In this document: positions 1 through 64,000 of the stretch, piece by piece | Position numbering within the stretch: position 1 is the stretch's first letter | Layout of the letters: the number at the start of each line of letters is the position of its first letter | NCBI RefSeq assembly: GCF_012277075.1 | Contig: NZ_JAAXMT010000010.1 | Location: 1 to 64,000 of the forward strand | Direction: 5' to 3' | DNA length: 64,000 nucleotides | Source: Streptococcus alactolyticus | GTDB taxonomy: Bacteria > Bacillota > Bacilli > Lactobacillales > Streptococcaceae | Made by a program: the position numbers and the translations under genes | Notes under the pieces: model-generated | Databases searched by the model: none | Told to the model about the DNA's origin: nothing | Seen by the model: only the letters and a program-made list of their open reading frames with translations

Positions 1-135
1 AGCTAAGGTGTTATTTAGTTGTGCACTTTTTCTCTGTTAAATCAAAGAAATAACTTCTCTACTGGTTGAATTAAGTAGCTTCCGATAATGATTTCTTCTA
101 GAAATCGTTGATATGGTTGACAAATGGTAGAAAAA

Positions 136-157
136 GAGAGAACCCAAAAGTTCTCTC
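136..157 (-). terminator. pgk rho-independent terminator
   Basis: Hairpin GAGAGAAC/GTTCTCTC with a 6-nt loop lies 22 bases past the pgk stop. On the minus strand it is followed by a T run (A131-135 on plus). Bases 1-130 show no supported gene. Confidence 0.85.
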
Positions 158-178
158 CTAACTTCTGCATAAGAAGTC

Positions 179-1375
179 TTATTTGTCAGTAAGAGCAGCC
201 AATCCTGGAAGTTCTTTACCTTCAAGAAGTTCCATAGATGCACCACCACCTGTAGAAATCCATGAGAATTTGTCTGCACGTCCAAGGTTGATAGCTGCAG
301 CAGCTGAGTCACCACCACCGATGATTGATTTAACACCAGGTTGTTTAACGATAGCGTCCATCACACCGATTGTACCAGCTTGGAAGTCAGGGTTTTCAAA
401 CACACCCATAGGTCCGTTCCAAACAACTGTTTTAGCACCAGTCAATTCTTTATCGAATTTAGCGATAGATTTAGGACCGATATCAAGACCAAGGAAACCA
501 GGATCTACTGCTTCACCTTCAGTGTCTTTCACTTCAGTGTAGTCAGCAAAAGCATTTGCTTCTTTTGAGTCAACTGGCAAGATCAATTTACCGTTTGCTT
601 TTTCCAAAAGTTCTTTAGCAACGTCAAGTTTATCTTCTTCAACAAGTGAGTTACCGATTTCGATACCTTGTGCTTTGAAGAATGTGTAAGTCATACCACC
701 ACCGATAAGGACTTTATCAGCTTTCTTCAACAAGTTTTCGATAACACCGATTTTATCTGAAACTTTAGAACCACCAAGGATAGCGATGAATGGACGAACT
801 GGGTTTTCAACAGCTTCTTTGATGTAAGCAATTTCGTTTTCCAACAAGAATCCTGCAACAGCTTTATCAACGTTAGCAGAGATACCTACGTTAGATGCGT
901 GTGCACGGTGAGCAGTACCAAATGCATCGTTTACGAAGATGCCATCACCAAGTGATGCCCAGTATTTACCAAGTTCAGGATCGTTTTTAGATTCTTTTTT
1001 GCCGTCAACATCTTCAAAACGAGTGTTTTCAACAAGAAGAACGTCACCGTCTTTAAGGTTGTTGATTGCTTCTTCAAGTTTAGCACCACGTGTTACACCT
1101 GGGAAAACAACTTCTTGACCAAGTTTTTCTGACAAGTCTTTAGCAACTGGAGCTAATGATTTACCAGCTTTGTCTGCTTCTTCTTTAACACGTCCAAGGT
1201 GAGAGAAAAGAATAGCACGACCACCATGTTCAATAATGTATTTGATTGTTGGAAGAGCCGCAGTAATACGGTTGTCGTTAGTAATAACGCCATCTTTCAA
1301 AGGAACATTAAAGTCAACACGAACAAGAACTTTTTTGCCTTTCAAATCAACGTCTTTAACAGTTAATTTAGCCAT
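179..1375 (-). CDS. pgk: phosphoglycerate kinase
   Basis: Cytosolic glycolytic enzyme that transfers the acyl phosphate of 1,3-bisphosphoglycerate to ADP, giving 3-phosphoglycerate and ATP. The 398-aa protein has the usual bacterial PGK length. The N-terminal signature [11 protein letters not shown] is at residues 16-26. The C-terminal nucleotide-binding segments GGGDSAAA (about 350) and [13 protein letters not shown] (about 375) are intact. The ATG start follows an AAGGAG-like site. It lies downstream of gap in the same orientation, with a hairpin between them, so the two adjacent glycolytic steps are neighbours but probably partly separate transcripts. Confidence 0.98.
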
Positions 1376-1512
1376 TTCATAGGACTCCTTATTATTTTTG
1401 ATACATGATAATTATATCACAAAAAAAATAAAAGAGATAGCAAAATCACTATATTTTACCATCTCTTGATATTCAAATCAGACAGTATCTTAGCTCAATT
1501 CTACACAGAAAC

Positions 1513-1540
1513 AAAAAAAGAGAGGAGAAAATCCCCTCTC
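1513..1540 (-). terminator. gap terminator
   Basis: Stem GAGAGGAGA (1520-1528) / TCCCCTCTC (1532-1540), with one mismatch, is followed on minus by seven T (A1513-1519). It sits between gap and pgk. Confidence 0.8.
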
Positions 1541-1557
1541 AGATGCTAATCAATTAA

Positions 1558-2571
1558 TTATTTAGCAATTTTTGCGAAGTATTCAAGAGTACGAACAAGT
1601 TGTGAAGTGTAAGACATTTCGTTGTCGTACCATGAAACTGTTTTAACCAATTGAGTACCATCAGCAGCTTCAGTTACTTCTGTTTGAGTTGCGTCAAACA
1701 ATGAACCGTAAGAGATATCAACGATATCGCGTGAAACGATTGGGTCAGTGTTGTAACCGAATGATTCAGTTGCAGCAGCTTGCATAGCAGCGTTTACTTC
1801 TTCAACAGTTACTTTTTTGTCAAGAACTGAAACAAGTTCAGTAAGTGATCCAGTTGGAACTGGTACACGTTGTGCGTGACCTTGAAGTTTGCCGTTCAAT
1901 TCTGGGATAACAAGACCGATTGCTTTAGCAGCACCAGTTGAGTTAGGAACGATGTTTTCAGCAGCTGCACGAGCACGACGGAAGTCACCTTTAGGGTGTG
2001 GAGCGTCAAGAGTCATTTGGTCACCAGTGTAAGCGTGAACTGTAGTCATTGTACCAACTTTAAGACCGAATGCTTTGTTCATAGCGTCTGCCATTGGTGC
2101 AAGACAGTTTGTTGTACATGAACCAGCTGAGATAACTGTTTCAGTACCATCAAGGATTTCGTGGTTAGTGTTAAATACAACAGTTTTAACATCTGATCCA
2201 CCAGGAGCAGTGATAACAACTTTTTTAGCTCCGCCTTCGTGCAAGTGTTTTTCAGCTGCAGCTTTAGTAGCAAAGAAACCAGTTGCTTCAAGAACGATTT
2301 CTACACCATCGTTAGCCCAGTCGATTTGTTCTGGATCACGTTCTGCAGAAACTTTAACGAATTGACCGTTAACTTCGAATCCACCATCTTTAACAACAAC
2401 TGAACCAGCGAAACGACCTTGAGTTGTATCATATTTCAACAAGTGTGCAAGCATTGCTGGGTCAGTAAGGTCGTTAATACGAGCTACTTCAACACCTTCA
2501 ACGTTTTGGATACGACGGAATGCAAGACGACCGATACGGCCGAAACCGTTAATACCAACTTTAACTACCAT
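1558..2571 (-). CDS. gap: glyceraldehyde-3-phosphate dehydrogenase
   Basis: NAD-dependent glycolytic enzyme converting glyceraldehyde-3-phosphate to 1,3-bisphosphoglycerate; in streptococci also found on the cell surface (known for the family). The NAD-binding NGFGRIGR is at residues 8-15 and the catalytic Cys is C152 in the SCTTNC motif. I chose the start MVVKVG, ending at 2571, because AAGGAGGAAAT lies just upstream. The longer reading from 2598 would translate through that ribosome-binding site. The protein is 337 aa, typical for the family. It sits between fusA and pgk on the same strand. Confidence 0.97.
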
Positions 2572-2723
2572 TAGTGATTTCCTCCTTATGAAAATCAAGA
2601 AAATTTATTTTAAAAGGTTACCCTTTTAGACAATTGTGAAAAGATTAACTTATACAAGCAAAATTAATCCTTCAACGTTAGTATTATATAATTATTTCGC
2701 CAAAATTGCAAATATTTCAGAGC

Positions 2724-2750
2724 AAAAAAGGAATGCTATGAAAGCATTCC
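2724..2750 (-). terminator. fusA terminator
   Basis: Stem GGAATGCT (2730-2737) / AGCATTCC (2743-2750), then a T run on the minus strand (A2724-2729). It lies directly after the fusA stop. Confidence 0.85.
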
Positions 2751-2763
2751 CTTTAATATTCAA

Positions 2764-4842
2764 TTATTCACCAGAATTTTTCTTAATGATTTCTTCTTGA
2801 ACAGATTTTGGTACATCTTCATAGTGGTCAAATACCATCATGAATGTTCCACGTCCTTGAGTTGCAGAACGAAGAACTGTTGCGTAACCAAACATTTCTG
2901 CCAATGGAACGAAGGCACGAACGATTTGGCTGTTACCGTGTGCTTCCATACCGTCAACACGTCCACGACGAGCTGTTACGTGTCCCATAACATCACCAAG
3001 GTTTTCTTCAGGTGCTGTAATAGTAACAAGCATCATTGGTTCAAGAATAACTGGTTCTGCAGTCTTAGCAGCTTCTTTAAGTGCAAGTGATGCAGCGATC
3101 TTGAAGGCAGTTTCAGATGAGTCGACATCGTGGTATGAACCATCATACAATTTAGCTTTAACGTCAACCATTGGGTAACCAGCAAGAACACCGTTTGCCA
3201 TAGATTCTTGAAGTCCTTTTTCTACTGCAGGGATGAATTCACGTGGAACCACACCACCGACAATAGCGTTTTCGAATTCGAAACCTTTACCTTCTTCGTT
3301 TGGTGTGAATTCAATCCAAACGTCACCGAATTGACCTTTACCACCTGATTGGCGTTTGAAGAATCCACGTGCTTGTGTTGGTTTGCGGAATGTTTCACGG
3401 TAAGAAACTTGAGGCGCACCAACGTTTGCTTCAACTTTGAATTCACGTTTCATACGGTCAACAAGGACGTCAAGGTGAAGCTCACCCATACCAGAGATAA
3501 CTGTTTCACCAGTTTCAACGTTTGTTTCAACACGGAAAGTTGGGTCTTCTTCAGCAAGTTTTTGAAGGGCGATACCCATTTTATCTTGGTCAGCTTTAGA
3601 TTTAGGCTCAACCATCAATTGGATAACTGGTTCTGGAACGTCGATTGATTCAAGGATAATTTTAGCTTTTTCATCTGTCAATGAGTCACCAGTTGTAGTG
3701 TCTTTCAAACCAACAGCGGCAGCGATATCACCTGAGTAAACTGTTTCAATTTCGTGACGGCTGTTAGCGTGCATTTGAAGGATACGTCCGATACGTTCGC
3801 GTTTACCTTTTGAAGTATTCAACACGTATGAACCGCTGTTCAATACACCTGAGTAAACACGGAAGAATGTCAAACGACCTACGAATGGGTCAGTCATGAT
3901 CTTGAAGGCAAGAGCCGCAAATGGTTCGTCATCAGAAGCTGGACGTTCTTCTTCTTCACCTGTATCTGGGTTAACACCTTTGATAGCTGGGATATCAAGT
4001 GGGCTTGGAAGGTAATCAATAACCGCATCCAACATCAATTGAACCCCTTTGTTTTTGAAGGCTGAACCACAAAGTACTGGGAAGAATTCAACGTTGATAG
4101 TTGCTTTACGGATAGCAGCTTTCAACTCGTCGTTTGTGATTTCTTCACCTTCAAGGTATTTCATCATCAAGTCTTCATCAGTTTCAGCAACGGCTTCAAC
4201 CAATTTTTCACGGTATTCGTTTGCTTGATCAACGTATTCAGCTGGGATATCTTCTTCAAGGATATCAGTACCAAGGTCGTTAGTGTAGATTTCCGCTTTC
4301 ATTTTGATCAAGTCAATAATACCACGGAAGTCATCTTCTGCACCGATTGGCAATTGAATTGGGTGAGCATTTGCTTGAAGACGATCATGAAGTGTGCTTA
4401 CTGAGTAAAGGAAATCAGCACCGATTTTATCCATTTTGTTGGCAAATACGATACGAGGAACTCCGTATTCAGTAGCTTGACGCCAAACTGTTTCAGTTTG
4501 AGGTTCTACACCTGATTGTGAGTCAAGAACGGTTACCGCACCGTCAAGAACACGAAGTGAACGTTGTACTTCGATAGTGAAGTCCACGTGTCCTGGTGTG
4601 TCAATGATGTTAACACGGTGTCCGTTCCATTGTGCTGTTGTCGCAGCTGAAGTAATTGTGATACCACGTTCTTGTTCTTGTTCCATCCAGTCCATTTGTG
4701 AAGCACCTTCGTGTGTTTCACCAATTTTGTGGATTTTACCAGTATAGTAAAGAATACGCTCTGTTGTTGTTGTTTTACCAGCATCAACGTGAGCCATGAT
4801 ACCAATGTTACGAGTTTTTTCTAGTGAAAATTCGCGAGCCAT
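2764..4842 (-). CDS. fusA: elongation factor G
   Basis: Translational GTPase that drives tRNA/mRNA translocation on the ribosome. The 692-aa protein is full length. G1 AHVDAGKT is at residues 17-24, G3 DTPGHVDF starts at 81, and G4 NKMDK is near 135. Domains II-V follow without a break. ATG is preceded by TAGGAGAAT. An extended -10 (TGcTATAAT) lies about 40 bases upstream, so it has its own promoter in addition to possible read-through from the rpsL-rpsG unit. This is the standard streptococcal str-operon order, but without tuf. Confidence 0.98.
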
Positions 4843-4894
4843 TTTATTCTCCTATATAAAAATTTAGTTTACTATTCTATTATAGCATACTTTT

Positions 4895-4923
4895 AGAACG
4901 GATAGGCAAAACCTACCCGTTCT
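4895..4923. other. inverted repeat upstream of fusA
   Basis: Imperfect hairpin AGAACGGATAGG / CCTACCCGTTCT lies between rpsG and fusA. On plus it is followed by an AT-rich T tract. On minus it sits directly before the fusA promoter. It could be a terminator on either transcript or a leader structure. Confidence 0.4.
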
Positions 4924-4989
4924 AATTATTTTTTATGCTATTTTTAATATTAAAAGCCCAATAATAAGGAATCTCTTAATATGTAAAAC

Positions 4990-5008
4990 AGATAAGAAAA
5001 TCTTATCT
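4990..5008 (-). terminator. rpsG terminator-like hairpin
   Basis: AGATAAGA / TCTTATCT with a 3-nt loop starts 9 bases after the rpsG stop and is followed on minus by GTTTTAC. The weak T run suggests partial termination. Confidence 0.55.
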
Positions 5009-5016
5009 TGAAAAGA

Positions 5017-5487
5017 TTACCAGCGGAAGTGTGCGAAGGCACGGTTTGCTTCTGCCATACGGTGTGTATCTTCACGTTTTTTAACTGAAGCACCAGTGTT
5101 GTTAGCTGCATCCATGATTTCTTTTGCAAGACGATCTTTCATAGTGTGTTCACCACGAGCACGAGATGCAGTTACCAACCAACGAAGTCCTAGAGTTGTA
5201 CGACGTTCTGGACGAACTTCAACTGGGACTTGGTAGTTAGAACCACCAACACGACGAGCACGTACTTCAAGAACAGGCATGATGTTTTCCATAGCTGTTT
5301 CGAATACTTCCAATGCATCGTTGCCAGTAGCTTCTTTAACTTGGTCAAATGCATCATAAACGATTGATGCAGCTGTACCGCGTTTTCCGTCAAGCATAAC
5401 ACGGTTGATAAGACGTGTTACAAGTTGTGAATTATATAATGGATCTGGTAATACTTCGCGTTTAGGCGCTCTATTTTTACGACTCAT
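5017..5487 (-). CDS. rpsG: 30S ribosomal protein S7
   Basis: Primary 16S rRNA-binding protein that nucleates assembly of the 30S head and lies at the E site. The 156-aa length and the start [12 protein letters not shown] are typical of Firmicutes S7. It follows rpsL by 20 bases, and a GGGAGATAAGGA-like ribosome-binding region sits in that gap, so the two genes form one transcript. In many bacteria S7 is the translational repressor of this operon; no candidate site was resolved here. Confidence 0.98.
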
Positions 5488-5507
5488 TCTTCCTTATCTC
5501 CCTTCTA

Positions 5508-5921
5508 TTATCCTTTAGGACGTTTAGCACCGTATTTAGAACGGCTTTGTTTACGGTCAGCTACACCTGCAGTATCAAGTGCACCACGAACGATATGGTA
5601 ACGTACCCCTGGAAGGTCTTTTACACGTCCACCACGGATAAGAACAACACTGTGTTCTTGAAGGTTGTGTCCGATACCTGGGATGTAAGCAGTAACTTCG
5701 ATAAGGTTGCTCAAGCGTACACGAGCGAATTTACGAAGGGCTGAGTTAGGTTTTTTAGGTGTCATAGTTCCAACACGTGTTGCAACACCACGTTTTTGTG
5801 GAGCATGTACGTTTGTTTGAACTTTTTTGTGGCTGTTGTAGCCAACGTTTAACGCTGGTGAATTAGATTTTACAACTTTAGATTTACGTGGTTTACGTAC
5901 CAACTGGTTGATTGTAGGCAT
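5508..5921 (-). CDS. rpsL: 30S ribosomal protein S12
   Basis: Decoding-centre protein of the small subunit, 137 aa, as usual for streptococci. Both segments where streptomycin-resistance substitutions occur, PKKPNS and [10 protein letters not shown], keep the wild-type lysines. No resistance mutation is therefore visible. It is the first gene of the rpsL-rpsG unit, with a 120-130-base leader and a strong promoter at 6063-6091. Confidence 0.98.
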
Positions 5922-6091
5922 CTACTTTTCTCCTGTAAGATTTTTATTTTGGTTAACTAAAAACTTGGTGACAGCTTTTAGTAGGATATGTGTACTTTGC
6001 AACATTTGTCAGCACGTCTCTGTACACTCTGGAGAGACCAAAAGTAAAAAGTACCGACGATTATATTACCACATTATCCTGACAAAGTCAA
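5922..6091 (-). promoter_or_regulatory. rpsL promoter and leader
   Basis: On minus, the -35 TTGACT (plus 6086-6091) and -10 TAATAT (plus 6063-6068) are 17 bases apart, followed by a leader of about 130 bases. The leader contains a hairpin GTCTCT / AGAGAC. It is a candidate autoregulatory r-protein leader, but no known motif was recognised. Confidence 0.7.
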
Positions 6092-6122
6092 CTGTTATGT
6101 GTTCTCTAGCTTGATAAAACAA

Positions 6123-6140
6123 AAAAGGGCAAGCCCTTTA
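6123..6140 (-). terminator. purR terminator
   Basis: AAGGGC / GCCCTT hairpin overlaps the purR stop codon and is followed on minus by six T. Confidence 0.7.
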
Positions 6141-6956
6141 TTCGTTATCAAAGATATTACCGATTTCAACTTTGACGTGGTTATTTTTGACATCAATTTC
6201 GGATACTTTCAGCAATGATTTGTAAGTCATCTGCTCGCGTTTTTCTTGAGCATTTTCTGAAAAGACAGCAACTCCGACCAGCGTGCTGTCAAACTCTTTC
6301 AAAAGGCTGACCATACCTGTAATGGTTCCCCCACCTTTTAGGAAATCATCCACGATTAAGACACGGCTATTAGGTTTTAAGCTTCGTTTTGACAGAAACA
6401 TTTTTTCAATGCGGTCACTTGAGCCACTCGCATAATTGACAGATACGGTTGAACCTTCTGTGATTTTGAGGTCGCGACGCACAATGACAAAAGGCACATT
6501 CAAAACATTTGCAACAGCATTTGCCAAAGGAACGCCTTTTGTAGCAACGGTCATAACAGCATCAATCTGCTTACCTTTGAATGCGTTTGCAATTATACGA
6601 CCAACATTTTGCAATATCTTGGGAGTGCTCAACAAATCTGACAAATAAATATAGCCCCCAGGCAAAATACGGCTACTTTCTGAAAGGCGTTGGCACAAAT
6701 CTTCGACCACTTCTCTTGCTTCTGTGTCAGAGATGCCAGGTGTAAAAATCACACCTCCACTAGCTCCAGTAACTGTTTCGATATCTCCAAGACCTGATTC
6801 TTCAAAAGCTTTTTTAATAATCGCAATATCTTCAGAAATAGACGATTTAGCAGCCTCGTATTTCTCAGCAAACGTGTTTAAGCTGGTCAATTGATGCGGG
6901 TTGTTTATCAGGTAGTTGGAGATGACAACCATGCGTTCACTACGTCGTAATTTCAT
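6138..6956 (-). CDS. purR: purine operon regulator PurR
   Basis: DNA-binding regulator of purine genes in Firmicutes; PRPP is the effector. An N-terminal winged helix (about 1-75) is joined to a phosphoribosyltransferase-like domain. The PRPP loop VLIVDDFLKGGGTITG is at residues 199-214. The 272-aa length and the start MKLRRSERMVVISNYL match the family. It is monocistronic here, between rpsL and yhaM, the usual streptococcal context. Streptococcal PurR can act as an activator as well as a repressor (family knowledge). Confidence 0.95.
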   Translation of the reverse strand: MKLRRSERMVVISNYLINNPHQLTSLNTFAEKYEAAKSSISEDIAIIKKAFEESGLGDIETVTGASGGVIFTPGISDTEAREVVEDLCQRLSESSRILPGGYIYLSDLLSTPKILQNVGRIIANAFKGKQIDAVMTVATKGVPLANAVANVLNVPFVIVRRDLKITEGSTVSVNYASGSSDRIEKMFLSKRSLKPNSRVLIVDDFLKGGGTITGMVSLLKEFDSTLVGVAVFSENAQEKREQMTYKSLLKVSEIDVKNNHVKVEIGNIFDNE

Positions 6957-7013
6957 AATTTCTCCATTTTTAGTCTATTTTTTGTCATTATATCATAAGA
7001 AACCGAAAAAACG

Positions 7014-7044
7014 AACTTTTTTTCGTAAAAAGTCCGTTTTTTAT
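7014..7044 (-). terminator. yhaM-operon terminator
   Basis: Imperfect stem AACGAACTTTTT / AAAAAGTCCGTT on the plus strand reads on minus as a hairpin with a T-rich 3' arm, just past the yhaM stop at 7048. It would end the rsgA-rpe-thiN-rmuC-yhaM operon. Confidence 0.6.
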
Positions 7045-7047
7045 CAC

Positions 7048-7989
7048 TTATTTTAAGTTAGGCTTATAAAATGAGCGATTATCCATGGCAAAAATTCGGC
7101 TTGTCATTTCGCCGTTGTCAACACGGCTTAAAGCGGTGGTCATCATCATCATTTCAGCGTCAATATTATCAATCATGTGAATGATTTCGGCTTCCATGAC
7201 TCGTGGACGAACGGGACTACCGTATTCTAACAAACCATGGTGACTAAGTACCACATGACGCAAGAGAATGACTTCTTCTTTGGTGTCATCGATATTTAAT
7301 TCCATCAAAACCTTGGTAATTTCTTCATCAATGAGGGAAATGTGTCCGATTAAGTTACCGCGCACGGTGTATTCGGTGTTGTCAAGCCCTGTCAATTCAA
7401 TGACTTTGCCTAAATCATGAAGCATAATCCCTGCATACAACAAACTCTTGTTCAGTTGTGGGTAAACATCACCGATAGCGTCGGCCAAACGCACCATGGT
7501 CGCCGTGTGATAGGCTAGGCCAGATTCAAAGGCATGGTGATTGGTTTTAGCTGCTGGATAACTGAAGAAAGCCTTGTCGTATTTGCGATAGAGAGCACGA
7601 ACAACACGCTGCCACACTGCATTTTCGATTTTAAAAATCATCTGCTCCAAGTACTCTCTCACGTCTGAGGGATTGACAGGTGGTTTTTCACGAAAATCAG
7701 TTGGGTTATTTGGCTCGCCTTCACGCGTGTTACGCAAGGTAATCTGATTGACTTGTGGGGTGCCGTTATACACTTCGCGTCTACCTTTCATGTGAACCAC
7801 TTTTCCAGCGACAAATTCTTCGACATTATAAGGCTGGGCATCCCATAAATTACCCGAGATTTCACCCGTATCATCTTGAAAAATAAAGGCAAGGTAATCT
7901 TTGCCTGCCCTTGTTTTGCGGAGTTCTGCTGATTTTATTAAATAAAACCCTTCAAAGAGCTCGTCTTTTTTCATTTGATTAATTTTCAT
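7048..7989 (-). CDS. yhaM: 3'-5' exoribonuclease YhaM
   Basis: RNA 3'-end trimming exonuclease of the YhaM/CMP-binding-factor family. In S. pyogenes YhaM trims a few bases from most transcript ends (family knowledge). An N-terminal OB-fold (about 10-90) is followed by an HD domain. The conserved His pair is at 151-152 and the HDLGK motif at 191-195. The 313-aa length is typical. It overlaps the end of rmuC by 11 bases, so translation is coupled. Confidence 0.92.
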   Translation of the reverse strand: MKINQMKKDELFEGFYLIKSAELRKTRAGKDYLAFIFQDDTGEISGNLWDAQPYNVEEFVAGKVVHMKGRREVYNGTPQVNQITLRNTREGEPNNPTDFREKPPVNPSDVREYLEQMIFKIENAVWQRVVRALYRKYDKAFFSYPAAKTNHHAFESGLAYHTATMVRLADAIGDVYPQLNKSLLYAGIMLHDLGKVIELTGLDNTEYTVRGNLIGHISLIDEEITKVLMELNIDDTKEEVILLRHVVLSHHGLLEYGSPVRPRVMEAEIIHMIDNIDAEMMMMTTALSRVDNGEMTSRIFAMDNRSFYKPNLK

Positions 7990-9253
7990 GATTTTCCTCG
8001 TCTTCTAATGGTGGGAGGTCCAGCAAACGTGCGGTTGCTTGGTCTTGATAGGTTTCAACGGTATTTAAAGCACGTATAATGGCATTGGTTCGTGTGGAAA
8101 TCAGGCTGTCCAACGTATGATTAGCGGTATTGATTTGTTTTTGAGCTTTCGCCAACATTTGACCAAATTTACCAAACTCTACCTTGACATTGCCTAAAAT
8201 CTTGCTGATATCATCGGCATTTTTTTGAATATTAAGTGTCTTGAAACCAACTGACAATGAATTTAGCAAAGCTGACAAGGTTGTCGGACCAGCCACAACG
8301 ATATTTTCATCTCGTCTTAGGCTGTCAAAAAAGGCGGCATTGCGCACCACTTCTGAATACAAGCCCTCTGTTGGTAAAAACATAATGCCGAAATTAGTGG
8401 TTTCAGGCGGGTTAAGGTATTTGTTATTGATATCCTTGGCGAAACGCTTGATGCTATTTAACAAGGATTTGCGGTGCTGCTCAATTTGTTCTTTATCCCC
8501 GCTTTCGTAAGCATCTTCTAGGCGGTAATAATCTTCCAAAGGAAATTTTGAGTCAATCGGCAAGTAAACATAGCTACCGTCCCCAGCCCCTGGTAATTTA
8601 ATCGCATATTCGACACGTTCTTTTGAACCTGAAACCGTTGAAAATTCGCGCTCATATTGGTTTGGGGTCATGATGTCCTCAATGATTTGTCCCAACTGCA
8701 ATTCCCCCAAAATCCCACGTGTTTTGGTATTTGACAACACTTTGTTCAAGGTTCCAACGTCTTGGGCGACATTTTTCATCTCACCTAGACCTTGATTGAC
8801 AGATTCCAACTGCTTAGAAACCGTTTCAAATGACGCTTTTAAGCGATTTTGCAAGGTTTGCTCCAATTTTTCTTCAACCGTTTGACGCATTTCTTCCAGA
8901 CGTTTTTCATTGGATTCTTGCATTTCTTTGACAGACTGGGTCAAGTTGCTATTGATAAGCTCTAAACGGCGGTCCGAGCGGTCACGACTATCCGTCAAAC
9001 TTTGATGAAGGACGTCACGAATATCATTTAACTGCGTGTACAAATCATTTTGCAGACGATTGAGCTGAGTGTTCAAAGCCAAAACAGTGTCTTTTTGTGC
9101 CGAATCCAGCTGATAAGACACTTGGTCTGACAAATTATCAGCATTATCATCTAATTTTTGAGCAACTTCTTCGTTTAAACGTCCCACTTTGGTCAACACA
9201 TAAACCAACAAGGCAAGATTAAGAAGTCCTAATAATAACAGAATAATTAACAT
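7979..9253 (-). CDS. rmuC: DNA recombination protein RmuC
   Basis: RmuC-family protein (424 aa) implicated in limiting inversions at short repeats and in genome defence; its nuclease activity is inferred, not proven. An N-terminal membrane anchor (LIILLLLGLLNLALLVYVL, residues 2-20) is followed by a long coiled coil (about 25-165), then the RmuC domain. In it, GELQLGQIIEDI and LPIDSKFPLEDY carry conserved acidic and Lys residues of a PD-(D/E)xK-like core. Its stop abuts the thiN stop-side gene order, and its end overlaps yhaM. Confidence 0.93.
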   Translation of the reverse strand: MLIILLLLGLLNLALLVYVLTKVGRLNEEVAQKLDDNADNLSDQVSYQLDSAQKDTVLALNTQLNRLQNDLYTQLNDIRDVLHQSLTDSRDRSDRRLELINSNLTQSVKEMQESNEKRLEEMRQTVEEKLEQTLQNRLKASFETVSKQLESVNQGLGEMKNVAQDVGTLNKVLSNTKTRGILGELQLGQIIEDIMTPNQYEREFSTVSGSKERVEYAIKLPGAGDGSYVYLPIDSKFPLEDYYRLEDAYESGDKEQIEQHRKSLLNSIKRFAKDINNKYLNPPETTNFGIMFLPTEGLYSEVVRNAAFFDSLRRDENIVVAGPTTLSALLNSLSVGFKTLNIQKNADDISKILGNVKVEFGKFGQMLAKAQKQINTANHTLDSLISTRTNAIIRALNTVETYQDQATARLLDLPPLEDEENHEN

Positions 9254-9883
9254 CTACCTATCCTTACTGTGAATAACGATAAGATAACCTGACTCTAGTG
9301 TCACGGTGATGGGCTGACCGATAAAGGCATTACTGGCGTAGACTTTTTTGGTGAAGAAATGATTGGCATCCAAATTGTATTTGGCTCCTTCAATGGTTAA
9401 CGGAGCATCTCCCTCAGCCATGAAAGAAACGTAAGGCATTCCTTTTTCTGGAAACACCTGACAAACACCCGCGGGGTAAAATTGCACCACATTTTGCTCA
9501 TCTTGTAAACGAATCCGATGCATAAATGGAGCTAAATCAGGGTCACTAGGCAGAAACAAATTAGCCAAAGTATGGTCTATGCGCCCACCAAAAGCTCCAA
9601 AAAGACTGACTTGGGCTTGTGGGTATTTGGCAAAAATCACCTTTAGAGCTAGCTCTGTATCTGTATCATCTTTTTCAGGAACTGCCGTGATGACCATTTT
9701 CGCCTTTTCTTGAATCAACTGCCGTTCAGCTGCCGTGACAGAATCAAAATCTCCCACCGCCAAATCCAAAGGCAAGTCATTTCGCAAAATAGCCAAACTC
9801 CCACGGTCCACACCAACAAAGACGGCAAAATCTCTCGGAAAAGACGTCAAATGCCCACCAGCAAAGACTGCTATCTTAGTCAT
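9254..9883 (-). CDS. thiN: thiamine pyrophosphokinase
   Basis: Transfers pyrophosphate from ATP to thiamine, making the cofactor thiamine diphosphate. The conserved N-terminal GVDRGSLAIL and DFDSV motifs and the FGAFGGRIDHTLAN segment of the active site are present. The protein is 209 aa, normal for the family. It overlaps the end of rpe by 8 bases and abuts rmuC, so it is embedded in the rsgA-rpe-thiN-rmuC-yhaM operon found across streptococci. Confidence 0.93.
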   Translation of the reverse strand: MTKIAVFAGGHLTSFPRDFAVFVGVDRGSLAILRNDLPLDLAVGDFDSVTAAERQLIQEKAKMVITAVPEKDDTDTELALKVIFAKYPQAQVSLFGAFGGRIDHTLANLFLPSDPDLAPFMHRIRLQDEQNVVQFYPAGVCQVFPEKGMPYVSFMAEGDAPLTIEGAKYNLDANHFFTKKVYASNAFIGQPITVTLESGYLIVIHSKDR

Positions 9884-10538
9884 CTAAAGCGACACGCAAG
9901 GTTTCCACTTGAGCAACAAGGTCACTGGCTTTAAAGAGGTATGACCCTGCCACAAAGATATTGGCACCTGCTTCATAGCAAGCTTTGATGGTTTTGTTGT
10001 CAACCCCACCGTCAACTTCGATGTCAAAATCATAGCCTTTTTCATCACGAATGCGAGCAATTTGAGCGACCTTGTCAAGCATTTCAGGAATAAAGGCTTG
10101 CCCTCCAAAACCTGGATTGACAGTCATGATAAGCACCTGGTCAACCAAACTCAAAACCGATTCAATCGCTGAAATAGGTGTTCCTGGGTTGATGACCACA
10201 CCAGCTTTCATACCAGCTGCCTTGATTTTTTGTAAAGCCCCATGAATATGCAACGTTGCTTCAGCATGAATAGTCATGATATCTGCACCAGCTTGGGCAA
10301 AAGCATCTACATAACGTTCAGGATTAACCACCATCAAATGGCAATCAAAAAACAATTTACTGTGTTTACGCATACTTGCCACAACATCTGCACCAAAACT
10401 GATATTTGGCACAAATTGACCGTCCATAATATCAATATGAACGTACTCTGCACTGGTTTCTTCAATGCGTTTGAGTTCTGATGCAAAATTAGCATAATCA
10501 GCAGCTAAAATAGAGGGTGCGATTTTATTTGTTGACAT
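9876..10538 (-). CDS. rpe: ribulose-phosphate 3-epimerase
   Basis: TIM-barrel enzyme of the pentose phosphate pathway interconverting ribulose-5-P and xylulose-5-P. The family motifs are complete: ILAADYANF, HIDIMDGQFVPNISFG with metal-ligand His/Asp, HLMVVNPERY, MTVNPGFGGQ and EVDGGVDN. The protein is 220 aa. It starts six bases after the rsgA stop and overlaps thiN, so all are cotranscribed. Confidence 0.97.
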   Translation of the reverse strand: MSTNKIAPSILAADYANFASELKRIEETSAEYVHIDIMDGQFVPNISFGADVVASMRKHSKLFFDCHLMVVNPERYVDAFAQAGADIMTIHAEATLHIHGALQKIKAAGMKAGVVINPGTPISAIESVLSLVDQVLIMTVNPGFGGQAFIPEMLDKVAQIARIRDEKGYDFDIEVDGGVDNKTIKACYEAGANIFVAGSYLFKASDLVAQVETLRVALDD

Positions 10539-10544
10539 AAGAAC

Positions 10545-11417
10545 CTACTTTCTTTTAATCACTTTTTTATATGTTTCACGACGGTTTTCAATTTCACTGA
10601 GAAACTGGAGGTAATTATCATAGCGTGATTGCCAAAGTTCCCCATTTTTTAGAGCTTCCTTGACCGCGCATTCTGGCTCGTGCGTATGGGTGCACGAACG
10701 GAATTTACAGAAATGGCTCAGGCGCCTTAATTCAGGAAAAGCTTCATTTAAATCTTCGACCGTTTGAATGTCGTAATCTAACGATGAAAATCCTGGGGTG
10801 TCCGCAATTTTACCACCATTGACAGTGTATAAACTGACAGCGCGAGTCGTGTGGCGTCCACGTCCAAGGCTATCTGAGATTTCACCTGTTTCCAATTGGA
10901 GTTCGGGGGCAATTTTATTGAGTAAGGTTGATTTTCCAACACCTGTTTGTCCCATGAAAACGGTCACTTTATCTGTCAAAAGCGGTAGCAATTCGTCTAA
11001 AGTGGTGCAAAACGCATACCTAATCTCTTGGTACTGCTTCTGGATGCTTGCCATCTCCTCAACATTGTCCAGCAAATCCATCTTGGAAATGTAAACGATC
11101 GGCTCAATCGCCTTGTGTTCTAGCAAGACCAAAAAGCGGTCTAAAAGATTGGCATTAAAATCAGGCTCTTTTGCAGACATAATGACCACTGCTTGGTCAA
11201 CATTCACAATTGGCGGACGAACCAAACTGTTTTTTCGCTCATGAATAGCTAAAATATAGCCTTCTGACTGCTCATCTGCTGAAAAATCAACAAAATCACC
11301 AACATAAGGTGTTTGACCTTTTTTTCTAAAATTACCACGCGCACGTGTCTGATAAATCACTCCATCGGACTCCACATAGTAAAAGCCCGCTAATGATTTG
11401 ATAATTCTACCTTGCAA
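10545..11417 (-). CDS. rsgA: ribosome small-subunit GTPase RsgA
   Basis: Circularly permuted GTPase that helps late 30S maturation. An N-terminal OB fold (about 1-65) is followed by G4 SKMDL (111-115), then Walker [10 protein letters not shown] (156-164), switch region GRGRHTTR and G3 DTPGF. A C-terminal zinc knuckle has ligands C237, C242, H244 and C250. The 290-aa protein starts ATG after AAAGGAAAGAT. It is the first gene of the five-gene operon and its upstream region holds the divergent tRNA promoter. Confidence 0.96.
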
Positions 11418-11502
11418 CTATCTTTCCTTTTTTCAATTGATAAATTCATTATAGCAAAAAACAGAACTTTATTCAGTAAACTGGCCAAAAAAGATTTTGC
11501 CA

Positions 11503-11531
11503 TTGTTTTTTGAAAAGAAAAGGCGTATAAT
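11503..11531 (+). promoter_or_regulatory. tRNA-Leu/Ser promoter
   Basis: The -35 TTGTTT (11503-11508) and -10 TATAAT (11526-11531) have a 17-base spacer. Transcription would start about 7 bases later, 8 bases before the mature tRNA-Leu end. Confidence 0.75.
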
Positions 11532-11545
11532 GGCCTTGTCTTTTC

Positions 11546-11629
11546 GCGGAAGTGGTGGAACGGCAGACACGCATGCTTCAGGCGCATGTGCCTAATCTAG
11601 GCGTGAGGGTTCAAATCCCTTCTTCCGCA
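11546..11629 (+). tRNA. tRNA-Leu (CAG)
   Basis: Class II tRNA of 84 nt. Acceptor GCGGAAG pairs with CTTCCGC, with discriminator A. Anticodon stem CATGC/GCATG holds loop TTCAGGC, with anticodon CAG at 11579-11581. The T arm GGTTCAAATCC is present and CCA is not encoded. Confidence 0.95.
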
Positions 11630-11678
11630 TTTCTTGTTTCACCTGCTCAATAGCCGTAAAACAAGTGAAATTTCCTTT

Positions 11679-11767
11679 GGAAAGGTGACCCAGCTTGGTA
11701 CGGCACCAGACTCGAAATCTGGCAAGTGGACACAGTTCACACGCGGGTTCAAATCCCGTCCTTTCTT
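11679..11767 (+). tRNA. tRNA-Ser (CGA)-like
   Basis: Class II fold of 89 nt. Acceptor GGAAAGG pairs with CCTTTCT (a G-U closes the end). Anticodon stem CCAGA/TCTGG carries loop CTCGAAA with anticodon CGA. The long variable arm GTGGAC/GTTCAC and a T arm with TTCAAAT are clear. Oddities: the D stem is weak and the discriminator base reads T, where serine tRNAs normally have G. It is probably cotranscribed with tRNA-Leu 49 bases upstream. It may be functional, or a decaying rare-codon isoacceptor. Confidence 0.7.
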
Positions 11768-11774
11768 TATTTTA

Positions 11775-12940
11775 ATGAAGCAAGTGACTCTTAGTATCTT
11801 TTTAAAAAAAGCCACTGCACATAAACTATCGGCATTTTTTAGCGAGATACCTCATCTACACAGTCAATAACTGACACTACTGATATGACAATCATTCGCT
11901 TTCACTCATATTTCGATTGCTTTACCCGTGGTGCTAGTTGAAAAATCTCAAATTATAAACCCAATAATACTTTCTAACCACAGTTCCAGTCCGCATAAGC
12001 TACGAACAAGGGGGCTTTGAATATCAAATTCTGTACAGAGTACCGAAAATCTCGTTTCAATAGTTCGTCGTTTAGCCATTAATTTCCAATTATCATGATG
12101 TTTAGCTTCGCTCATGTTTTGACGTAACGGTGTCCAAAGCTGGTATCATTTTTGTGCTAATCGTTGCTTCAATGATTGGCTAATATAGCCTAAATCCGCT
12201 AAAATAATAGTAAAATTGGTATCTTCTAGTAATTCCTCACAGGCTTTACTATCATGGGTTGGTGCAGGTGTCACGAGGTAGTTCACAACGTAACCTGATA
12301 AGCTTACCAACATATGCACCTTGAAACCATAAAACCACATTTGTTTAGTTGAATTAAAGGAAATATCAGCCTGTTCGTCCCGAAAAATCCTAGTTTTAAA
12401 ATTTCTAAGATGAGATTTAGCGGTATACTGTAAATGGCTCATTTGGACTACCTCCTGTTTAGTTGTCACTTACAGTATAGTCCATTTGGGCTTTTTTCGT
12501 ATCTTAAATTTAACTAGCACCACGGGTATTTTTTAGATAAATTTTTAGATAAATACGAATTACTAGAGTGGATCTTCCAAATAGAATTAAGAGAACAGGT
12601 TACAGACAATCTAGAATACATTTCTGGTTATCAGCTTCTACAAGAATTATTACATTATTTCAGTATTAATAAACACTTTTATATACAATTATTTAAGGTT
12701 GTTAATCAAAATGATTTCTCTTCATATTTCCAAACTTATTGCCAACAGCTTGTTATTAAAATTGTCAAAGAATATCATTCTCAACCATTTGATTCTGAAA
12801 CAGAATATAAACTATTTATTAATTACCATAGTCAAGCTATAGCTGGTACTATAAAACAGTCGTTAACTTTATCTAACCAAGATTATCAAAAACAAGCACT
12901 ACTACTAATACAACTTATCAAAAAAAATATAGAAAACTAG
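11775..12940 (+). pseudogene. dhaS: dhaS-like TetR regulator, IS-interrupted
   Basis: The frame 12530-12940 is open from the IS edge to TAG and encodes about 136 aa. It begins LDKYELLEWIFQIEL, which resembles the C-terminal part of DhaS, the TetR-family activator of dihydroxyacetone kinase genes. Just left of the IS, 11775-11923 encodes pieces matching an N-terminal helix-turn-helix region (MKQVTLSIFLKK, then SITDTTDMT in another frame). I infer one ancestral gene, frameshifted and split by the IS982-family element. Its neighbour dhaQ follows by 8 bases, as in Lactococcus. Confidence 0.6.
11924..12527 (-). mobile_element. IS982-family element, copy 1, internally deleted
   Basis: Bounded by perfect 16-bp inverted ends ACCCGTGGTGCTAGTT. 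At 604 bp it lacks about 350 bp present in the 955-bp copy at 19370-20324. The deletion joins the transposase start (MSHLQYTAKSH, from 12442) directly to RNFKTRIFRDEQ. A nonsense change (GGA to TGA at 12146-12148) also cuts the frame. It cannot make transposase. No clear target-site duplication was found. Transposase identity rests on IS982-type motifs (DSFPLPVC, KTRIFRDEQA, WFYGFKVH, ADLGY). Confidence 0.88.
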
Positions 12941-12948
12941 GTATCTTT

Positions 12949-13934
12949 ATGGTTCATATCATTAATTCAATCCATTCAACCGTTCAACAAAACATCAATG
13001 CTATTACACGCATATACCCTCATCTCTCACAACTTAAACAACTACCTACTATTTATTATAATCAACATGATCCAAACACTATACCAATTTTATCAGGCGG
13101 TGGAAGTGTCATGAACCAGCTCATTTTGGATACGTTGGAGATGGAATGTTAACCGCTGCTATTAGTGGTCCTATTTTTATCCCCCCTCGTACTCATGACA
13201 TTCTAGAAACTATACGTTTTCTTAATAATGGCAAAGGTGTTTTTATCATTATAAAAAATTTTGAGGCCGATATTAAAGAATTCTCTGAGACAATTCACCA
13301 AGCTAGAGAAGAAGGAATTTTAGTCAAGTATACCATTTCTCACGATGACATTTCAGTTGAGAAAAGTAATTTTCAAATTCGTCATCGTGGGGTTGCAGGA
13401 ACAATTTTACTCCATAAAATATTAGGGCAAGCCGCCAAAAATGGAGCTAGTCTGGATGAATTGGAAAAAATAGCTTTCAGTCTATCAACATCTATTGCTA
13501 CATTGGGGGTTGCTACAAAATTTGCTACACTTCTCAAAGATGAAGAACCTATTTTTGATTTACCAAGCCAATATATCTCTTATGGAATTGGTATTCATGA
13601 GGAACCTGGTTATCGCATGAGATCTTTTGAATCCTCTGAAGTACTCGCTGTTGAACTCATTAATAAGATCAAAATGAAATTCAAGTGGACAGAAGGACAA
13701 GAATTTATCCTTTTAATCAATAATTTAGGGGGAGCTTCCAAATTAGAAGAACTTGTTTTAGCAGATGACATTCTCCAGTTATTAGATATAGAGAGACTCA
13801 ATATTTCTTTTATAAAAACTGGTCATCTAATCACAAGTTTAGACATGTCTGGCCTTTCTGTTACACTTTGTAGATTTTTAGATAAGTCTTGGATTACAGC
13901 TCTAAAATCACCAACAAATGCATTTGCTTGGTAA
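12949..13934 (+). pseudogene. dhaQ: DhaQ-like DhaK paralogue, frameshifted
   Basis: Two overlapping frames (12949-13152 and 13146-13934) together encode about 329 aa of a DhaK-fold protein. Restoring one G between 13108 and 13109 turns the local reading into the DhaK motif SGGGSGHEPAHFGYVGDGM. The C-terminal frame keeps GIGIHEEPG, whose His binds dihydroxyacetone in DhaK and DhaQ. It follows a TetR-type dhaS, and no dhaK, dhaL or dhaM is in the window, so this looks like DhaQ, the coactivator, rather than the kinase subunit. Decayed. Confidence 0.78.
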
Positions 13935-14001
13935 ACAACTCCACTTTACTTTCCTTAATACTAGAAAAGAATATTAATGCATCCATCTTAATTTAACTAA
14001 C

Positions 14002-14035
14002 AATCCCCCTAGAACAAGACTGTTCTAGGGGGATT
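14002..14035. terminator. bidirectional terminator between dhaQ remnant and rsmE
   Basis: 15-bp stem AATCCCCCTAGAACA / TGTTCTAGGGGGATT with loop AGAC lies between converging genes. Confidence 0.85.
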
Positions 14036-14046
14036 TCTATATATAA

Positions 14047-14796
14047 CTAATTACTCTTTTGCAATTCCAAGGCATAGCTGATGCTGCTGAGGGCATAGAG
14101 TGGGGCGGTTTCTGCTCGCATGATGCGTGGGCCTAAACCAATTGTTTGGCCACCATGTGCTTCAAAGGCTGCGATTTCCTCGGGTGAAATGCCGCCTTCT
14201 GGTCCGAAGATAAAGAGCAGTTTTTCTCCTGCTGTCATGCGTGACAATTCACGCGCCAAGGCTGCTGTTTCGCCTTCTTTCGCTGATTCTTCGTAAGCAA
14301 TAAAGACCTTATCAAATGATGACAACCCCGCTAGAAAATCGGCTTTTTTCTCAAATAATGTGACTTCTGGGACACGATTGCGTTTGCTCTGCTCGGCAGC
14401 TCCAAGCGTGATTTTAGCTAATTTATCGCCTTTTTTCGCTAATTTTTTGCCATCCCACTTGACCACAGACCAGTCGGCTGGAAATGCCCAAAGTTGGTTT
14501 GCCCCAAGTTCGGTGGTTTTTTGGGCAAGAAATTCCAATTTATCGCCTTTTGGGAATCCTACGGCAATGGTCACATCAACTGGCAATTCCACATCGCTAT
14601 CAAGAGTTTCAAGGATTTGGAAACGGTGGCTACTGCTATCAAGAACTTTGGCTAAACGTTTGATGTGGTCATCAAAAACAAGGACAACTTCGTCACCATC
14701 AGCGAGACGCATAACTTGAAACATATGTTTCATCGTGTCTTTATCAGTGATAGTCACCTCATCTTGTGCCTTGCCTGCTACAAAATACTGTTGCAT
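14047..14796 (-). CDS. rsmE: 16S rRNA m3U1498 methyltransferase RsmE
   Basis: SPOUT-class enzyme that methylates U1498 of 16S rRNA with SAM. An N-terminal PUA-like domain (about 1-70) precedes the trefoil-knot domain with FGPEGGISPEE and the C-terminal LGPRIMRAETAPLYALS motif, both diagnostic. The protein is 249 aa. Its ATG follows the prmA stop with no gap, so the two rRNA/r-protein methyltransferase genes are translationally coupled. Confidence 0.95.
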   Translation of the reverse strand: MQQYFVAGKAQDEVTITDKDTMKHMFQVMRLADGDEVVLVFDDHIKRLAKVLDSSSHRFQILETLDSDVELPVDVTIAVGFPKGDKLEFLAQKTTELGANQLWAFPADWSVVKWDGKKLAKKGDKLAKITLGAAEQSKRNRVPEVTLFEKKADFLAGLSSFDKVFIAYEESAKEGETAALARELSRMTAGEKLLFIFGPEGGISPEEIAAFEAHGGQTIGLGPRIMRAETAPLYALSSISYALELQKSN

Positions 14797-15750
14797 TTAC
14801 CCTCCTATCACTCCTGAAATATCATCTGTTTTTTTGAAAACACAAGCATTCCATTCGCCTTGAATCATATGGGTTTCAAGGAAGAAGCCTGCTTTTTCAG
14901 CAGATTCACGTACCATTTCCCATTTCTCAGAAATGATACCAGACATAATCAAGTAACCCTCATCTTTGACAAGACGGTAGGCATCTTCTGTCATATTGAT
15001 CAAAATATCAGCGAGGATATTTGCCACAATAACGTCTGCCTGAATGTCTACGCCTTGCAAAAGGTTTCCTGTCGCCACGTGGATATTTTCTGTCCCAGCA
15101 TTCAAATCGATATTTTCTTGCGCCACGCGCACCGCTACTTCATCAAGGTCATAAGCATAGATAGACTTTGCGCCAAGCAATGAGCTAGCGATTGATAACA
15201 CGCCTGAGCCTGTCCCCACATCAAGCACCGTTTCGCCCCCTCGAAGGACTTGCTCCAATGCAAAAAGGCTCATCTTAGTGGTTGGGTGAGTCCCCGTTCC
15301 AAACGCCATCCCAGGGTCAAGACGAATGATTTTCTCACCCGTTTTGGCTTCGTGATCTGTCCAACTTGGCACAATAGTCAAATCATGGCTGATACGCGTT
15401 GGTTCGTAGTATTTTTTCCAATTTTCTGCCCAATCTTGCTCAGCTAGTTCCTGCGTGTCATAGTGAATGTCGCCCGCATTCACCCCAAAATCACTCAAGG
15501 CCGACAAACGTTGCGCCACTTCTTTTTCCACAGCATCGATATCCACATGCTCGGGATAATAAGCCGTGATTTTCACAGTATCCACTTGTTTGACTTCTGG
15601 AAATACTTCGCCGTACTTGCCAACACGTCCAAGATAGTCGGCGCTATCATCTATCGCGACTCCTTGACTCCCCAATTCAATTAAAATATTTGAAGCCGCT
15701 TCTTCAGCTTCTCTCAAGACCTCAACGGTCAATTCTTGCCATTTGTCCAT
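14797..15750 (-). CDS. prmA: ribosomal protein L11 methyltransferase
   Basis: Methylates lysines and the N-terminus of ribosomal protein L11. An N-terminal substrate-recognition domain (about 1-110) is followed by a Rossmann methyltransferase domain with SAM motif [14 protein letters not shown] (about 175-188) and [11 protein letters not shown]. The protein is 317 aa, typical. It starts 5 bases after the GIY-YIG gene and abuts rsmE. Confidence 0.96.
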
Positions 15751-15755
15751 GGTTG

Positions 15756-16649
15756 TTAGGCTCCTTCTTCCAATTCTTTTAGGGTAATCCCTTTATCATT
15801 TTTCCATTCCGTTCGACCATTGGCAGCCATTCCAAGAACAAAAACTGCCGCATAAGACGGACTTGAAAACAGTTGATCTTCCTGTAATATACCGTCTTTA
15901 ATAAGTCCCAAGCGTAGTAACTCATCACGTTTTTCCCTTAAACTATCAGGCAAAGACGGGGCATTGATAAGATCGATTTGACTGCCTTTTAAAACAACAA
16001 AGCCTTCTGAAGTTTGTTCGCAGGTCGCTGTAATCGTCTGATTAGATTTTTTAGTTCTTCTTTTCAAATAAAGATAAAGTGAATCCTGACTTGGCTCCTC
16101 AGGCTCTCTTTTATTGACCATTGGAACAAATAAGCGATAGCCCAAGGTTCCTATAATCGTCAAGGTGTTATCCACAACTTCATCTAGCTCAGACTGTTTT
16201 TCTTCTGTGACGTTACCAGGATTGGGTTCATTACTATTTTTGATAAGGTAACGGTCTGCTTCTTTTGCCAATTGGGTGAAACGATTTTCCAAATAAGAGA
16301 TATCTGTTGGCCCAAAAGAATTATTTTGTGTTGTCAAAATAATAGCATTGTTAAAATAAGCTGCATGACTATCATGAGTGTGTTCTTGAATACGAAATAA
16401 AACACCCTCGCCATTTTTACGTGTTGTCGATTGACCAATGTAGGCAATTTCTTTTTGGGTTTCATCATCTTGCCCAAACAAAAAATAAATGCCACTTTGC
16501 TTCATATCTTCACGCATTTTCAAATCGCCTAATTTGATACGAGGTACTTTATAAATAACCCCTGTCCAATTAGAAAGAGTGCATTTTATTTTTCCTGTAA
16601 CCTCTCCGTCCATCAGAAAGATATTGATATTTTTACCGCGTTTTGCCAC
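15756..16649 (-). CDS. GIY-YIG nuclease-fold protein with DUF4357
   Basis: 297-aa protein. GIY-YIG motifs are visible as SGIYFLFGQ and IAYIGQS (about residues 51-76), with R and E further on. The C-terminal part (about 205-297) resembles DUF4357. Family members are of unknown role; some are linked to restriction or mobile DNA. I chose GTG at 16649, with GGGAG upstream. It is inserted between a DUF3013 gene and prmA in one operon. Calling it an active nuclease would be inference. Confidence 0.8.
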
Positions 16650-16667
16650 TAGAAACTCCCAACCATC

Positions 16668-17138
16668 CTAATACCTAGGATAAGCAAAGAAGGTTGTTTC
16701 TGTTAGGTCTGCTTTGCCTTTGTCAAAACTTTCTGCGTCCCACTCTAAAGCAAAATCGGTGCTTTCCTCGTCTGCCAAGAAGTCCATCAAGTCGTCTAAG
16801 CCCTTGGTTGCCACGTCGTTTAGGGTTTGGGCAAAATAAGCTAGGAATTCACGAGAGAAGCCTTTTTTAGCGTCAAACGGGAGGGTCACTAGGTAATCGT
16901 CTTCATCAACCCTTGATTTGGCTTGGTTGTAAAAAAGCACATAATCTTCAAAAACAATATCTTCGTTGCTGATTTCCCCTTGGTCATCAATGGTTTCCAC
17001 AGCTGATTGATTTTGCGCTTCTAAAATAAAAGTCACTTCGACAACATGATTCTTCTTGTTCCAATCAATTGCGTAATCAAAGGTGAAGTGCTTATCCATT
17101 TCTTCTTCTAATACTGATAAAAAGCCGAATTTAGCCAT
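16668..17138 (-). CDS. DUF3013 family protein
   Basis: 156-aa acidic cytoplasmic protein beginning MAKFGFLSVLEEEMDKHF. It resembles the streptococcal/lactococcal DUF3013 family that precedes prmA. No catalytic motif, signal peptide or membrane segment is seen. It is the first gene of a DUF3013 - GIY-YIG - prmA - rsmE operon and is divergent from rarA. Function unknown. Confidence 0.8.
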   Translation of the reverse strand: MAKFGFLSVLEEEMDKHFTFDYAIDWNKKNHVVEVTFILEAQNQSAVETIDDQGEISNEDIVFEDYVLFYNQAKSRVDEDDYLVTLPFDAKKGFSREFLAYFAQTLNDVATKGLDDLMDFLADEESTDFALEWDAESFDKGKADLTETTFFAYPRY

Positions 17139-17232
17139 TAAAAATTTCTTCCAATCTTCTTTTGTGTTACAATTATTTTATCATACTTAAAAGGAAATAA
17201 CATATAAATACAACACTAGGGGGAAATTCGTC

Positions 17233-18501
17233 ATGCCAAATAATCTCGCTTTGCGTATGCGCCCCAAGACGATTGACCAGGTGATCGGGCAAAAACATCT
17301 GGTTGGGGAAGGAAAAATTATTCGCCGTATGGTTGAAGCCAATCGGCTATCATCGATGATTCTTTACGGTCCTCCTGGCATTGGGAAGACCTCAATTGCT
17401 AGTGCTATCGCAGGCACAACCAAATACGCTTTTCGGACTTTTAATGCCACGACAGACACCAAAAAACGCCTGCAAGAAATCGCCGAGGAAGCTAAATTTT
17501 CTGGTGGTTTGGTGCTGTTGCTTGACGAAATCCACCGTCTTGACAAAACCAAGCAAGATTTTCTCTTGCCCTTGCTTGAAAATGGTAACATTATTATGAT
17601 TGGAGCGACAACGGAAAATCCATTCTTTTCTGTCACACCTGCCATTCGCTCACGCGTTCAGATTTTTGAATTGGAGCCCTTATCCACAGAAGACATCAAG
17701 CAAGCTCTTCAAATCGCACTGACAAACAAGGAACGTGGTTTTGAGGTTGACGTGGTGATGGATGAAGACGCCATTGATTTTATTGCGACAGCAACAAATG
17801 GTGACCTACGTTCTGCTTTTAACTCGCTTGATTTGGCAGTCATGTCAACCAAACCAGACAACCAAAATAGCCGTCACATTAGTCTTGGCACCGTTGAAAA
17901 TAGCTTGCAGCGCAGCTATATTACCATGGATAAAGACGGAGATGGGCACTACGATGTCTTGTCCGCCCTACAAAAATCCATCCGTGGCTCTGATGTCAAC
18001 GCCAGCCTTCATTATGCCGCACGTCTGATTGAAGCTGGAGATTTGCCAAGCTTAGCCAGACGGTTGACCGTCATTGCTTATGAAGATATCGGATTGGCAA
18101 ATCCCGATGCCCAGATACACACCGTTACAGCCCTTGAAGCTGCTCAAAAAATTGGCTTTCCTGAAGCCCGCATCTTGATTGCCAATGTGGTGATTGATTT
18201 AGCCCTATCACCAAAATCCAATTCTGCCATGGTCGCGATTGACCAAGCCATTGCTGACTTGCACCAAAACGGCACCTTGCCTATTCCACGCCATTTGCGG
18301 GACGGGCATTACGCTAGCAGCAAAGAATTAGGAAATGCCCAAGACTACAAGTACCCTCATAACTACCCCGAAAAATGGGTCAACCAACAGTACTTACCCG
18401 ATAAATTGTTCGGAAAAAACTATTTTGACCCCAATCAAACAGGTAAATACGAGCGAGCACTGGCTGCTAACAAAGAGCGTATTGATAAGCTTTCTCGGTA
18501 A
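17233..18501 (+). CDS. rarA: replication-associated recombination protein A
   Basis: AAA+ ATPase of the RarA/MgsA/WRNIP1 family acting at stalled forks, related to clamp-loader subunits. Walker A GPPGIGKT is at residues 46-53 and Walker B LLLDEIHR near 96. Sensor 1 ATTENP and the C-terminal tetramerisation region ([12 protein letters not shown]) are present. The 422-aa protein has full family length. ATG is preceded by AGGGGGAAA. Divergent from the DUF3013 operon and followed by 6S RNA. Confidence 0.95.
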
Positions 18502-18539
18502 GGTATTTAAACACTCTGGAGAAAAAAGCAGGTTATCTC

Positions 18540-18568
18540 TTGAAAAATTTTCAAAAAGTGCTATTATA
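18540..18568 (+). promoter_or_regulatory. 6S RNA promoter
   Basis: The -35 TTGAAA (18540-18545) and -10 around TATTATA (18562-18568) have 16-17 bases between them, placing the start near 18575. Confidence 0.6.
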
Positions 18569-18575
18569 TAAACAT

Positions 18576-18770
18576 AGGTTATGCTGTGGCATGCGAATTC
18601 ACATCAATGTGTTGACCGACTGAATATTTGTATTTAGGGAAACAGTAGTCTTCTAACAGTATGCAAGCCGTCACACGCGGAAGCAGCTAAGTTAGAGAGA
18701 GTTGCCCACCTGCTAGTGTAATTGCGGGTTCAATACAAATCGTGAATCACGGTGCCAATACAGCTTATCG
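18576..18770 (+). ncRNA. ssrS: 6S RNA
   Basis: About 195-nt rod-like RNA that mimics an open promoter and sequesters the housekeeping RNA polymerase. Complementary arms run from both ends inward: GCTGT/ACAGC, GGCA/TGCC, ATTCAC/GTGAAT, TTTGTATT/AATACAAA and CTAAC/GTTAG, leaving an open central region. This is the 6S fold. It has its own promoter, runs directly into tRNA-Lys, and sits downstream of rarA. The assignment is by structure and position; no covariance search was possible. Confidence 0.75.
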
Positions 18771-18771
18771 T

Positions 18772-18844
18772 CCTTCCTTAGCTCAGTTGGTAGAGCAGTG
18801 GACTCTTAATCCATGGGTCATAGGTTCGAGCCCTATAGGGAGGA
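18772..18844 (+). tRNA. tRNA-Lys (CTT)
   Basis: 73 nt. Acceptor CCTTCCT pairs with AGGGAGG and the D stem is GCTC/GAGC. Anticodon stem GTGGA/TCCAT carries loop CTCTTAA (anticodon CTT). T arm ATAGG/CCTAT; discriminator A. CCA is not encoded. It abuts the 3' end of 6S RNA, so the pair is probably one transcript cut by RNase P. Confidence 0.95.
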
Positions 18845-18858
18845 TTAAACATCATAAG

Positions 18859-18884
18859 AAAAAGCCCTTTGTTTAGGGCTTTTT
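18859..18884 (+). terminator. 6S RNA-tRNA-Lys terminator
   Basis: Stem AAAAAGCCCT / AGGGCTTTTT with a 6-nt loop and T tail, 14 bases after the tRNA. Confidence 0.9.
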
Positions 18885-18960
18885 GCTTGTTCTAAAATCA
18901 ATTTGTTGCGATTTTATAATAAAATAAGAAATGAGAAGTCTTATTTTGGGTTTTATTATA

Positions 18961-19107
18961 ATGGCAGATATAAATAATACCTCGGTAGACCAAATCATAA
19001 AAGAAAACTCTAAAAGTGAGCTTCAATACGAAACATTTAAACAAATATATCAAGATACTATAGATAAATTTAACGATAATGATTCAGAAACAACCGACAC
19101 AGAATAA
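18961..19107 (+). CDS. small hypothetical protein (48 aa)
   Basis: ATG to TAA frame encoding a 48-aa acidic, helix-rich peptide (MADINNTSVDQIIKEN...SETTDTE). No convincing Shine-Dalgarno precedes it. The evidence is the open frame and a terminator-like hairpin about 75 bases downstream. It could be chance. Confidence 0.35.
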   Translation: MADINNTSVDQIIKENSKSELQYETFKQIYQDTIDKFNDNDSETTDTE

Positions 19108-19180
19108 TTTCACTTTATTGTTGTTACTGCATAATCTTTACCTAAAATGTAAACTTTACCCAATTTTTAACTAACCATAA

Positions 19181-19227
19181 ATAAAAGCGAACAAGTGGGA
19201 GTTCTAACCAATGTTGTTCGCTTTTAT
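19181..19227. terminator. long hairpin terminator
   Basis: 14-bp perfect stem ATAAAAGCGAACAA / TTGTTCGCTTTTAT with a 19-base loop. It may end transcription of the 48-aa ORF. Between it and the IS at 19370 nothing else was seen. Confidence 0.55.
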
Positions 19228-19369
19228 AGTGCAGTAAAAAAAATCACAATTCTTGATATTAGTCTAAATATCCCTTCCATTGAATTTCAGATTTTATTTT
19301 TTAAATCTATAGAGAATCAATGTATCTGAAAATAGTTGTACTAAAATCGATATAGTAAATATAATAGCT

Positions 19370-20324
19370 ACCCGTGGTGCTAGTTGAAAAATCTCAAATT
19401 ATAAACCCAAATAATACTTTCTAACCACAGTTCCAGTCCGCATAAGCTACGAACAAGGGGGCTTTGAATATCAAATTCTGTACAGAGTACCGAAAATCTC
19501 GTTTCAATAGTTCGTCGTTTAGCCATTAATTTCCAATTATCATGATGTTTAGCTTCGCTTATGTTTTGACGTAACGGTGTCCAAAGCTGGTATCCTTTTT
19601 GTGCTAATCGTTGCTTCAATGATTGGCTAGTATAGCCTAAATCCGCTAAAATAATAGGAAAATTGGTATCTTCTGGTAATTCCTCACAGACTTTACTATC
19701 ATGGGTTGATGCAGGTGTCACGAGGTAGTTCACAACGTAACCTGATAAGGTTACCAACATATGCACCTTGAAACCATAAAACCACATTTGTTTAGCTGAA
19801 TTAAAGGAAATATCAGCCTGTTCGTCCCGAAAAATCCTAGTTTTAAAATTTCTAACTGGAAGACAAACAGGAAGTGGAAAGCTATCTACAATAACAAGCT
19901 CATCTTTAGGTATTCGTTTTGTTAGCGCTTGTCTGATTAGTTTAAATAGAGGAAGCAAATATTTTGCACGACGATAAAATCGCGTACGTTCTAATCCACT
20001 ACTACCAATAAATAACTGACACATACGGTAAAACTTACGCTGAGACCGAATACCTAACTCTACTTGTAAAAATAAGAGAACTAAATAGAACTATCTTTTG
20101 TTTTACAAAGTTTGATATTGTGGCGTTCACGCAATAACTTGGGACTGTATTGACGATAAATAAGAGTACAAAATTGTTTTAATGGCTTCATATCCCATTG
20201 TAAATGATGAGATTTAGCGGTATACTGTAAATGGCTCATTTGGACTACCTCCTGTTTAGTTGTCACTTACAGTATAGTCCATTTGGGCTTTTTTCGTGTC
20301 TTAAATTTAACTAGCACCACGGGT
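19370..20324 (-). mobile_element. IS982-family element, copy 2, 955 bp
   Basis: Complete ends ACCCGTGGTGCTAGTT...AACTAGCACCACGGGT, in the same orientation as copy 1. The transposase would run from 20239 (MSHLQYTAKSHHLQW, with AGGAGGT upstream) to 19380, about 286 aa. The frame breaks near 20081-20086: the first part ends KTKDSSI-stop, while the sequence continues as VLLFLQVELGIRSQRKFYRM in the next frame, consistent with one lost base. The C-terminal part (19380-20024) holds the DSFPLPVC and ADLGYTSQS motifs. Probably inactive, unless frameshifting restores it. Confidence 0.9.
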
Positions 20325-20440
20325 ATATCATAATAAGCGATAAGCGAGAAAGTAAATAATTACTAGTAAAACTTTATTCACCTTATAGAAACATTTAAGT
20401 GTCACATGGTATGTCTTACCCTAACTAGCAGGAGGAAATT

Positions 20441-20624
20441 ATGATGAAAAAGCTTACTTACTAATGAAAAAACAAATATTGTCGGTGGATTTGGTTATCA
20501 ATGGAAATGCAAAACAACTGGTTGGGAAAGCAGCTGGCATGCTACTTATCCAGGTTCTGCAAAACTAGCAATAGCTCACCAATCTCAATATGCAGGTCAC
20601 GTTGCAACAGTTTATGCTGTTTAG
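20441..20624 (+). pseudogene. double-glycine bacteriocin-like peptide, frameshifted
   Basis: A strong AGGAGG precedes ATGATGAAAAAG, but the frame stops after seven codons. The stretch CTTACTTACTAATG contains a tandem TTAC TTAC. Removing one copy gives MMKKLTNEKTNIVGG followed by 44 residues starting FGYQWKCKTTGWESSW and ending in HVATVYAV. That is a short leader ending in Gly-Gly plus a small Gly/Ala/Trp-rich mature peptide, typical of class II bacteriocins or pheromones. No immunity or export gene is adjacent. The exact family was not recognised. Confidence 0.6.
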
Positions 20625-20639
20625 TTTTTAACCTATGTG

Positions 20640-20745
20640 ATGTTGTATAATATCTATAAGGTACTAAAAAAGGGGCTCGAGCTAGGCTCAAGTCCCCTGA
20701 GCATTAATATACCTTACTGCTTCAACAGAGTGACATATTATAACA
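20640..20745. other. structured intergenic region with facing promoters
   Basis: On plus, TGTTGTATAAT is an extended -10 (about 20642-20652). On minus, a TTATAATA -10 lies around 20738-20745. Between them are nested inverted repeats TAAGGTA / TACCTTA around AGGGGCT...AGTCCCCT. Convergent transcription over a hairpin resembles a type I toxin-antitoxin or antisense layout, but no Fst-like peptide was found on either strand. Confidence 0.4.
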
Positions 20746-20807
20746 CTGTTATTTTATTTAGCATCGGTATTAAAACATAGCTCGCTTGTCGATAAATGAA
20801 ACATAAA

Positions 20808-20832
20808 ACCTCCTGACAAAAATCAGGAGGTT
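20808..20832 (-). terminator. leuS terminator
   Basis: Perfect stem AACCTCCTGA / TCAGGAGGTT lies 15 bases past the leuS stop. The T tail is short on minus. Confidence 0.75.
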
Positions 20833-20847
20833 AAAGGTTATTTTACT

Positions 20848-23349
20848 TTATTTGACAACGATGTTGACAAGTTTGTTAGGGACAGCAATAACTTTGACGA
20901 TATCTTTGCCTGCGATTTCAGCTTGAATCTTGTCATTGGAAAGGGCGAGTTTTTCGAGTTCTTCGCGACTTGCGTCTTTTGGTACGACCAATTTAGCTCG
21001 TACTTTTCCTTTGATTTGGATGACAATTTCAACGTCGTTTTCAACAAGTTTTGATTCATCCCATGTTGGCCATGCCACGTATGAAATGCTTTCACCTGAT
21101 TGGGTCACGTTTTGCCACAATTCTTCAGCAAGGTGTGGGGCAAATGGAGCCAACAATTGAATGAAGCCTTTGGCGTAATCTACAAAGAGTTTGTCTTCTT
21201 TGTTGGCGCTGTTTACAAAGACCATCAATTGTGCAATCGCTGTGTTGAATTTCATGGCTTCGAGCTGTTCTGTAACGGCTTTAACGGTTTCATTGTAAAC
21301 CTTGTCTAAAGTACCGTTATTGTCAGCAACGATATCTTTGGTTGTCAACAGGCGGTAAACGCGGTCAAGGAACTTACGTGAGCCTTCAAGACCTTCTTCA
21401 GACCAAGCGATAGAAGCGTCCAATGGTCCCATAAACATTTCATACACGCGCAATGTGTCGGCACCATAGCGTTCAACTACGTCGTCAGGGTTGACAACGT
21501 TTTTCAATGATTTAGACATTTTAGCTGGTGCTTGTTCCAATTCTTCGCCAGTTTCGATGTTGAAGAATAACCCATCGCGTTTTTCAACCTTGTCTGTTGG
21601 TACAAGGGCTCCACGGTGGTCGCGGTAGCTTGTTCCCAAAATCATCCCTTGGTTAAAGAGTTTTTGGAACGGTTCTTTGGTTGGAACAACGCCTAAATCA
21701 TAAAGGAATTTGTGCCAGAAGCGAGCGTAAAGCAAGTGAAGCACGGCGTGTTCGGCACCACCGATGTAAATATCAACTGGCAACCATTGTTTCAATAATT
21801 CTTCGTCAGCTAGTTTTTCGTCGTTATGCGGGTCGATGTAGCGTAGGAAGTACCAGCTTGAACCTGCCCATTGTGGCATGGTATTGGTTTCACGGCGCCC
21901 TTTAACACCGTCTTCACGAGTAACTTCTAACCAATCTGTCAAGTTAGCTAGTGGTGACTCCCCTGTTCCTGAAGGTTTAATGTCCTTAGTTACTGGCAAG
22001 ACCAGAGGAAGTTGGTCTTCTGGAAGGGCAGTGGTTGTGCCATCTTCCCAGTGAACGATTGGAATTGGTTCACCCCAGTAGCGTTGGCGTGAAAAGAGCC
22101 AGTCGCGTAAACGGTAAGTGACTTTTTTATTTCCCACTCCTTCAGCTTCGAGCCATTCGACCATTTTGTCAATGGCTTGCGCTTTGTCAAGACCGTCTAG
22201 GAAGCCAGAATTGATGTGAATACCGTCTTCTGTGTAAGCTTCTTCTTCAACATTGCCGCCTTCAAGTACTGGGATAATATCTAGATTGAATTGTTTAGCG
22301 AATTCCCAGTCGCGTGTGTCGTGGGCAGGAACAGCCATGATAGCACCAGTTCCATAGCTCACAAGCACATAATCTGCAATCCAAATTGGCATTTCACGAC
22401 CATTGACAGGATTGATCGCATAGCTACCTGTCCAAACACCTGTTTTTTCTTTAGCAAGGTCTGTACGCGCAAGGTCAGATTTGAGGCTTGCTTGGTGTTT
22501 GTAATCTGCCACAGCTTGTGCTTGTTCAGGCGTTGTAATAGCATCAACCAATGGGTGTTCAGGTGCTAAAACAGCATAAGTCGCACCAAAAAGAGTATCA
22601 GGACGAGTGGTAAAGACTGTGAAATCTTGGTCTGTGTCCTTCACTTTGAAGGTCACATTGGCACCTGTTGATTTACCAATCCAGTTGCGTTGCATATCTT
22701 TGATTGATTCAGGCCAGTCAAGGTCTTCCAAATCTTCTAGCAAGCGCTCTGCATAAGCTGTGATTTTAAGCATCCATTGACGCATTGGTTTGCGGACAAC
22801 TGGGTACCCTCCACGTTCAGAAGTACCGTCAGGAAGCACTTCTTCGTTGGCGATGGCTGTTCCCAATTCTTCAACCCAGTTAACAGGCACTTCAGCTTCG
22901 TATGCCAAGCCTTTTTCATACAATTTTGTGAAAATCCACTGTGTCCATTTGTAGTAGCTAGGGTCAGTGGTATTTACTTCACGGTCCCAGTCGTATGAGA
23001 AACCAAGTGCATTGATTTGGCGTTTGAAGTTAGCGATGTTTTGCGCTGTAAATTCAGCTGGGTCATTTCCTGTATCCATCGCGTATTGCTCAGCAGGAAG
23101 TCCAAAAGCGTCCCATCCCATTGGGTGAAGCACGTTATAGCCTTGTGCACGTTTGAAACGACTCAAAATATCAGTTGCTGTGTAGCCTTCTGGGTGTCCA
23201 ACGTGAAGCCCTGCACCTGACGGGTAAGGAAACATATCCAACGCGTAAAAGTTTGGTTTATCAGCGTCTGTTCCTGTTTTGAACGTATGATTGTCAGCCC
23301 AATGAGCCTGCCATTTTTTCTCAATTTCTTTGTGATTGTAAGTTGCCAT
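20848..23349 (-). CDS. leuS: leucyl-tRNA synthetase
   Basis: Class I aminoacyl-tRNA synthetase charging tRNA-Leu. The HIGH-type motif HVGH is at residues 49-52 and KMSKS at about 610. The CP1 editing domain (VPAHDTRD) and the C-terminal domain ending in NIVVK are present. The 833-aa length is the standard bacterial one. No T-box is seen in the 79-base upstream gap. Monocistronic, with its own terminator. Confidence 0.98.
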
Positions 23350-23428
23350 GTCATTTCTCCATGTTCATAGTATAGCTTCTATTATACCATGAAAATAACA
23401 AAGAAAAAAGGCGAAATCACTGGGGACT

Positions 23429-24274
23429 TCATGCCTTCGATAAATAAGCTTGTAAGCTCGCCATATCTGCTTTGGCTTGTTTCAAGCCAATCTGATAAAT
23501 CTCTTCAAACTTGTCAGGGTTGGTTTCCAGACGTCCAATCTCTAATGGTTGGCTTGGTCTAATCGCAAAAACTTGCCCCTTCTGCTCCAAATCAATAATG
23601 TGCTCCAGCGTGTCATTATAGTATTGGTAACGTTTGGAAGCCACTTCGACAAAGTTAGGGTAATGCCTATAAAGCAACTTGTAAAGGCGACCACTAGACG
23701 CTTTTTTGCGGTAATCAAGCGGACGTGTCAAGACCACGATGAGTTTATCAAAGCCAAGGCTTTTGGCAAAATCAACAGGAATGCTGTCTGACAAGCCACC
23801 ATCAAGGTAATGTTTGCCCTGCCACTCAACAATTTTTGAGGCTACTGGCAAGGCCGAACTGGCACGAAACAACTCCATTTGCTCAAACACATTGTCAATC
23901 TTGTGGTATTCTGCCTTACCTGTTTCAAGATTGGTGACAGTGACGTAAAAAGGAACACCAGATTGCTCAAAGGTTTCCTCATCAAAAACATCTAATTCCA
24001 TGGGAACCTTGTAATAAGCAAATTCTTTGTTGACCACATTGCCCGTTCGTAACCAAGAACGAAGGCCCATGTAGTTAGGATAAGAAGCGTATTTTTGATT
24101 GTAACGGAGAGCTCTGCCCTTTTGCTTAGATAAAAAATTCACCCCAAAAAGTGCCCCAGCTGATACCGCGACTATCCCGTCAACCTTGATACCAGCATCT
24201 AAAAATGCATCGAGAACGCCAGCCGTGTAAAGCCCACGCATTCCCCCACCTTCTAATACTAAACCAACAGACAT
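23429..24274 (-). CDS. patatin-like phospholipase
   Basis: 281-aa patatin-family acyl hydrolase of the YjjU/RssA type. The oxyanion loop GGGMRGLY is at residues 9-16. The nucleophile motif reads AVSAG (about 36-40), with Ala in the first position where GxSxG is usual. The partner Asp is in DGGLSDSIPV (about 158). Cytoplasmic, with no signal peptide. Substrate unknown. It sits between leuS and nusG with separate spacing. Confidence 0.85.
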   Translation of the reverse strand: MSVGLVLEGGGMRGLYTAGVLDAFLDAGIKVDGIVAVSAGALFGVNFLSKQKGRALRYNQKYASYPNYMGLRSWLRTGNVVNKEFAYYKVPMELDVFDEETFEQSGVPFYVTVTNLETGKAEYHKIDNVFEQMELFRASSALPVASKIVEWQGKHYLDGGLSDSIPVDFAKSLGFDKLIVVLTRPLDYRKKASSGRLYKLLYRHYPNFVEVASKRYQYYNDTLEHIIDLEQKGQVFAIRPSQPLEIGRLETNPDKFEEIYQIGLKQAKADMASLQAYLSKA

Positions 24275-24375
24275 TTACAGACTCCTTTATTCTTGTATAT
24301 AACTATGTACAGTATATCAAATGATTGGCAAAAGCACACAATGCCGATATCATTTTTAGCCACCGACCAACAAAA

Positions 24376-24399
24376 AAGCTAGAGCATTCACCCTAGCTT
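24376..24399 (-). terminator. nusG terminator
   Basis: AAGCTAG / CTAGCTT hairpin, followed on minus by a T run, 16 bases past the nusG stop. Confidence 0.8.
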
Positions 24400-24414
24400 A
24401 ATCATGACGCTTGT

Positions 24415-24954
24415 TTACAGTTCAGCGATTTGGTAAAGTTCCAATTCTGCTTGTGTTTCTGTTCCAAACATATTAATCATCAATTTCACTTTGTTGTTTT
24501 CAATTTCAACGACGCGACCTTCTTGTCCCATAAAGGCACCATCAATGATTTGAACCACGTCACCTTCTTTAATGTTGGTATCAATCACATCAACCGTTTG
24601 ACCCATTGAGATGAGAATTGAGCGGATTTCTTCTTCCAAGAGCGGTGTTGGTTTTGAACGGTTACCGTGTGACCCAACAAATCCTGTAACGTTTGGTGTG
24701 TTACGCACAACAAACCAAGCTTCGTCTGTCATAACCATCTCAACCAAGACATAACCAGGGAAACGGTTTTCTTCAACTTCTTTGACTTTCCCGTTTTTCT
24801 CAACATTGACAGTTTGCGTTGGGATTTCCACGCGCAAAATATTGTCCAACATATTGTAGGTTTGGGCACGTTGCAAAAGGGTTTCTTTCACTTTATTTTC
24901 ATACCCAGAGTAAGTTTGTAGCACAAACCAGCCTTTATCAAATGAATCTAGCAT
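24415..24954 (-). CDS. nusG: transcription antitermination protein NusG
   Basis: RNA polymerase-associated pausing/antitermination factor coupling transcription and translation. The NGN domain (about 1-110, with WFVLQTYSGYE and RFPGYVLVEM) is followed by a KOW domain (IKEGDVVQIIDGAFMGQEG). I chose the start MLDSFDK at 24954 because GGAGG precedes it by five bases; an ATG four codons upstream overlaps that site. The protein is 179 aa. Order is secE then nusG, as in other streptococci. Confidence 0.97.
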   Translation of the reverse strand: MLDSFDKGWFVLQTYSGYENKVKETLLQRAQTYNMLDNILRVEIPTQTVNVEKNGKVKEVEENRFPGYVLVEMVMTDEAWFVVRNTPNVTGFVGSHGNRSKPTPLLEEEIRSILISMGQTVDVIDTNIKEGDVVQIIDGAFMGQEGRVVEIENNKVKLMINMFGTETQAELELYQIAEL

Positions 24955-24969
24955 CTTTTCCTCCACTAT

Positions 24970-24990
24970 AAAAAGCCCTGAGGGCTCTTT
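24970..24990 (-). terminator. terminator-like hairpin in nusG leader
   Basis: On minus, AAAGAGCCC TCA GGGCTTTTT forms a 9-bp stem (one G-T) ending in T5, only 7 bases before the nusG Shine-Dalgarno. It may end the upstream transcript or attenuate nusG. Confidence 0.55.
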
Positions 24991-25060
24991 GCTTCGTTTT
25001 TTCTTTCATTATAGAATAAAAAGGCGTTCTCTGTCAATGATGGACTCGGGGAAACCACAA

Positions 25061-25090
25061 AAAAAGTGATGGGAAGTCCCACCACTTTTT
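25061..25090 (-). terminator. secE terminator
   Basis: AAAAAGTGaTGGGA / TCCCAcCACTTTTT hairpin, 11 bases past the secE stop. Confidence 0.8.
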
Positions 25091-25100
25091 GTTATTCTAC

Positions 25101-25277
25101 CTAAAAACGGTTCAATAAGTCCGTTACTCCCAACGAGAGTAGTTTATCAAAGATATAAATCGCAAGTGTAAAAAACGCTGTATACTCTAATACAGAAATA
25201 AAATCTCTCCAACGTTGTCTACGATCTGGCCATGTTGTATCTCTTAAAACCGCAAAAACTCCCTTAATAAATCCCAC
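25101..25277 (-). CDS. secE: preprotein translocase subunit SecE
   Basis: Small membrane subunit of the SecYEG channel. One transmembrane segment (about 30-50: YTAFFTLAIYIFDKLLSLGV) is preceded by the amphipathic, conserved TTWPDRRQRWRDF. I chose the GTG at 25277 because AAGGAGGAG ends seven bases before it. This gives 58 aa, the usual streptococcal length. Upstream reading from 25295 would translate the ribosome-binding site. Confidence 0.9.
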   Translation of the reverse strand: MGFIKGVFAVLRDTTWPDRRQRWRDFISVLEYTAFFTLAIYIFDKLLSLGVTDLLNRF

Positions 25278-25319
25278 GGATCGCTCCTCCTTCACACTCG
25301 TTACGTAATCGCCTTAATA

Positions 25320-25472
25320 TTAACGTGTTTCTTTGTGTAACGTGTATTTCTTACAATGTTTACAATATTTATTGACTTCTAAACGTACAGGTTTAGGGTT
25401 GCTGCTCACTCCGATAGAGTAGTTACGGCTCCCACACTCTGTACAAGCTAAACTTGCTTTTTTCTGTGCCAT
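25320..25472 (-). CDS. rpmG: 50S ribosomal protein L33
   Basis: 50-aa zinc-ribbon type L33. Two CxxC pairs (ACTECGS and YCKHCKKY) show it is the zinc-binding version. ATG follows GGAGGCATT. It stands between pbp2A and secE on the same strand, the conserved pbp2a-rpmG-secE-nusG order. Confidence 0.95.
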
Positions 25473-25519
25473 AATGCCTCCAATATCATCCTATCATCTT
25501 TTTATCATTTTATCAAGTT

Positions 25520-27832
25520 TTAATTCGTTCGTCTATTAAACCAGTTGGAAACATTGTCCCAAACGTCTTGAACGGCTTGACCTATCTTTTCCTTGGCGGT
25601 TTGTGCTGATTCTTGAACCTTATCCAAAAAGTTATCTGAGCTAGATGATGGGCTAGTGTCAGTGTCAGACGCGTTGGCACTATAAATCAAGTCGTAACCG
25701 TTTTGACTATAAGCATTTTCAACAGTAAAGGCAGTACCTGCGGTGTATGGCAAGATGCGATTGGCAACAGCACTGAAAATCGTTGAGGCTGTTCCCGAGC
25801 TGGCATCTGTCAGGTAGTGATTTTCGTCCGTCGAATCATAGCCTAGCCACTGGGCAATCACCACATCAGGCGTGTAACCAATCACCCACTGGTCGCTCGT
25901 CAAATTGTCATTGAAGCTTGTTTCAACCGTACCTGTTTTTCCTGCCATGGTATAACCATAAGCATTGGCATTGATAGCAGAACCATTTGAAAAGGTTCCT
26001 AACATCATGCTGGTCATCTTGTCCGCAACAGTTTGGCTAATCACGCGTTTTTGGTCTTGTTTAAACTGTGCAATGACTTCACCGCTGGCATTTTCAATAC
26101 GTGAAATCAAATGAGCCGTTGGCATGATACCGTCATTGGCAAAGGTTGAATAGGCCTGGGCCATTTCAAGCGGGTTGGTTGTGACACCGCCACCCAGCGC
26201 GATACCCAGTTCTTCCTTGACCTTCTTCATGTTCAGACCGAATTTCTCACCGTAAGTAATACCCTTGCTGATACCGATTTTATTGAGCAAATAAACAGCT
26301 GGAATATTGTAAGAATTAGCCAAGGCTTGATACATAGGAACATCAGCTGTTTCAACGCCACCATAGTTTCCAGGATCATAGCCATCGTAATCTTGCACGG
26401 TATTTGGCAATTCCGTCGTAATCGAATAGCCCGCCGCGACGGCTGGAGTGTAAACCACCAACGGTTTAATGGTTGATCCTGGGCTACGTGAGGCTTGGGT
26501 CGCGTAGTTGAAACTTCTAAAGGAAGCCGAACTTGAGCTCACACGCCCAACTAAACTACGCACAGCACCAGTTGCGGGATCCATTGCGACGCTGGCTCCT
26601 TGAGCGCTTTGACCATCATAACTTGACGTTGGGAAATAACTCGTGTCGTCAAAAACAGCCTGCATATTGTCTTGATAATTTTGGTCTAACTCCGTATAGA
26701 TTTTATAGCCATTGTTGACAATATCATTTTCTGACAGATTGTATTTTTGCTCTGCTTCTTGAATAACCGCATCAAAGTAAGACGGGTACTGATAACTATC
26801 AGAAGTTCCTGTATAAGTATCGTGCAACTCACTGGCAATATCCACTTGTGAGGCCTCATCAGCTTGTTCTTGCGTGATTTTACCAGCGTGAACCATGGCC
26901 TGCAAGACCGTATTCCTTCGGTTGGTTGCATTCTCCACTGAGTAATATGGGTTGTAAATCTCAGGCCCCTTCAACATTCCAGCCAAAATAGCCGATTGCT
27001 CCAAGGTCAAATTCTCAGCGTCAGTACCAAAGTATTTTTGACTGGCATCTTCAACACCCCAAACCGAATTACCAAAATACGCATTGTTCAAATACATGGT
27101 CAAGATGTCGTCTTTGCTGTATTTTTTGGTCAACTCTAGCGCTAGGAAAAATTCCTTGGCTTTACGCGTGACGGTCTGTTCTTGGCTCAGGTAAGCATTT
27201 TTCGCCAATTGTTGCGTAATGGTCGAACCACCACCAAAACGCCCAAACGTAAAGACTGCCAACAAGAAACGCGAGTAATTGATACCGCTATTTTGGTAAA
27301 AGGTTCTATCCTCCGTGGCAATAACCGCTTCTTTCATGTAATCGCTGATATTGTCAAGGTCCACATAAGTTCCTTTTTGTCCCGACAGCGAGCCAATTTG
27401 CTCATCATTTTTATCGTAGATGACAGTGGTAGCCTTCAAGGCATCTTGCAAATCAGAAACGTTGGTTGATTTAGCAACCAAATAAAGGTAAGAACCAATC
27501 GCCAAGGTCGCTATCCCCGCCAAAATCAGCAGTATTTTACCAATATGGTAACGGCGCCAAAAACGGCGGATGGGATTCTGAGGAGAGGGTACAAACCGCA
27601 GGATTTTTTGCACCCAAGCGGGATAATGCTTGATTTTATCTTGGTGCGCACGGCTTCGCTGATAGCGTGGTGCAGCCTCTCCTTCTTGAGAATGGTCAGT
27701 AACGTCTTCAGGACTTTCTTCCTCGTTGAGCCACTCTTCAAAATTACGGTCCTCTTCCTGAGAAGATTCCCTTCCTGTCAAGCGCCTAACAAAGGACAGA
27801 AAGCTTTCTTTAATTCTTTTTAAATGTGTCAT
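25520..27832 (-). CDS. pbp2A: penicillin-binding protein 2A
   Basis: Bifunctional class A PBP polymerising and cross-linking peptidoglycan at the cell surface. A cytoplasmic, charged N-terminus (about 1-95) is followed by a signal anchor (IGKILLILAGIATLAIGSYLYL). The glycosyltransferase 51 domain has ATEDRTFYQNSGI. The transpeptidase domain has SPGSTIKP (SxxK), SYN and KTGTVE. The C-terminal tail is rich in Ser and Asp. The protein is 770 aa. It lies upstream of rpmG-secE-nusG in the same direction. Confidence 0.95.
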   Translation of the reverse strand: MTHLKRIKESFLSFVRRLTGRESSQEEDRNFEEWLNEEESPEDVTDHSQEGEAAPRYQRSRAHQDKIKHYPAWVQKILRFVPSPQNPIRRFWRRYHIGKILLILAGIATLAIGSYLYLVAKSTNVSDLQDALKATTVIYDKNDEQIGSLSGQKGTYVDLDNISDYMKEAVIATEDRTFYQNSGINYSRFLLAVFTFGRFGGGSTITQQLAKNAYLSQEQTVTRKAKEFFLALELTKKYSKDDILTMYLNNAYFGNSVWGVEDASQKYFGTDAENLTLEQSAILAGMLKGPEIYNPYYSVENATNRRNTVLQAMVHAGKITQEQADEASQVDIASELHDTYTGTSDSYQYPSYFDAVIQEAEQKYNLSENDIVNNGYKIYTELDQNYQDNMQAVFDDTSYFPTSSYDGQSAQGASVAMDPATGAVRSLVGRVSSSSASFRSFNYATQASRSPGSTIKPLVVYTPAVAAGYSITTELPNTVQDYDGYDPGNYGGVETADVPMYQALANSYNIPAVYLLNKIGISKGITYGEKFGLNMKKVKEELGIALGGGVTTNPLEMAQAYSTFANDGIMPTAHLISRIENASGEVIAQFKQDQKRVISQTVADKMTSMMLGTFSNGSAINANAYGYTMAGKTGTVETSFNDNLTSDQWVIGYTPDVVIAQWLGYDSTDENHYLTDASSGTASTIFSAVANRILPYTAGTAFTVENAYSQNGYDLIYSANASDTDTSPSSSSDNFLDKVQESAQTAKEKIGQAVQDVWDNVSNWFNRRTN

Positions 27833-27983
27833 AATTCCATTATAGCAATTTCCCTTAAAATCGTCAGAAATGAAAAGGATGTCATTTGTTATAACGTTTT
27901 CATTCTATTTTTAAGGTTTTATGATAAAATGGTAGGGTAGAGATATCTGGTCAGACAAAGATATTAGAAAGGAATTGCTTATC

Positions 27984-28181
27984 ATGAACAAAGAATTTGA
28001 AGCATTTAAAAAAACACTTTCTCCTGAAAGTCTAAAAACCATCTACGATGAAACAAAGATTGAAGTTTCTGAAAGCGAAACCGAAGGAACAGAAGCTTAT
28101 TCTGTCGCAGTAGCAAGCCAAATGGCGGTCAACTTGGTGGAAAAATACCATGCTTGGCTCAAAGAAAATGAAAGCAAATAG
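27984..28181 (+). CDS. conserved small hypothetical protein
   Basis: 65-aa acidic protein (MNKEFEAFKKTLSPESLKTIYDETK). AGAAAGGAATTG precedes the ATG at 27984; the TTG nine bases upstream is less likely. No motif, signal or membrane segment was recognised. A -10-like TAAAAT and a terminator (28189-28219) bracket it as a single-gene unit, divergent from pbp2A. Similar small proteins occur in streptococci, but the function is unknown. Confidence 0.75.
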   Translation: MNKEFEAFKKTLSPESLKTIYDETKIEVSESETEGTEAYSVAVASQMAVNLVEKYHAWLKENESK

Positions 28182-28188
28182 GGCTTTA

Positions 28189-28219
28189 GCGCATCTCGTT
28201 GAGGTGCGTTTTTTTTTGG
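28189..28219 (+). terminator. terminator
   Basis: CGCATCTC / GAGGTGCG hairpin followed by nine T. It ends the 65-aa gene and directly precedes the next gene's -10. Confidence 0.9.
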
Positions 28220-28225
28220 TATAAT
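28220..28225 (+). promoter_or_regulatory. -10 box of the RluA-family gene
   Basis: TATAAT ends six bases before the ATG at 28232, so the start of transcription would fall on or next to the start codon. No Shine-Dalgarno is present. Confidence 0.6.
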
Positions 28226-28231
28226 AGAGTT

Positions 28232-29092
28232 ATGACTACATCTTACACATTTACCAATCCCTACCCAGACTGCACGGTCAAGGAACTCTTAGAAGAGCAC
28301 CTGCTGATTCCTCGGAAAATTCGGCATTTTTTGCGCACCAAAAAACACCTGCTCATCAACGGAGAAACCATTAATTGGCAAAGTTTGGTGCAAACAGGCG
28401 ACAGCATCCAGCTGACCTTTGATGAGGAAGATTATTCGCAAAAAGACATTCCCTTGGGACAAGCTAAATTGGTGGATTGCCTGTATCAAGACGAACACAT
28501 TATCATCGTCAACAAGCCCGAAGGCATGAAAACACACGGTAATGAACCAACAGAAATGGCTCTGCTTAACCATGTTTCGGCTTATGTAGGGCAAACCTGC
28601 TACGTGGTGCACCGTTTGGACAAGGAAACCAGCGGAGCTATTTTATTTGCCAAAAACCCTTTTATCCTGCCTATTTTAAACCGTTTGTTGGAAAACAAGG
28701 ACATTTCTCGTGAATATTGGTCCTTGGTTCAGGGGACTTTTGAGCCAAAACACCAAGTTTTTCAAGATAAGATTGGGCGCCACCGTCATGACCGCCGCAA
28801 ACGAGTAGTCGACCCTAAAAATGGCCAGCGCGCCATTACTATCGTGGACCGTTTAAAAGTTTTTTCAAAGGGAAGTCTGGTTCGCTGCCGCTTAAAAACA
28901 GGGCGAACGCACCAAATTCGAGTGCATTTGTCAGCGCATCATTATCCCATTATTGGGGACCCTTTGTACAGCCATGTGTCCGATGACCGCCTCATGCTGC
29001 ACGCCCACAAACTCAGTTTTACACATCCCTTAACCCTGCAAAAAATCAGCGTCGAAGCCCATTCTGACACGTTTGAAGCAGGCCTTTCTTAG
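28232..29092 (+). CDS. RluA-family pseudouridine synthase
   Basis: Isomerises uridines in rRNA or tRNA. The 286-aa protein has an S4-like N-terminal region (about 15-75) and the catalytic motif HRLDKETSGAILFAK with the Asp nucleophile (about residue 128). Later family motifs GRTHQIRVHL and GDPLY are intact. The ATG at 28232 is chosen because a longer reading would include the TATAAT. Probably leaderless. Which of RluC/RluD-like targets it modifies cannot be told. Confidence 0.92.
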   Translation: MTTSYTFTNPYPDCTVKELLEEHLLIPRKIRHFLRTKKHLLINGETINWQSLVQTGDSIQLTFDEEDYSQKDIPLGQAKLVDCLYQDEHIIIVNKPEGMKTHGNEPTEMALLNHVSAYVGQTCYVVHRLDKETSGAILFAKNPFILPILNRLLENKDISREYWSLVQGTFEPKHQVFQDKIGRHRHDRRKRVVDPKNGQRAITIVDRLKVFSKGSLVRCRLKTGRTHQIRVHLSAHHYPIIGDPLYSHVSDDRLMLHAHKLSFTHPLTLQKISVEAHSDTFEAGLS

Positions 29093-29148
29093 ATTCAAAA
29101 AAACAAGACCCAAACGCAGTTGAGTCTTGTTTTTAGTCGTCTTAAAAC

Positions 29149-30021
29149 TTACAAACCAGCTTCTTTTAAAGCGTCTGCCAATCTAGCAAAATCCGCAATA
29201 GAAAGGGCTTCGCCACGAACAGACGGTTTGATATCTGCCATGTCAAGCGCTTGTTCCAATTTAGCCTTGGTTTCCTCAGCTTTTCCAAAATGGCTAGTCA
29301 AATTATTCCAAAGGGTCTTGCGGCGGTGAACAAAGCTGATTTTAGCAATGCGGAAGAAGAAATCTTCATCTTTCACTTGAACAAGAGGTTGCTCACGGCG
29401 TGTCATTTTCAAAATAGCTGAATCCACGTTCGGTGCAGGCACAAAGACCGTGCGAGGCACGATGAAAGCCACCTTGGCTGTCATGTAATATTGCACCGCG
29501 ATTGACAATGACCCATAAGCCTTGATATTTGGCTCAGCTGAAATACGGTCTGCCACTTCTTTTTGCATCATCACGACAAATTCCGCAAATGGGATTTTTG
29601 ACTCAATCAAATGCATCAAGATAGGTGTGGTGATGTAGTAAGGCAGATTTGCGACCACCTTGATAGGCAAATCGGGATTTGCAAATGATTTGATATGGCT
29701 TTGCAAATCAGCTTTCAAAATGTCTCCGTTGATGACTTTGACGTTGTCAAAATCGCGGAGCGTATCCGCCAAAATCGGAATCAAACGGTCGTCAATTTCA
29801 AAAGCCATGACTTCAGCAGCATTTTCCGCCAAAAATTCCGTCAAAGCACCGATACCAGGACCAATTTCAATCACGTTGACACCCTTGTCAATCTCCGCTG
29901 TATCTACAATCTTTTGAAGAATATTGGTATCTGTCAAAAAGTTCTGTCCAAATGATTTTTTAAAGGTAAACCCATGACGCTCAAGAATAGCACGCGTCAC
30001 GCTATAATCTGCAATTCTCAT
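29149..30021 (-). CDS. rsmA: 16S rRNA A1518/A1519 dimethyltransferase
   Basis: KsgA-type SAM enzyme dimethylating two adenines in the 3' hairpin of 16S r[11 protein letters not shown], the SAM motif [14 protein letters not shown] and the catalytic [10 protein letters not shown] are present. I chose MRIADYSVT at 30021 (290 aa), since the upstream 24 codons show no family similarity. It follows rnmV and tatD in the order tatD-rnmV-rsmA seen in Firmicutes. Loss gives kasugamycin resistance in other bacteria. Confidence 0.96.
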
Positions 30022-30110
30022 AATCAATATTCCCCAACCAAAACGTGGGGACTTTTCTTTCCTTTCGTTTCTATCAATCTTAGTATAGAACACAGAAGAC
30101 TCTTAAAAAG

Positions 30111-30680
30111 TCAGCCCTCATATGTTGCCATCGTTTCTTCTACTTCGGCCAAAGTAATGTCAAAGAGCTCTAAGCGTTTGAGAAGTTGTTTGCCGTTGCT
30201 ATAACCAATACGAAGCTTTTCGCCCAAATATTCGCGACGTTTACGGCTATCTGCTCCCATTAAAAGCCCCAAGCGCATTAAGTCTGTTTTCGTGATGTCA
30301 AACTGGTCATCGTCATCAAAATGCCCCAACACACCTGACAAAGCCTTTTGCAAATCATCAAAACTGGCGTGTTCGACACCGAGCGAGCGCCCTTTTGTTT
30401 TTGACTTGGGAGCCGCCTCATCACGATTTAAAAAGGCGTGTTTCACATTTGGGATGGCATTCATGATGATTTTACGAATGCGTTCGCCGTTGTAATCTGG
30501 GTCGGTAAAGACAATAACCCCACGAAGATCATTTAATTTGTCAATACGCTCAAGGTCGTCATCATTGATAGCAGAACCTCGTGTTTCGTAGGTGTCCACA
30601 TCGTAGAAACGACGCAAATTGGCTGTGTCGTCCTTGCCTTCAACCACAACCACTTCTTGAATTTTAATTTTCTCAGTCAC
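30111..30680 (-). CDS. rnmV: ribonuclease M5
   Basis: TOPRIM-domain endonuclease that matures 5S rRNA. The TOPRIM motifs VVVVEGKDD and FTDPDYNGERIR are present. The start is GTG at 30680, with AGAGGTTG upstream; ORF extension to 30734 lies inside tatD. The 189-aa protein has normal length. It overlaps the tatD end by 8 bases. Confidence 0.93.
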   Translation of the reverse strand: MTEKIKIQEVVVVEGKDDTANLRRFYDVDTYETRGSAINDDDLERIDKLNDLRGVIVFTDPDYNGERIRKIIMNAIPNVKHAFLNRDEAAPKSKTKGRSLGVEHASFDDLQKALSGVLGHFDDDDQFDITKTDLMRLGLLMGADSRKRREYLGEKLRIGYSNGKQLLKRLELFDITLAEVEETMATYEG

Positions 30681-31446
30681 AATCAAACAACCTCTTTGCA
30701 TTTTCTGTTGTCGCTTGTGCCACTTCTTCCACACTCAAGCCACGGAGTTCTGCGATTTTATCTACAACATAGCGAGTATAAGCCGTGCGGTTTTCACGTC
30801 CACGTTTTGGAACAGGGGCAAGGTATGGGGCATCTGTTTCCACCAAAATCTTATCCAACGGCAATTTTTGCGCAGCTTCTTGCACATCAAGGGCTTTTTT
30901 AAAAGTGACAACCCCTGAAAATGAAATCATCATACCAAGCTCGATAAAACGCTCTGCCATTTCCAAAGACCCTGAAAAAGAATGAATAATCCCACCACGA
31001 GGGCCAACACCTGCCTCTTTGATAACTTGATAGGTGTCTTCTAGGGCATCGCGGGTGTGGACGATGAAAGGCAAATCATGGTCTTTTGATAATTGAATCT
31101 GACGCTTGAAAATCTCAATCTGAACATCTTTCGGGTCTTCCATCCAATAATAATCCAATCCAATCTCACCTAGACCAATCACTTTTGGATGTGACAAGTG
31201 GGCGACAATCATATCCTCCACTTCTTGATTGTAAGACCCAGCTTCTGTCGGATGCCAACCAATTGTAGCATAAACTTCAGGGTATTTTTCAGCCAAATCA
31301 AGGGCACGTTTAATCGTTGGTGCATCAAAACCAACCACATTGTGCCGAGTGACGCCCATTTCCTTAGCTAGCGCCAATTCTTCATCTTCACGCCCAACAA
31401 AATCGTCAGCGTTTAAATGCGTGTGTGTATCAAAAATCGTTATCAT
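30673..31446 (-). CDS. tatD: TatD-family deoxyribonuclease
   Basis: Metal-dependent TIM-barrel hydrolase. The metal ligands sit in DTHTHLNADDF, GLGEIGLDYYW, HTRDA, HSFSG and ETDAPYLAP. The protein is 257 aa. It is first in the tatD-rnmV-rsmA operon. TatD proteins degrade DNA 3' to 5' and have been linked to DNA repair and apoptosis-like processes. Confidence 0.94.
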   Translation of the reverse strand: MITIFDTHTHLNADDFVGREDEELALAKEMGVTRHNVVGFDAPTIKRALDLAEKYPEVYATIGWHPTEAGSYNQEVEDMIVAHLSHPKVIGLGEIGLDYYWMEDPKDVQIEIFKRQIQLSKDHDLPFIVHTRDALEDTYQVIKEAGVGPRGGIIHSFSGSLEMAERFIELGMMISFSGVVTFKKALDVQEAAQKLPLDKILVETDAPYLAPVPKRGRENRTAYTRYVVDKIAELRGLSVEEVAQATTENAKRLFDCD

Positions 31447-31551
31447 GTATTAGTCTATTCCTCTTTTTTCTCGTTTTTATTATAACATACTTCACGAAAA
31501 GGTATCCTGACACTAGGTTCACAAAAGAGCTGCACTTTCAAGCAAACGAAA

Positions 31552-31580
31552 ATACCATCAGTCTCGAGCACTGATGGTAT
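31552..31580 (-). terminator. rpmH terminator
   Basis: Perfect 11-bp stem ATACCATCAGT / ACTGATGGTAT, followed on minus by TTTTCG. Confidence 0.8.
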
Positions 31581-31595
31581 GGTTTATTCTATCAA

Positions 31596-31730
31596 TTAAG
31601 CAGATAAAACTTTACGTCCTTTACGACGACGTGCAGCTAGGACACGACGACCGTTTTTAGTCGACATACGGTGACGGAAGCCATGCTTACGTTGACGACG
31701 AATTTTACTTGGTTGATAAGTACGTTTCAC
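31596..31730 (-). CDS. rpmH: 50S ribosomal protein L34
   Basis: 44-aa basic protein ([18 protein letters not shown]). The start is GTG at 31730, with AGGAGGTAATC just upstream. As in other streptococci it is not beside dnaA; rnpA lies 15 kb away in this window. Confidence 0.96.
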
Positions 31731-31958
31731 AGTGATTACCTCCTCATAGATTTTCGTATTCGTTTAGCCGGCTATTTTTGATCAGTTACTAAACATACCT
31801 TATTATTTTATAACAAGAATGGCATCCTGTCAAGCTGTACCGCTCTTTTGTTTGTGTCTATTTTTTTGAGAATAATCATCAAGCCTATAAATCAAGAGAT
31901 TTCTCTGTTGAATTTTTTCAAAAAAAAATACCGAAACAAAGGTTTCCTTGCTTCAGTC

Positions 31959-32067
31959 TTGACTTTATTGGCTTTTTTTGTGTTACAATAACTTCAGACT
32001 GATTAAGCAAAGTGTAGATTTGTCTTAATCGGTGGAGTAGAAGTTACCCGCTTCTGCTCCTTTTTTT
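31959..32067 (+). ncRNA. putative small RNA with own promoter and terminator
   Basis: The -35 TTGACT (31959-31964) and an extended -10 TGtTACAAT (31984-31989) would start an RNA near 31996. It contains a hairpin GATTAAG (32001-32007) / CTTAATC (32024-32030) and ends in terminator GGAGTAGAAG / CTTCTGCTCC followed by T7. Length is about 70 nt. No ORF. Family not recognised. Confidence 0.6.
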
Positions 32068-32154
32068 GATTTTCTACAATGATATTATAACAAAATTGTC
32101 AGAAAAATGCAAACAAAAACAACTTAAAAAAGCCTTAAAATCCAAAAAATTTTA

Positions 32155-32755
32155 AAGTTTTTAATACTTAAATTTTTGGCGGTCAAGAGAAGTAAATTTC
32201 CCAGCACGTTGAAAAATTTTGCGTGATTTAAATATCGTTTGTTCCTTCGCTTCTCGGAGATAACCAACGCTTAAACGTTGATTTTGATAGTATTCATGTT
32301 TTTTGTTTTTAAGATAATTATAGTAAGCATTTGGACAGATGTTCATTCTTCTAAGAAGCCATCTGACCCCAAATGTCTGTTGATATTTCTGGATGAACTG
32401 GTACTGAGCTAATCGATTTCCTTCGCAAAGAATGCTGCCGCTTTTTTTTAAAAATCATTTTCCTTTTTGAGTTCTTCAATTTCTTTGCGTAGCTTTTTTG
32501 CAACTTCGTATGAATCAGATTCTTCCCGTTTTGTTGGGCTGTTATCGCATTCTTTGCGGTATTGCTGTAACCAGTATGTCAGCGTGCCTTGTCCAAGATT
32601 ATATTCTTCGGTCAGGCTTTTCTTGGTTCGTCCCTCTTCCAGATAGAGGCGAAGAACCTTTTGTTTGAGCTCAGGCTCGTAACGATTATTTGTCATTGTA
32701 ACATCTCCTTGGATTATGTATGTATTTTACCAAACTATACACAGGTGTTACAACT
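32155..32755 (-). mobile_element. IS3-family remnant
   Basis: OrfA-like protein 32448-32696 (82 aa) has a helix-turn-helix (KQKVLRLYLEEGRTKKSLTE) and a short coiled coil, then breaks. The following sequence reads, with frameshifts, as the start of OrfB (RLAQYQFIQKYQQTFGVRWL and RRMNICPNAYYNYLKNKK, 32161-32346). It then degenerates, with no DDE domain. The right end near 32752 starts TGTAACACCTGTG. Truncated and inactive. Confidence 0.8.
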
Positions 32756-32980
32756 TAATTATATCAGGTCAAATTTATTGGTTATAACAATTATACTTAT
32801 AGCTCTTATTACTACACTTGTAGTAGGAATTAAATATCTAAAAAATAGGTCTTCAAGTCATCTTCTACCACAAAAAACTTCTTCAGAACATATGATCACC
32901 ATGGAGAAACTATTAGCAACTAGTCTATGCATATTAGACCTCGTTATTCTTATCCATTCTAGCTTTCATCTTTTATCTTA
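32756..32980 (+). pseudogene. fragment of a membrane protein
   Basis: Open frame running out of the IS3 remnant. It has one hydrophobic segment (LLVITIILIALITTLVVGIKYL), then a polar stretch, then a second hydrophobic end (LCILDLVILIHSS). No start signal of its own, so it looks like the C-terminal part of a gene cut by the IS. Family not recognised. Confidence 0.4.
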
Positions 32981-33409
32981 ACATTACAATTTGAAAAGTT
33001 ACTGCTACATATTAACTTCAATGTCAAATTTAGCTCGAATATTATTATAAAAGTTAACATACTATAATTGATAAATATTATGATTAATGATTATCATAAC
33101 AAGATTACCCTAGTTTGAAAGACACTCCTAATTGTCAATATAGAATCTAACAATTAGAAGTGTTTTTATAATACCAACTTTCAAAAATCAAACTATGATA
33201 AAAAATACTTTTGAATACAATCCAACTTCATCCCTTTTCTTAAAATAGGCTATATTTTTATTTTATACACTATATGGCATCATTAGTTATTATCTGATGA
33301 AAGCAATACTTTTCAACTTATTATTTTTCTAACTTGGTAGTGTATCATCTAATCTAACATAGATTTTTATGTCTAATTTAATTGACAGATTGAATCTCAA
33401 GCAATTATA
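32981..33409. other. gene-free AT-rich stretch with operator-like palindrome and terminator
   Basis: About 430 bases without a supportable gene. It contains TTATGAT...ATCATAA (33078-33099), whose core ATGATTATCAT resembles a Fur-type operator, then a terminator-like hairpin CACTcCTAATTGT / ACAATTAGaAGTG with T tail (33123-33167). It looks like a promoter/terminator remnant. Confidence 0.4.
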
Positions 33410-35206
33410 TCACACATTTTTACGTGCTCGTAATGCTGAGAGAATTGAAACAGTATCAACAACTTCTTGAAGCATAGCTCCTAATAAAGTTGGGATGACA
33501 CCTGTTGCTGCAATGACCATCAGCACTAAACAAACAAATAAACCAATTAAAACAGATTGTTTAGCGATTTTCATGGTGTGTTTTGCAATAGCAATAACTT
33601 GTGCAACCTTACTCAAATCATCTTTCATGATGACAACATCTGCGTTCTCACTTGCTGCTGTTGATCCATGAGCACCCATAGCAATTCCGACATCTGCGGT
33701 TACAAGGGCTGGGGCATCATTTACACCATCTCCCACCATTAAAACTGGTCCATTTTGGACTTCAATATCTTTTAAGTGCTTAATTTTATCCTGCGGTAAG
33801 CAATCTGCGAAGACTTTATTAATACCAACCTGCTCTGCTATTTCCTTAGCGACTGAATATTTATCTCCAGTGAGCATAACTAGGTTTTTAACATCCATTT
33901 GTTGGAGTTTTTGCATTGTTTCCTTGGCTTCAGGTCGAACGGAGTCCTTAAAAGTAATATATCCGAGTAGATGACCGTTTTTACCAACATAAATGCTAGT
34001 TTCTTTTGAAAGATTTTCAGAACTAAAGTTTTTGATAAGGCTCGGTTTGCCTGCTGAAACTTCATTACCTGAAATCTTTCCTATGATACCTTGAGCCGTT
34101 ACTTCAGTTGCTGATGTGACAGGTAAAAATGTAATACCTTTACTTTTAGCGTATTGTACTAGTGAACGTGCTAAGATATGTGATGAATTTTGTTCAAGAC
34201 TTGCTGCAAGCTGAATGAGTTCTTCTTCCGTGGTCCCTTCAACTGCGATGATTTGATTGACAGCTAGGTTTCCTTGTGTAATAGTACCCGTCTTATCAAA
34301 AGCTACAGATTTTGCACCAGACAACTTTTCTAGGGTTGTCCCTGTTCTAATAATAATCCCGTTCTTTGATGCTTGACTCATGCCAGCAACCAGTGCTACA
34401 GGAGCTGCTAATATTAGGGGACATGGCGAAGCTACAACAAGGACTTGAGCAAAACGCACTGGATCTTTTGAGACAAACCAAGCAAATCCACCGATTACAT
34501 AAGCAATGACTGTAAAAGGAATTGAATAGCGATCAGCAAGTCTAACAAATGGTGCAGGATTTGAAGTTGACTCTTTTACCAATCTCACCAATTGTTGGTA
34601 TTGACTATCTTCAGCCAGTGAAGTAACTTCAAATTGGATAGAATTTGAACCATTCATAGAACCAGATAAAATATTATCTCCAACCTTCTTTTCAATTGGT
34701 TTAGATTCACCAGTCAGTGAGGCTTCATTAAAATCAGATTCTCCACGTAAAATACGTCCATCTACTGGCACCATCTCATCAGGTCTAACGACGACTACAT
34801 CACCAATTTTTAAAGCTTCAACAGGAACATCTTCCAACTCGTGTCCAATCAAGCGATGTGCAATTTTGGGACTATTATCAAGAAGACTTCGTAATTCACG
34901 ACTGGCCTGTTTACTGGCATAATCTTCAAGACTTTCCCCACCTGTAAGCATGATGAGAATCATAAGACTAGCCCAATAATCACCAACAAGTAAGGTAGCA
35001 ATAATAGCTGAAATAGCTAGAATATCAACACCGTACTGACCAGATTTTAAAGTCTTAATCATATCAATAAGCATTGATAAAGACATAATACCGCCGGCAA
35101 TAGCCACTAGAATGTAGGCCAAATCTGGTTTATGAAGAATAAAATTAATAACCAATGCACATAGTGCAATAGTTAGAGTTGTAAGTAATTTTTTGAAGTT
35201 TGACAT
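33410..35206 (-). CDS. P1B-4-type metal efflux ATPase (PmtA-like)
   Basis: 598-aa heavy-metal P-type ATPase without an N-terminal metal-binding domain. The transmembrane metal motif is SPC (about residues 260-262), typical of the P1B-4 group (Fe/Co/Zn) rather than CPC. TGES (about 165), phosphorylation DKTGT (D304), and GDGVNDAPAL (about 500) are intact. The usual HP pair reads SSHILA, so the Pro is replaced. ATG 35206 follows GAGGTG. A PerR-like box lies upstream, which fits PmtA, the peroxide-regulated iron exporter of S. pyogenes; this identity is inferred. Confidence 0.82.
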   Translation of the reverse strand: MSNFKKLLTTLTIALCALVINFILHKPDLAYILVAIAGGIMSLSMLIDMIKTLKSGQYGVDILAISAIIATLLVGDYWASLMILIMLTGGESLEDYASKQASRELRSLLDNSPKIAHRLIGHELEDVPVEALKIGDVVVVRPDEMVPVDGRILRGESDFNEASLTGESKPIEKKVGDNILSGSMNGSNSIQFEVTSLAEDSQYQQLVRLVKESTSNPAPFVRLADRYSIPFTVIAYVIGGFAWFVSKDPVRFAQVLVVASPCPLILAAPVALVAGMSQASKNGIIIRTGTTLEKLSGAKSVAFDKTGTITQGNLAVNQIIAVEGTTEEELIQLAASLEQNSSHILARSLVQYAKSKGITFLPVTSATEVTAQGIIGKISGNEVSAGKPSLIKNFSSENLSKETSIYVGKNGHLLGYITFKDSVRPEAKETMQKLQQMDVKNLVMLTGDKYSVAKEIAEQVGINKVFADCLPQDKIKHLKDIEVQNGPVLMVGDGVNDAPALVTADVGIAMGAHGSTAASENADVVIMKDDLSKVAQVIAIAKHTMKIAKQSVLIGLFVCLVLMVIAATGVIPTLLGAMLQEVVDTVSILSALRARKNV

Positions 35207-35263
35207 TCTATTCACCTCTTTCTTACTTTTATTATATTATAATAGTTCCAAAAAAACTACTAT

Positions 35264-35278
35264 TTATAATGATTCTAA
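35264..35278. promoter_or_regulatory. PerR box
   Basis: TTATAATGATTCTAA matches the PerR consensus TTATAATNATTATAA with one mismatch. It lies about 60 bases upstream of the P-type ATPase start. Confidence 0.65.
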
Positions 35279-35390
35279 ATAAAAATCAAATTATTAAGTG
35301 CAACAAATATTTTACTGAGCTAAGTCAATATATCTTATTATCATAGTGTGACTTTTATCTAACTTCATAGAATGCAGTAAGTGACTATTT

Positions 35391-35770
35391 ATGGGCGTGA
35401 AAAAATCTCTTGAATACCGTGTTCTAAAATATTACTGGAAACTCATTCAAAAGGATAGTCGAAAATTATCGCCCAATGCTTTTTATTCAAGGACTTTCAG
35501 AGAAACTCTAATATCTAAAGAGTATTTAAAAAGATTTTTCAAACACGTACCGCAACTTAAAAATTACTACAACCTTTATCCGTTATCAGAAATACATCAC
35601 TAATGCTACTCCCTTATTCTAACGTCAAACCTGAAGCTACTAACAAACTCATCAAAGATATTAAACGAAACACTTTTGGTTACAGGAACTTTGACAACTT
35701 TAAAAAACGCATTTACCTCGCTTTAAACATCAAAAAATCGAGAACATCATTTGTTCTCGCTAGAGTTTAA
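35391..35770 (+). mobile_element. ISL3-family transposase remnant
   Basis: Two pieces of the C-terminal part of an ISL3-type (IS1167-like) transposase. 35391-35603 carries VLKYYWKLIQKDSRKLSP. 35603-35770 carries LPYSNVKPEATNKLIKDIKR and FGYRNFDNFKKRIYLALNIK. They lie in different frames, with sequence missing between, and the N-terminal domain is absent. Inactive. It borders the broken ABC exporter that follows. Confidence 0.75.
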
Positions 35771-35788
35771 CTTTGACACCTATTACAG

Positions 35789-36834
35789 TTGACAAAGAGC
35801 GATTCATATGCAGGTAACTCTCATCATAGCAAGGACGAATACAATTCATGGTTAATTAATGACATGAATTTATTAAAAGATAACGGTTTTAATCAGTTAT
35901 ACAGCGCCATTGAAAGTATTATAACTGTGCTATTTAACGCTTTTGCTATCATTTATTTTCATTGGCTACTACTTGCGGTTAGTATTTTAATGACTGCTTT
36001 AGTTTACTTTCTTCCTAAAATTTTTGAAAATAATATTGCACAAGAAACGGAGGCTGTTTCATCTGATTTGACTGTTGCTTTAAATCGTACAAGTGATTAT
36101 TTAAGTGGTTTTGACATTTTTTCCACAATAATCAAACTGCTTACTTTAAAAATCGCATTTTAGCAGACTTTTTCACAGTGGTAAAATCCAAGGTTAAGTT
36201 GGCAAGAAGCTCTAGTACGGCTAATTCTCTTTCATTGATGTCAAGTGTTGTGGCACAAGTAATTATTTTTATGGTTACTGGTTATCTAGTCATTAAGGGG
36301 GAAATCACTACGGGGGTTATTTTCTCAATTGCCAATCTAACCAGTTGCCTATTCAACTACACTAGGGGAGCTGCTTATAACATTGTTACCTTTAAAGCGA
36401 CCTTTAAATTGCTAGAAAAATACCCTAAAAAAGTAAGTATTGAGAATCTCGATGCCATAACTAATTTTAATTAAGAATTGGTTATTCACGATTTGTGTGT
36501 CACTTTTGAAAATGGCAATAGCATCACCTATCCTAATATTACGATTAAGAAAGGAGAAAAAGTTGCTATTGTGGGAGGCTCGGGTGCTGGAAAATCAACA
36601 TTAATCCGAGTATTAACAGGAGAATTGACCTGCTATGACGGTGATATTGTGATTGATAATCATCATTACAAAGATACGTTGCTAGAAAGTTTGCAAACTA
36701 TTTTTGCCTTGATTCCTCAAAAACCACATATTTTTAAAGAATCTTTACTTGATAATCTGACCCTTAGTCGTTCTGTGGATAAGGACGTTTTTAAAAAGGT
36801 TTTGACTTTTGCACATGTGGATAGCTTTATTTGA
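35789..36834 (+). pseudogene. ABC exporter (membrane + ATPase) remnant
   Basis: Half-transporter of the ABCB/peptide-exporter type broken in at least four ways. The start is lost near the ISL3 remnant. The frame shifts at a T6 run near 36117-36122, since FHNNQTAYFKNRILADFF continues in another frame. An in-frame TAA sits at 36472-36474. The gene ends at 36834, before the signature, Walker B and switch regions. Membrane helices lie in 35850-36400. Walker A GGSGAGKST is at about 36574-36600. Original substrate unknown. Confidence 0.8.
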
Positions 36835-36993
36835 CCAAATTATAAAACTCTGAACATTCTTAGCTGCCTCTTTTTTATCGTTCGTTTTTTATACAACAAA
36901 AATACTATTTTACTTATAATAAAAAATAAGATATAATAATATCCTAACATTATTTAAAACATTGTGTCTTAATATTCGTAAAAAGGAGAAGTG

Positions 36994-38199
36994 ATGTCTA
37001 CCAACAATCGTTATGTCATCGCAAGTTGTGGTGTTATCTTGCATTTAATGCTAGGCTCTACCTACGCTTGGAGTGTTTATCGTAATCCTATTATTGCTGA
37101 GACTAGCTGGAATCAATCAGCGATTGCCTTTGCTTTTTCGCTTGCCATTTTCTGTTTGGGCATGTCGGCTGCATTTATGGGGCAAGTTGTGGAAAAATTT
37201 GGACCTCGTGTTACTGGTACCATTTCTGCTATCTTATATGCTTCTGGAAACATCCTGACAGGCTTTGCTATTGCCCAGCATAGTATCTTTCTGCTTTATC
37301 TTGGTTATGGTGTCCTTGGCGGTATCGGGCTGGGTACGGGCTATGTCACACCCGTATCAATGATTATCAAGTGGTTTCCTGATAAACGAGGGCTGGCAAC
37401 TGGGCTAGCTATAATGGGATTTGGCTTTGCCTCTCTTTTAACCGGTCCAATTGCGCATTTTTTAATCACCAAATATGATGTTATCAACACCTTTTACCTG
37501 TTAGGGGGAGCTTATTTTCTGGTCATGCTTATCGTCTCACAGTTTCTCAAATTTCCATCCTACAGTGAACAGGATACTGACGACAGTCATAAGCAATTAA
37601 GTCAAGGTATTGGAGCTAAAAAAGCCTTAAAAACAGTTGAATTTTACCTGCTCTGGCTAATTCTCTTCATCAACATTTCTTGTGGGCTTGCCTTAATCTC
37701 TGTTGTCTCACCTATGGCACAAGATATAGCTGGCATGACTGCCAACCAAGCTGCCATTATCGTTGGGCTTATGGGAATTTTCAATGGCTTTGGAAGATTG
37801 CTCTGGGCTAGCTTGTCAGACTATATCGGTCGTCCGCTGACCTTCCTTATTTTATTTGTTGTTAATATACTCATGACTGTATCGCTCATATTCCTTCACG
37901 CGCCAGCATTGTTCACCATTGCCATGGCTGTGCTCATGACTTGCTACGGAGCTGGCTTCTCACTCATTCCACCATATCTTAGCGATATTTTCGGTGCTAA
38001 AGAGCTAGCAACCATGCACGGTTATATTTTAACAGCTTGGGGAATGGCTGCGCTAGCAGGTCCAATGCTGCTTGCTGTCACATACTCAGCAACCAAATCA
38101 TACATAAGTACTCTTATTATCTTTATCCTACTCTATCTACTTGCACTAGCTATTACACTTTGGCTAAAATCACAAAAAGAAAATAAATATTTATCATAA
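36994..38199 (+). CDS. MFS transporter, OFA (oxalate/formate antiporter) family
   Basis: 401-aa permease with about 12 membrane segments. The start LHLMLGSTYAWSVYRNPI and the MFS loop motifs (PDKRGLATGLAIMGFGFASL; SDYIGRP between helices 8 and 9) place it in the OFA family, which moves small carboxylates by exchange or symport. ATG at 36994 is preceded by AAGGAGAA; a GTG one codon earlier is possible. It sits beside the malate permease and malic enzyme remnant, hinting at a carboxylate theme. Substrate not known. Confidence 0.85.
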   Translation: MSTNNRYVIASCGVILHLMLGSTYAWSVYRNPIIAETSWNQSAIAFAFSLAIFCLGMSAAFMGQVVEKFGPRVTGTISAILYASGNILTGFAIAQHSIFLLYLGYGVLGGIGLGTGYVTPVSMIIKWFPDKRGLATGLAIMGFGFASLLTGPIAHFLITKYDVINTFYLLGGAYFLVMLIVSQFLKFPSYSEQDTDDSHKQLSQGIGAKKALKTVEFYLLWLILFINISCGLALISVVSPMAQDIAGMTANQAAIIVGLMGIFNGFGRLLWASLSDYIGRPLTFLILFVVNILMTVSLIFLHAPALFTIAMAVLMTCYGAGFSLIPPYLSDIFGAKELATMHGYILTAWGMAALAGPMLLAVTYSATKSYISTLIIFILLYLLALAITLWLKSQKENKYLS

Positions 38200-38204
38200 A
38201 AATA

Positions 38205-38238
38205 ACCCCCTAGCCTGTGGTGAGCAAGCTAGGGGGGT
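38205..38238. terminator. hairpin between converging MFS and maeP genes
   Basis: ACCCCCTAGC / GCTAGGGGGGT stem. The T-rich side (TTATTTTTAT) lies on minus, so it may mainly serve the maeP transcript. Confidence 0.65.
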
Positions 38239-38322
38239 CTGTGTAATAATATTGTCTATTTTTTCAGAGTAAACACAAATTTTAAAGGGTATTCAATACA
38301 TTTTAAGGAGTAAAGTGTTGAA

Positions 38323-39594
38323 TTAATGTAAAAATTGGATTAGGATTCCTCCAAGGATGAGGACGATTGCACCGCCAAGTCGGTTTGCCATTTGGGCAAA
38401 GGCAATCATTTCCATGCGGTCCGCCGCAGAAAGCACAGCGATATTTCCTGTGCCACCCATGGAATTGTTAATCATCCCAGCACCGATAGCTGTTTCGACT
38501 GGATACATACCGAGAACCTGTCCCAAAATCCAGCTAGCAAGTCCCATTGACACAACAGATGTTAAACCGATAAGGACAAATTGCCATGTCATGGCTTGCG
38601 CTAATGAACTCAAATCAATCATTGAAAGCCCAATACCTGCCAAAACAGCGTGTGTCAAGTTAGTCATAATCACACGATTAAACATAACCACTGCTTCTTC
38701 TAATGGTTTTGGTACAATATCAAGCGCTTTGAGAACAAAGACAATGATAATCATAAAGGCATAGCTGTGCACTTTTGGAATAAAGGCATTTAAGATAACG
38801 CCGATAAGGAAAAGGGCAAAGGCAAACATCATTCCGACACCGATTTTTGTAGGGTCAAGCGGAGCTTCAGATTTTTTCAAATCGTCTTTGTCAACAGGGA
38901 TGAGCACACCGTGCCCATTGAATTTGGTGTTAGCAAATCCACGCGCCAACACAATGGCACCGATAATGGCAAAAATATTTCCTAGCGTGGTTGCTGGGGC
39001 TAATTGTGACAAGATTGATGAGGCATCTGTGTGCAATCCAGCCGCATAGATTTTGGATAATGGCACGATTCCTGCACCCATTCCTCCTGCCATTTGGGCA
39101 AATGAAATGTACATGACAGAATGTCCAAAGCCTTGACCGAGCAAAGCCCCAACAGCACCAGTGGCAAAGAAACCGATAACCATTGATAAAAGAGCGACAG
39201 GAATGAATTTAGCAGAGGCTTTCACCAAAAGTTTGCGGTTCATCCCTAGAATTGAGCCACAAATAAGCGCTGCAATATAAAAATCTAGAAAACCCCAATC
39301 ACTCATGAAACTAGAAGTGGCTGAAACAACTGATCTTGGAATCAATCCTGTTGAAGCTAAGATTGCGGCTAACAGCAAGGTAAAGACTGACCCACCACCA
39401 AGGTAAGTATTCCAAAATGGTAATCGTTCACCAAGGAAGTAGAAAAGATGTCCTAAAACGACCAACATGAAAGTAATTCCAACCATATTGAGCGGTAGTT
39501 TCCCCATAGCAATAACAACAGCTAAAATGATAACCAGAGCCTTATAAAGTGGAGCGGAAACACCCGCAATTTTAACGTTCGAGAATTTTTTCAT
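38323..39594 (-). CDS. maeP: malate/citrate permease of the 2-hydroxycarboxylate transporter family
   Basis: 423-aa integral membrane protein of the 2HCT family (CitS/CitP/MaeP), with the two GGMGAG / GGTGNI type reentrant-loop motifs at about 170 and 380. In streptococci maeP lies beside the malic enzyme gene maeE and takes up malate. Here it is 21 bases downstream of a truncated maeE, supporting malate over citrate. With the enzyme broken and no maeKR two-component genes here, uptake may be uncoupled from malate use. Confidence 0.88.
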   Translation of the reverse strand: MKKFSNVKIAGVSAPLYKALVIILAVVIAMGKLPLNMVGITFMLVVLGHLFYFLGERLPFWNTYLGGGSVFTLLLAAILASTGLIPRSVVSATSSFMSDWGFLDFYIAALICGSILGMNRKLLVKASAKFIPVALLSMVIGFFATGAVGALLGQGFGHSVMYISFAQMAGGMGAGIVPLSKIYAAGLHTDASSILSQLAPATTLGNIFAIIGAIVLARGFANTKFNGHGVLIPVDKDDLKKSEAPLDPTKIGVGMMFAFALFLIGVILNAFIPKVHSYAFMIIIVFVLKALDIVPKPLEEAVVMFNRVIMTNLTHAVLAGIGLSMIDLSSLAQAMTWQFVLIGLTSVVSMGLASWILGQVLGMYPVETAIGAGMINNSMGGTGNIAVLSAADRMEMIAFAQMANRLGGAIVLILGGILIQFLH

Positions 39595-39615
39595 ACGAAT
39601 GGTTATCCTCCTTCA

Positions 39616-40450
<835 letters not shown>

Positions 40451-40519
40451 CTAAACTCCTGTTGAAGCCGTTGCTAAAATAGCTGTTGAAAATAAAGCGA
40501 CTGCTTTAATCTTTTTCAT
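40451..40519 (-). CDS. 22-aa signal-peptide-like ORF
   Basis: MKKIKAVALFSTAILATASTG plus one residue, preceded by AAAGGAGGAAACCA. It looks like a signal peptide with the mature protein missing. The stop lies 3 bases before the dltC ATG. Either a truncated secreted-protein gene or part of the junction scar. Confidence 0.5.
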   Translation of the reverse strand: MKKIKAVALFSTAILATASTGV

Positions 40520-40531
40520 TGGTTTCCTCCT

Positions 40532-40930
40532 TTATTCATTTCGTTGGCGATGATAGCCAACTCCTGTTAACACAAGAAGATTATCTCCGTTTCGATTAAT
40601 TCTCTCAGCAATGATAAAGTGTTTTCGCTTGACGGTTAGAATTGCTGAGTAGATCTCGTGAAAACGGAGAATCTCTTCACTAACAACTTGCCAATTGCCA
40701 TTAACCATTCGTTTTTCTTGCACTACTGCAAACTTTGGTCTGACAATGGCTTGCCTTCCGTCAACAAGGTAAAGAATAGCTTCACCTTGTTGTCCAAGAA
40801 GACGTAAGTCTGATAGAGTCATTTCTGGTCTATCAAATACTTTTTGTAAGTTTGGTATAGCAAACTCCTTTCTGCTGCTTATGTAGAAATAAATTCTATC
40901 CGCAAATTTAAACGCATGAGTAATACTCAC
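40532..40930 (-). CDS. hypothetical protein of the replicon module
   Basis: 132-aa protein starting at GTG 40930 (FADRIYFYISSRKEF...TVKRKHFIIAERINRNGD). No membrane segment and no known motif. An inverted repeat AACTCCTaaacAGGAGTT (40931-40948) covers its AGGAG, which could hide the ribosome-binding site. It lies downstream of the RepA_N gene in the same direction and is presumably plasmid-borne in origin. Confidence 0.55.
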   Translation of the reverse strand: MSITHAFKFADRIYFYISSRKEFAIPNLQKVFDRPEMTLSDLRLLGQQGEAILYLVDGRQAIVRPKFAVVQEKRMVNGNWQVVSEEILRFHEIYSAILTVKRKHFIIAERINRNGDNLLVLTGVGYHRQRNE

Positions 40931-40948
40931 AACTCCTAAACAGGAGTT
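40931..40948. repeat. 18-bp palindrome over a ribosome-binding site
   Basis: AACTCCT aaac AGGAGTT, directly before the GTG at 40930. It may act as an RNA hairpin sequestering AGGAG or as an operator. Confidence 0.5.
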
Positions 40949-41118
40949 AAGCCAGGACGTGCCTTCCCTTTTAAAAGGCTGTTACACCGTCTTCCTTATT
41001 CATTGTTATTCCATAGGCTTGCTGATCAGATCGGTGTTGGTGTTTAATTGTCAAAGGGCACAAGCAGTTTTAAGACCTGCTTAGGTCAAGACTGACATTT
41101 TGAGTTCTCCTTGTAGTA

Positions 41119-41253
41119 TCACTGTTTATCCTTTGACGGTAATATAGTCATCTCATCATCAGCCATAAGTGGGGCATTGTGAATTTCAATTGTTAGTAAG
41201 GTAATGCCCGCAAGAACAATAAAGCTAATAATAACAAACACAATGCTAAACAT
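41119..41253 (-). CDS. small single-span membrane protein
   Basis: 44 aa from ATG 41253, preceded by AGGAGGAAACT. One hydrophobic span (FSIVFVIISFIVLAGITLL) is followed by a polar tail. It overlaps the end of rep by 8 bases, so it is coupled to it. Function unknown. Confidence 0.6.
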   Translation of the reverse strand: MFSIVFVIISFIVLAGITLLTIEIHNAPLMADDEMTILPSKDKQ

Positions 41254-42199
41254 AGTTTCCTCCTTGCAAACGCAGTTCATGATAAGCCTTTGCATTTCGA
41301 TGTGCAATTTCTTTTTGCTCATACAGTCGTTCTTGTTTTAAGTTTTCTAGTGATTTCAGCAAATAGGCTAATGGTGATGCACTATCCTTTGGAATACGTT
41401 CAATCATGTTTAATACTTCAGCACTTGTTACATAGCCACTTGCTAAATATTGTCCGATTTTCATTTTCTGGTTATGAGTCATTGTTAGGACATCTGGGAA
41501 ACCAAACATCTGGTCATTGTATTTATCAGCAATTATTTGCAAGAGAGAATAATACTTTGGTTCAACGAATGGAGTTGATTGATTTTGTGATAATGACTGA
41601 TTAGTTTCAGTTGACTGTGAAAATTCATTAGAATTTTTCTCAGTCTTTCTAGAACTAATATGATCACTATAATTAGTCTCGTTATATTCAGTCTCATTAG
41701 GGGCTGAATTTGACACCACCCCCGTATTATTTTGACACCCCCCTGGTCTAAATTTGACACCCCCTAGTCTAAATTTGACACCACCCTGGTCTAAATTTGA
41801 CACCCCGGGTAATTCATCATCGTTAGCGTCAAAATCATCAACAATCAAGTTTCCAAGATAAATACGATTAGCAAGGTTTCCTTTACTACTAGTTGACTGT
41901 TGAACTTCCTTAATTAAATCGTATTCAGCTAATTGTTTTTTTATCCTTAACAAAGTTGACTTTGATACTTTAAGAATTTTCATCAAACTTGTATTTGAAT
42001 AAACTAGATAAATTCGTCCCTCTTCATCAACCCAATTATTTCTTAGGGAAAGGCTTAGTCTATCTTTTAAGATTGAATAAGATACTTTTGAATCTAATCG
42101 CATATCTTCATAACGAGGACTTTCAAATAAAAGTTTTGGAAGTTTAAAATATCGTTCAGACGTTTCATACTGTTCTACAGTTATTGCATTAAAAACCAT
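41246..42199 (-). CDS. repA: RepA_N-family replication initiator
   Basis: 317 aa from ATG 42199. The N-terminal domain (about 1-120: AITVEQYETSERYFKLPKLL, LDSKVSYSILKDRLSLSLRN, STLLRIKKQL) is the RepA_N signature of theta-replicating Firmicutes plasmids and some integrative elements. The central part (about 130-165) is low-complexity because the DNA there holds iterons. The C-terminal domain is the variable, host-linked type. It lies 4 bases downstream of a 53-aa gene. An integrated or captured plasmid replicon. Confidence 0.85.
   Translation of the reverse strand: MVFNAITVEQYETSERYFKLPKLLFESPRYEDMRLDSKVSYSILKDRLSLSLRNNWVDEEGRIYLVYSNTSLMKILKVSKSTLLRIKKQLAEYDLIKEVQQSTSSKGNLANRIYLGNLIVDDFDANDDELPGVSNLDQGGVKFRLGGVKFRPGGCQNNTGVVSNSAPNETEYNETNYSDHISSRKTEKNSNEFSQSTETNQSLSQNQSTPFVEPKYYSLLQIIADKYNDQMFGFPDVLTMTHNQKMKIGQYLASGYVTSAEVLNMIERIPKDSASPLAYLLKSLENLKQERLYEQKEIAHRNAKAYHELRLQGGNYV
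41709..41804. repeat. iterons within repA (putative origin)
   Basis: Five copies of TTTGACACC start at 41709, 41731, 41753, 41774 and 41796. The last three spacers contain CTAAA before each. Spacings are 22, 22, 21 and 22 bases, about two helical turns and not multiples of three. They are thus DNA-level repeats, not protein repeats. RepA_N plasmids keep their origin inside rep. Confidence 0.8.
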
Positions 42200-42203
42200 A
42201 AAT

Positions 42204-42365
42204 CTATACCATTTTAAAATAAAGCTGACCATTTGGTTTTATTTCAATAAGACCAAATTTTTCTAATTCAGCAAGTTGACTTTGACTTTCTTTACGTGAA
42301 ATTTTTAACTCAAACATCAAAAATTCAATGAGTATTTCACGCGAATGTAGTTCATTAGAAGTCAT
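42204..42365 (-). CDS. small protein upstream of repA
   Basis: 53 aa from ATG 42365 (AAAGGATAC upstream). LHSREILIEFLMFELKISRK and QLAELEKFGLIEIKPNG read like a compact winged-helix DNA-binding fold. It ends 4 bases before repA and may regulate it. No named family recognised. Confidence 0.55.
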   Translation of the reverse strand: MTSNELHSREILIEFLMFELKISRKESQSQLAELEKFGLIEIKPNGQLYFKMV

Positions 42366-42395
42366 GTTTGTATCCTTTCTTTTTAGTACAGAAAA

Positions 42396-42450
42396 AGAGA
42401 ACAATTTTCATTGCTCTCTTGACTTATAGATTTATTTTATTAATTCTCAA
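42396..42450 (-). promoter_or_regulatory. rep promoter and leader hairpin
   Basis: On minus, TTGAGA (plus 42445-42450) and TATAAG (plus 42423-42428) are 16 bases apart. The transcript would begin at a terminator-like hairpin AGAGAACAAT / ATTGCTCTCT (42396-42419) followed by T5. Possible attenuation or antisense control of rep. Confidence 0.5.
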
Positions 42451-42568
42451 AACTCTAGACACTTACCGCTCTTTTTTAACAAATCAAATCCCCAATGCAG
42501 CTTTTCAAGGCGTTTGAAGAGGTCTGAAATTAAATAACTCACCTCAATGAGAAGTGTTGATTGAATAT

Positions 42569-42711
42569 TTATTCACCACTGTCAGTAGCATATGTCTTTA
42601 GGATAGCATAGTTATCAGTTAAAGAATAAAATAAACCACCTTCCTCATCAGTAATGACTTTAGTATTTCCATCAATACCCCAGTCGTTAAACATTTCATC
42701 AATGTCACCTC
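42569..42711 (-). pseudogene. C-terminal gene fragment at the replicon border
   Basis: Open frame of about 46 codons with no start signal of its own (DIDEMFNDWGIDGNTKVITDEEGG...TYATDSGE). It begins within a base or two of the LytTR stop. It looks like the tail of a protein joined here by the insertion. Family not recognised. The 200 bases between it and the 53-aa gene contain only the rep promoter. Confidence 0.45.
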
Positions 42712-43177
42712 ACAATCCCAAGTTTTCCAACTCTGACAAATAACGCCGACTAACATCTGCTTTGATTTTTCCTGTCAATATCGCTAACATATTGCCTGAA
42801 AAGCTATTCTCAAGTGCTTGCAAATGATTGATATTAATCAAAGCATGCTTAGAAACCTGTACAAAATCTGGATTTGCTAAGCGATTGCGAAATTTATACA
42901 ATCGGTCGTTAGTCAGCAATCGTCCCTGCGTCGTTTCCAAAATAAGGGTAGAGCCATCAACATCAACGAGAATCAAATCTGCCACATGCAACATTTCAAT
43001 ACACTCTACCGTTTTTATCGGCAAAACTGCCGGATCTGTTTGCTCAAATTGGGCAAGATAATCCAGAACTTTTTGTACGGAATTGTCAAACTGACAGCTT
43101 TTAACTAAGACTTCAATAACATCTTTTGGTAACTGCTTATTTTCCTCGAATTGATAGTGCACAACTCTCCCCCTCAT
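42710..43177 (-). CDS. LytTR-family DNA-binding regulator
   Basis: 155 aa. The LytTR domain (about 60-155: LILVDVDGSTLILETTQGRLLTNDRLYKFRN...FVQVSKHALININHL) binds DNA. There is no response-regulator receiver domain. Such short LytTR proteins usually pair with a membrane protein that inhibits them (DUF3021). Here the next gene is replaced by a fragment. It follows an ABC transporter by 7 bases and may control it. Confidence 0.85.
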   Translation of the reverse strand: MRGRVVHYQFEENKQLPKDVIEVLVKSCQFDNSVQKVLDYLAQFEQTDPAVLPIKTVECIEMLHVADLILVDVDGSTLILETTQGRLLTNDRLYKFRNRLANPDFVQVSKHALININHLQALENSFSGNMLAILTGKIKADVSRRYLSELENLGL

Positions 43178-43184
43178 TTTCTAC

Positions 43185-44023
43185 TTATCCACTAATCACT
43201 GGACGTTTTTCTTTGACGATTAACATCATTGCTAGAACGCTAAGGTTAATAACCAGCACACCACTGATGATTAGCAATTCTTGATTGACCGTCGTTAATT
43301 CTTTTAATTTTAACCCAATGCCTAAGTACGCTTTTTCTGATTTTCCAAGATAGTCTTGGTTAATCAATACCTGACGATAAGCCGCAGCGACGTAGGCTGC
43401 TGGCGTTATTTTAACCACAATTTGTGCAATATTCGGTAGTGCTCCAAGTGGCATATAAACGCCCACGAGAAACCCTGAAACTGTCCCAACAATAGTTGAT
43501 AAAGCCTCACTAGATTCTATCGATTTGACGAATTGTAAAATCAACAAAGCAAGACTTGCTCCGAGTAATGACCCTAAAACCATTATACCAAGTATTTGTG
43601 GTAAATGTGAGGCAGAAAGGCTAATCTTATATTGCCAATGAAAATAGAGTTTCATCACGACAAACATAAATGCTTGCATGGTAAAACCAATGATACTCGC
43701 TGACATTAAATAACCCAGATAGACTTTAAAACGTGACATATCAGTCAATAAAAAATCTTCTAGCTTGTGATTTTCTCGGTCATGAACTAAGCGAACAATT
43801 CCTGTCCAAGTTGTCGTAATGCTCGTTATCGCCAAGGTACCACCAATCACCCAATTATCTAAAACTTCTTCCAAATGTGAGGTTCCAGACCAAGAATCCT
43901 GCATATTTTTTTGCAAGAAAATAATGTATAAACCAAAAGCAATCAAAGCTCCCAACATCGAGAAAAAACACTCATTTTATTGGAAAAATAAAGTTTCAAA
44001 TTTCGTTTTGTCATCGCAACCAT
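43185..44023 (-). pseudogene. ABC-2 type permease, N-terminal frameshift
   Basis: The continuous frame (43185-43958) encodes 257 aa of an ABC-2 type membrane subunit with about six helices. The real start is probably ATG 44021-44023, directly after the ATPase stop (MVAMTKRNLKLYFSNKMSVF). A run of six A on plus (43963-43968) puts this part out of frame; a seventh would restore MSVFFSMLGALIAF. Either a pseudogene, a phase-variable homopolymer or a sequencing error. An internal start at 43958 would lose part of helix 1. Confidence 0.75.
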
Positions 44024-44875
44024 TTACGCCATATCCCTTCCCGTAATGCTTAAAAAGACATCGTTAATATTAGCCTTTTTGTAATCAAAATCCTCAATCA
44101 CGGCTCGCTTGTCCGACAAAATCGTTAGAGCTTCTGATACACTGTTAACCTCAATTTTCAAACAATCATCCGCTTGTAGATAATAATCGGTATCCTGAAA
44201 AGCTTTCACTTGTTGTGTTTTGATTAATAAATGGGGCTGTGTATAAGTTTCTTTCAATTCCTTGGCTGACCCTTTTGCCAAAACCTTGCCATGGTCAATG
44301 ATATAAGCCATATCCGCATTTTCAGCTTCTTCAAGATAATGCGTTGTCAAAAAGATTGTTAATTTTTCTTCCGCTTGCAACTGGCGTAATAATTGCCAAA
44401 TAGCTTCTCGTGTCTGTATATCAAGCCCGGTTGTCGGCTCATCCAAGAAAAGCAAATTAGGCTTATTTAAAAGTGCACGAACAATATCAACGCGACGTCG
44501 TTGCCCACCTGACAAAGTACCATATGTCTGATTAAGAAAAGCATCGATCCTCGTCAAACGAATCAGTTTATCCATCCAATCCTTATCACGGTTACGGTAA
44601 AGCGCCAAACGACTTCTCAAATTATCCAAAACAGTTAATTCCGCATCCAAGACACTCTCTTGAAAGACCATTCCGATTTTTAAATCTGGCGCTAATTCAA
44701 TTTCACCAGAGGTCGGTGCCAAAAGACCCGTCAACATCCGCATTGTCGTAGATTTACCAGCACCATTTGTGCCAATATAGGCTATTAACATTCCCTCTTC
44801 AACTTCCAAATCCAAATGATCAATCACCAATTGGTCTCCAAATGTTTTCGTAAGCTTCTTCGTTCTAATCAACAT
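44024..44875 (-). CDS. ABC transporter ATP-binding protein
   Basis: 283 aa from ATG 44875 with GAGGGGAAGG upstream. Walker A GTNGAGKST (about 37-45), signature LSGGQRRRVDIVRALLNKP and Walker B LLFLDEPTTGLD are complete. It is a DrrA/CcmA-type ATPase. It pairs with the permease downstream and the LytTR regulator. Such three-gene sets export drugs, peptides or lipids. Substrate unknown. With the permease frameshifted, transport may be lost. Confidence 0.88.
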   Translation of the reverse strand: MLIRTKKLTKTFGDQLVIDHLDLEVEEGMLIAYIGTNGAGKSTTMRMLTGLLAPTSGEIELAPDLKIGMVFQESVLDAELTVLDNLRSRLALYRNRDKDWMDKLIRLTRIDAFLNQTYGTLSGGQRRRVDIVRALLNKPNLLFLDEPTTGLDIQTREAIWQLLRQLQAEEKLTIFLTTHYLEEAENADMAYIIDHGKVLAKGSAKELKETYTQPHLLIKTQQVKAFQDTDYYLQADDCLKIEVNSVSEALTILSDKRAVIEDFDYKKANINDVFLSITGRDMA

Positions 44876-44999
44876 AACCTTCCCCTCTTTTACAGCTATT
44901 ATAGCAAAAAAGTCCCAACAAAATAGCCATCTTACGGTAAGCGGTGAAAAATAGCAACTAACCGACAAAAAAAAGAGCCTTAACGGCTCTGTAAATTTA

Positions 45000-46010
45000 T
45001 TAAACAGCTGTCACAACCACGTAGCGATCTGGGTCATTACCTTCTGAATAACTATCCACGCCTTCAATGCTGGTGATAGTTTTGTGGACGATTTTTCGCT
45101 CACTATTGCTCATGGGATCCATGACATAATCTTTACCTGTTTCAAGCACGCGATTAGCTGCTTTTCGGGTAAATTCAATCAAGGTTTCCGTGCGGTGTTC
45201 CATGTAATCATGCACATTTAAAATCACTGAAAAATTCTTTGAATAACGGTCATGCAAGAAGTTTTGTGACAACAATTGCAATGATTTCAAGACTTTACCG
45301 TGATAGCCAATTACACGTCCTGCCTCTGGTGTTTCAATTTGCAAATTGATTTGGCGGCGGTTGTGGCTGGTTTCAAGCGTTGCTTCGATATCCATTTCAT
45401 AAATGATTTTTTCGACATAGGCAGCTACTTCTTCAGCCGCTTTTTCGATATCATTGCTCAATTCAGCACGGTTGTCAGTCGATGAAACAGGCTCTTCTTT
45501 TGGTGTTTCTGGAGTTGGTTCAGAAACAGTAATTTCGGGGCTTGCTGAAACTTCTTGGGTGTCAGCTGTATTTTCTGGAGTATCAGCCTTTTCCAAGGCC
45601 TCTAAAACCGCTGTATGACCAGCTTCTTCAAGAATTCTTTGGGTCGATTTTTTGTGTTTGACGATGTTTTCCTTAACTTCATCATCAATCTTTTCGCCAC
45701 GTTCTTCCATTTGCTTGATGATTCCTGAAATTTTGCGCAATTCCAGTGTGTCCTCAAGTTGAGAAGAAACGGGGGTGTTTTGTTGATTGATGGTATCAGG
45801 AACGCCTCTGACAGCCTTTTGGTCTGCCCTATGAGCCGTTACTTCATTAATGCCTTCAATATCAACTTGAGCTGGTTTTTTACCAAATCCTAAAAAACCA
45901 TGTTTTTCACGAGAAACGACTTTAATATGAGCTTTCAAGCGGGTTAGTTGCATCTCGTTTAGCCCTTTTTCGATTGCTTCTTCAACAGTTCGACCTGTGA
46001 ATAATACCAT
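45000..46010 (-). CDS. khpB: RNA-binding protein KhpB (Jag/EloR)
   Basis: 336 aa. An N-terminal Jag domain (about 1-50: FTGRTVEEAIEKGL, HGFLGFGKKPA) is followed by a long charged linker, a KH domain with GRVIGYHGKVLKSLQ, and a C-terminal R3H domain. In pneumococcus KhpB works with KhpA in elongation and division control and is phosphorylated by StkP. It forms the conserved rnpA-yidC-khpB operon. Confidence 0.93.
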   Translation of the reverse strand: MVLFTGRTVEEAIEKGLNEMQLTRLKAHIKVVSREKHGFLGFGKKPAQVDIEGINEVTAHRADQKAVRGVPDTINQQNTPVSSQLEDTLELRKISGIIKQMEERGEKIDDEVKENIVKHKKSTQRILEEAGHTAVLEALEKADTPENTADTQEVSASPEITVSEPTPETPKEEPVSSTDNRAELSNDIEKAAEEVAAYVEKIIYEMDIEATLETSHNRRQINLQIETPEAGRVIGYHGKVLKSLQLLSQNFLHDRYSKNFSVILNVHDYMEHRTETLIEFTRKAANRVLETGKDYVMDPMSNSERKIVHKTITSIEGVDSYSEGNDPDRYVVVTAV

Positions 46011-46021
46011 ACTTTCCTCTC

Positions 46022-46837
46022 CTACCTTTTTCTTCTTTGAGCTTTCTTTTTAGCTCGGCGAATTCTAGCAGCACGTTCTCTTTCTGCTTGCTCTTCTTCC
46101 AAACGTTTTGCAATAATTTTAAATGGGTTATTTAACAAAAGGATTTGGAAAACTTGGAAAGCATAGGATACAGACCAGTAAAGCACAACCCCTGAAGCCA
46201 ATCGGAAACTCATAAAGAAAATCAAGACAGGCATGACATAAGTCATCACAGTCATGGCCATGTTTTGCTCACGCGCAGCCTTATTGGTCAACCAAGATGA
46301 CAAGAAAGTAAACAAAGCAGCTGCCAACGGCAAGATGAAGTAAGGGTCTGGTTGTGACAATTCAATCCACAAGAAAGTCCCTGTCTTCAAGAAAGAAACG
46401 CGAGTCAAAGCTTGATACAAGGCCATCAAAATCGGCAATTGTACCAACAAAGGAATCATGGTTGCATAAGGATTGACACCGTATTTTCTGTAAAGAGCTT
46501 GGCTTTCCTCAGCCAATTTCATACGGCTATCTGTGTCACGACCTGGGTAACGCTTTTGCAATTCTCTCAACTCTGGTTGCAAGTCTTGCATTTTTTGACC
46601 AGATTTGATTTGAATATTGTAAAGCGGCATCATGAGGGTTCGGATAACAATGGTGAAGAGCACAATCCCAACACCGATACGACCGTTAATGGATAGCCAC
46701 TGAATGGCTTTGGCAAAGAAATAAACAATCTGGTCCCATCCATTTGTTGATGAGGCTGTCACTTCTCCAGTACCACAAGCCGTTAGAAGTAATAAACTAA
46801 GACCGCTAAGTCCTAATAATTTAAAGTTTCTTTTCAC
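46022..46837 (-). CDS. yidC: membrane insertase YidC (lipoprotein type)
   Basis: 271 aa. A lipoprotein signal ends at LLLTAC, giving C21 as the lipidated residue. Five membrane segments carry the Oxa1 motifs ([15 protein letters not shown], the positively charged loop, [17 protein letters not shown]). A basic C-terminal tail for ribosome contact follows. Helps insert membrane proteins together with SecYEG. Its start overlaps the rnpA end by 17 bases. Confidence 0.95.
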
Positions 46838-47180
46838 TAGTTAGACCTTCCTGATATAGATTAGCAATTTTTAAAACATGGAGTAAATTCTTTTTCACTT
46901 CATGGTAGTCTAGCTCCTCGACACCTTTACGCGCAATAATCACAAAGTCGTAAGGCTGCAAATGAGGTGAGAATTCCAAAAGGACGTGTCGAATTTTTCG
47001 CTTGATACTGTTTCGTGTCACAGCATTTCCAAGTTTTTTGCTTACAGAAAGCCCTGCCCGATAGTGGCTTTGATTTTTTTTGAAATAATAAACGACAAAT
47101 TTTCGGTTGGCAACACTAGTGCCTTGACTGAAAATAGTCTGAAAATCTTTGTCACTTTTAACACGATAGGTTTTCTTCAA
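46821..47180 (-). CDS. rnpA: ribonuclease P protein component
   Basis: Protein subunit of RNase P, which trims tRNA 5' ends. Central FVVYYFKKN and the RNR-type motif [17 protein letters not shown] are present. I chose the TTG at 47180 (119 aa) because GGAG lies seven bases before it and a TATAAT -10 just further upstream rules out the longer reading. First gene of the rnpA-yidC-khpB operon. Confidence 0.92.
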
Positions 47181-47285
47181 CGTACGACTCCATTCTAAAT
47201 TATGTCTATTATACCATAAAAATTCAAAAAGCCCCAACCTCTAATGGTTGTGGGCTCAATATCTTCTGTTAGACGTTTATTTCAC

Positions 47286-48686
47286 CTAATCTTTTTGCTG
47301 AGCTAAGCATTGTTTGGCTTGGTCAATTTGCCACTGTACTTGGTCAAAGCCTGTACCACCAAGCGAATGACGGCGTTTGACAGCCGTGTGAGAAGCCAAC
47401 GTATCGTAAATATCCGCCTCAATCAAGTCAGAAATAGTTTGGTAACGCTCCAGCGGCACATCTTGCAAATAACAACCTGCCTTGGTGCATTCCAAGACTA
47501 ACTTGCCGACGATTTCGTGGGCTTGACGGAACGGTAGACCCTTGCTAGCTAGATAATCGGCTAACTCTGTTGCATTTGAAAAATCTTTCTCTGTTGACTC
47601 AGCCATGTGCTCTTTATTAATCGTCATGGTTTTGAGCATTCCTGCCAAAATATCAATGGCCACCGTAATGGTTTCCACCGTATCAAACATACCCTCCTTG
47701 TCCTCTTGCAAGTCTTTATTGTAAGCCAGCGGCAAAGATTTCATCACGGTCAATAACCCAATCAAATTGCCATAAACACGCCCTGATTTTCCACGAATCA
47801 ACTCGGCCATATCAGGGTTTTTCTTTTGCGGCATAATAGATGACCCTGTTGAAAACGTATCTGATAGGATGATAAACTGAAATTCATTTGAACACCAGTT
47901 GATGATTTCTTCACACATACGGCTCATGTGCATCATCAACATCGAACTATTGGCCAAAAATTCCAAGATAAAATCACGGTCAGATACAGCGTCCAAGGAA
48001 TTGCTATAAGGTTTGGCAAATCCCATCAAATCCGCTGTCATGTTACGGTCAATAGGGAAAGTCGTTCCCGCCAAGGCTGCCGCACCAAGAGGAGAGAGGT
48101 CTGTATGTTTCACGTTAAACACAAAACGTTCGCTGTCACGCGTGAACATATTATAATAAGCCATCAAGTGATGCCCAAATGAAATAGGCTGAGCGTGTTG
48201 CAGGTGGGTATAACCTGGCATGATGGTGTAAACGTGCTCTTGTGCCAAATCCACCAAGGTTTCCCGCAAATGAGCCAACTTACCAATCACCTCATCCAAT
48301 TTTGCCTTCAAATACAGGTGCATATCCGTTGCCACTTGGTCATTACGCGAACGTGCCGTGTGCAATTTACCCGCCACAGGACCAATTTTAGCAGTCAAAA
48401 GGCTTTCCATATTCATGTGGATATCCTCATTTGACACGTCAAAAGTTATCTGGCCTGCCTTGTATTCTGCTAAAAGTTCTTCCAAACCTGCCTTGATTTG
48501 ATCAGCCTCGTCTTTAGTGATAATACCTGTTTCACCCAGCATAGTCACATGGGCAATTGACCCTTTCAAATCAAATTCTGCCATTTTTTGGTCAAAAGAA
48601 ATGGATGCTCCAAATTCCTCAACCCATTTTTCAAGACCAGCCTCAAAACGCCCGCCCCATAATTTATGATTGTCATTCTTATTCAT
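47286..48686 (-). CDS. argH: argininosuccinate lyase
   Basis: Last step of arginine synthesis, splitting argininosuccinate into arginine and fumarate. The fumarase/aspartase signature [12 protein letters not shown] (about 280-291) holds the catalytic Ser. [13 protein letters not shown] and [14 protein letters not shown] are conserved. The 466-aa protein is of normal length. It follows argG across a 278-base structured leader with a terminator just before argH. Confidence 0.97.
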
Positions 48687-48743
48687 AATCGTTTCCTTTT
48701 CCTAAAAGCAATCACGATTTCGTGTTGGTATTGTTATTAAAAA

Positions 48744-48761
48744 AGCTAGATTGCTCTAGCT
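48744..48761 (-). terminator. terminator just upstream of argH
   Basis: AGCTAGA / TCTAGCT hairpin followed by T6 on minus, about 57 bases before the argH ATG. It could end the argG transcript, end a small RNA or attenuate argH. Confidence 0.75.
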
Positions 48762-48964
48762 ATTTCACCTCACGGGGTGCTGGGCTTAAAGGCATCTCGC
48801 TGGATGGCCTTATTTAAGTTCGATGCCACTCTCTGTTGGCACTTGCGAATGAAAGTTATAAGAAAAGAGGTTCAGATAGGGCTCCCTGTCCCTTTTTATC
48901 TGAAGCTTGATGGATAAGCTTGTTGTCTCCTAAGCCTAAACAGTATCCCACCAATTTTCTTGTC
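48762..48964 (-). ncRNA. structured argG-argH intergenic RNA
   Basis: On minus, a series of hairpins covers nearly the whole interval: AAGCTT/AAGCTT, TTCAGATA...TATCTGAA enclosing GGG/CCC, TGCCA/TGGCA, AAGGCCATC/GATGCCTT and CACC/GGTG, then the terminator. This is unlike ordinary spacer DNA. No T-box (no AGGGTGG-type element) or other known riboswitch recognised. Could be a leader of argH or a free small RNA. Confidence 0.5.
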
Positions 48965-50155
48965 TTATTGGTTGTTGACTTGTGAATTGACTTGGGTGGG
49001 TAGTCCCCAAAGTTTGATGAAACCTACGGCTGCGTCTTGGTCAAAGCTATCGGCTGATGTATAAGTTGCCAAGTTTTCATCGTAAAGTGAATTTGGTGAT
49101 TGACGTGCCACCACTTGGGCGTGGCCTTTGTATAATTTCACTTTCGCAATACCATTTACCACTTTTTGCGTTTCTTTGATGTAGGCAATAATGGCTTGGG
49201 TTGCTGGGCTAAACCAAAGGGCATTGTAAATCAAATTTGACAATTCATTTTCAAGAATGGGTTTGAAATGTGATACTTCACGCACCAAGGTCAAATCTTC
49301 GATTTCTTTGTGGGCAGTCAAAAGTGTGATAGCTCCAGGACATTCGTAGATTTCACGCGATTTGATACCAACCAAACGGTTTTCCACGTGGTCAATACGT
49401 CCAACACCGTGTTTTCCAGCAATCGTGTTCAATGCTTGGATAAGGTCTGTCAATTTCATGGCTTCGCCGTTTAGGGCAACGGGTTTTCCTGCTTTAAATT
49501 CAATATCCACAAATTCTGGTGTGTCAGGTGCTTCTTCTGGTGACGTTGTAATGCCAAAGGCGTCTTCTGGAGCTTGATTCCAAGGATTTTCAAGAACACC
49601 GCATTCATTGGCACGACCCCAAAGGTTTTGGTCAACAGAATAAGGATTGTCAAGGTCAGCTGGAACTGGAACGCCGTTTGCTTTAGCGTACTCAATTTCT
49701 TCCTCACGTGACCATTTCCACTCACGCACTGGCGCAATCACTTTTAGACTTGGGTCCAGCGCAGCAATGGCCACTTCAAAACGCACTTGGTCATTTCCCT
49801 TACCTGTACAACCGTGGGCAATAGTTGTTGCGCCCGTTTCGTGGGCGATTTCCACCAATTTTTTAGAAATAACTGGACGGCTAAGGGCTGATACCAAAGG
49901 GTATTTTTGCTCGTAGTAAGCATGAGCTTGCAAGGCTGGGAGAACATACTCCTCAGCAAACTCATCCTTAACATCAAGGACATAAGACTCAATCGCTCCG
50001 ACCTTAAGTGCCTTATCATGAATAAAGTCAAGGTCTTTGCCCTCACCAACATCCATACAAACCGCAATCACATCATAATCTTTTTTAAGCCAAGTAATCG
50101 CAACTGATGTATCCAAACCGCCTGAGTAGGCTAAAATCACTTTTTCTTTTTCCAT
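48965..50155 (-). CDS. argG: argininosuccinate synthase
   Basis: Joins citrulline and aspartate with ATP in arginine synthesis. The ATP-binding PP-loop AYSGGLDTS is at residues 9-17. [14 protein letters not shown] and the SREEEIEYA region are present. I chose ATG 50155 (396 aa), preceded by AGAGAGAAG; the longer frame to 50218 covers the promoter and the ArgR-like palindrome. Forms the argG-argH unit. Confidence 0.97.
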
Positions 50156-50198
50156 AGAACTTCTCTCTTTTCTTATAGTTTTCGTCTTTATTAATTTT

Positions 50199-50218
50199 AT
50201 GTGCATAATTATACACAT
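50199..50218. promoter_or_regulatory. ArgR/AhrC-like operator
   Basis: 20-bp near-perfect palindrome ATGTGCATAATTATACACAT, 44 bases upstream of the argG start. Size, AT-rich centre and position fit an ARG box bound by ArgR/AhrC-type repressors. Confidence 0.6.
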
Positions 50219-50363
50219 GTAAAATCATATTGTCAATAGAAATTTGAATATTTTTTCAAAAAATATCCCGTTTTTTATCTTTTATAAGTGTTATACGGTA
50301 TATATACAAAAATCATCTTATTTTATACAAGAAATACAGAGCAAGTATTCTGGCATAAAAAAT

Positions 50364-50389
50364 AACCTACCACAAATTGTGATAGGTTA
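50364..50389 (-). terminator. NUDIX gene terminator
   Basis: AACCTAcCACAA / TTGTGaTAGGTT stem, followed on minus by a T run, 7 bases past the stop. Confidence 0.8.
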
Positions 50390-50395
50390 GGTCAT

Positions 50396-50977
50396 TTAAT
50401 GACTCTGCAATCTTAAATCCTCAATTTTTTGGGCTATTTTCTGATAGCCTGTCATCTGTTTAAAAGCATCCCATTCAATCCACTCAAATGAACTAGACTC
50501 TTTCTCATCTATGATAACCTGAGTATCCTTGCTCGATAAAAATAGGTATTGGCAATCATAGTGGTAATGACTTTTTTCATTTTTTAATGTATTTTCTGGA
50601 ATTTTATGAATAGAGATGTGGAATGGAACAAGCGGATTGAGCGGATTTACACATTTATAGACTAAGTTTTCCGCATCAATCTGAGTTTCTTCAACCAACT
50701 CTCTTTTGGCAGCCATTAGAGGATTTTGGTCAGAAGGTTCAATGTGACCTCCTGGTTGCAGGTATCTCTTTAGAATATTATGGTGAAGCATCAAAACCCT
50801 GTTATCTTGCTCTGATACGACAAATGTAGAAGCTGTAAAATGCCCTCTAAAGTTCTTTCTATTCGTCAATTCACTATCTGTTTCAGTAGCTACCTGACTT
50901 AAAAGATTGTCACAAGCAGACTGCTCATCAGGGTTATTCAAAAGGTATTCTGCCAATAACTCCTGATATTGCCCCAT
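50396..50977 (-). CDS. NUDIX hydrolase
   Basis: 193-aa protein. The Nudix box reads G-x5-E-x7-REL-V-EET-x-I in the stretch from GGHIEPSD to REVEETQ-like KRELVEETQID (about 90-120). The family hydrolyses nucleoside diphosphates linked to another moiety; substrate unknown. Start ATG 50977 has AAGGAG seven bases upstream. It follows gltX closely on the same strand and has its own terminator. Confidence 0.88.
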   Translation of the reverse strand: MGQYQELLAEYLLNNPDEQSACDNLLSQVATETDSELTNRKNFRGHFTASTFVVSEQDNRVLMLHHNILKRYLQPGGHIEPSDQNPLMAAKRELVEETQIDAENLVYKCVNPLNPLVPFHISIHKIPENTLKNEKSHYHYDCQYLFLSSKDTQVIIDEKESSSFEWIEWDAFKQMTGYQKIAQKIEDLRLQSH

Positions 50978-51011
50978 CCCCAATCTCCTTCCCATTTTGC
51001 CTCGTCACTCA

Positions 51012-52469
51012 TTATGACAGGCTTTTAAGCATGTTATCGATGTGTTCGATTGATTTTTCACGACCAAGAAGGTAGATGGTATCTGGAAGTTCTGGACCGT
51101 GCATTTCACCTGAAACGGCGATACGGATTGGCATGAAGAGGTTTTTACCTTTGATGCCTGTTTCTTTTTGAACGGCTTTGATTTGTGGGAAGATGTTTTC
51201 AGATTTGAAATCTTCATCACTCATCGCTTCTAATTTTGCTTTGAAGGCTTCAAGAACGGTTGGTACAGTTTCACCAGCCATGAATTCTTTTTCAGCATCA
51301 GTTAATTCTGGGAAATCTTCAAAGAACAAGTCTGTCAATGGAACGATTTCGTCCACAGATTTCATTTGTGGTTTGTAAAGTTCCACTAATTTTTCAGCCT
51401 TGTCTGTCAAACGACCAGCTTTTTCCAAGAATGGTTTTGCCATCGCAAAAATGGTATCAAAATCAGCATTCTTGATGTATTCGTTGCTCATCCAATCCAT
51501 TTTCTTTTGGTCAAAGGCAGCTGGAGATTTGCTCAACCGATGTTCGTCAAAGAGTTTAATCAATTCTTCACGTGAGAAGATTTCATCCTCACCACCTGGG
51601 TTCCAACCAAGAAGAGCAATGAAGTTAAAGACAGCTTCTGGCATATAGCCTTTTTTGCGGTAATCTTCGATAAATTGAAGCGTGTTGGTGTCACGTTTTG
51701 ATAGTTTTTTACCTGTTTCAGAGTTGATAATCAAAGTCATGTGACCAAACTCAGGTGCTTCCCAACCAAGGGCTTCATAAACCATCAATTGTTTTGGTGT
51801 ATTGGCAATGTGGTCATCTCCACGGATAACGTGTGAAATCTCCATTAAGTGGTCGTCAATGACAACGGCAAAGTTGTAAGTTGGATAACCATCTTTTTTC
51901 TGGATAACCCAGTCACCACCGATGTTGCCACCTTCAAATTCAATCTCGCCTTTAACGATATCATTCCATTTGTAGATACCTGATTCGTTGACAGCCAAGC
52001 GAACCGTTGGAACGATGCCTTTTGCTTCACGTTCAGCAATGTAGGCTGCTTTTTCATCCTCAGACATACCAAGAAATTCGTTAATGTAGCGTGGTGTTTC
52101 ACCAGCAACTTCTTGGCGTTCACGTTCAGCAGCTAATTCTTCTTCTGTAACGTATGATTTATAAGCTTTACCTTCTGCCAACAATTGGTCGATGTATTTT
52201 TGGTAAATATCCAAACGTTCTGATTGGCGGTATTTGTCATGAGTTTCTGGGCTTTCGTCCCAATCCATTCCCAACCATTTGAGGTTTTCCAATTGTGAAC
52301 GTTCACCGTCTTCGACATGGCGTTTACGGTCAGTATCTTCGATACGGATAATAAAATCACCACCATGGTGACGAGCGTAAAGGTAATTAAAGAGCGCAGT
52401 TCGCGCATTTCCGATGTGTAAAAGTCCCGTTGGACTTGGTGCGTAACGCACACGAATCTTCTTAGGCAT
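51012..52469 (-). CDS. gltX: glutamyl-tRNA synthetase
   Basis: Class I synthetase charging tRNA-Glu (and usually tRNA-Gln, then amidated by GatCAB, in streptococci). The HIGH-type motif [11 protein letters not shown] is at residues 11-21 and KLSKR is near 253. The protein is 485 aa. The start MPKKIRV at 52469 is preceded by AGGAG; an ATG two codons earlier overlaps the spacing. Confidence 0.97.
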
Positions 52470-52590
52470 TGTCATCTCCTATTACATTTCAATCATTCCT
52501 ATTATAGCACAATCTTGAGTCTTGGAACAAAAAATTCAGCTGAAATCAGCTGAATTCCTTCCTATATCCAAGATTTAGAACAATTGAACT

Positions 52591-53088
52591 TTAACTTGAT
52601 GCTGAACTAGCTGCACTTGACTCTTTTTCCTTGATATAATCAATAGCAATAACCAAAGAAATGACAAGGTCAGACAAAGAATCATCAGCAATTTCCACTC
52701 GATAAGTTGAAGGAAATTTAAACCATTCTTGATGAATCTTAGCCACCTCACGTCCTTGGTTAAGAAGGCTAAATGTCATATTCCAAATATCCCCAGCTAC
52801 TTCTAAACCAAAATCAGAAATATCATACTTAGCTTTCAACAGTGAAAAACGTTTTTGAATCGTGATTTCCTTACCATCCGCAAAAGTCACCATAAATTTC
52901 TGGAAAGGAAAACTAAACTGCTGCTTAATATGACTGACAGTCTTTCTTTGTCCATCAAAAATAGTAAATTCCTTAAATAGTTTCAGAAAAGAACCTTGAA
53001 CCTGATAAGCCAAACGACTATCCTCATCAAAGATGTCAAACTTGCCAGCTAGCGACCAGAATTTTTGGCTGATTTCAAATTTTCGCAT
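52591..53088 (-). CDS. LURP-one-related (tubby-like) protein
   Basis: 165 aa, resembling the YxjI/LURP-one family with a tubby-type beta barrel. Typical are KFDIFDEDSRLAYQVQGSF, the repeated beta strands of the central part and the C-terminal hydrophobic helix LSDLVISLVIAIDYI. The family is thought to bind phospholipid or act as a membrane-tethered scaffold. The Ser/Ala-rich tail is unusual. It stands alone between gltX and an aldo/keto reductase gene. Confidence 0.8.
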   Translation of the reverse strand: MRKFEISQKFWSLAGKFDIFDEDSRLAYQVQGSFLKLFKEFTIFDGQRKTVSHIKQQFSFPFQKFMVTFADGKEITIQKRFSLLKAKYDISDFGLEVAGDIWNMTFSLLNQGREVAKIHQEWFKFPSTYRVEIADDSLSDLVISLVIAIDYIKEKESSAASSASS

Positions 53089-53126
53089 AAACTTCTCCCA
53101 ATTTACTCAAAACCCTAAAGGCATTT

Positions 53127-54053
53127 TTATGGCAAATCATTGCCCGCAGCCAAGTAGATTTCATACCATTCTTTTCGCGTTAACTGGATTTCTGCCGCCT
53201 TAGCTGCTTCAGCAACACGAGCTTTTTTGGTTGTTCCAATCACAGCTTGCATTTTTGCTGGATATCGCAACACCCAAGCAATAGCAACCGCTGACGGGCT
53301 GACATGATATTTTTCAGCCAAACGGTTTAAAACGTGATTTAACTCAGGGTATTTCTCAGAACCCAAGAAAACACCGCCAAAATAATCAAACTGAAGTACT
53401 GACCAAGCTTGAATCACCACATCATGCAAGCGACAATATTCAAAAATACTGCTGTCGCGAACAATCCCAGCCTCTTGTTTCATATTGACATGAAAACCAG
53501 CGTCAAAACTAGGGGTAAAGGCTGCACTCAGTTGCAATTGATTAGCCACCAAAGGTTGGTTAACATCTTTTTGAATCAATGCCATCATCATCGGATTTTG
53601 ATTGGAGACACCAAAATCGATAACTTTTCCCTGTGACTTCAACAAATCAAAAGCTTCCGCAATTTCTGCAGGCTCCATAAGCGCATCTGGACGATGAAGT
53701 AACAAAGAATCAGTGTAATCAACATTAAGACGCTCTAAAATGCCATCCACAGCTTCTAAAATATGCTCTTTTGAAAAATCAAAATAAGTAAATTCTTCCA
53801 TGCGGATACCACATTTTGATTGAATCCACATCTTCTCACGCAAGTCAGGACGACGTTTCAACACCTCTCCTAAAATCTGTTCACATTTTCCATGACCATA
53901 ACAATCAGCAATATCAAAGGCATTAATTCCAACCTCCAGAGCAGACTCAATCAAGTCTTCAACTTGATCAACCGTCATTTCTGAAATGCGCATTAATCCC
54001 AAAACAACTTCTGAAACTTCCTTTTGGCGCTCGCCAAATTTGATATATCTCAT
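53127..54053 (-). CDS. aldo/keto reductase
   Basis: 308-aa NADPH-dependent oxidoreductase of the AKR superfamily. The catalytic tetrad is visible in GINAFDIADCYGHGKCE (Asp, Tyr), IQSKCG (Lys) and LLLHRPD (His). The cofactor segment VIGTTKKARVAEA lies near the C-terminus. Start ATG 54053 follows AAGGAGAG. It begins 27 bases after the carbonic anhydrase gene and is likely cotranscribed. Substrate unknown; resembles YdhF-type members. Confidence 0.9.
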   Translation of the reverse strand: MRYIKFGERQKEVSEVVLGLMRISEMTVDQVEDLIESALEVGINAFDIADCYGHGKCEQILGEVLKRRPDLREKMWIQSKCGIRMEEFTYFDFSKEHILEAVDGILERLNVDYTDSLLLHRPDALMEPAEIAEAFDLLKSQGKVIDFGVSNQNPMMMALIQKDVNQPLVANQLQLSAAFTPSFDAGFHVNMKQEAGIVRDSSIFEYCRLHDVVIQAWSVLQFDYFGGVFLGSEKYPELNHVLNRLAEKYHVSPSAVAIAWVLRYPAKMQAVIGTTKKARVAEAAKAAEIQLTRKEWYEIYLAAGNDLP

Positions 54054-54080
54054 TTTCTCTCCTTTTTCAAAATCAAACAC

Positions 54081-54578
54081 CTAGAGTGTTACTTCACTGA
54101 TGCGACCAGTATTCACATCATAAACAGCACCAGAAATCACAATATCATCAGGAATCAACGGCGACTCGCGCAGCTTTCTAACATCCTCACGGACACTTTC
54201 TTCAACATCAGAAAATGGCAGAAAATCTTTTCCATGAACTGACACACCTAAATCACGCTCTAACTGCGCTGCAAAAGCTTCATTTGTAAAACTTTGTGCC
54301 CCACAATCTGTGTGATGAAGAACTACAATTTCACGTGTCCCCAATTGTTGCTGAGAAATCACCAAAGAACGAATCACATCATCCGTCACGCGCCCACCTG
54401 CATTTCGCAAAATATGAGCATCACCAAGCGCCAAACCAAGTGCTTGAGCCACGTGCAAACGCGAATCCATACAGGTCACAATCGCAACCTGGGTTTTCGG
54501 TTTTTGTGGCAAATGCTCCGTTCCATGCAAATCCGCATAGGCTTGATTGGTTTTCAAAAAATTATCAAAATAAGACAT
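54081..54578 (-). CDS. beta-carbonic anhydrase
   Basis: 165-aa zinc enzyme interconverting CO2 and bicarbonate. Zinc ligands are C36, H89 and C92, with the catalytic pair D38 and R40 (CMDSR; HTDCG). It is of the short beta class common in streptococci, where it supports growth in ambient CO2. First gene of a two-gene unit with the aldo/keto reductase. Confidence 0.92.
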   Translation of the reverse strand: MSYFDNFLKTNQAYADLHGTEHLPQKPKTQVAIVTCMDSRLHVAQALGLALGDAHILRNAGGRVTDDVIRSLVISQQQLGTREIVVLHHTDCGAQSFTNEAFAAQLERDLGVSVHGKDFLPFSDVEESVREDVRKLRESPLIPDDIVISGAVYDVNTGRISEVTL

Positions 54579-54702
54579 CCAAATTCCTCCTTGGTCTGAT
54601 GACGTCTAAAGTTTTTCTCATCTTATCATTTTTCGCCCCTCTTGTCGCCTAAAACGCTTTACATAAACGAAAAATCCAAGACGATTACCTTGGCTTTTCA
54701 AA

Positions 54703-56073
54703 CTATGCAAAGACTTTTTTGAGCACATCACCGACCGTTGTCACGCCGATGACTTGGATAGTGTCTGGAATGTCAATTCCTGAAAGGGAATTTTTAGGAG
54801 CGTAAACCTTGGTAAATCCGAGTTTTGCGGCTTCATTGATCCGTTGCTCGATGCGTGTGACACGGCGAATTTCACCCGTCAAGCCAATCTCACCGATAAA
54901 GGCTTCTTGAGGATTGGTTGGTTGTTCCTTGTAACTTGAGGCAATCGCAACCGCGACCGCCAAATCAATAGCAGGCTCGTCCAACTTGACGCCACCAGCT
55001 GATTTAAGATAGGCATCTTGATTTTGCAAAAGCAGACCACAACGTTTTTCCAGCACCGCCATAATCAAGCTCACACGGTTAAAATCAAGCCCTGTTGTCG
55101 TGCGTTTGGCATTGCCAAAAACAGTCGGTGTAACCAAGGCTTGCACTTCCGCCAAAATGGGACGGCTGCCTTCCATGGTGACCACGATAGCCGAACCAGT
55201 CGCTCCGTCCAAGCGTTCCTCGAGGAAAACTTGGCTTGGATTGAGTACCTCAACCAGACCGCCTGACTGCATTTCAAAAATGCCGATTTCATTGGTGGAA
55301 CCAAAACGGTTTTTCACAGCCCGCAAAATACGGAAAGTATGGTGACGTTCCCCTTCAAAATACAAAACCGTATCCACCATATGCTCCAACATACGAGGAC
55401 CGGCCAGCTGTCCTTCCTTAGTCACATGGCCCACGATAAAGGTGGCAATGTTGTTGGTCTTAGCCAATTGCATGAGTTCTGCTGTTACTTCACGCACCTG
55501 CGACACCGAGCCTTGCACCCCCGAAATATCAGGACTCATGATGGTTTGAATGGAATCAATCACCAAGAAATCAGGCTGAATCTGCTCAATCTGTGCGCGA
55601 ATAGCCTGCATATTGGTTTCGGCGTAGAGGTAAAAGGCATTGTCACTATCGCCCAAACGCTCCGAACGCAATTTAATCTGCTCGGCAGATTCTTCCCCAG
55701 AAACGTAGAGCACAGTGCCCTTATCAGCCAATTGAATAGACACCTGCAACAGAAGCGTTGATTTTCCGATACCAGGGTCCCCACCAATCAGCACCAAACT
55801 TCCTGGCACGACACCACCACCAAGCACACGGTTAAACTCCTCCATCTCCGTCTTGGTTCTAGCATAATGAATCGAGCTCACGTCTTTTAGCTTGGTCGGT
55901 TTACTCTTTTCACCCGTCAAACTGACACGCGCATTTTTAACCTCTTGGACTTCTACCTCTTCGACAAATGAGGTCCAAGCACCACAGTTGGGACAACGCC
56001 CCAAATATTTTGGAGAGTGATAGCCACACTCCTGACAAATAAACGTTGTTTTTTTCTTAGCGATAAGGCACAC
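54703..56073 (-). CDS. radA: DNA repair protein RadA
   Basis: RecA-like helicase for branch migration and natural transformation. An N-terminal zinc finger (CQECG...CPNCGAW) is followed by the ATPase domain with Walker [11 protein letters not shown], the RadA motif KNRFGS and a C-terminal Lon-like domain. About 456 aa. The start is uncertain: the only standard codon is GTG (56071-56073), which abuts AAGGAGG with no spacer. The homologous start falls at IAKKKTTF, where the codon is ATC. It follows dut by 26 bases. Confidence 0.93.
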
Positions 56074-56099
56074 CCTCCTTCTCTTTTGACACGACTAAC

Positions 56100-56546
56100 T
56101 TATTTCCCAGTTGACCCAAAACCACCTGTACGCACGCCGTCTGCTTCATCACCGTCAGCAACCAAGAAAGGCATGAACACCCCTTGAACAATGCGTTCGC
56201 CAGCTTCAACCACAACAGGTTCATCAGTGATATTTTGCATTTGGGCAAAAATGTGACCTTCATTAGCAGGATTGCCATAATAATCCCCGTCAATGACCCC
56301 AACAGAGTTAATCAAAACCAAGCCTTTTTTACGTGGATTTGACGAACGGTCATAGAGGTAAAGCACTTCACCTGCCTGCATATAAGCCTTGACACCTGTT
56401 GGCACCAACTTGATTTCACCTGGGGCAATTTCTGTTGTCACGGCTGCTTTCAAATCATAACCCGCCGCATAGGCTGTTTCTCGTTTTGGCAATAAGTTGC
56501 TATTCGTAAATGACGAAACCAACTCAAACCCTCTCACTTTACTCAT
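56100..56546 (-). CDS. dut: dUTP diphosphatase
   Basis: 148-aa trimeric dUTPase that removes dUTP and supplies dUMP. Motifs are AAGYDLKAA (I), DRSSNPRKKGL (II), INSVGVIDGDYYG (III), AGERIVQGVF (IV) and the C-terminal GGFGSTGK (V). It lies between queH and radA in one direction, the usual dut-radA pairing. Confidence 0.95.
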   Translation of the reverse strand: MSKVRGFELVSSFTNSNLLPKRETAYAAGYDLKAAVTTEIAPGEIKLVPTGVKAYMQAGEVLYLYDRSSNPRKKGLVLINSVGVIDGDYYGNPANEGHIFAQMQNITDEPVVVEAGERIVQGVFMPFLVADGDEADGVRTGGFGSTGK

Positions 56547-56560
56547 GTTATTATTCCTTT

Positions 56561-57328
56561 CTAAATTTCCTTGCCTTCATAGGTAAAACGAATGTGGGGA
56601 AAGCTTTTCTCGGCGTCTTTTCCTTCCATGAAAACTTTGGCGTCCTTAGTTATTTGAGCAAAATCAATGCCTTGTTGCTTCGCCGCAAAAACACAGCCAC
56701 AGTAGCATTGACGGTAGATATCATACTCATCGCACATTTCAACCGAACGACGGTAGCCATTATTTTTTTTGAAATCACTTGGCAAATACTTAGTAGCATA
56801 AACTTTTTGCACGTCAATGCCCACGCTATTGATGAGCTGCGAATTTTTATGCGGACTAATGGTCAAGGCACTGGCAAAATAGTCAAAACCAAGCTCCACA
56901 GCCATTTGAGCTGTTTTATCCAAACGGTAATCAAAGCAAACCTTGCAACGGTCGCCACCCTCAGGCTCTTCTTCCAAACCACGCACCTTTTGGAAATACT
57001 CTGAGGGCTCATAAGGTGCCTCGATAAATTGTACCTGATTGCCCGTTCTTTCGTTAAAATCCGACACAAATTGCTGAACAACGTAGGCCCTGCGATGGTA
57101 TTCCACCTTAGGATGAATATTGGAATTGGCAAAATAAACCGTCAAATCTGCATACTGCGTCAAGTACTCCAAGGTATATGTCGAACACGGCGCACAACAA
57201 ACGTGAACAAGAATGCGAGGTCGCACCTCTTCTTTCAGCCATTGTTTGGTCATTTGTTGCATGACACGGTCATAGTTGATTTTTTGATTGGGATTCATTT
57301 TAGATAAAATCTCTTCTAAATCAATCAC
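56561..57328 (-). CDS. queH: epoxyqueuosine reductase QueH
   Basis: 255-aa iron-sulphur enzyme (formerly DUF208) that reduces epoxyqueuosine to queuosine in tRNA, replacing QueG. Cys motifs: HVCCAPCS (C44, C45, C48), CKVCFDYR and RQCYCGCVF. The start is GTG 57328, with AAAGGAAG upstream; earlier codons are non-homologous and overlap the promoter. It is upstream of dut-radA. Confidence 0.9.
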   Translation of the reverse strand: MIDLEEILSKMNPNQKINYDRVMQQMTKQWLKEEVRPRILVHVCCAPCSTYTLEYLTQYADLTVYFANSNIHPKVEYHRRAYVVQQFVSDFNERTGNQVQFIEAPYEPSEYFQKVRGLEEEPEGGDRCKVCFDYRLDKTAQMAVELGFDYFASALTISPHKNSQLINSVGIDVQKVYATKYLPSDFKKNNGYRRSVEMCDEYDIYRQCYCGCVFAAKQQGIDFAQITKDAKVFMEGKDAEKSFPHIRFTYEGKEI

Positions 57329-57527
57329 AATTGTCTTCCTTTCCTCGTCATTTCTAAAAGTCCTTCCATTATACCATAACTCCCAGCACATGACAGACGG
57401 ATAACCTTTCCAAACAAGACTTAAGCCCCCTCATTTTTCGAAAGCCGTTACAAATAATGAAGACAAACAAGGTTTTCTTGTGATATAATGGAGGTTGTAA
57501 TCTGGCTCGTTTAAGAGAGGAGAAAAA

Positions 57528-58544
57528 ATGGTAAGACAAAAAATTGCTGTCTTAGGACCCGGTTCGTGGGGAACCGCTCTCGCCCAAGTATTAAACGATA
57601 ATGGGCATGACGTTTGTCTCTGGGGAAATGTTCTCGAACAAATCAATGAAATCAACACGGAACATACTAATATACGTTACTTCAAAGACAAACATCTCTC
57701 AGAAAACATCAAGGCAACGCTTGATTTATCTGAAGCCCTAAAAGACGCGGATGCTGTCTTATTTGTCGTCCCCACAAAAGTCATGCGTCTTGTTGCAAAA
57801 CAAGTCGCTGAGGTGCTTGACCATAAAGTCGTCGTGATGCACGCGTCAAAAGGCCTTGAGCCTGGAACACACGAACGCCTATCAACTGTTATTGAGGAAG
57901 AGATTCCAAAAGAACTACGTTCTGACATCGTGGTGGTTTCTGGACCAAGCCATGCCGAAGAAACCATTGTTCGTGACATCACTTTGATTACAGCTGCTTC
58001 TAAGAACATGGAAACCGCCAAATACGTCCAAGAACTCTTCAGCAACAACTATTTCCGTCTTTACACCAATTCAGATGTGATCGGTGTTGAAACGGCAGGT
58101 GCCTTGAAAAATATCATCGCCGTTGGAGCTGGGATTTTGCACGGACTTGGTTATGGTGACAATGCCAAGGCCGCTGTTATCACACGTGGTCTAGCAGAAA
58201 TCACACGTTTAGGGGTGAAAATGGGTGCCAACCCGTTAACCTACATCGGACTTTCTGGTGTGGGGGATCTCATCGTAACAGGAACCTCTGTTCATTCTCG
58301 TAACTGGCGCGCTGGTAATGCCCTAGGAAAAGGCGAAAAACTAGCTGATATCGAGAAAAACATGGGAATGGTTATCGAAGGGATATCAACTACCAAGGTT
58401 GCTTACGAATTGGCAAAAGAACTAGATGTCTATATGCCAATCACCAGTGCCATTTACAAGGTCATCTACGAAGGTTATGATGTCAAAGAATGTATCGTTG
58501 CCTTGATGTCTGGCGACTTCCGTTCAGAGGACGAATGGCACTAA
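57528..58544 (+). CDS. gpsA: glycerol-3-phosphate dehydrogenase [NAD(P)+]
   Basis: Makes sn-glycerol-3-phosphate from dihydroxyacetone phosphate for phospholipids and teichoic acids. The NAD-binding motif [10 protein letters not shown] is at residues 10-19. [17 protein letters not shown] holds the catalytic Lys. 338 aa. ATG follows AGAGAGGAG. It is cotranscribed with galU 49 bases downstream, a standard streptococcal pair. Confidence 0.97.
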
Positions 58545-58593
58545 ACTCACATTTTTAATAAGTCATTCAATTGAAACAAAAGGAGACTCTCAC

Positions 58594-59511
58594 ATGAAAA
58601 AAGTTAAAAAGGCTGTCATTCCGGCTGCCGGTCTTGGAACACGTTTTTTGCCAGCTACTAAAGCATTAGCCAAAGAAATGTTACCAATCGTCGACAAACC
58701 AACCATCCAATTTATCGTTGAAGAAGCTTTGAAATCAGGTATCGAAGATATTTTGGTGGTAACTGGAAAACAAAAACGTTCTATCGAAGACCACTTTGAT
58801 TCAAACTTTGAATTAGAGTACAACCTAGAACAAAAAGGAAAAACAGACCTTCTTAAACTAGTAAACGACACCACAGCAATCAACTTGCACTTCATCCGCC
58901 AAAGCCACCCACGTGGACTTGGAGATGCTGTGCTTCAAGCCAAAGCATTCGTTGGAAACGAACCTTTCGTGGTGATGCTCGGGGATGATTTGATGGATAT
59001 CACAGATGATAAAGCTGTGCCATTGACTAAACAACTCATCAACGATTACGAACAAACACACGCTTCAACAATCGCTGTGATGCCTGTTCCTCATGATGAA
59101 GTGTCATCTTACGGTGTTATTGCACCTCACGGTGAAGGTGTCAACGGACTTTATAGTGTGGAAACTTTTGTTGAAAAACCAGCCCCTGAAGACGCACCAA
59201 GTGATTTAGCGATTATCGGTCGCTACCTCCTTACTCCAGAAATCTTCAATATCCTTGAAACACAAGAACCTGGAGCTGGTAACGAAATTCAATTGACAGA
59301 TGCTATCGATACACTTAACAAAACACAACGTGTTTTCGCTCGTCAATTCAATGGCAGCCGCTACGATGTCGGTAACAAATTTGGTTTTATGAAAACATCT
59401 ATCGAATATGCCCTTCAACATCCTCAAGTCAAAGACAATATGAAACAATACTTGATTGATTTAGGGAAAGAATTAGAAGGTACAGCACCTAAACAAACAA
59501 AAGAAGACTAA
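58594..59511 (+). CDS. galU: UTP-glucose-1-phosphate uridylyltransferase
   Basis: Makes UDP-glucose for glycolipids, capsule and galactose use. The nucleotide-binding motif [14 protein letters not shown] is at residues 11-24; VEKP and the [12 protein letters not shown] segment are conserved. 305 aa, with AAAAGGAGA before ATG. It is second in the gpsA-galU operon, ended by a strong terminator. Confidence 0.97.
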
Positions 59512-59516
59512 AAAGC

Positions 59517-59545
59517 AGCCCCCTCAAGCTCAACTTGAGGGGGCT
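59517..59545. terminator. bidirectional terminator, galU / rhomboid
   Basis: 12-bp perfect stem AGCCCCCTCAAG / CTTGAGGGGGCT with a 5-nt loop and T5 tail on plus, between converging genes. Confidence 0.92.
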
Positions 59546-59555
59546 TTTTAGCGCC

Positions 59556-60224
59556 TTACAAGGCTAAAAAGACAAGTAAACCATTTAGAATAATATAGGC
59601 TGCTAGAGCTAGCCAGCGTTGCCACGGTTGAAATAACTTTTCATCAACCTGCGTTGGTAAAAAGACGGCACACAAGAGTCCTCCGACAATACCACCAATA
59701 TGTCCGACAATACCAATACTTGGACTAAACAGATTAAACAATAAGTTAATGGCAATCAAGATTTGGTAATTACGCCCAACTTCCTTTAAAAAAGGGTCTT
59801 TACCAAAATAGCCAACAACCATGGTCGCGGCAAAAACGCCAAATAAAGACGTCGAAGCCCCTGCTGCAATCACATTTGGCGTGAAGAAAAGGGTAAAGAC
59901 GTTTCCAGCAATCCCAGATAAGACATACAAAGCCAGAAATTTATGATGTCCCCAAATCTGCTCGGCCAATTGTCCAACAAAATAAAGTGTCAATGCATTA
60001 AAAATAAAATGCTGCCAACCAATGTGAACAAAAATCGGAGTGACCAAGCGCCATAATTGGCTAGGGTCGTAGGCAACGTAAGCTCCGTACATTCCCCCAA
60101 AATTAAAAACAGCTGTTCCAGTGCTGGCATTTCCCAAATAAAGTACCTGCATGGCTAAAAAGACAAGAGTCGTCATGGCCAATAATATCATGGTTACTGG
60201 GCTTTTTTGTAAGGCATCCCTCAT
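59556..60224 (-). CDS. rhomboid family intramembrane serine protease
   Basis: 222-aa protein with six or seven membrane helices. The conserved WRLVTPIFVHIGWQHFIFN opens the core. The catalytic Ser is S124 in AGASTSLFG and the partner His lies in GHIGGIVGG near residue 178. It overlaps the 5-FTHF cyclo-ligase gene by 4 bases. Streptococcal rhomboids degrade damaged membrane proteins; substrates of this one are unknown. Confidence 0.92.
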   Translation of the reverse strand: MRDALQKSPVTMILLAMTTLVFLAMQVLYLGNASTGTAVFNFGGMYGAYVAYDPSQLWRLVTPIFVHIGWQHFIFNALTLYFVGQLAEQIWGHHKFLALYVLSGIAGNVFTLFFTPNVIAAGASTSLFGVFAATMVVGYFGKDPFLKEVGRNYQILIAINLLFNLFSPSIGIVGHIGGIVGGLLCAVFLPTQVDEKLFQPWQRWLALAAYIILNGLLVFLAL

Positions 60225-60751
60225 CGACTAAAAACCTCCCTCACTGCAATGTCATAAGTATCTTCGTGAAAATCCTGTTCTTGAAAATGGTAAATGGTGC
60301 TGACCGTCTGTCCATGATAATCTGATAAATAACGGTCGTAATAGCCCCCACCGTAACCAATACGAAAACCCGCACGGTTAAAGGCAACACCAGGAACATG
60401 AATCAAATCAATCTCTGACTTGTCCACAGCCTCATCACTACTTAGCGGTTCCCACAGACCAAAAGAAGTCTGCACCAGCGACTCTTTTTCATAAGGACAA
60501 AAGACCATGCGTCCCTGTGGATAAGTCTTAGGCACAAGAATACATTTACCATCTTTCTCAGCCTGACGGATCAGCAATTGCGTATCGTATTCAAAATCAA
60601 AAGCTAAATAAGTCGCAATAACCTTAGCGTCTTGATAAGCCTTAGAGGCGGTCAAATCTTCCAATAACTGGAGATCTCTCACCTGCTTTTCTTTCCGATC
60701 TTGCCCCTTTAAGGCTGCTAAAATCTGCTGTCGTACGTGTAATTTTTCCAT
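60221..60751 (-). CDS. 5-formyltetrahydrofolate cyclo-ligase
   Basis: 176-aa MTHFS enzyme converting 5-formyl-THF to 5,10-methenyl-THF with ATP. The signature GVAFNRAGFRIGYGGGYYDR is present near residue 125. Start ATG 60751: the longer frame to 60790 runs through a TATGAT -10 whose 3' end is only six bases from this ATG, so the gene looks leaderless. Coupled to the rhomboid gene, as in Bacillus and streptococci. Confidence 0.93.
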   Translation of the reverse strand: MEKLHVRQQILAALKGQDRKEKQVRDLQLLEDLTASKAYQDAKVIATYLAFDFEYDTQLLIRQAEKDGKCILVPKTYPQGRMVFCPYEKESLVQTSFGLWEPLSSDEAVDKSEIDLIHVPGVAFNRAGFRIGYGGGYYDRYLSDYHGQTVSTIYHFQEQDFHEDTYDIAVREVFSR

Positions 60752-60853
60752 GCTATTATCATACCATAAAACCTTTTTTCCTAATAACAAAAACTTTGGA
60801 AAGGCATGACAAAATCGACTATTTTAGCTTTTGGAAAGAATATTTTTAATAGC

Positions 60854-60886
60854 TTTAAGGTTTCTTTAAGGTTTACCCGCTACAAT
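60854..60886 (+). promoter_or_regulatory. CiaR-type direct repeat and -10 box
   Basis: TTTAAG (60854-60859), five bases, TTTAAG (60865-60870), then ten bases and TACAAT (60881-60886). This is exactly the layout of CiaR-activated csRNA promoters in streptococci. Confidence 0.85.
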
Positions 60887-60892
60887 AAGAGT

Positions 60893-61028
60893 TATCCTAG
60901 ATAGCGGTTCTCCCAAACCGCTGGGAATAGTCTCTTTAGAATTATTCCCCTTTCATAAATCTCCTGGGCATGATTGAAAAATCATGTCCTTCCCTTTTTG
61001 GCCACTGTTTTCCCCACAGTGGTTTTTT
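60893..61028 (+). ncRNA. cia-dependent small RNA (csRNA)
   Basis: About 136 nt from the predicted start to terminator CCACTGT / ACAGTGG with T6 (61002-61028). A 5' hairpin AGCGGTT/AACCGCT and a second hairpin CATGATT/AATCATG flank C/U-rich single strands that could pair with Shine-Dalgarno sites. csRNAs act this way on targets such as comC in pneumococcus. No ORF. It sits between the 5-FTHF cyclo-ligase and DAP deacetylase genes. Confidence 0.8.
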
Positions 61029-61043
61029 CATTTAAAACATAAC

Positions 61044-61075
61044 AAAAGACGCAAAAACAAGGTTTTGCGTCTTTT
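61044..61075. terminator. terminator of the deacetylase operon
   Basis: 13-bp stem AAAAGACGCAAAA / TTTTGCGTCTTTT. It lies just past the peptidase stop on minus and can also back up the csRNA terminator on plus. Confidence 0.85.
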
Positions 61076-61081
61076 TTATTT

Positions 61082-62212
61082 CTAATTGGCTCTTTCTTTT
61101 AAGAAACCTGAGATTTCACGAACGGCAAATGGTAGGGCATCCTCATTTGGGCTCATTTTAGGATGGTGAAGGGCATAAGGTGTACCTACCCCAAGCCAAA
61201 ACATAACGCCAGGAATGTGATTTAAAAGGTAACCAAAATCCTCACCAGTCATGGCTGGCAAACAGTCAATCAAATTGACAGCTTCTTGAGCTTCAAAGAA
61301 AGCCATCAATTCACGCGCCAATTCAGGGTCATTTTCAACAGGAAGATAGCCTCCTTGTTTGAGTTCCACGTCGACTTCTATACCAAAACTGGCCGCAACA
61401 CCTTGAGCAATTTCAGTTAAGCGTTTTTGAATGTGCAGGCTCATCTCCTGTGTCAACGTTCGAATAGTCCCATGCAGCTGCGTGGTTTCTGCAATGACAT
61501 TATTGGTCGTGCCTGAATGGAAAGAACCAAAGGTCACCACCCCACCTTGAATAGGGTCAACATTGCGGCTCACAATCGTCTGCACCTGCGTCACAAAGTA
61601 AGACGCAGCAACCAAGGCATCGTTAGCTTCGTGAGGAAAAGCAGCGTGTCCGCCCTTGCCTTTAAAGGTTACCAAAACTTCACAAGTCCCTGCAAACAAG
61701 GTTGAGGTATTGGTCCCAATATCACCCACCTTAAAATCAGGTCGCACATGCAAGCCATAAAATTCATCTGGTTTCCAATCGCCAAAAGCATTGTCCTGAT
61801 ACATGAGCATGCCACCTGCTTCGTTTTCTTCGGCTGGTTGGAAGAGAAACAGAACATTATTTTTAGGCTGTTTTTGCACCAATTCATTGAGCAGACCAAG
61901 GGCAACCGTCATGTGGATATCGTGTCCACAAGCGTGCATGCGCCCTTCGTGCTGGCTCGCAAACGGCAACTCTGTTTCTTCAACAACAGGCAAAGCGTCA
62001 ATATCTGTACGCCAACCAATTGTTTTTTCAGGGGCATATCCCTTGATAAAGACAAGAATACCTGTACGCCAAGTGTGTTGTTCTACAAAGTCTTTTCCAG
62101 CCGTTATCTCTGCAATCCGCTCCAAAAGATAGGCTTGTGTTTTGAATTCTTCCAAACCAATTTCTGGAATTTGATGCAAATCGCGACGAATTTTCACTAA
62201 ATCTAAAGTCAT
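61082..62212 (-). CDS. N-acetyldiaminopimelate deacetylase
   Basis: 376-aa M20-family metallohydrolase. Metal-binding [10 protein letters not shown] (about 93-102), PAEENEAGG and the C-terminal GEDFGY segment are intact. Its place 21 bases after dapH points to N-acetyl-L,L-diaminopimelate as substrate, in the acetylase branch of lysine and peptidoglycan precursor synthesis. Related M20 enzymes hydrolyse other amidoacids, so the role rests on context. Confidence 0.9.
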
Positions 62213-62233
62213 ATCGCAAACTCCAAATGGGTT

Positions 62234-62932
62234 TTATAAATGACGTAGAGCGTCTTCTAGGGCTGTTTTTTGTTGAGTTTTCGCATCGATTTCTTTAATG
62301 ATGCGAGCAGGGACACCTGCTACCACGACATTTTCAGGAACATCTTTTGTAACAATAGCTCCCGCTGCAACGACCGAACCATTACCAACCTGAACCCCTT
62401 CAATCACAACGGCATTCGCTCCCACAAGAACGTTATCACCGATACGAACAGGTTCTGCTGAAGCTGGCTCAATCACGCCTGCAAGGACCGCACCCGCACC
62501 GATGTGGCTATTTTTTCCAACAATCGCGCGACCACCAAGAACCGCACCCATATCAATCATAGTGCCAGCACCGATTTCAGCACCGATATTAATCACAGCT
62601 CCCATCATCACCACCGCATTGTCCTCAATGGTTACTTGGTCACGAATAATCGCACCTGGCTCAATACGAGCATTGAGATGACGTTTATCCAGCAAAGGTA
62701 CCGCAGAATTACGCCCATCTTGTTCCACCACATAATCCTTGTTTTCAGTCAGATTAGCCAAAAGTGGCTCAATATCTTTCCAATCCCCAAAAAGCACATT
62801 GCCAAGCTTGAGAACATTTTCTGGAACAGCCGCTGCCAACTCTCCCTCAAAAGTCACCTTCACATTTGTCTTTTTCTCCGCATTACCAATAAAAGCAATA
62901 ATCTCTTGCGCCGTCATTTTTTGTGCAGTCAT
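62234..62932 (-). CDS. dapH: tetrahydrodipicolinate N-acetyltransferase
   Basis: Acetylates tetrahydrodipicolinate in the lysine/DAP pathway. 232 aa. An N-terminal alpha domain (about 1-85) is followed by a left-handed beta helix of hexapeptide repeats ([19 protein letters not shown] onwards). It forms a two-gene unit with the deacetylase downstream. The start at 62932 gives [14 protein letters not shown]; the inner MTAQEI is an alternative five codons on. Confidence 0.95.
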
Positions 62933-63139
62933 ATTTAAGATACCCAGAGCGTTTTAAAGACCTAGGAGAATCCTGATACCAAGACTTTCCAAGCCAAACA
63001 CCCTACTCCTTCCAATTCAAAATTAGTTAATTGTATATTATTATAACAAATATTCAGAAAATTTGGAAAGAAATTTTATTAAAAAAATCACTCAGTAAAA
63101 AACTGAGTGACTAGGTATTATTAAAATACAAAATAACTT

Positions 63140-63979
63140 TTATTCACCAGCTAATTCTGTAAATTCTCCATCAATATCTTCTACGTCTTTAGCCATCTTT
63201 TGTCTAAAGTCTCCTCTATACTCATTCATTCCCGAAAGATCTTCTAAAATTTTTCCGTCCAATAAATCTACAAATGTATCGGCTAATTTATTTCCCATTG
63301 GTTTAAATGTCATATAAGTTAGACCCCCAGAAATCACTCCACCAAGTACTGGAACTACTTTAGTAATTGATTTTCCAACACTTTGTTTCGTAATTTTAAC
63401 TCCTATGGTACTGCCTATTTTCTTAACAAGCGGATACCACGCGGTTTTGGTTAAAGCTTGTTGTGTTACCTTCTTCCCAAGAGTTTTCCCAGCTGTTTTA
63501 GATATATTAGCAATTAGGGCAGATGAACCACTTGCCCCAAGCATAATACCTAGATAAGCAACAATACGAATTCGTGCTTCCTCTGGTAATTGATTATAAT
63601 CTCCGCCAAATAAATCATCTTCACCAAATAAATAAGCTATTTGCTGTGACAAATTTAGAGCAAAACCAAAATATTGAATAATATCTGCTCCTCCGGATGC
63701 CAAAGCAGTAACTGGATTAGATGGAAGCCCAGTTACAAAAGAAGCCACTGAAGTTTTATTAGTAGCGTTATTTATGACTTTTTTAGCTCTTTTTCGTAAA
63801 GCTTGACTAGTAAAAACACTTTGAGGACCATCCTTTATAATATTCTCTAAGTACTTATTACCAGCAAATTCCTTTCTTAGGAACTCTTCTCGATTCACTT
63901 TTACAAAAGGTAGCTGACTAGCAGCAGTGATTGTTTGAATCATTACCTCATACATTTGATTTTGGTCATTATTTGACAT
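63140..63979 (-). CDS. EcsC-like family protein
   Basis: 279 aa. The pattern of weakly hydrophobic, Gly-rich helices (SGGADIIQYFGFALNLSQQIAYLFG, RIVAYLGIMLGASGSSALIA, VVPVLGGVISGGLTYMTFKP) and Lys-rich linkers is that of EcsC-domain proteins. No catalytic motif is known. Start ATG 63979 follows GGAGATTAGG. It is separated from dapH by about 200 bases and transcribed alone as far as the window shows. Confidence 0.6.
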   Translation of the reverse strand: MSNNDQNQMYEVMIQTITAASQLPFVKVNREEFLRKEFAGNKYLENIIKDGPQSVFTSQALRKRAKKVINNATNKTSVASFVTGLPSNPVTALASGGADIIQYFGFALNLSQQIAYLFGEDDLFGGDYNQLPEEARIRIVAYLGIMLGASGSSALIANISKTAGKTLGKKVTQQALTKTAWYPLVKKIGSTIGVKITKQSVGKSITKVVPVLGGVISGGLTYMTFKPMGNKLADTFVDLLDGKILEDLSGMNEYRGDFRQKMAKDVEDIDGEFTELAGE

Positions 63980-64000
63980 GCCTAATCTCCATTTTCCTTA

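Follow-up and report, generated by a model that had tools for sequence, protein, structure and literature searches.

The RepA_N replication gene at 41246-42199 of the window (the whole 64-kb stretch of Streptococcus alactolyticus DNA that was analysed) very probably belongs to a replication module located at the right end of a degenerate TnGBS-family ICE, which is inserted upstream of rpmH. This assignment draws on the element ends, the target duplication, the type of target, the gene losses within the window, the identity of the module, and the co-occurrence of one type of RepA N-terminal domain (NTD) with one type of iteron. Both terminal repeats lie within the window and delimit an element of 10.6 kb (31850-42466). 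The initial annotation had described a compact plasmid replication module inside a chromosome. A RepA_N module is indeed integrated there; it does not, however, stand alone, since it ends at a TnGBS repeat. The suggestion of a recent plasmid capture is retained in its first half, because the target duplication is still exact and the insertion is therefore probably recent, whereas the capture of a plasmid is contradicted by the TnGBS repeats and by larger elements with the same right arm, which carry a transposase, conjugation genes, and ParA.

According to excerpts of two studies (PMC3942029, PMC4701971), TnGBS elements have a DDE transposase belonging to the ISLre2 group and inverted repeats 18-39 bp long, duplicate 8-9 bp of their target, and insert at a distance of 15-17 bp upstream from a sigma-A -35 box; the circle carries RepA_N and ParA and replicates like a plasmid, with 6-10 bp between the repeats in circular forms. 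In the window the terminal inverted repeats are 24 bp long (31850-31873 on the left and 42443-42466 on the right, complementary at 19 of 24 positions), the right one ending with the C that is terminal in this family and the left one beginning with G. Immediately outside them the 9-bp target-site duplication CGCTCTTTT is found in two exact copies (31841-31849 and 42467-42475), and these flanks are the only two places on the plus strand of the window where the sequence occurs; with equal base use, nine bases would agree by chance at a specified position with a probability of about 4e-6. The left end was discovered by a search with the left flank of the related element in genome G139, another member of the genus, which matched window positions 31536-31927.

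The insertion target is the promoter of rpmH (31596-31730, minus strand), a 44-aa ORF that we take, from its sequence, to encode ribosomal protein L34. The sigma-A promoter of this gene (TTGACA-17-TAAAAT) has its -35 box 16 bp outside the left repeat, compared with 15 bp for the element of G139 (a promoter beside its own rpmH) and 16 bp for that of S. agalactiae ATCC 13813 (another promoter), all promoters being recognised by consensus. The transposase end faces the promoter in all three, in agreement with the fixed orientation of the family. The S. agalactiae element has its own 9-bp duplication, TCTTATTCT, and no target duplication is present at the ends of the G139 element.

The initial annotation had proposed a comparison of the module with RepA_N plasmids, and the result does not favour a plasmid origin. 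Among 72,556 plasmid records, 1 has a DNA match to 40240-42750, namely p1_CUN_G3 of S. ruminicola CNU_G3 (NZ_CP046625.1; a 41.6-kb circle, 77.4% identity over 55% of the query), and this record itself has TnGBS-type repeats and an ISLre2-family transposase. Its annotation also lists a relaxase, MobC, VirD4, VirB4, PrgI, ParA, and adhesins. The two terminal repeats of the circle lie side by side, 3 bp apart, as against the 6-10 bp given for circular forms in the excerpts cited above. In a search of 284 genomes of the genus, a DNA match of nearly full length was otherwise obtained in G139 alone (92%), which rules out a conserved chromosomal locus; S. agalactiae ATCC 13813 matches at 75% over query positions 3-1294 of 2031.

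The same two genomes contain matches to 28 (G139) and 29 (S. agalactiae) of the 36 S. ruminicola element proteins with a collinear right arm, as counted by eye with one annotated 48-aa protein left out. Both are themselves altered: about 44 kb of other DNA lies inside the Fic gene of the G139 element, the rep gene of G139 (L075 10529-11472) is frameshifted with 43 bases (two iterons) missing, and about 2 kb interrupts the VirB4 match in S. agalactiae. In the window, 5 of the 36 proteins have a match at E 1e-5, and the relaxase, VirD4, and VirB4 are absent among these five. Likewise, tblastn detects no ParA, relaxase, or VirD4 in the 64-kb window, and VirB4 was not found in the whole S. alactolyticus genome by a search run without a positive control in the same tool (by tblastn, the same VirB4 query matches G139 at 97.8%). 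The earlier remark that no partition or transfer gene is visible locally thus holds, although it concerned the right end only.

As for the replication gene itself, profile search, reading frame, and PDB matches agree on a RepA_N initiator of 317 aa, encoded on the minus strand and open throughout. Its N-terminal domain matches PF06970 with an E-value of 8.6e-28 (96.5 bits against a cut-off of 30) and the solved RepA N-terminal domains 4pta, 4pql, 4pt7, and 5kbj with E-values of 6e-23 to 1.1e-22, which confirms the clear RepA_N domain noticed at the outset. The start is likely the ATG at 42199: it sits just past 42204, where the upstream 53-aa gene ends, and a longer ORF, from 42232, would overlap that gene. 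For the C-terminal part of RepA, dN/dS equals 0.075/0.279 against G139 and 0.12/0.77 against S. ruminicola, values that reflect selection on the lineages compared and not necessarily after the present insertion. The same genome contains a further C-terminal fragment of a RepA_N gene (L083, contig C17, 128424-128789), with 47% identity and one stop. In addition, an S. gallolyticus element whose record was deposited as phage contains a related RepA_N gene (L036 8001-8489) close to genes annotated as Tet(O) and Lnu(C); of 50,697 records in the phage collection, 125 have RepA_N matches, all below 60% identity.

The presumed origin consists of five iterons TTTGACACC (GGTGTCAAA on the coding strand) at 41709-41804, in the middle of rep, and thus has the central repeat array expected of a RepA_N gene. 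The repeats start at 41709, 41731, 41753, 41774, and 41796, i.e., with a spacing of 22/22/21/22, and their codon phases along the coding strand are 2, 0, 0, 1, and 2, while the total length of the array preserves the reading frame. No run exceeding two 9-mers with this kind of spacing was seen in 5000 gene-length or in 60 64-kb first-order Markov sequences. Both statements of the initial annotation on this array, the exact spacing inside rep and the independence from codon phase, are therefore correct, and the array is far beyond Markov chance.

The association between iteron and initiator was examined in 38 distinct rep genes from fetched loci. An NTD at least 70% identical to the one here is found in 10 rep genes, this one included, and every one of them has 2-5 copies of GGTGTCA in mid-gene; several of these 10 are close relatives, so that they do not represent ten independent cases; among the remaining rep genes, with an NTD below 70% identity, 0 of 28 have more than one copy. 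This co-occurrence supports, short of proof, recognition of the iterons by Rep. The pairing provides a direct test of origin recognition and specificity exchange in RepA_N genes. The S. ruminicola and S. agalactiae elements have another RepA NTD (46% identity) and no such iteron array, and because of this difference the right arm in the window is itself recombinant. Compared with S. ruminicola, blastn similarity is lost over 41743-42392, which covers the upstream gene, the NTD, and the iterons together, and is kept in the C-terminal part of rep; this is the pattern of an exchanged specificity module, as in pPR9.

Two tiny genes flank rep, as had been noted, and each of them has a homologue in relatives. 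The upstream one (42204-42365, minus strand) encodes 53 aa with a sub-threshold HTH resemblance, and 16 of the other 37 distinct rep genes have a homologue of it immediately 5' (duplicates were removed by eye); a Pfam match of the protein to OB_DEPS-1_6th is under the cut-off and was ignored. The downstream gene (41098-41253, minus strand; ORF listed as 41119-41322) matches an annotated 54-aa protein, the S. ruminicola GO995_RS09505 product, at 40% with an E-value of 7.6e-9. Upstream of both the 53-aa gene and rep, folding indicates a terminator-like leader hairpin followed by a T-run (42395-42420, minus strand; -15 kcal/mol for 65 nt, z = -3.19), and no Rfam RNA matches the leader at gathering thresholds. 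A candidate promoter, TTGAGA-16-TATAAG (42423-42450, minus strand), was read by eye with its -35 box inside the terminal repeat, and the same two hexamers are present in two relatives with a spacing of 18 bp. Regarding the promoter and leader hairpin claimed initially, the hairpin is thus well supported, whereas the promoter is the weaker of the two: it is visible, but a consensus scan does not list it and finds promoters no more often than expected (7 against 8.6).

Little of the transposase gene is left inside the element. The left end (31850-32297, minus strand) includes the last approximately 45 codons of an ISLre2-family transposase gene (from ~32161), recognised by DNA matches and by a tblastn match to tnpA residues 387-450. 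Positions 31846-32295 are 98.0% identical to the S. agalactiae ATCC 13813 element, and 31536-32297, which include the rpmH flank, are 93.7% identical to G139. A whole-genome search with PF06782 returned no match in this genome and none in any control genome either. The remnant is followed by an IS fragment (32295-32772, minus strand), presumably IS3-type, which contains an orfA-like transposase piece (HTH_Tnp_1; PF01527, 3.6e-11) and is 99.8% identical to G139 1939458-1939935, and then by 32773-33057, which is 97.9% identical to G096.

Most of the remaining interior up to the right arm is occupied by chromosomal genes. An intact 601-aa ORF (33410-35215, minus strand; PF00122, 2.5e-47) encodes a P-type ATPase; it is followed by a broken ABC exporter in three ORF pieces (35789-36834, plus strand), with ABC_tran in the last piece only, and by an MFS transporter (36991-38199, plus strand; PF07690, 4.4e-47). 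The next ORF (38323-39594, minus strand) encodes a citrate/malate transporter that we take to be mleP-like from its sequence and its place beside mleS. The malolactic enzyme gene mleS is reduced to its 3' part (39616-40286, minus strand), which covers NF041582 positions 314-536 of 536 and scores 357.5 bits, below the cut-off of 850 as expected of a fragment. Its 5' half is missing, and at the junction at 40285-40287 it meets the first ~54 codons of dltC (40287-40447, minus strand; NF003464, 77.5/75.4 bits, cut-off 68). The start of dltC lacks its 3' end and is fused, through the 9-bp microhomology TAAACTCCT, to the initial 22 codons of a gene for an LPXTG surface protein (40454-40519, minus strand). 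The right arm of the element (40452-42466, minus strand) is 92% identical to G139 1974730-1976705, with 2 mismatches and one 43-base iteron gap outside a divergent patch at ~41000-41600, and contains a 132-aa ORF conserved in the element family (40532-40930, minus strand; 68.5% to an annotated S. ruminicola protein). The junctions between mleS, dltC, and the right arm had been considered as the scar of large chromosomal deletions, and this idea was dropped once the left end at 31850 appeared.

According to the search for dltA, the genome has no match, and of dltC only the start is present. Across the genus, dltA has a match at E 1e-3 in 246 of 284 genomes, 229 of which pass the cut-off. G037 also has no dltA match, and an ORF there resembles, by eye, the end of dltD joined to other genes; this seems to be a separate dlt loss.

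In G168, G123, and similar relatives, the ABC, MFS, mle, and dlt genes lie between tatD and rpmH with the same gene order, and in the window tatD (to 31446) adjoins rpmH (from 31596). To compare cargo with host DNA, the best identity among eight relatives was taken for each piece (seven for ksgA, rnmV, and tatD, where the DNA of G171 fell short). The host genes to the left of the element reach 86.1% (ksgA), 83.9% (rnmV), and 85.4% (tatD). The cargo values are 98.9% for the ATPase region (33336-35809, to G139, near its tatD), 96.5% for the ABC exporter (35802-36830, G171), 98.2% for the MFS gene (G123), 97.4% for mleP (G171), 96.6% for mleS (G169), and 98.1% for dltC (G061). Relatives of the other type are more distant, with 72% for the ABC exporter (35837-36830, five relatives), 81-86% for the MFS gene, 82-84% for mleP, and 88% for dltC; mleS is 93-97% identical to all eight. 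Since these piecewise identities follow different relatives, the cargo is a mosaic of the gene pool of the relatives. Host DNA to the right of the element (42681 to ~44900, containing lytTR and two ABC genes) is 93-94% identical to G171 and 69-76% to five others, which indicates recent exchange outside the element as well; further on, identity drops to 76-77% (jag) for all tested relatives. Positions 42572-42705 correspond to an internal piece of a 133-aa ORF of G171 (88%), the next G171 ORF is missing, and the LytTR gene follows. Another broken mleS fragment, a 5' part that is 75-79% similar, is located elsewhere in the genome (L114, contig C10, ~29230-30254) and is possibly the host's own mle relic. 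It lies beside an mprF-like gene, so named by eye.

In a full element of this type, the ISLre2-type DDE transposase would excise a circle, and RepA, the product of the small operon next to the right repeat, would bind to the iterons lying within rep and initiate theta replication of that circle, which ParA and the conjugation genes would maintain and spread. In the genome studied here, deletions and rearrangements have removed nearly all of tnpA as well as the par and conjugation genes of the element, and a piece of a streptococcal tatD-dlt region, from the P-type ATPase to the dltC start, is now situated between the element ends. Circle formation could now occur only with a transposase supplied from elsewhere. 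The insertion is probably inert, and rep is possibly still expressed from it.

Two routes for the cargo may be considered. Two copies of the element may have carried it in by moving together as a composite, or a full ICE may have inserted at rpmH and the host's tatD-rpmH region may then have been shuffled in by IS-mediated unequal crossing-over and deletions, so that a 10.6-kb unit never moved. The rearrangement in place would fit the IS fragment between the tnpA remnant and the chromosomal piece, and also the cargo order, which is that found between tatD and rpmH in relatives, with tatD here beside rpmH. The cargo, however, is far closer to other species than the host tatD is, and the second broken mleS on contig C10 looks as if the mle genes of the element came from outside. 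We rate the in-place route at somewhat less than an even chance and, because of the identity contrast between cargo and host, lean slightly towards the composite. A further reading, in which the 10.6 kb form a TnGBS derivative that is non-autonomous but mobilisable in trans, a "transposable mini-plasmid" equipped with both terminal repeats and a RepA_N origin of its own, appears doubtful. If this were true, a helper transposase could excise the mini-plasmid, the circle would replicate, and genes for a malate transporter and a P-type ATPase would be ferried between streptococcal species.

The other explanations fare considerably worse. Integration of a RepA_N plasmid by itself might be expected, plasmids being the typical carriers of RepA_N genes (tblastn matches in 3548 of 72,556 records) and the closest record having been deposited as one; this sole DNA-level record, however, has an ISLre2-family transposase gene and side-by-side TnGBS-type repeats, as in a circular form, and the window copy stops exactly at the terminal repeat with the target duplication outside, which leaves such an event very improbable. 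An assembly artefact that joined separate pieces, conceivable for a draft genome of 29 contigs with mosaic identities, is very unlikely in view of the exact 9-bp duplication on both outer sides, the microhomology at an inner junction, and the host-type genes on both sides of the element within one 135.5-kb contig. Hardly more credible is a domesticated RepA that drives a second chromosomal origin. Its open ORF and in-frame iterons, in comparison with the frameshifted G139 copy that lacks 43 iteron bases, and the dN/dS values of the C-terminal part would agree with it, but that selection acted on the compared lineages and not necessarily after insertion, and the locus is not conserved, with one other near full-length match in 284 genomes. 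The degenerate TnGBS-family ICE therefore remains by far the preferred explanation.

The case illustrates that what looks like a solitary plasmid replicon in a chromosome can turn out to be one arm of an ICE with a DDE transposase, and it is delimited by both ends and a target duplication, with chromosomal metabolic genes between ICE ends. Among the papers listed by a limited literature search, there was no report of TnGBS ends framing chromosomal cargo.

In comparison with TnGBS ICEs (p-MULT3/ISLre2 DDE), the window element shares the terminal repeats, the 9-bp duplication, the location 16 bp from a sigma-A -35 box, and the RepA_N module at the right end, in the orientation seen in two relatives. 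It differs in having ~45 codons of tnpA, no conjugation or par genes in the window, and chromosomal DNA enclosed by the ends. S. ruminicola p1_CUN_G3 has the same right-arm gene order and terminal repeats; it differs, however, in its transfer genes, its length of 41.6 kb, its RepA NTD (46%), and the absence of an array of the window iteron. With pSK41-type replicons, as far as excerpts of PMC5703833 describe them, the window shares the NTD type of the initiator and an origin centrally inside rep. The window replicon, in contrast to those plasmids, is chromosomal and located in an ICE arm. The same excerpts present the rep gene of pPR9 as chimeric, with NTD and origin exchanged; the difference between the window and S. 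ruminicola would be an exchange of this kind over the NTD and iterons, except that here, compared with the pPR9 description available there, the exchange extends to the 53-aa gene upstream.
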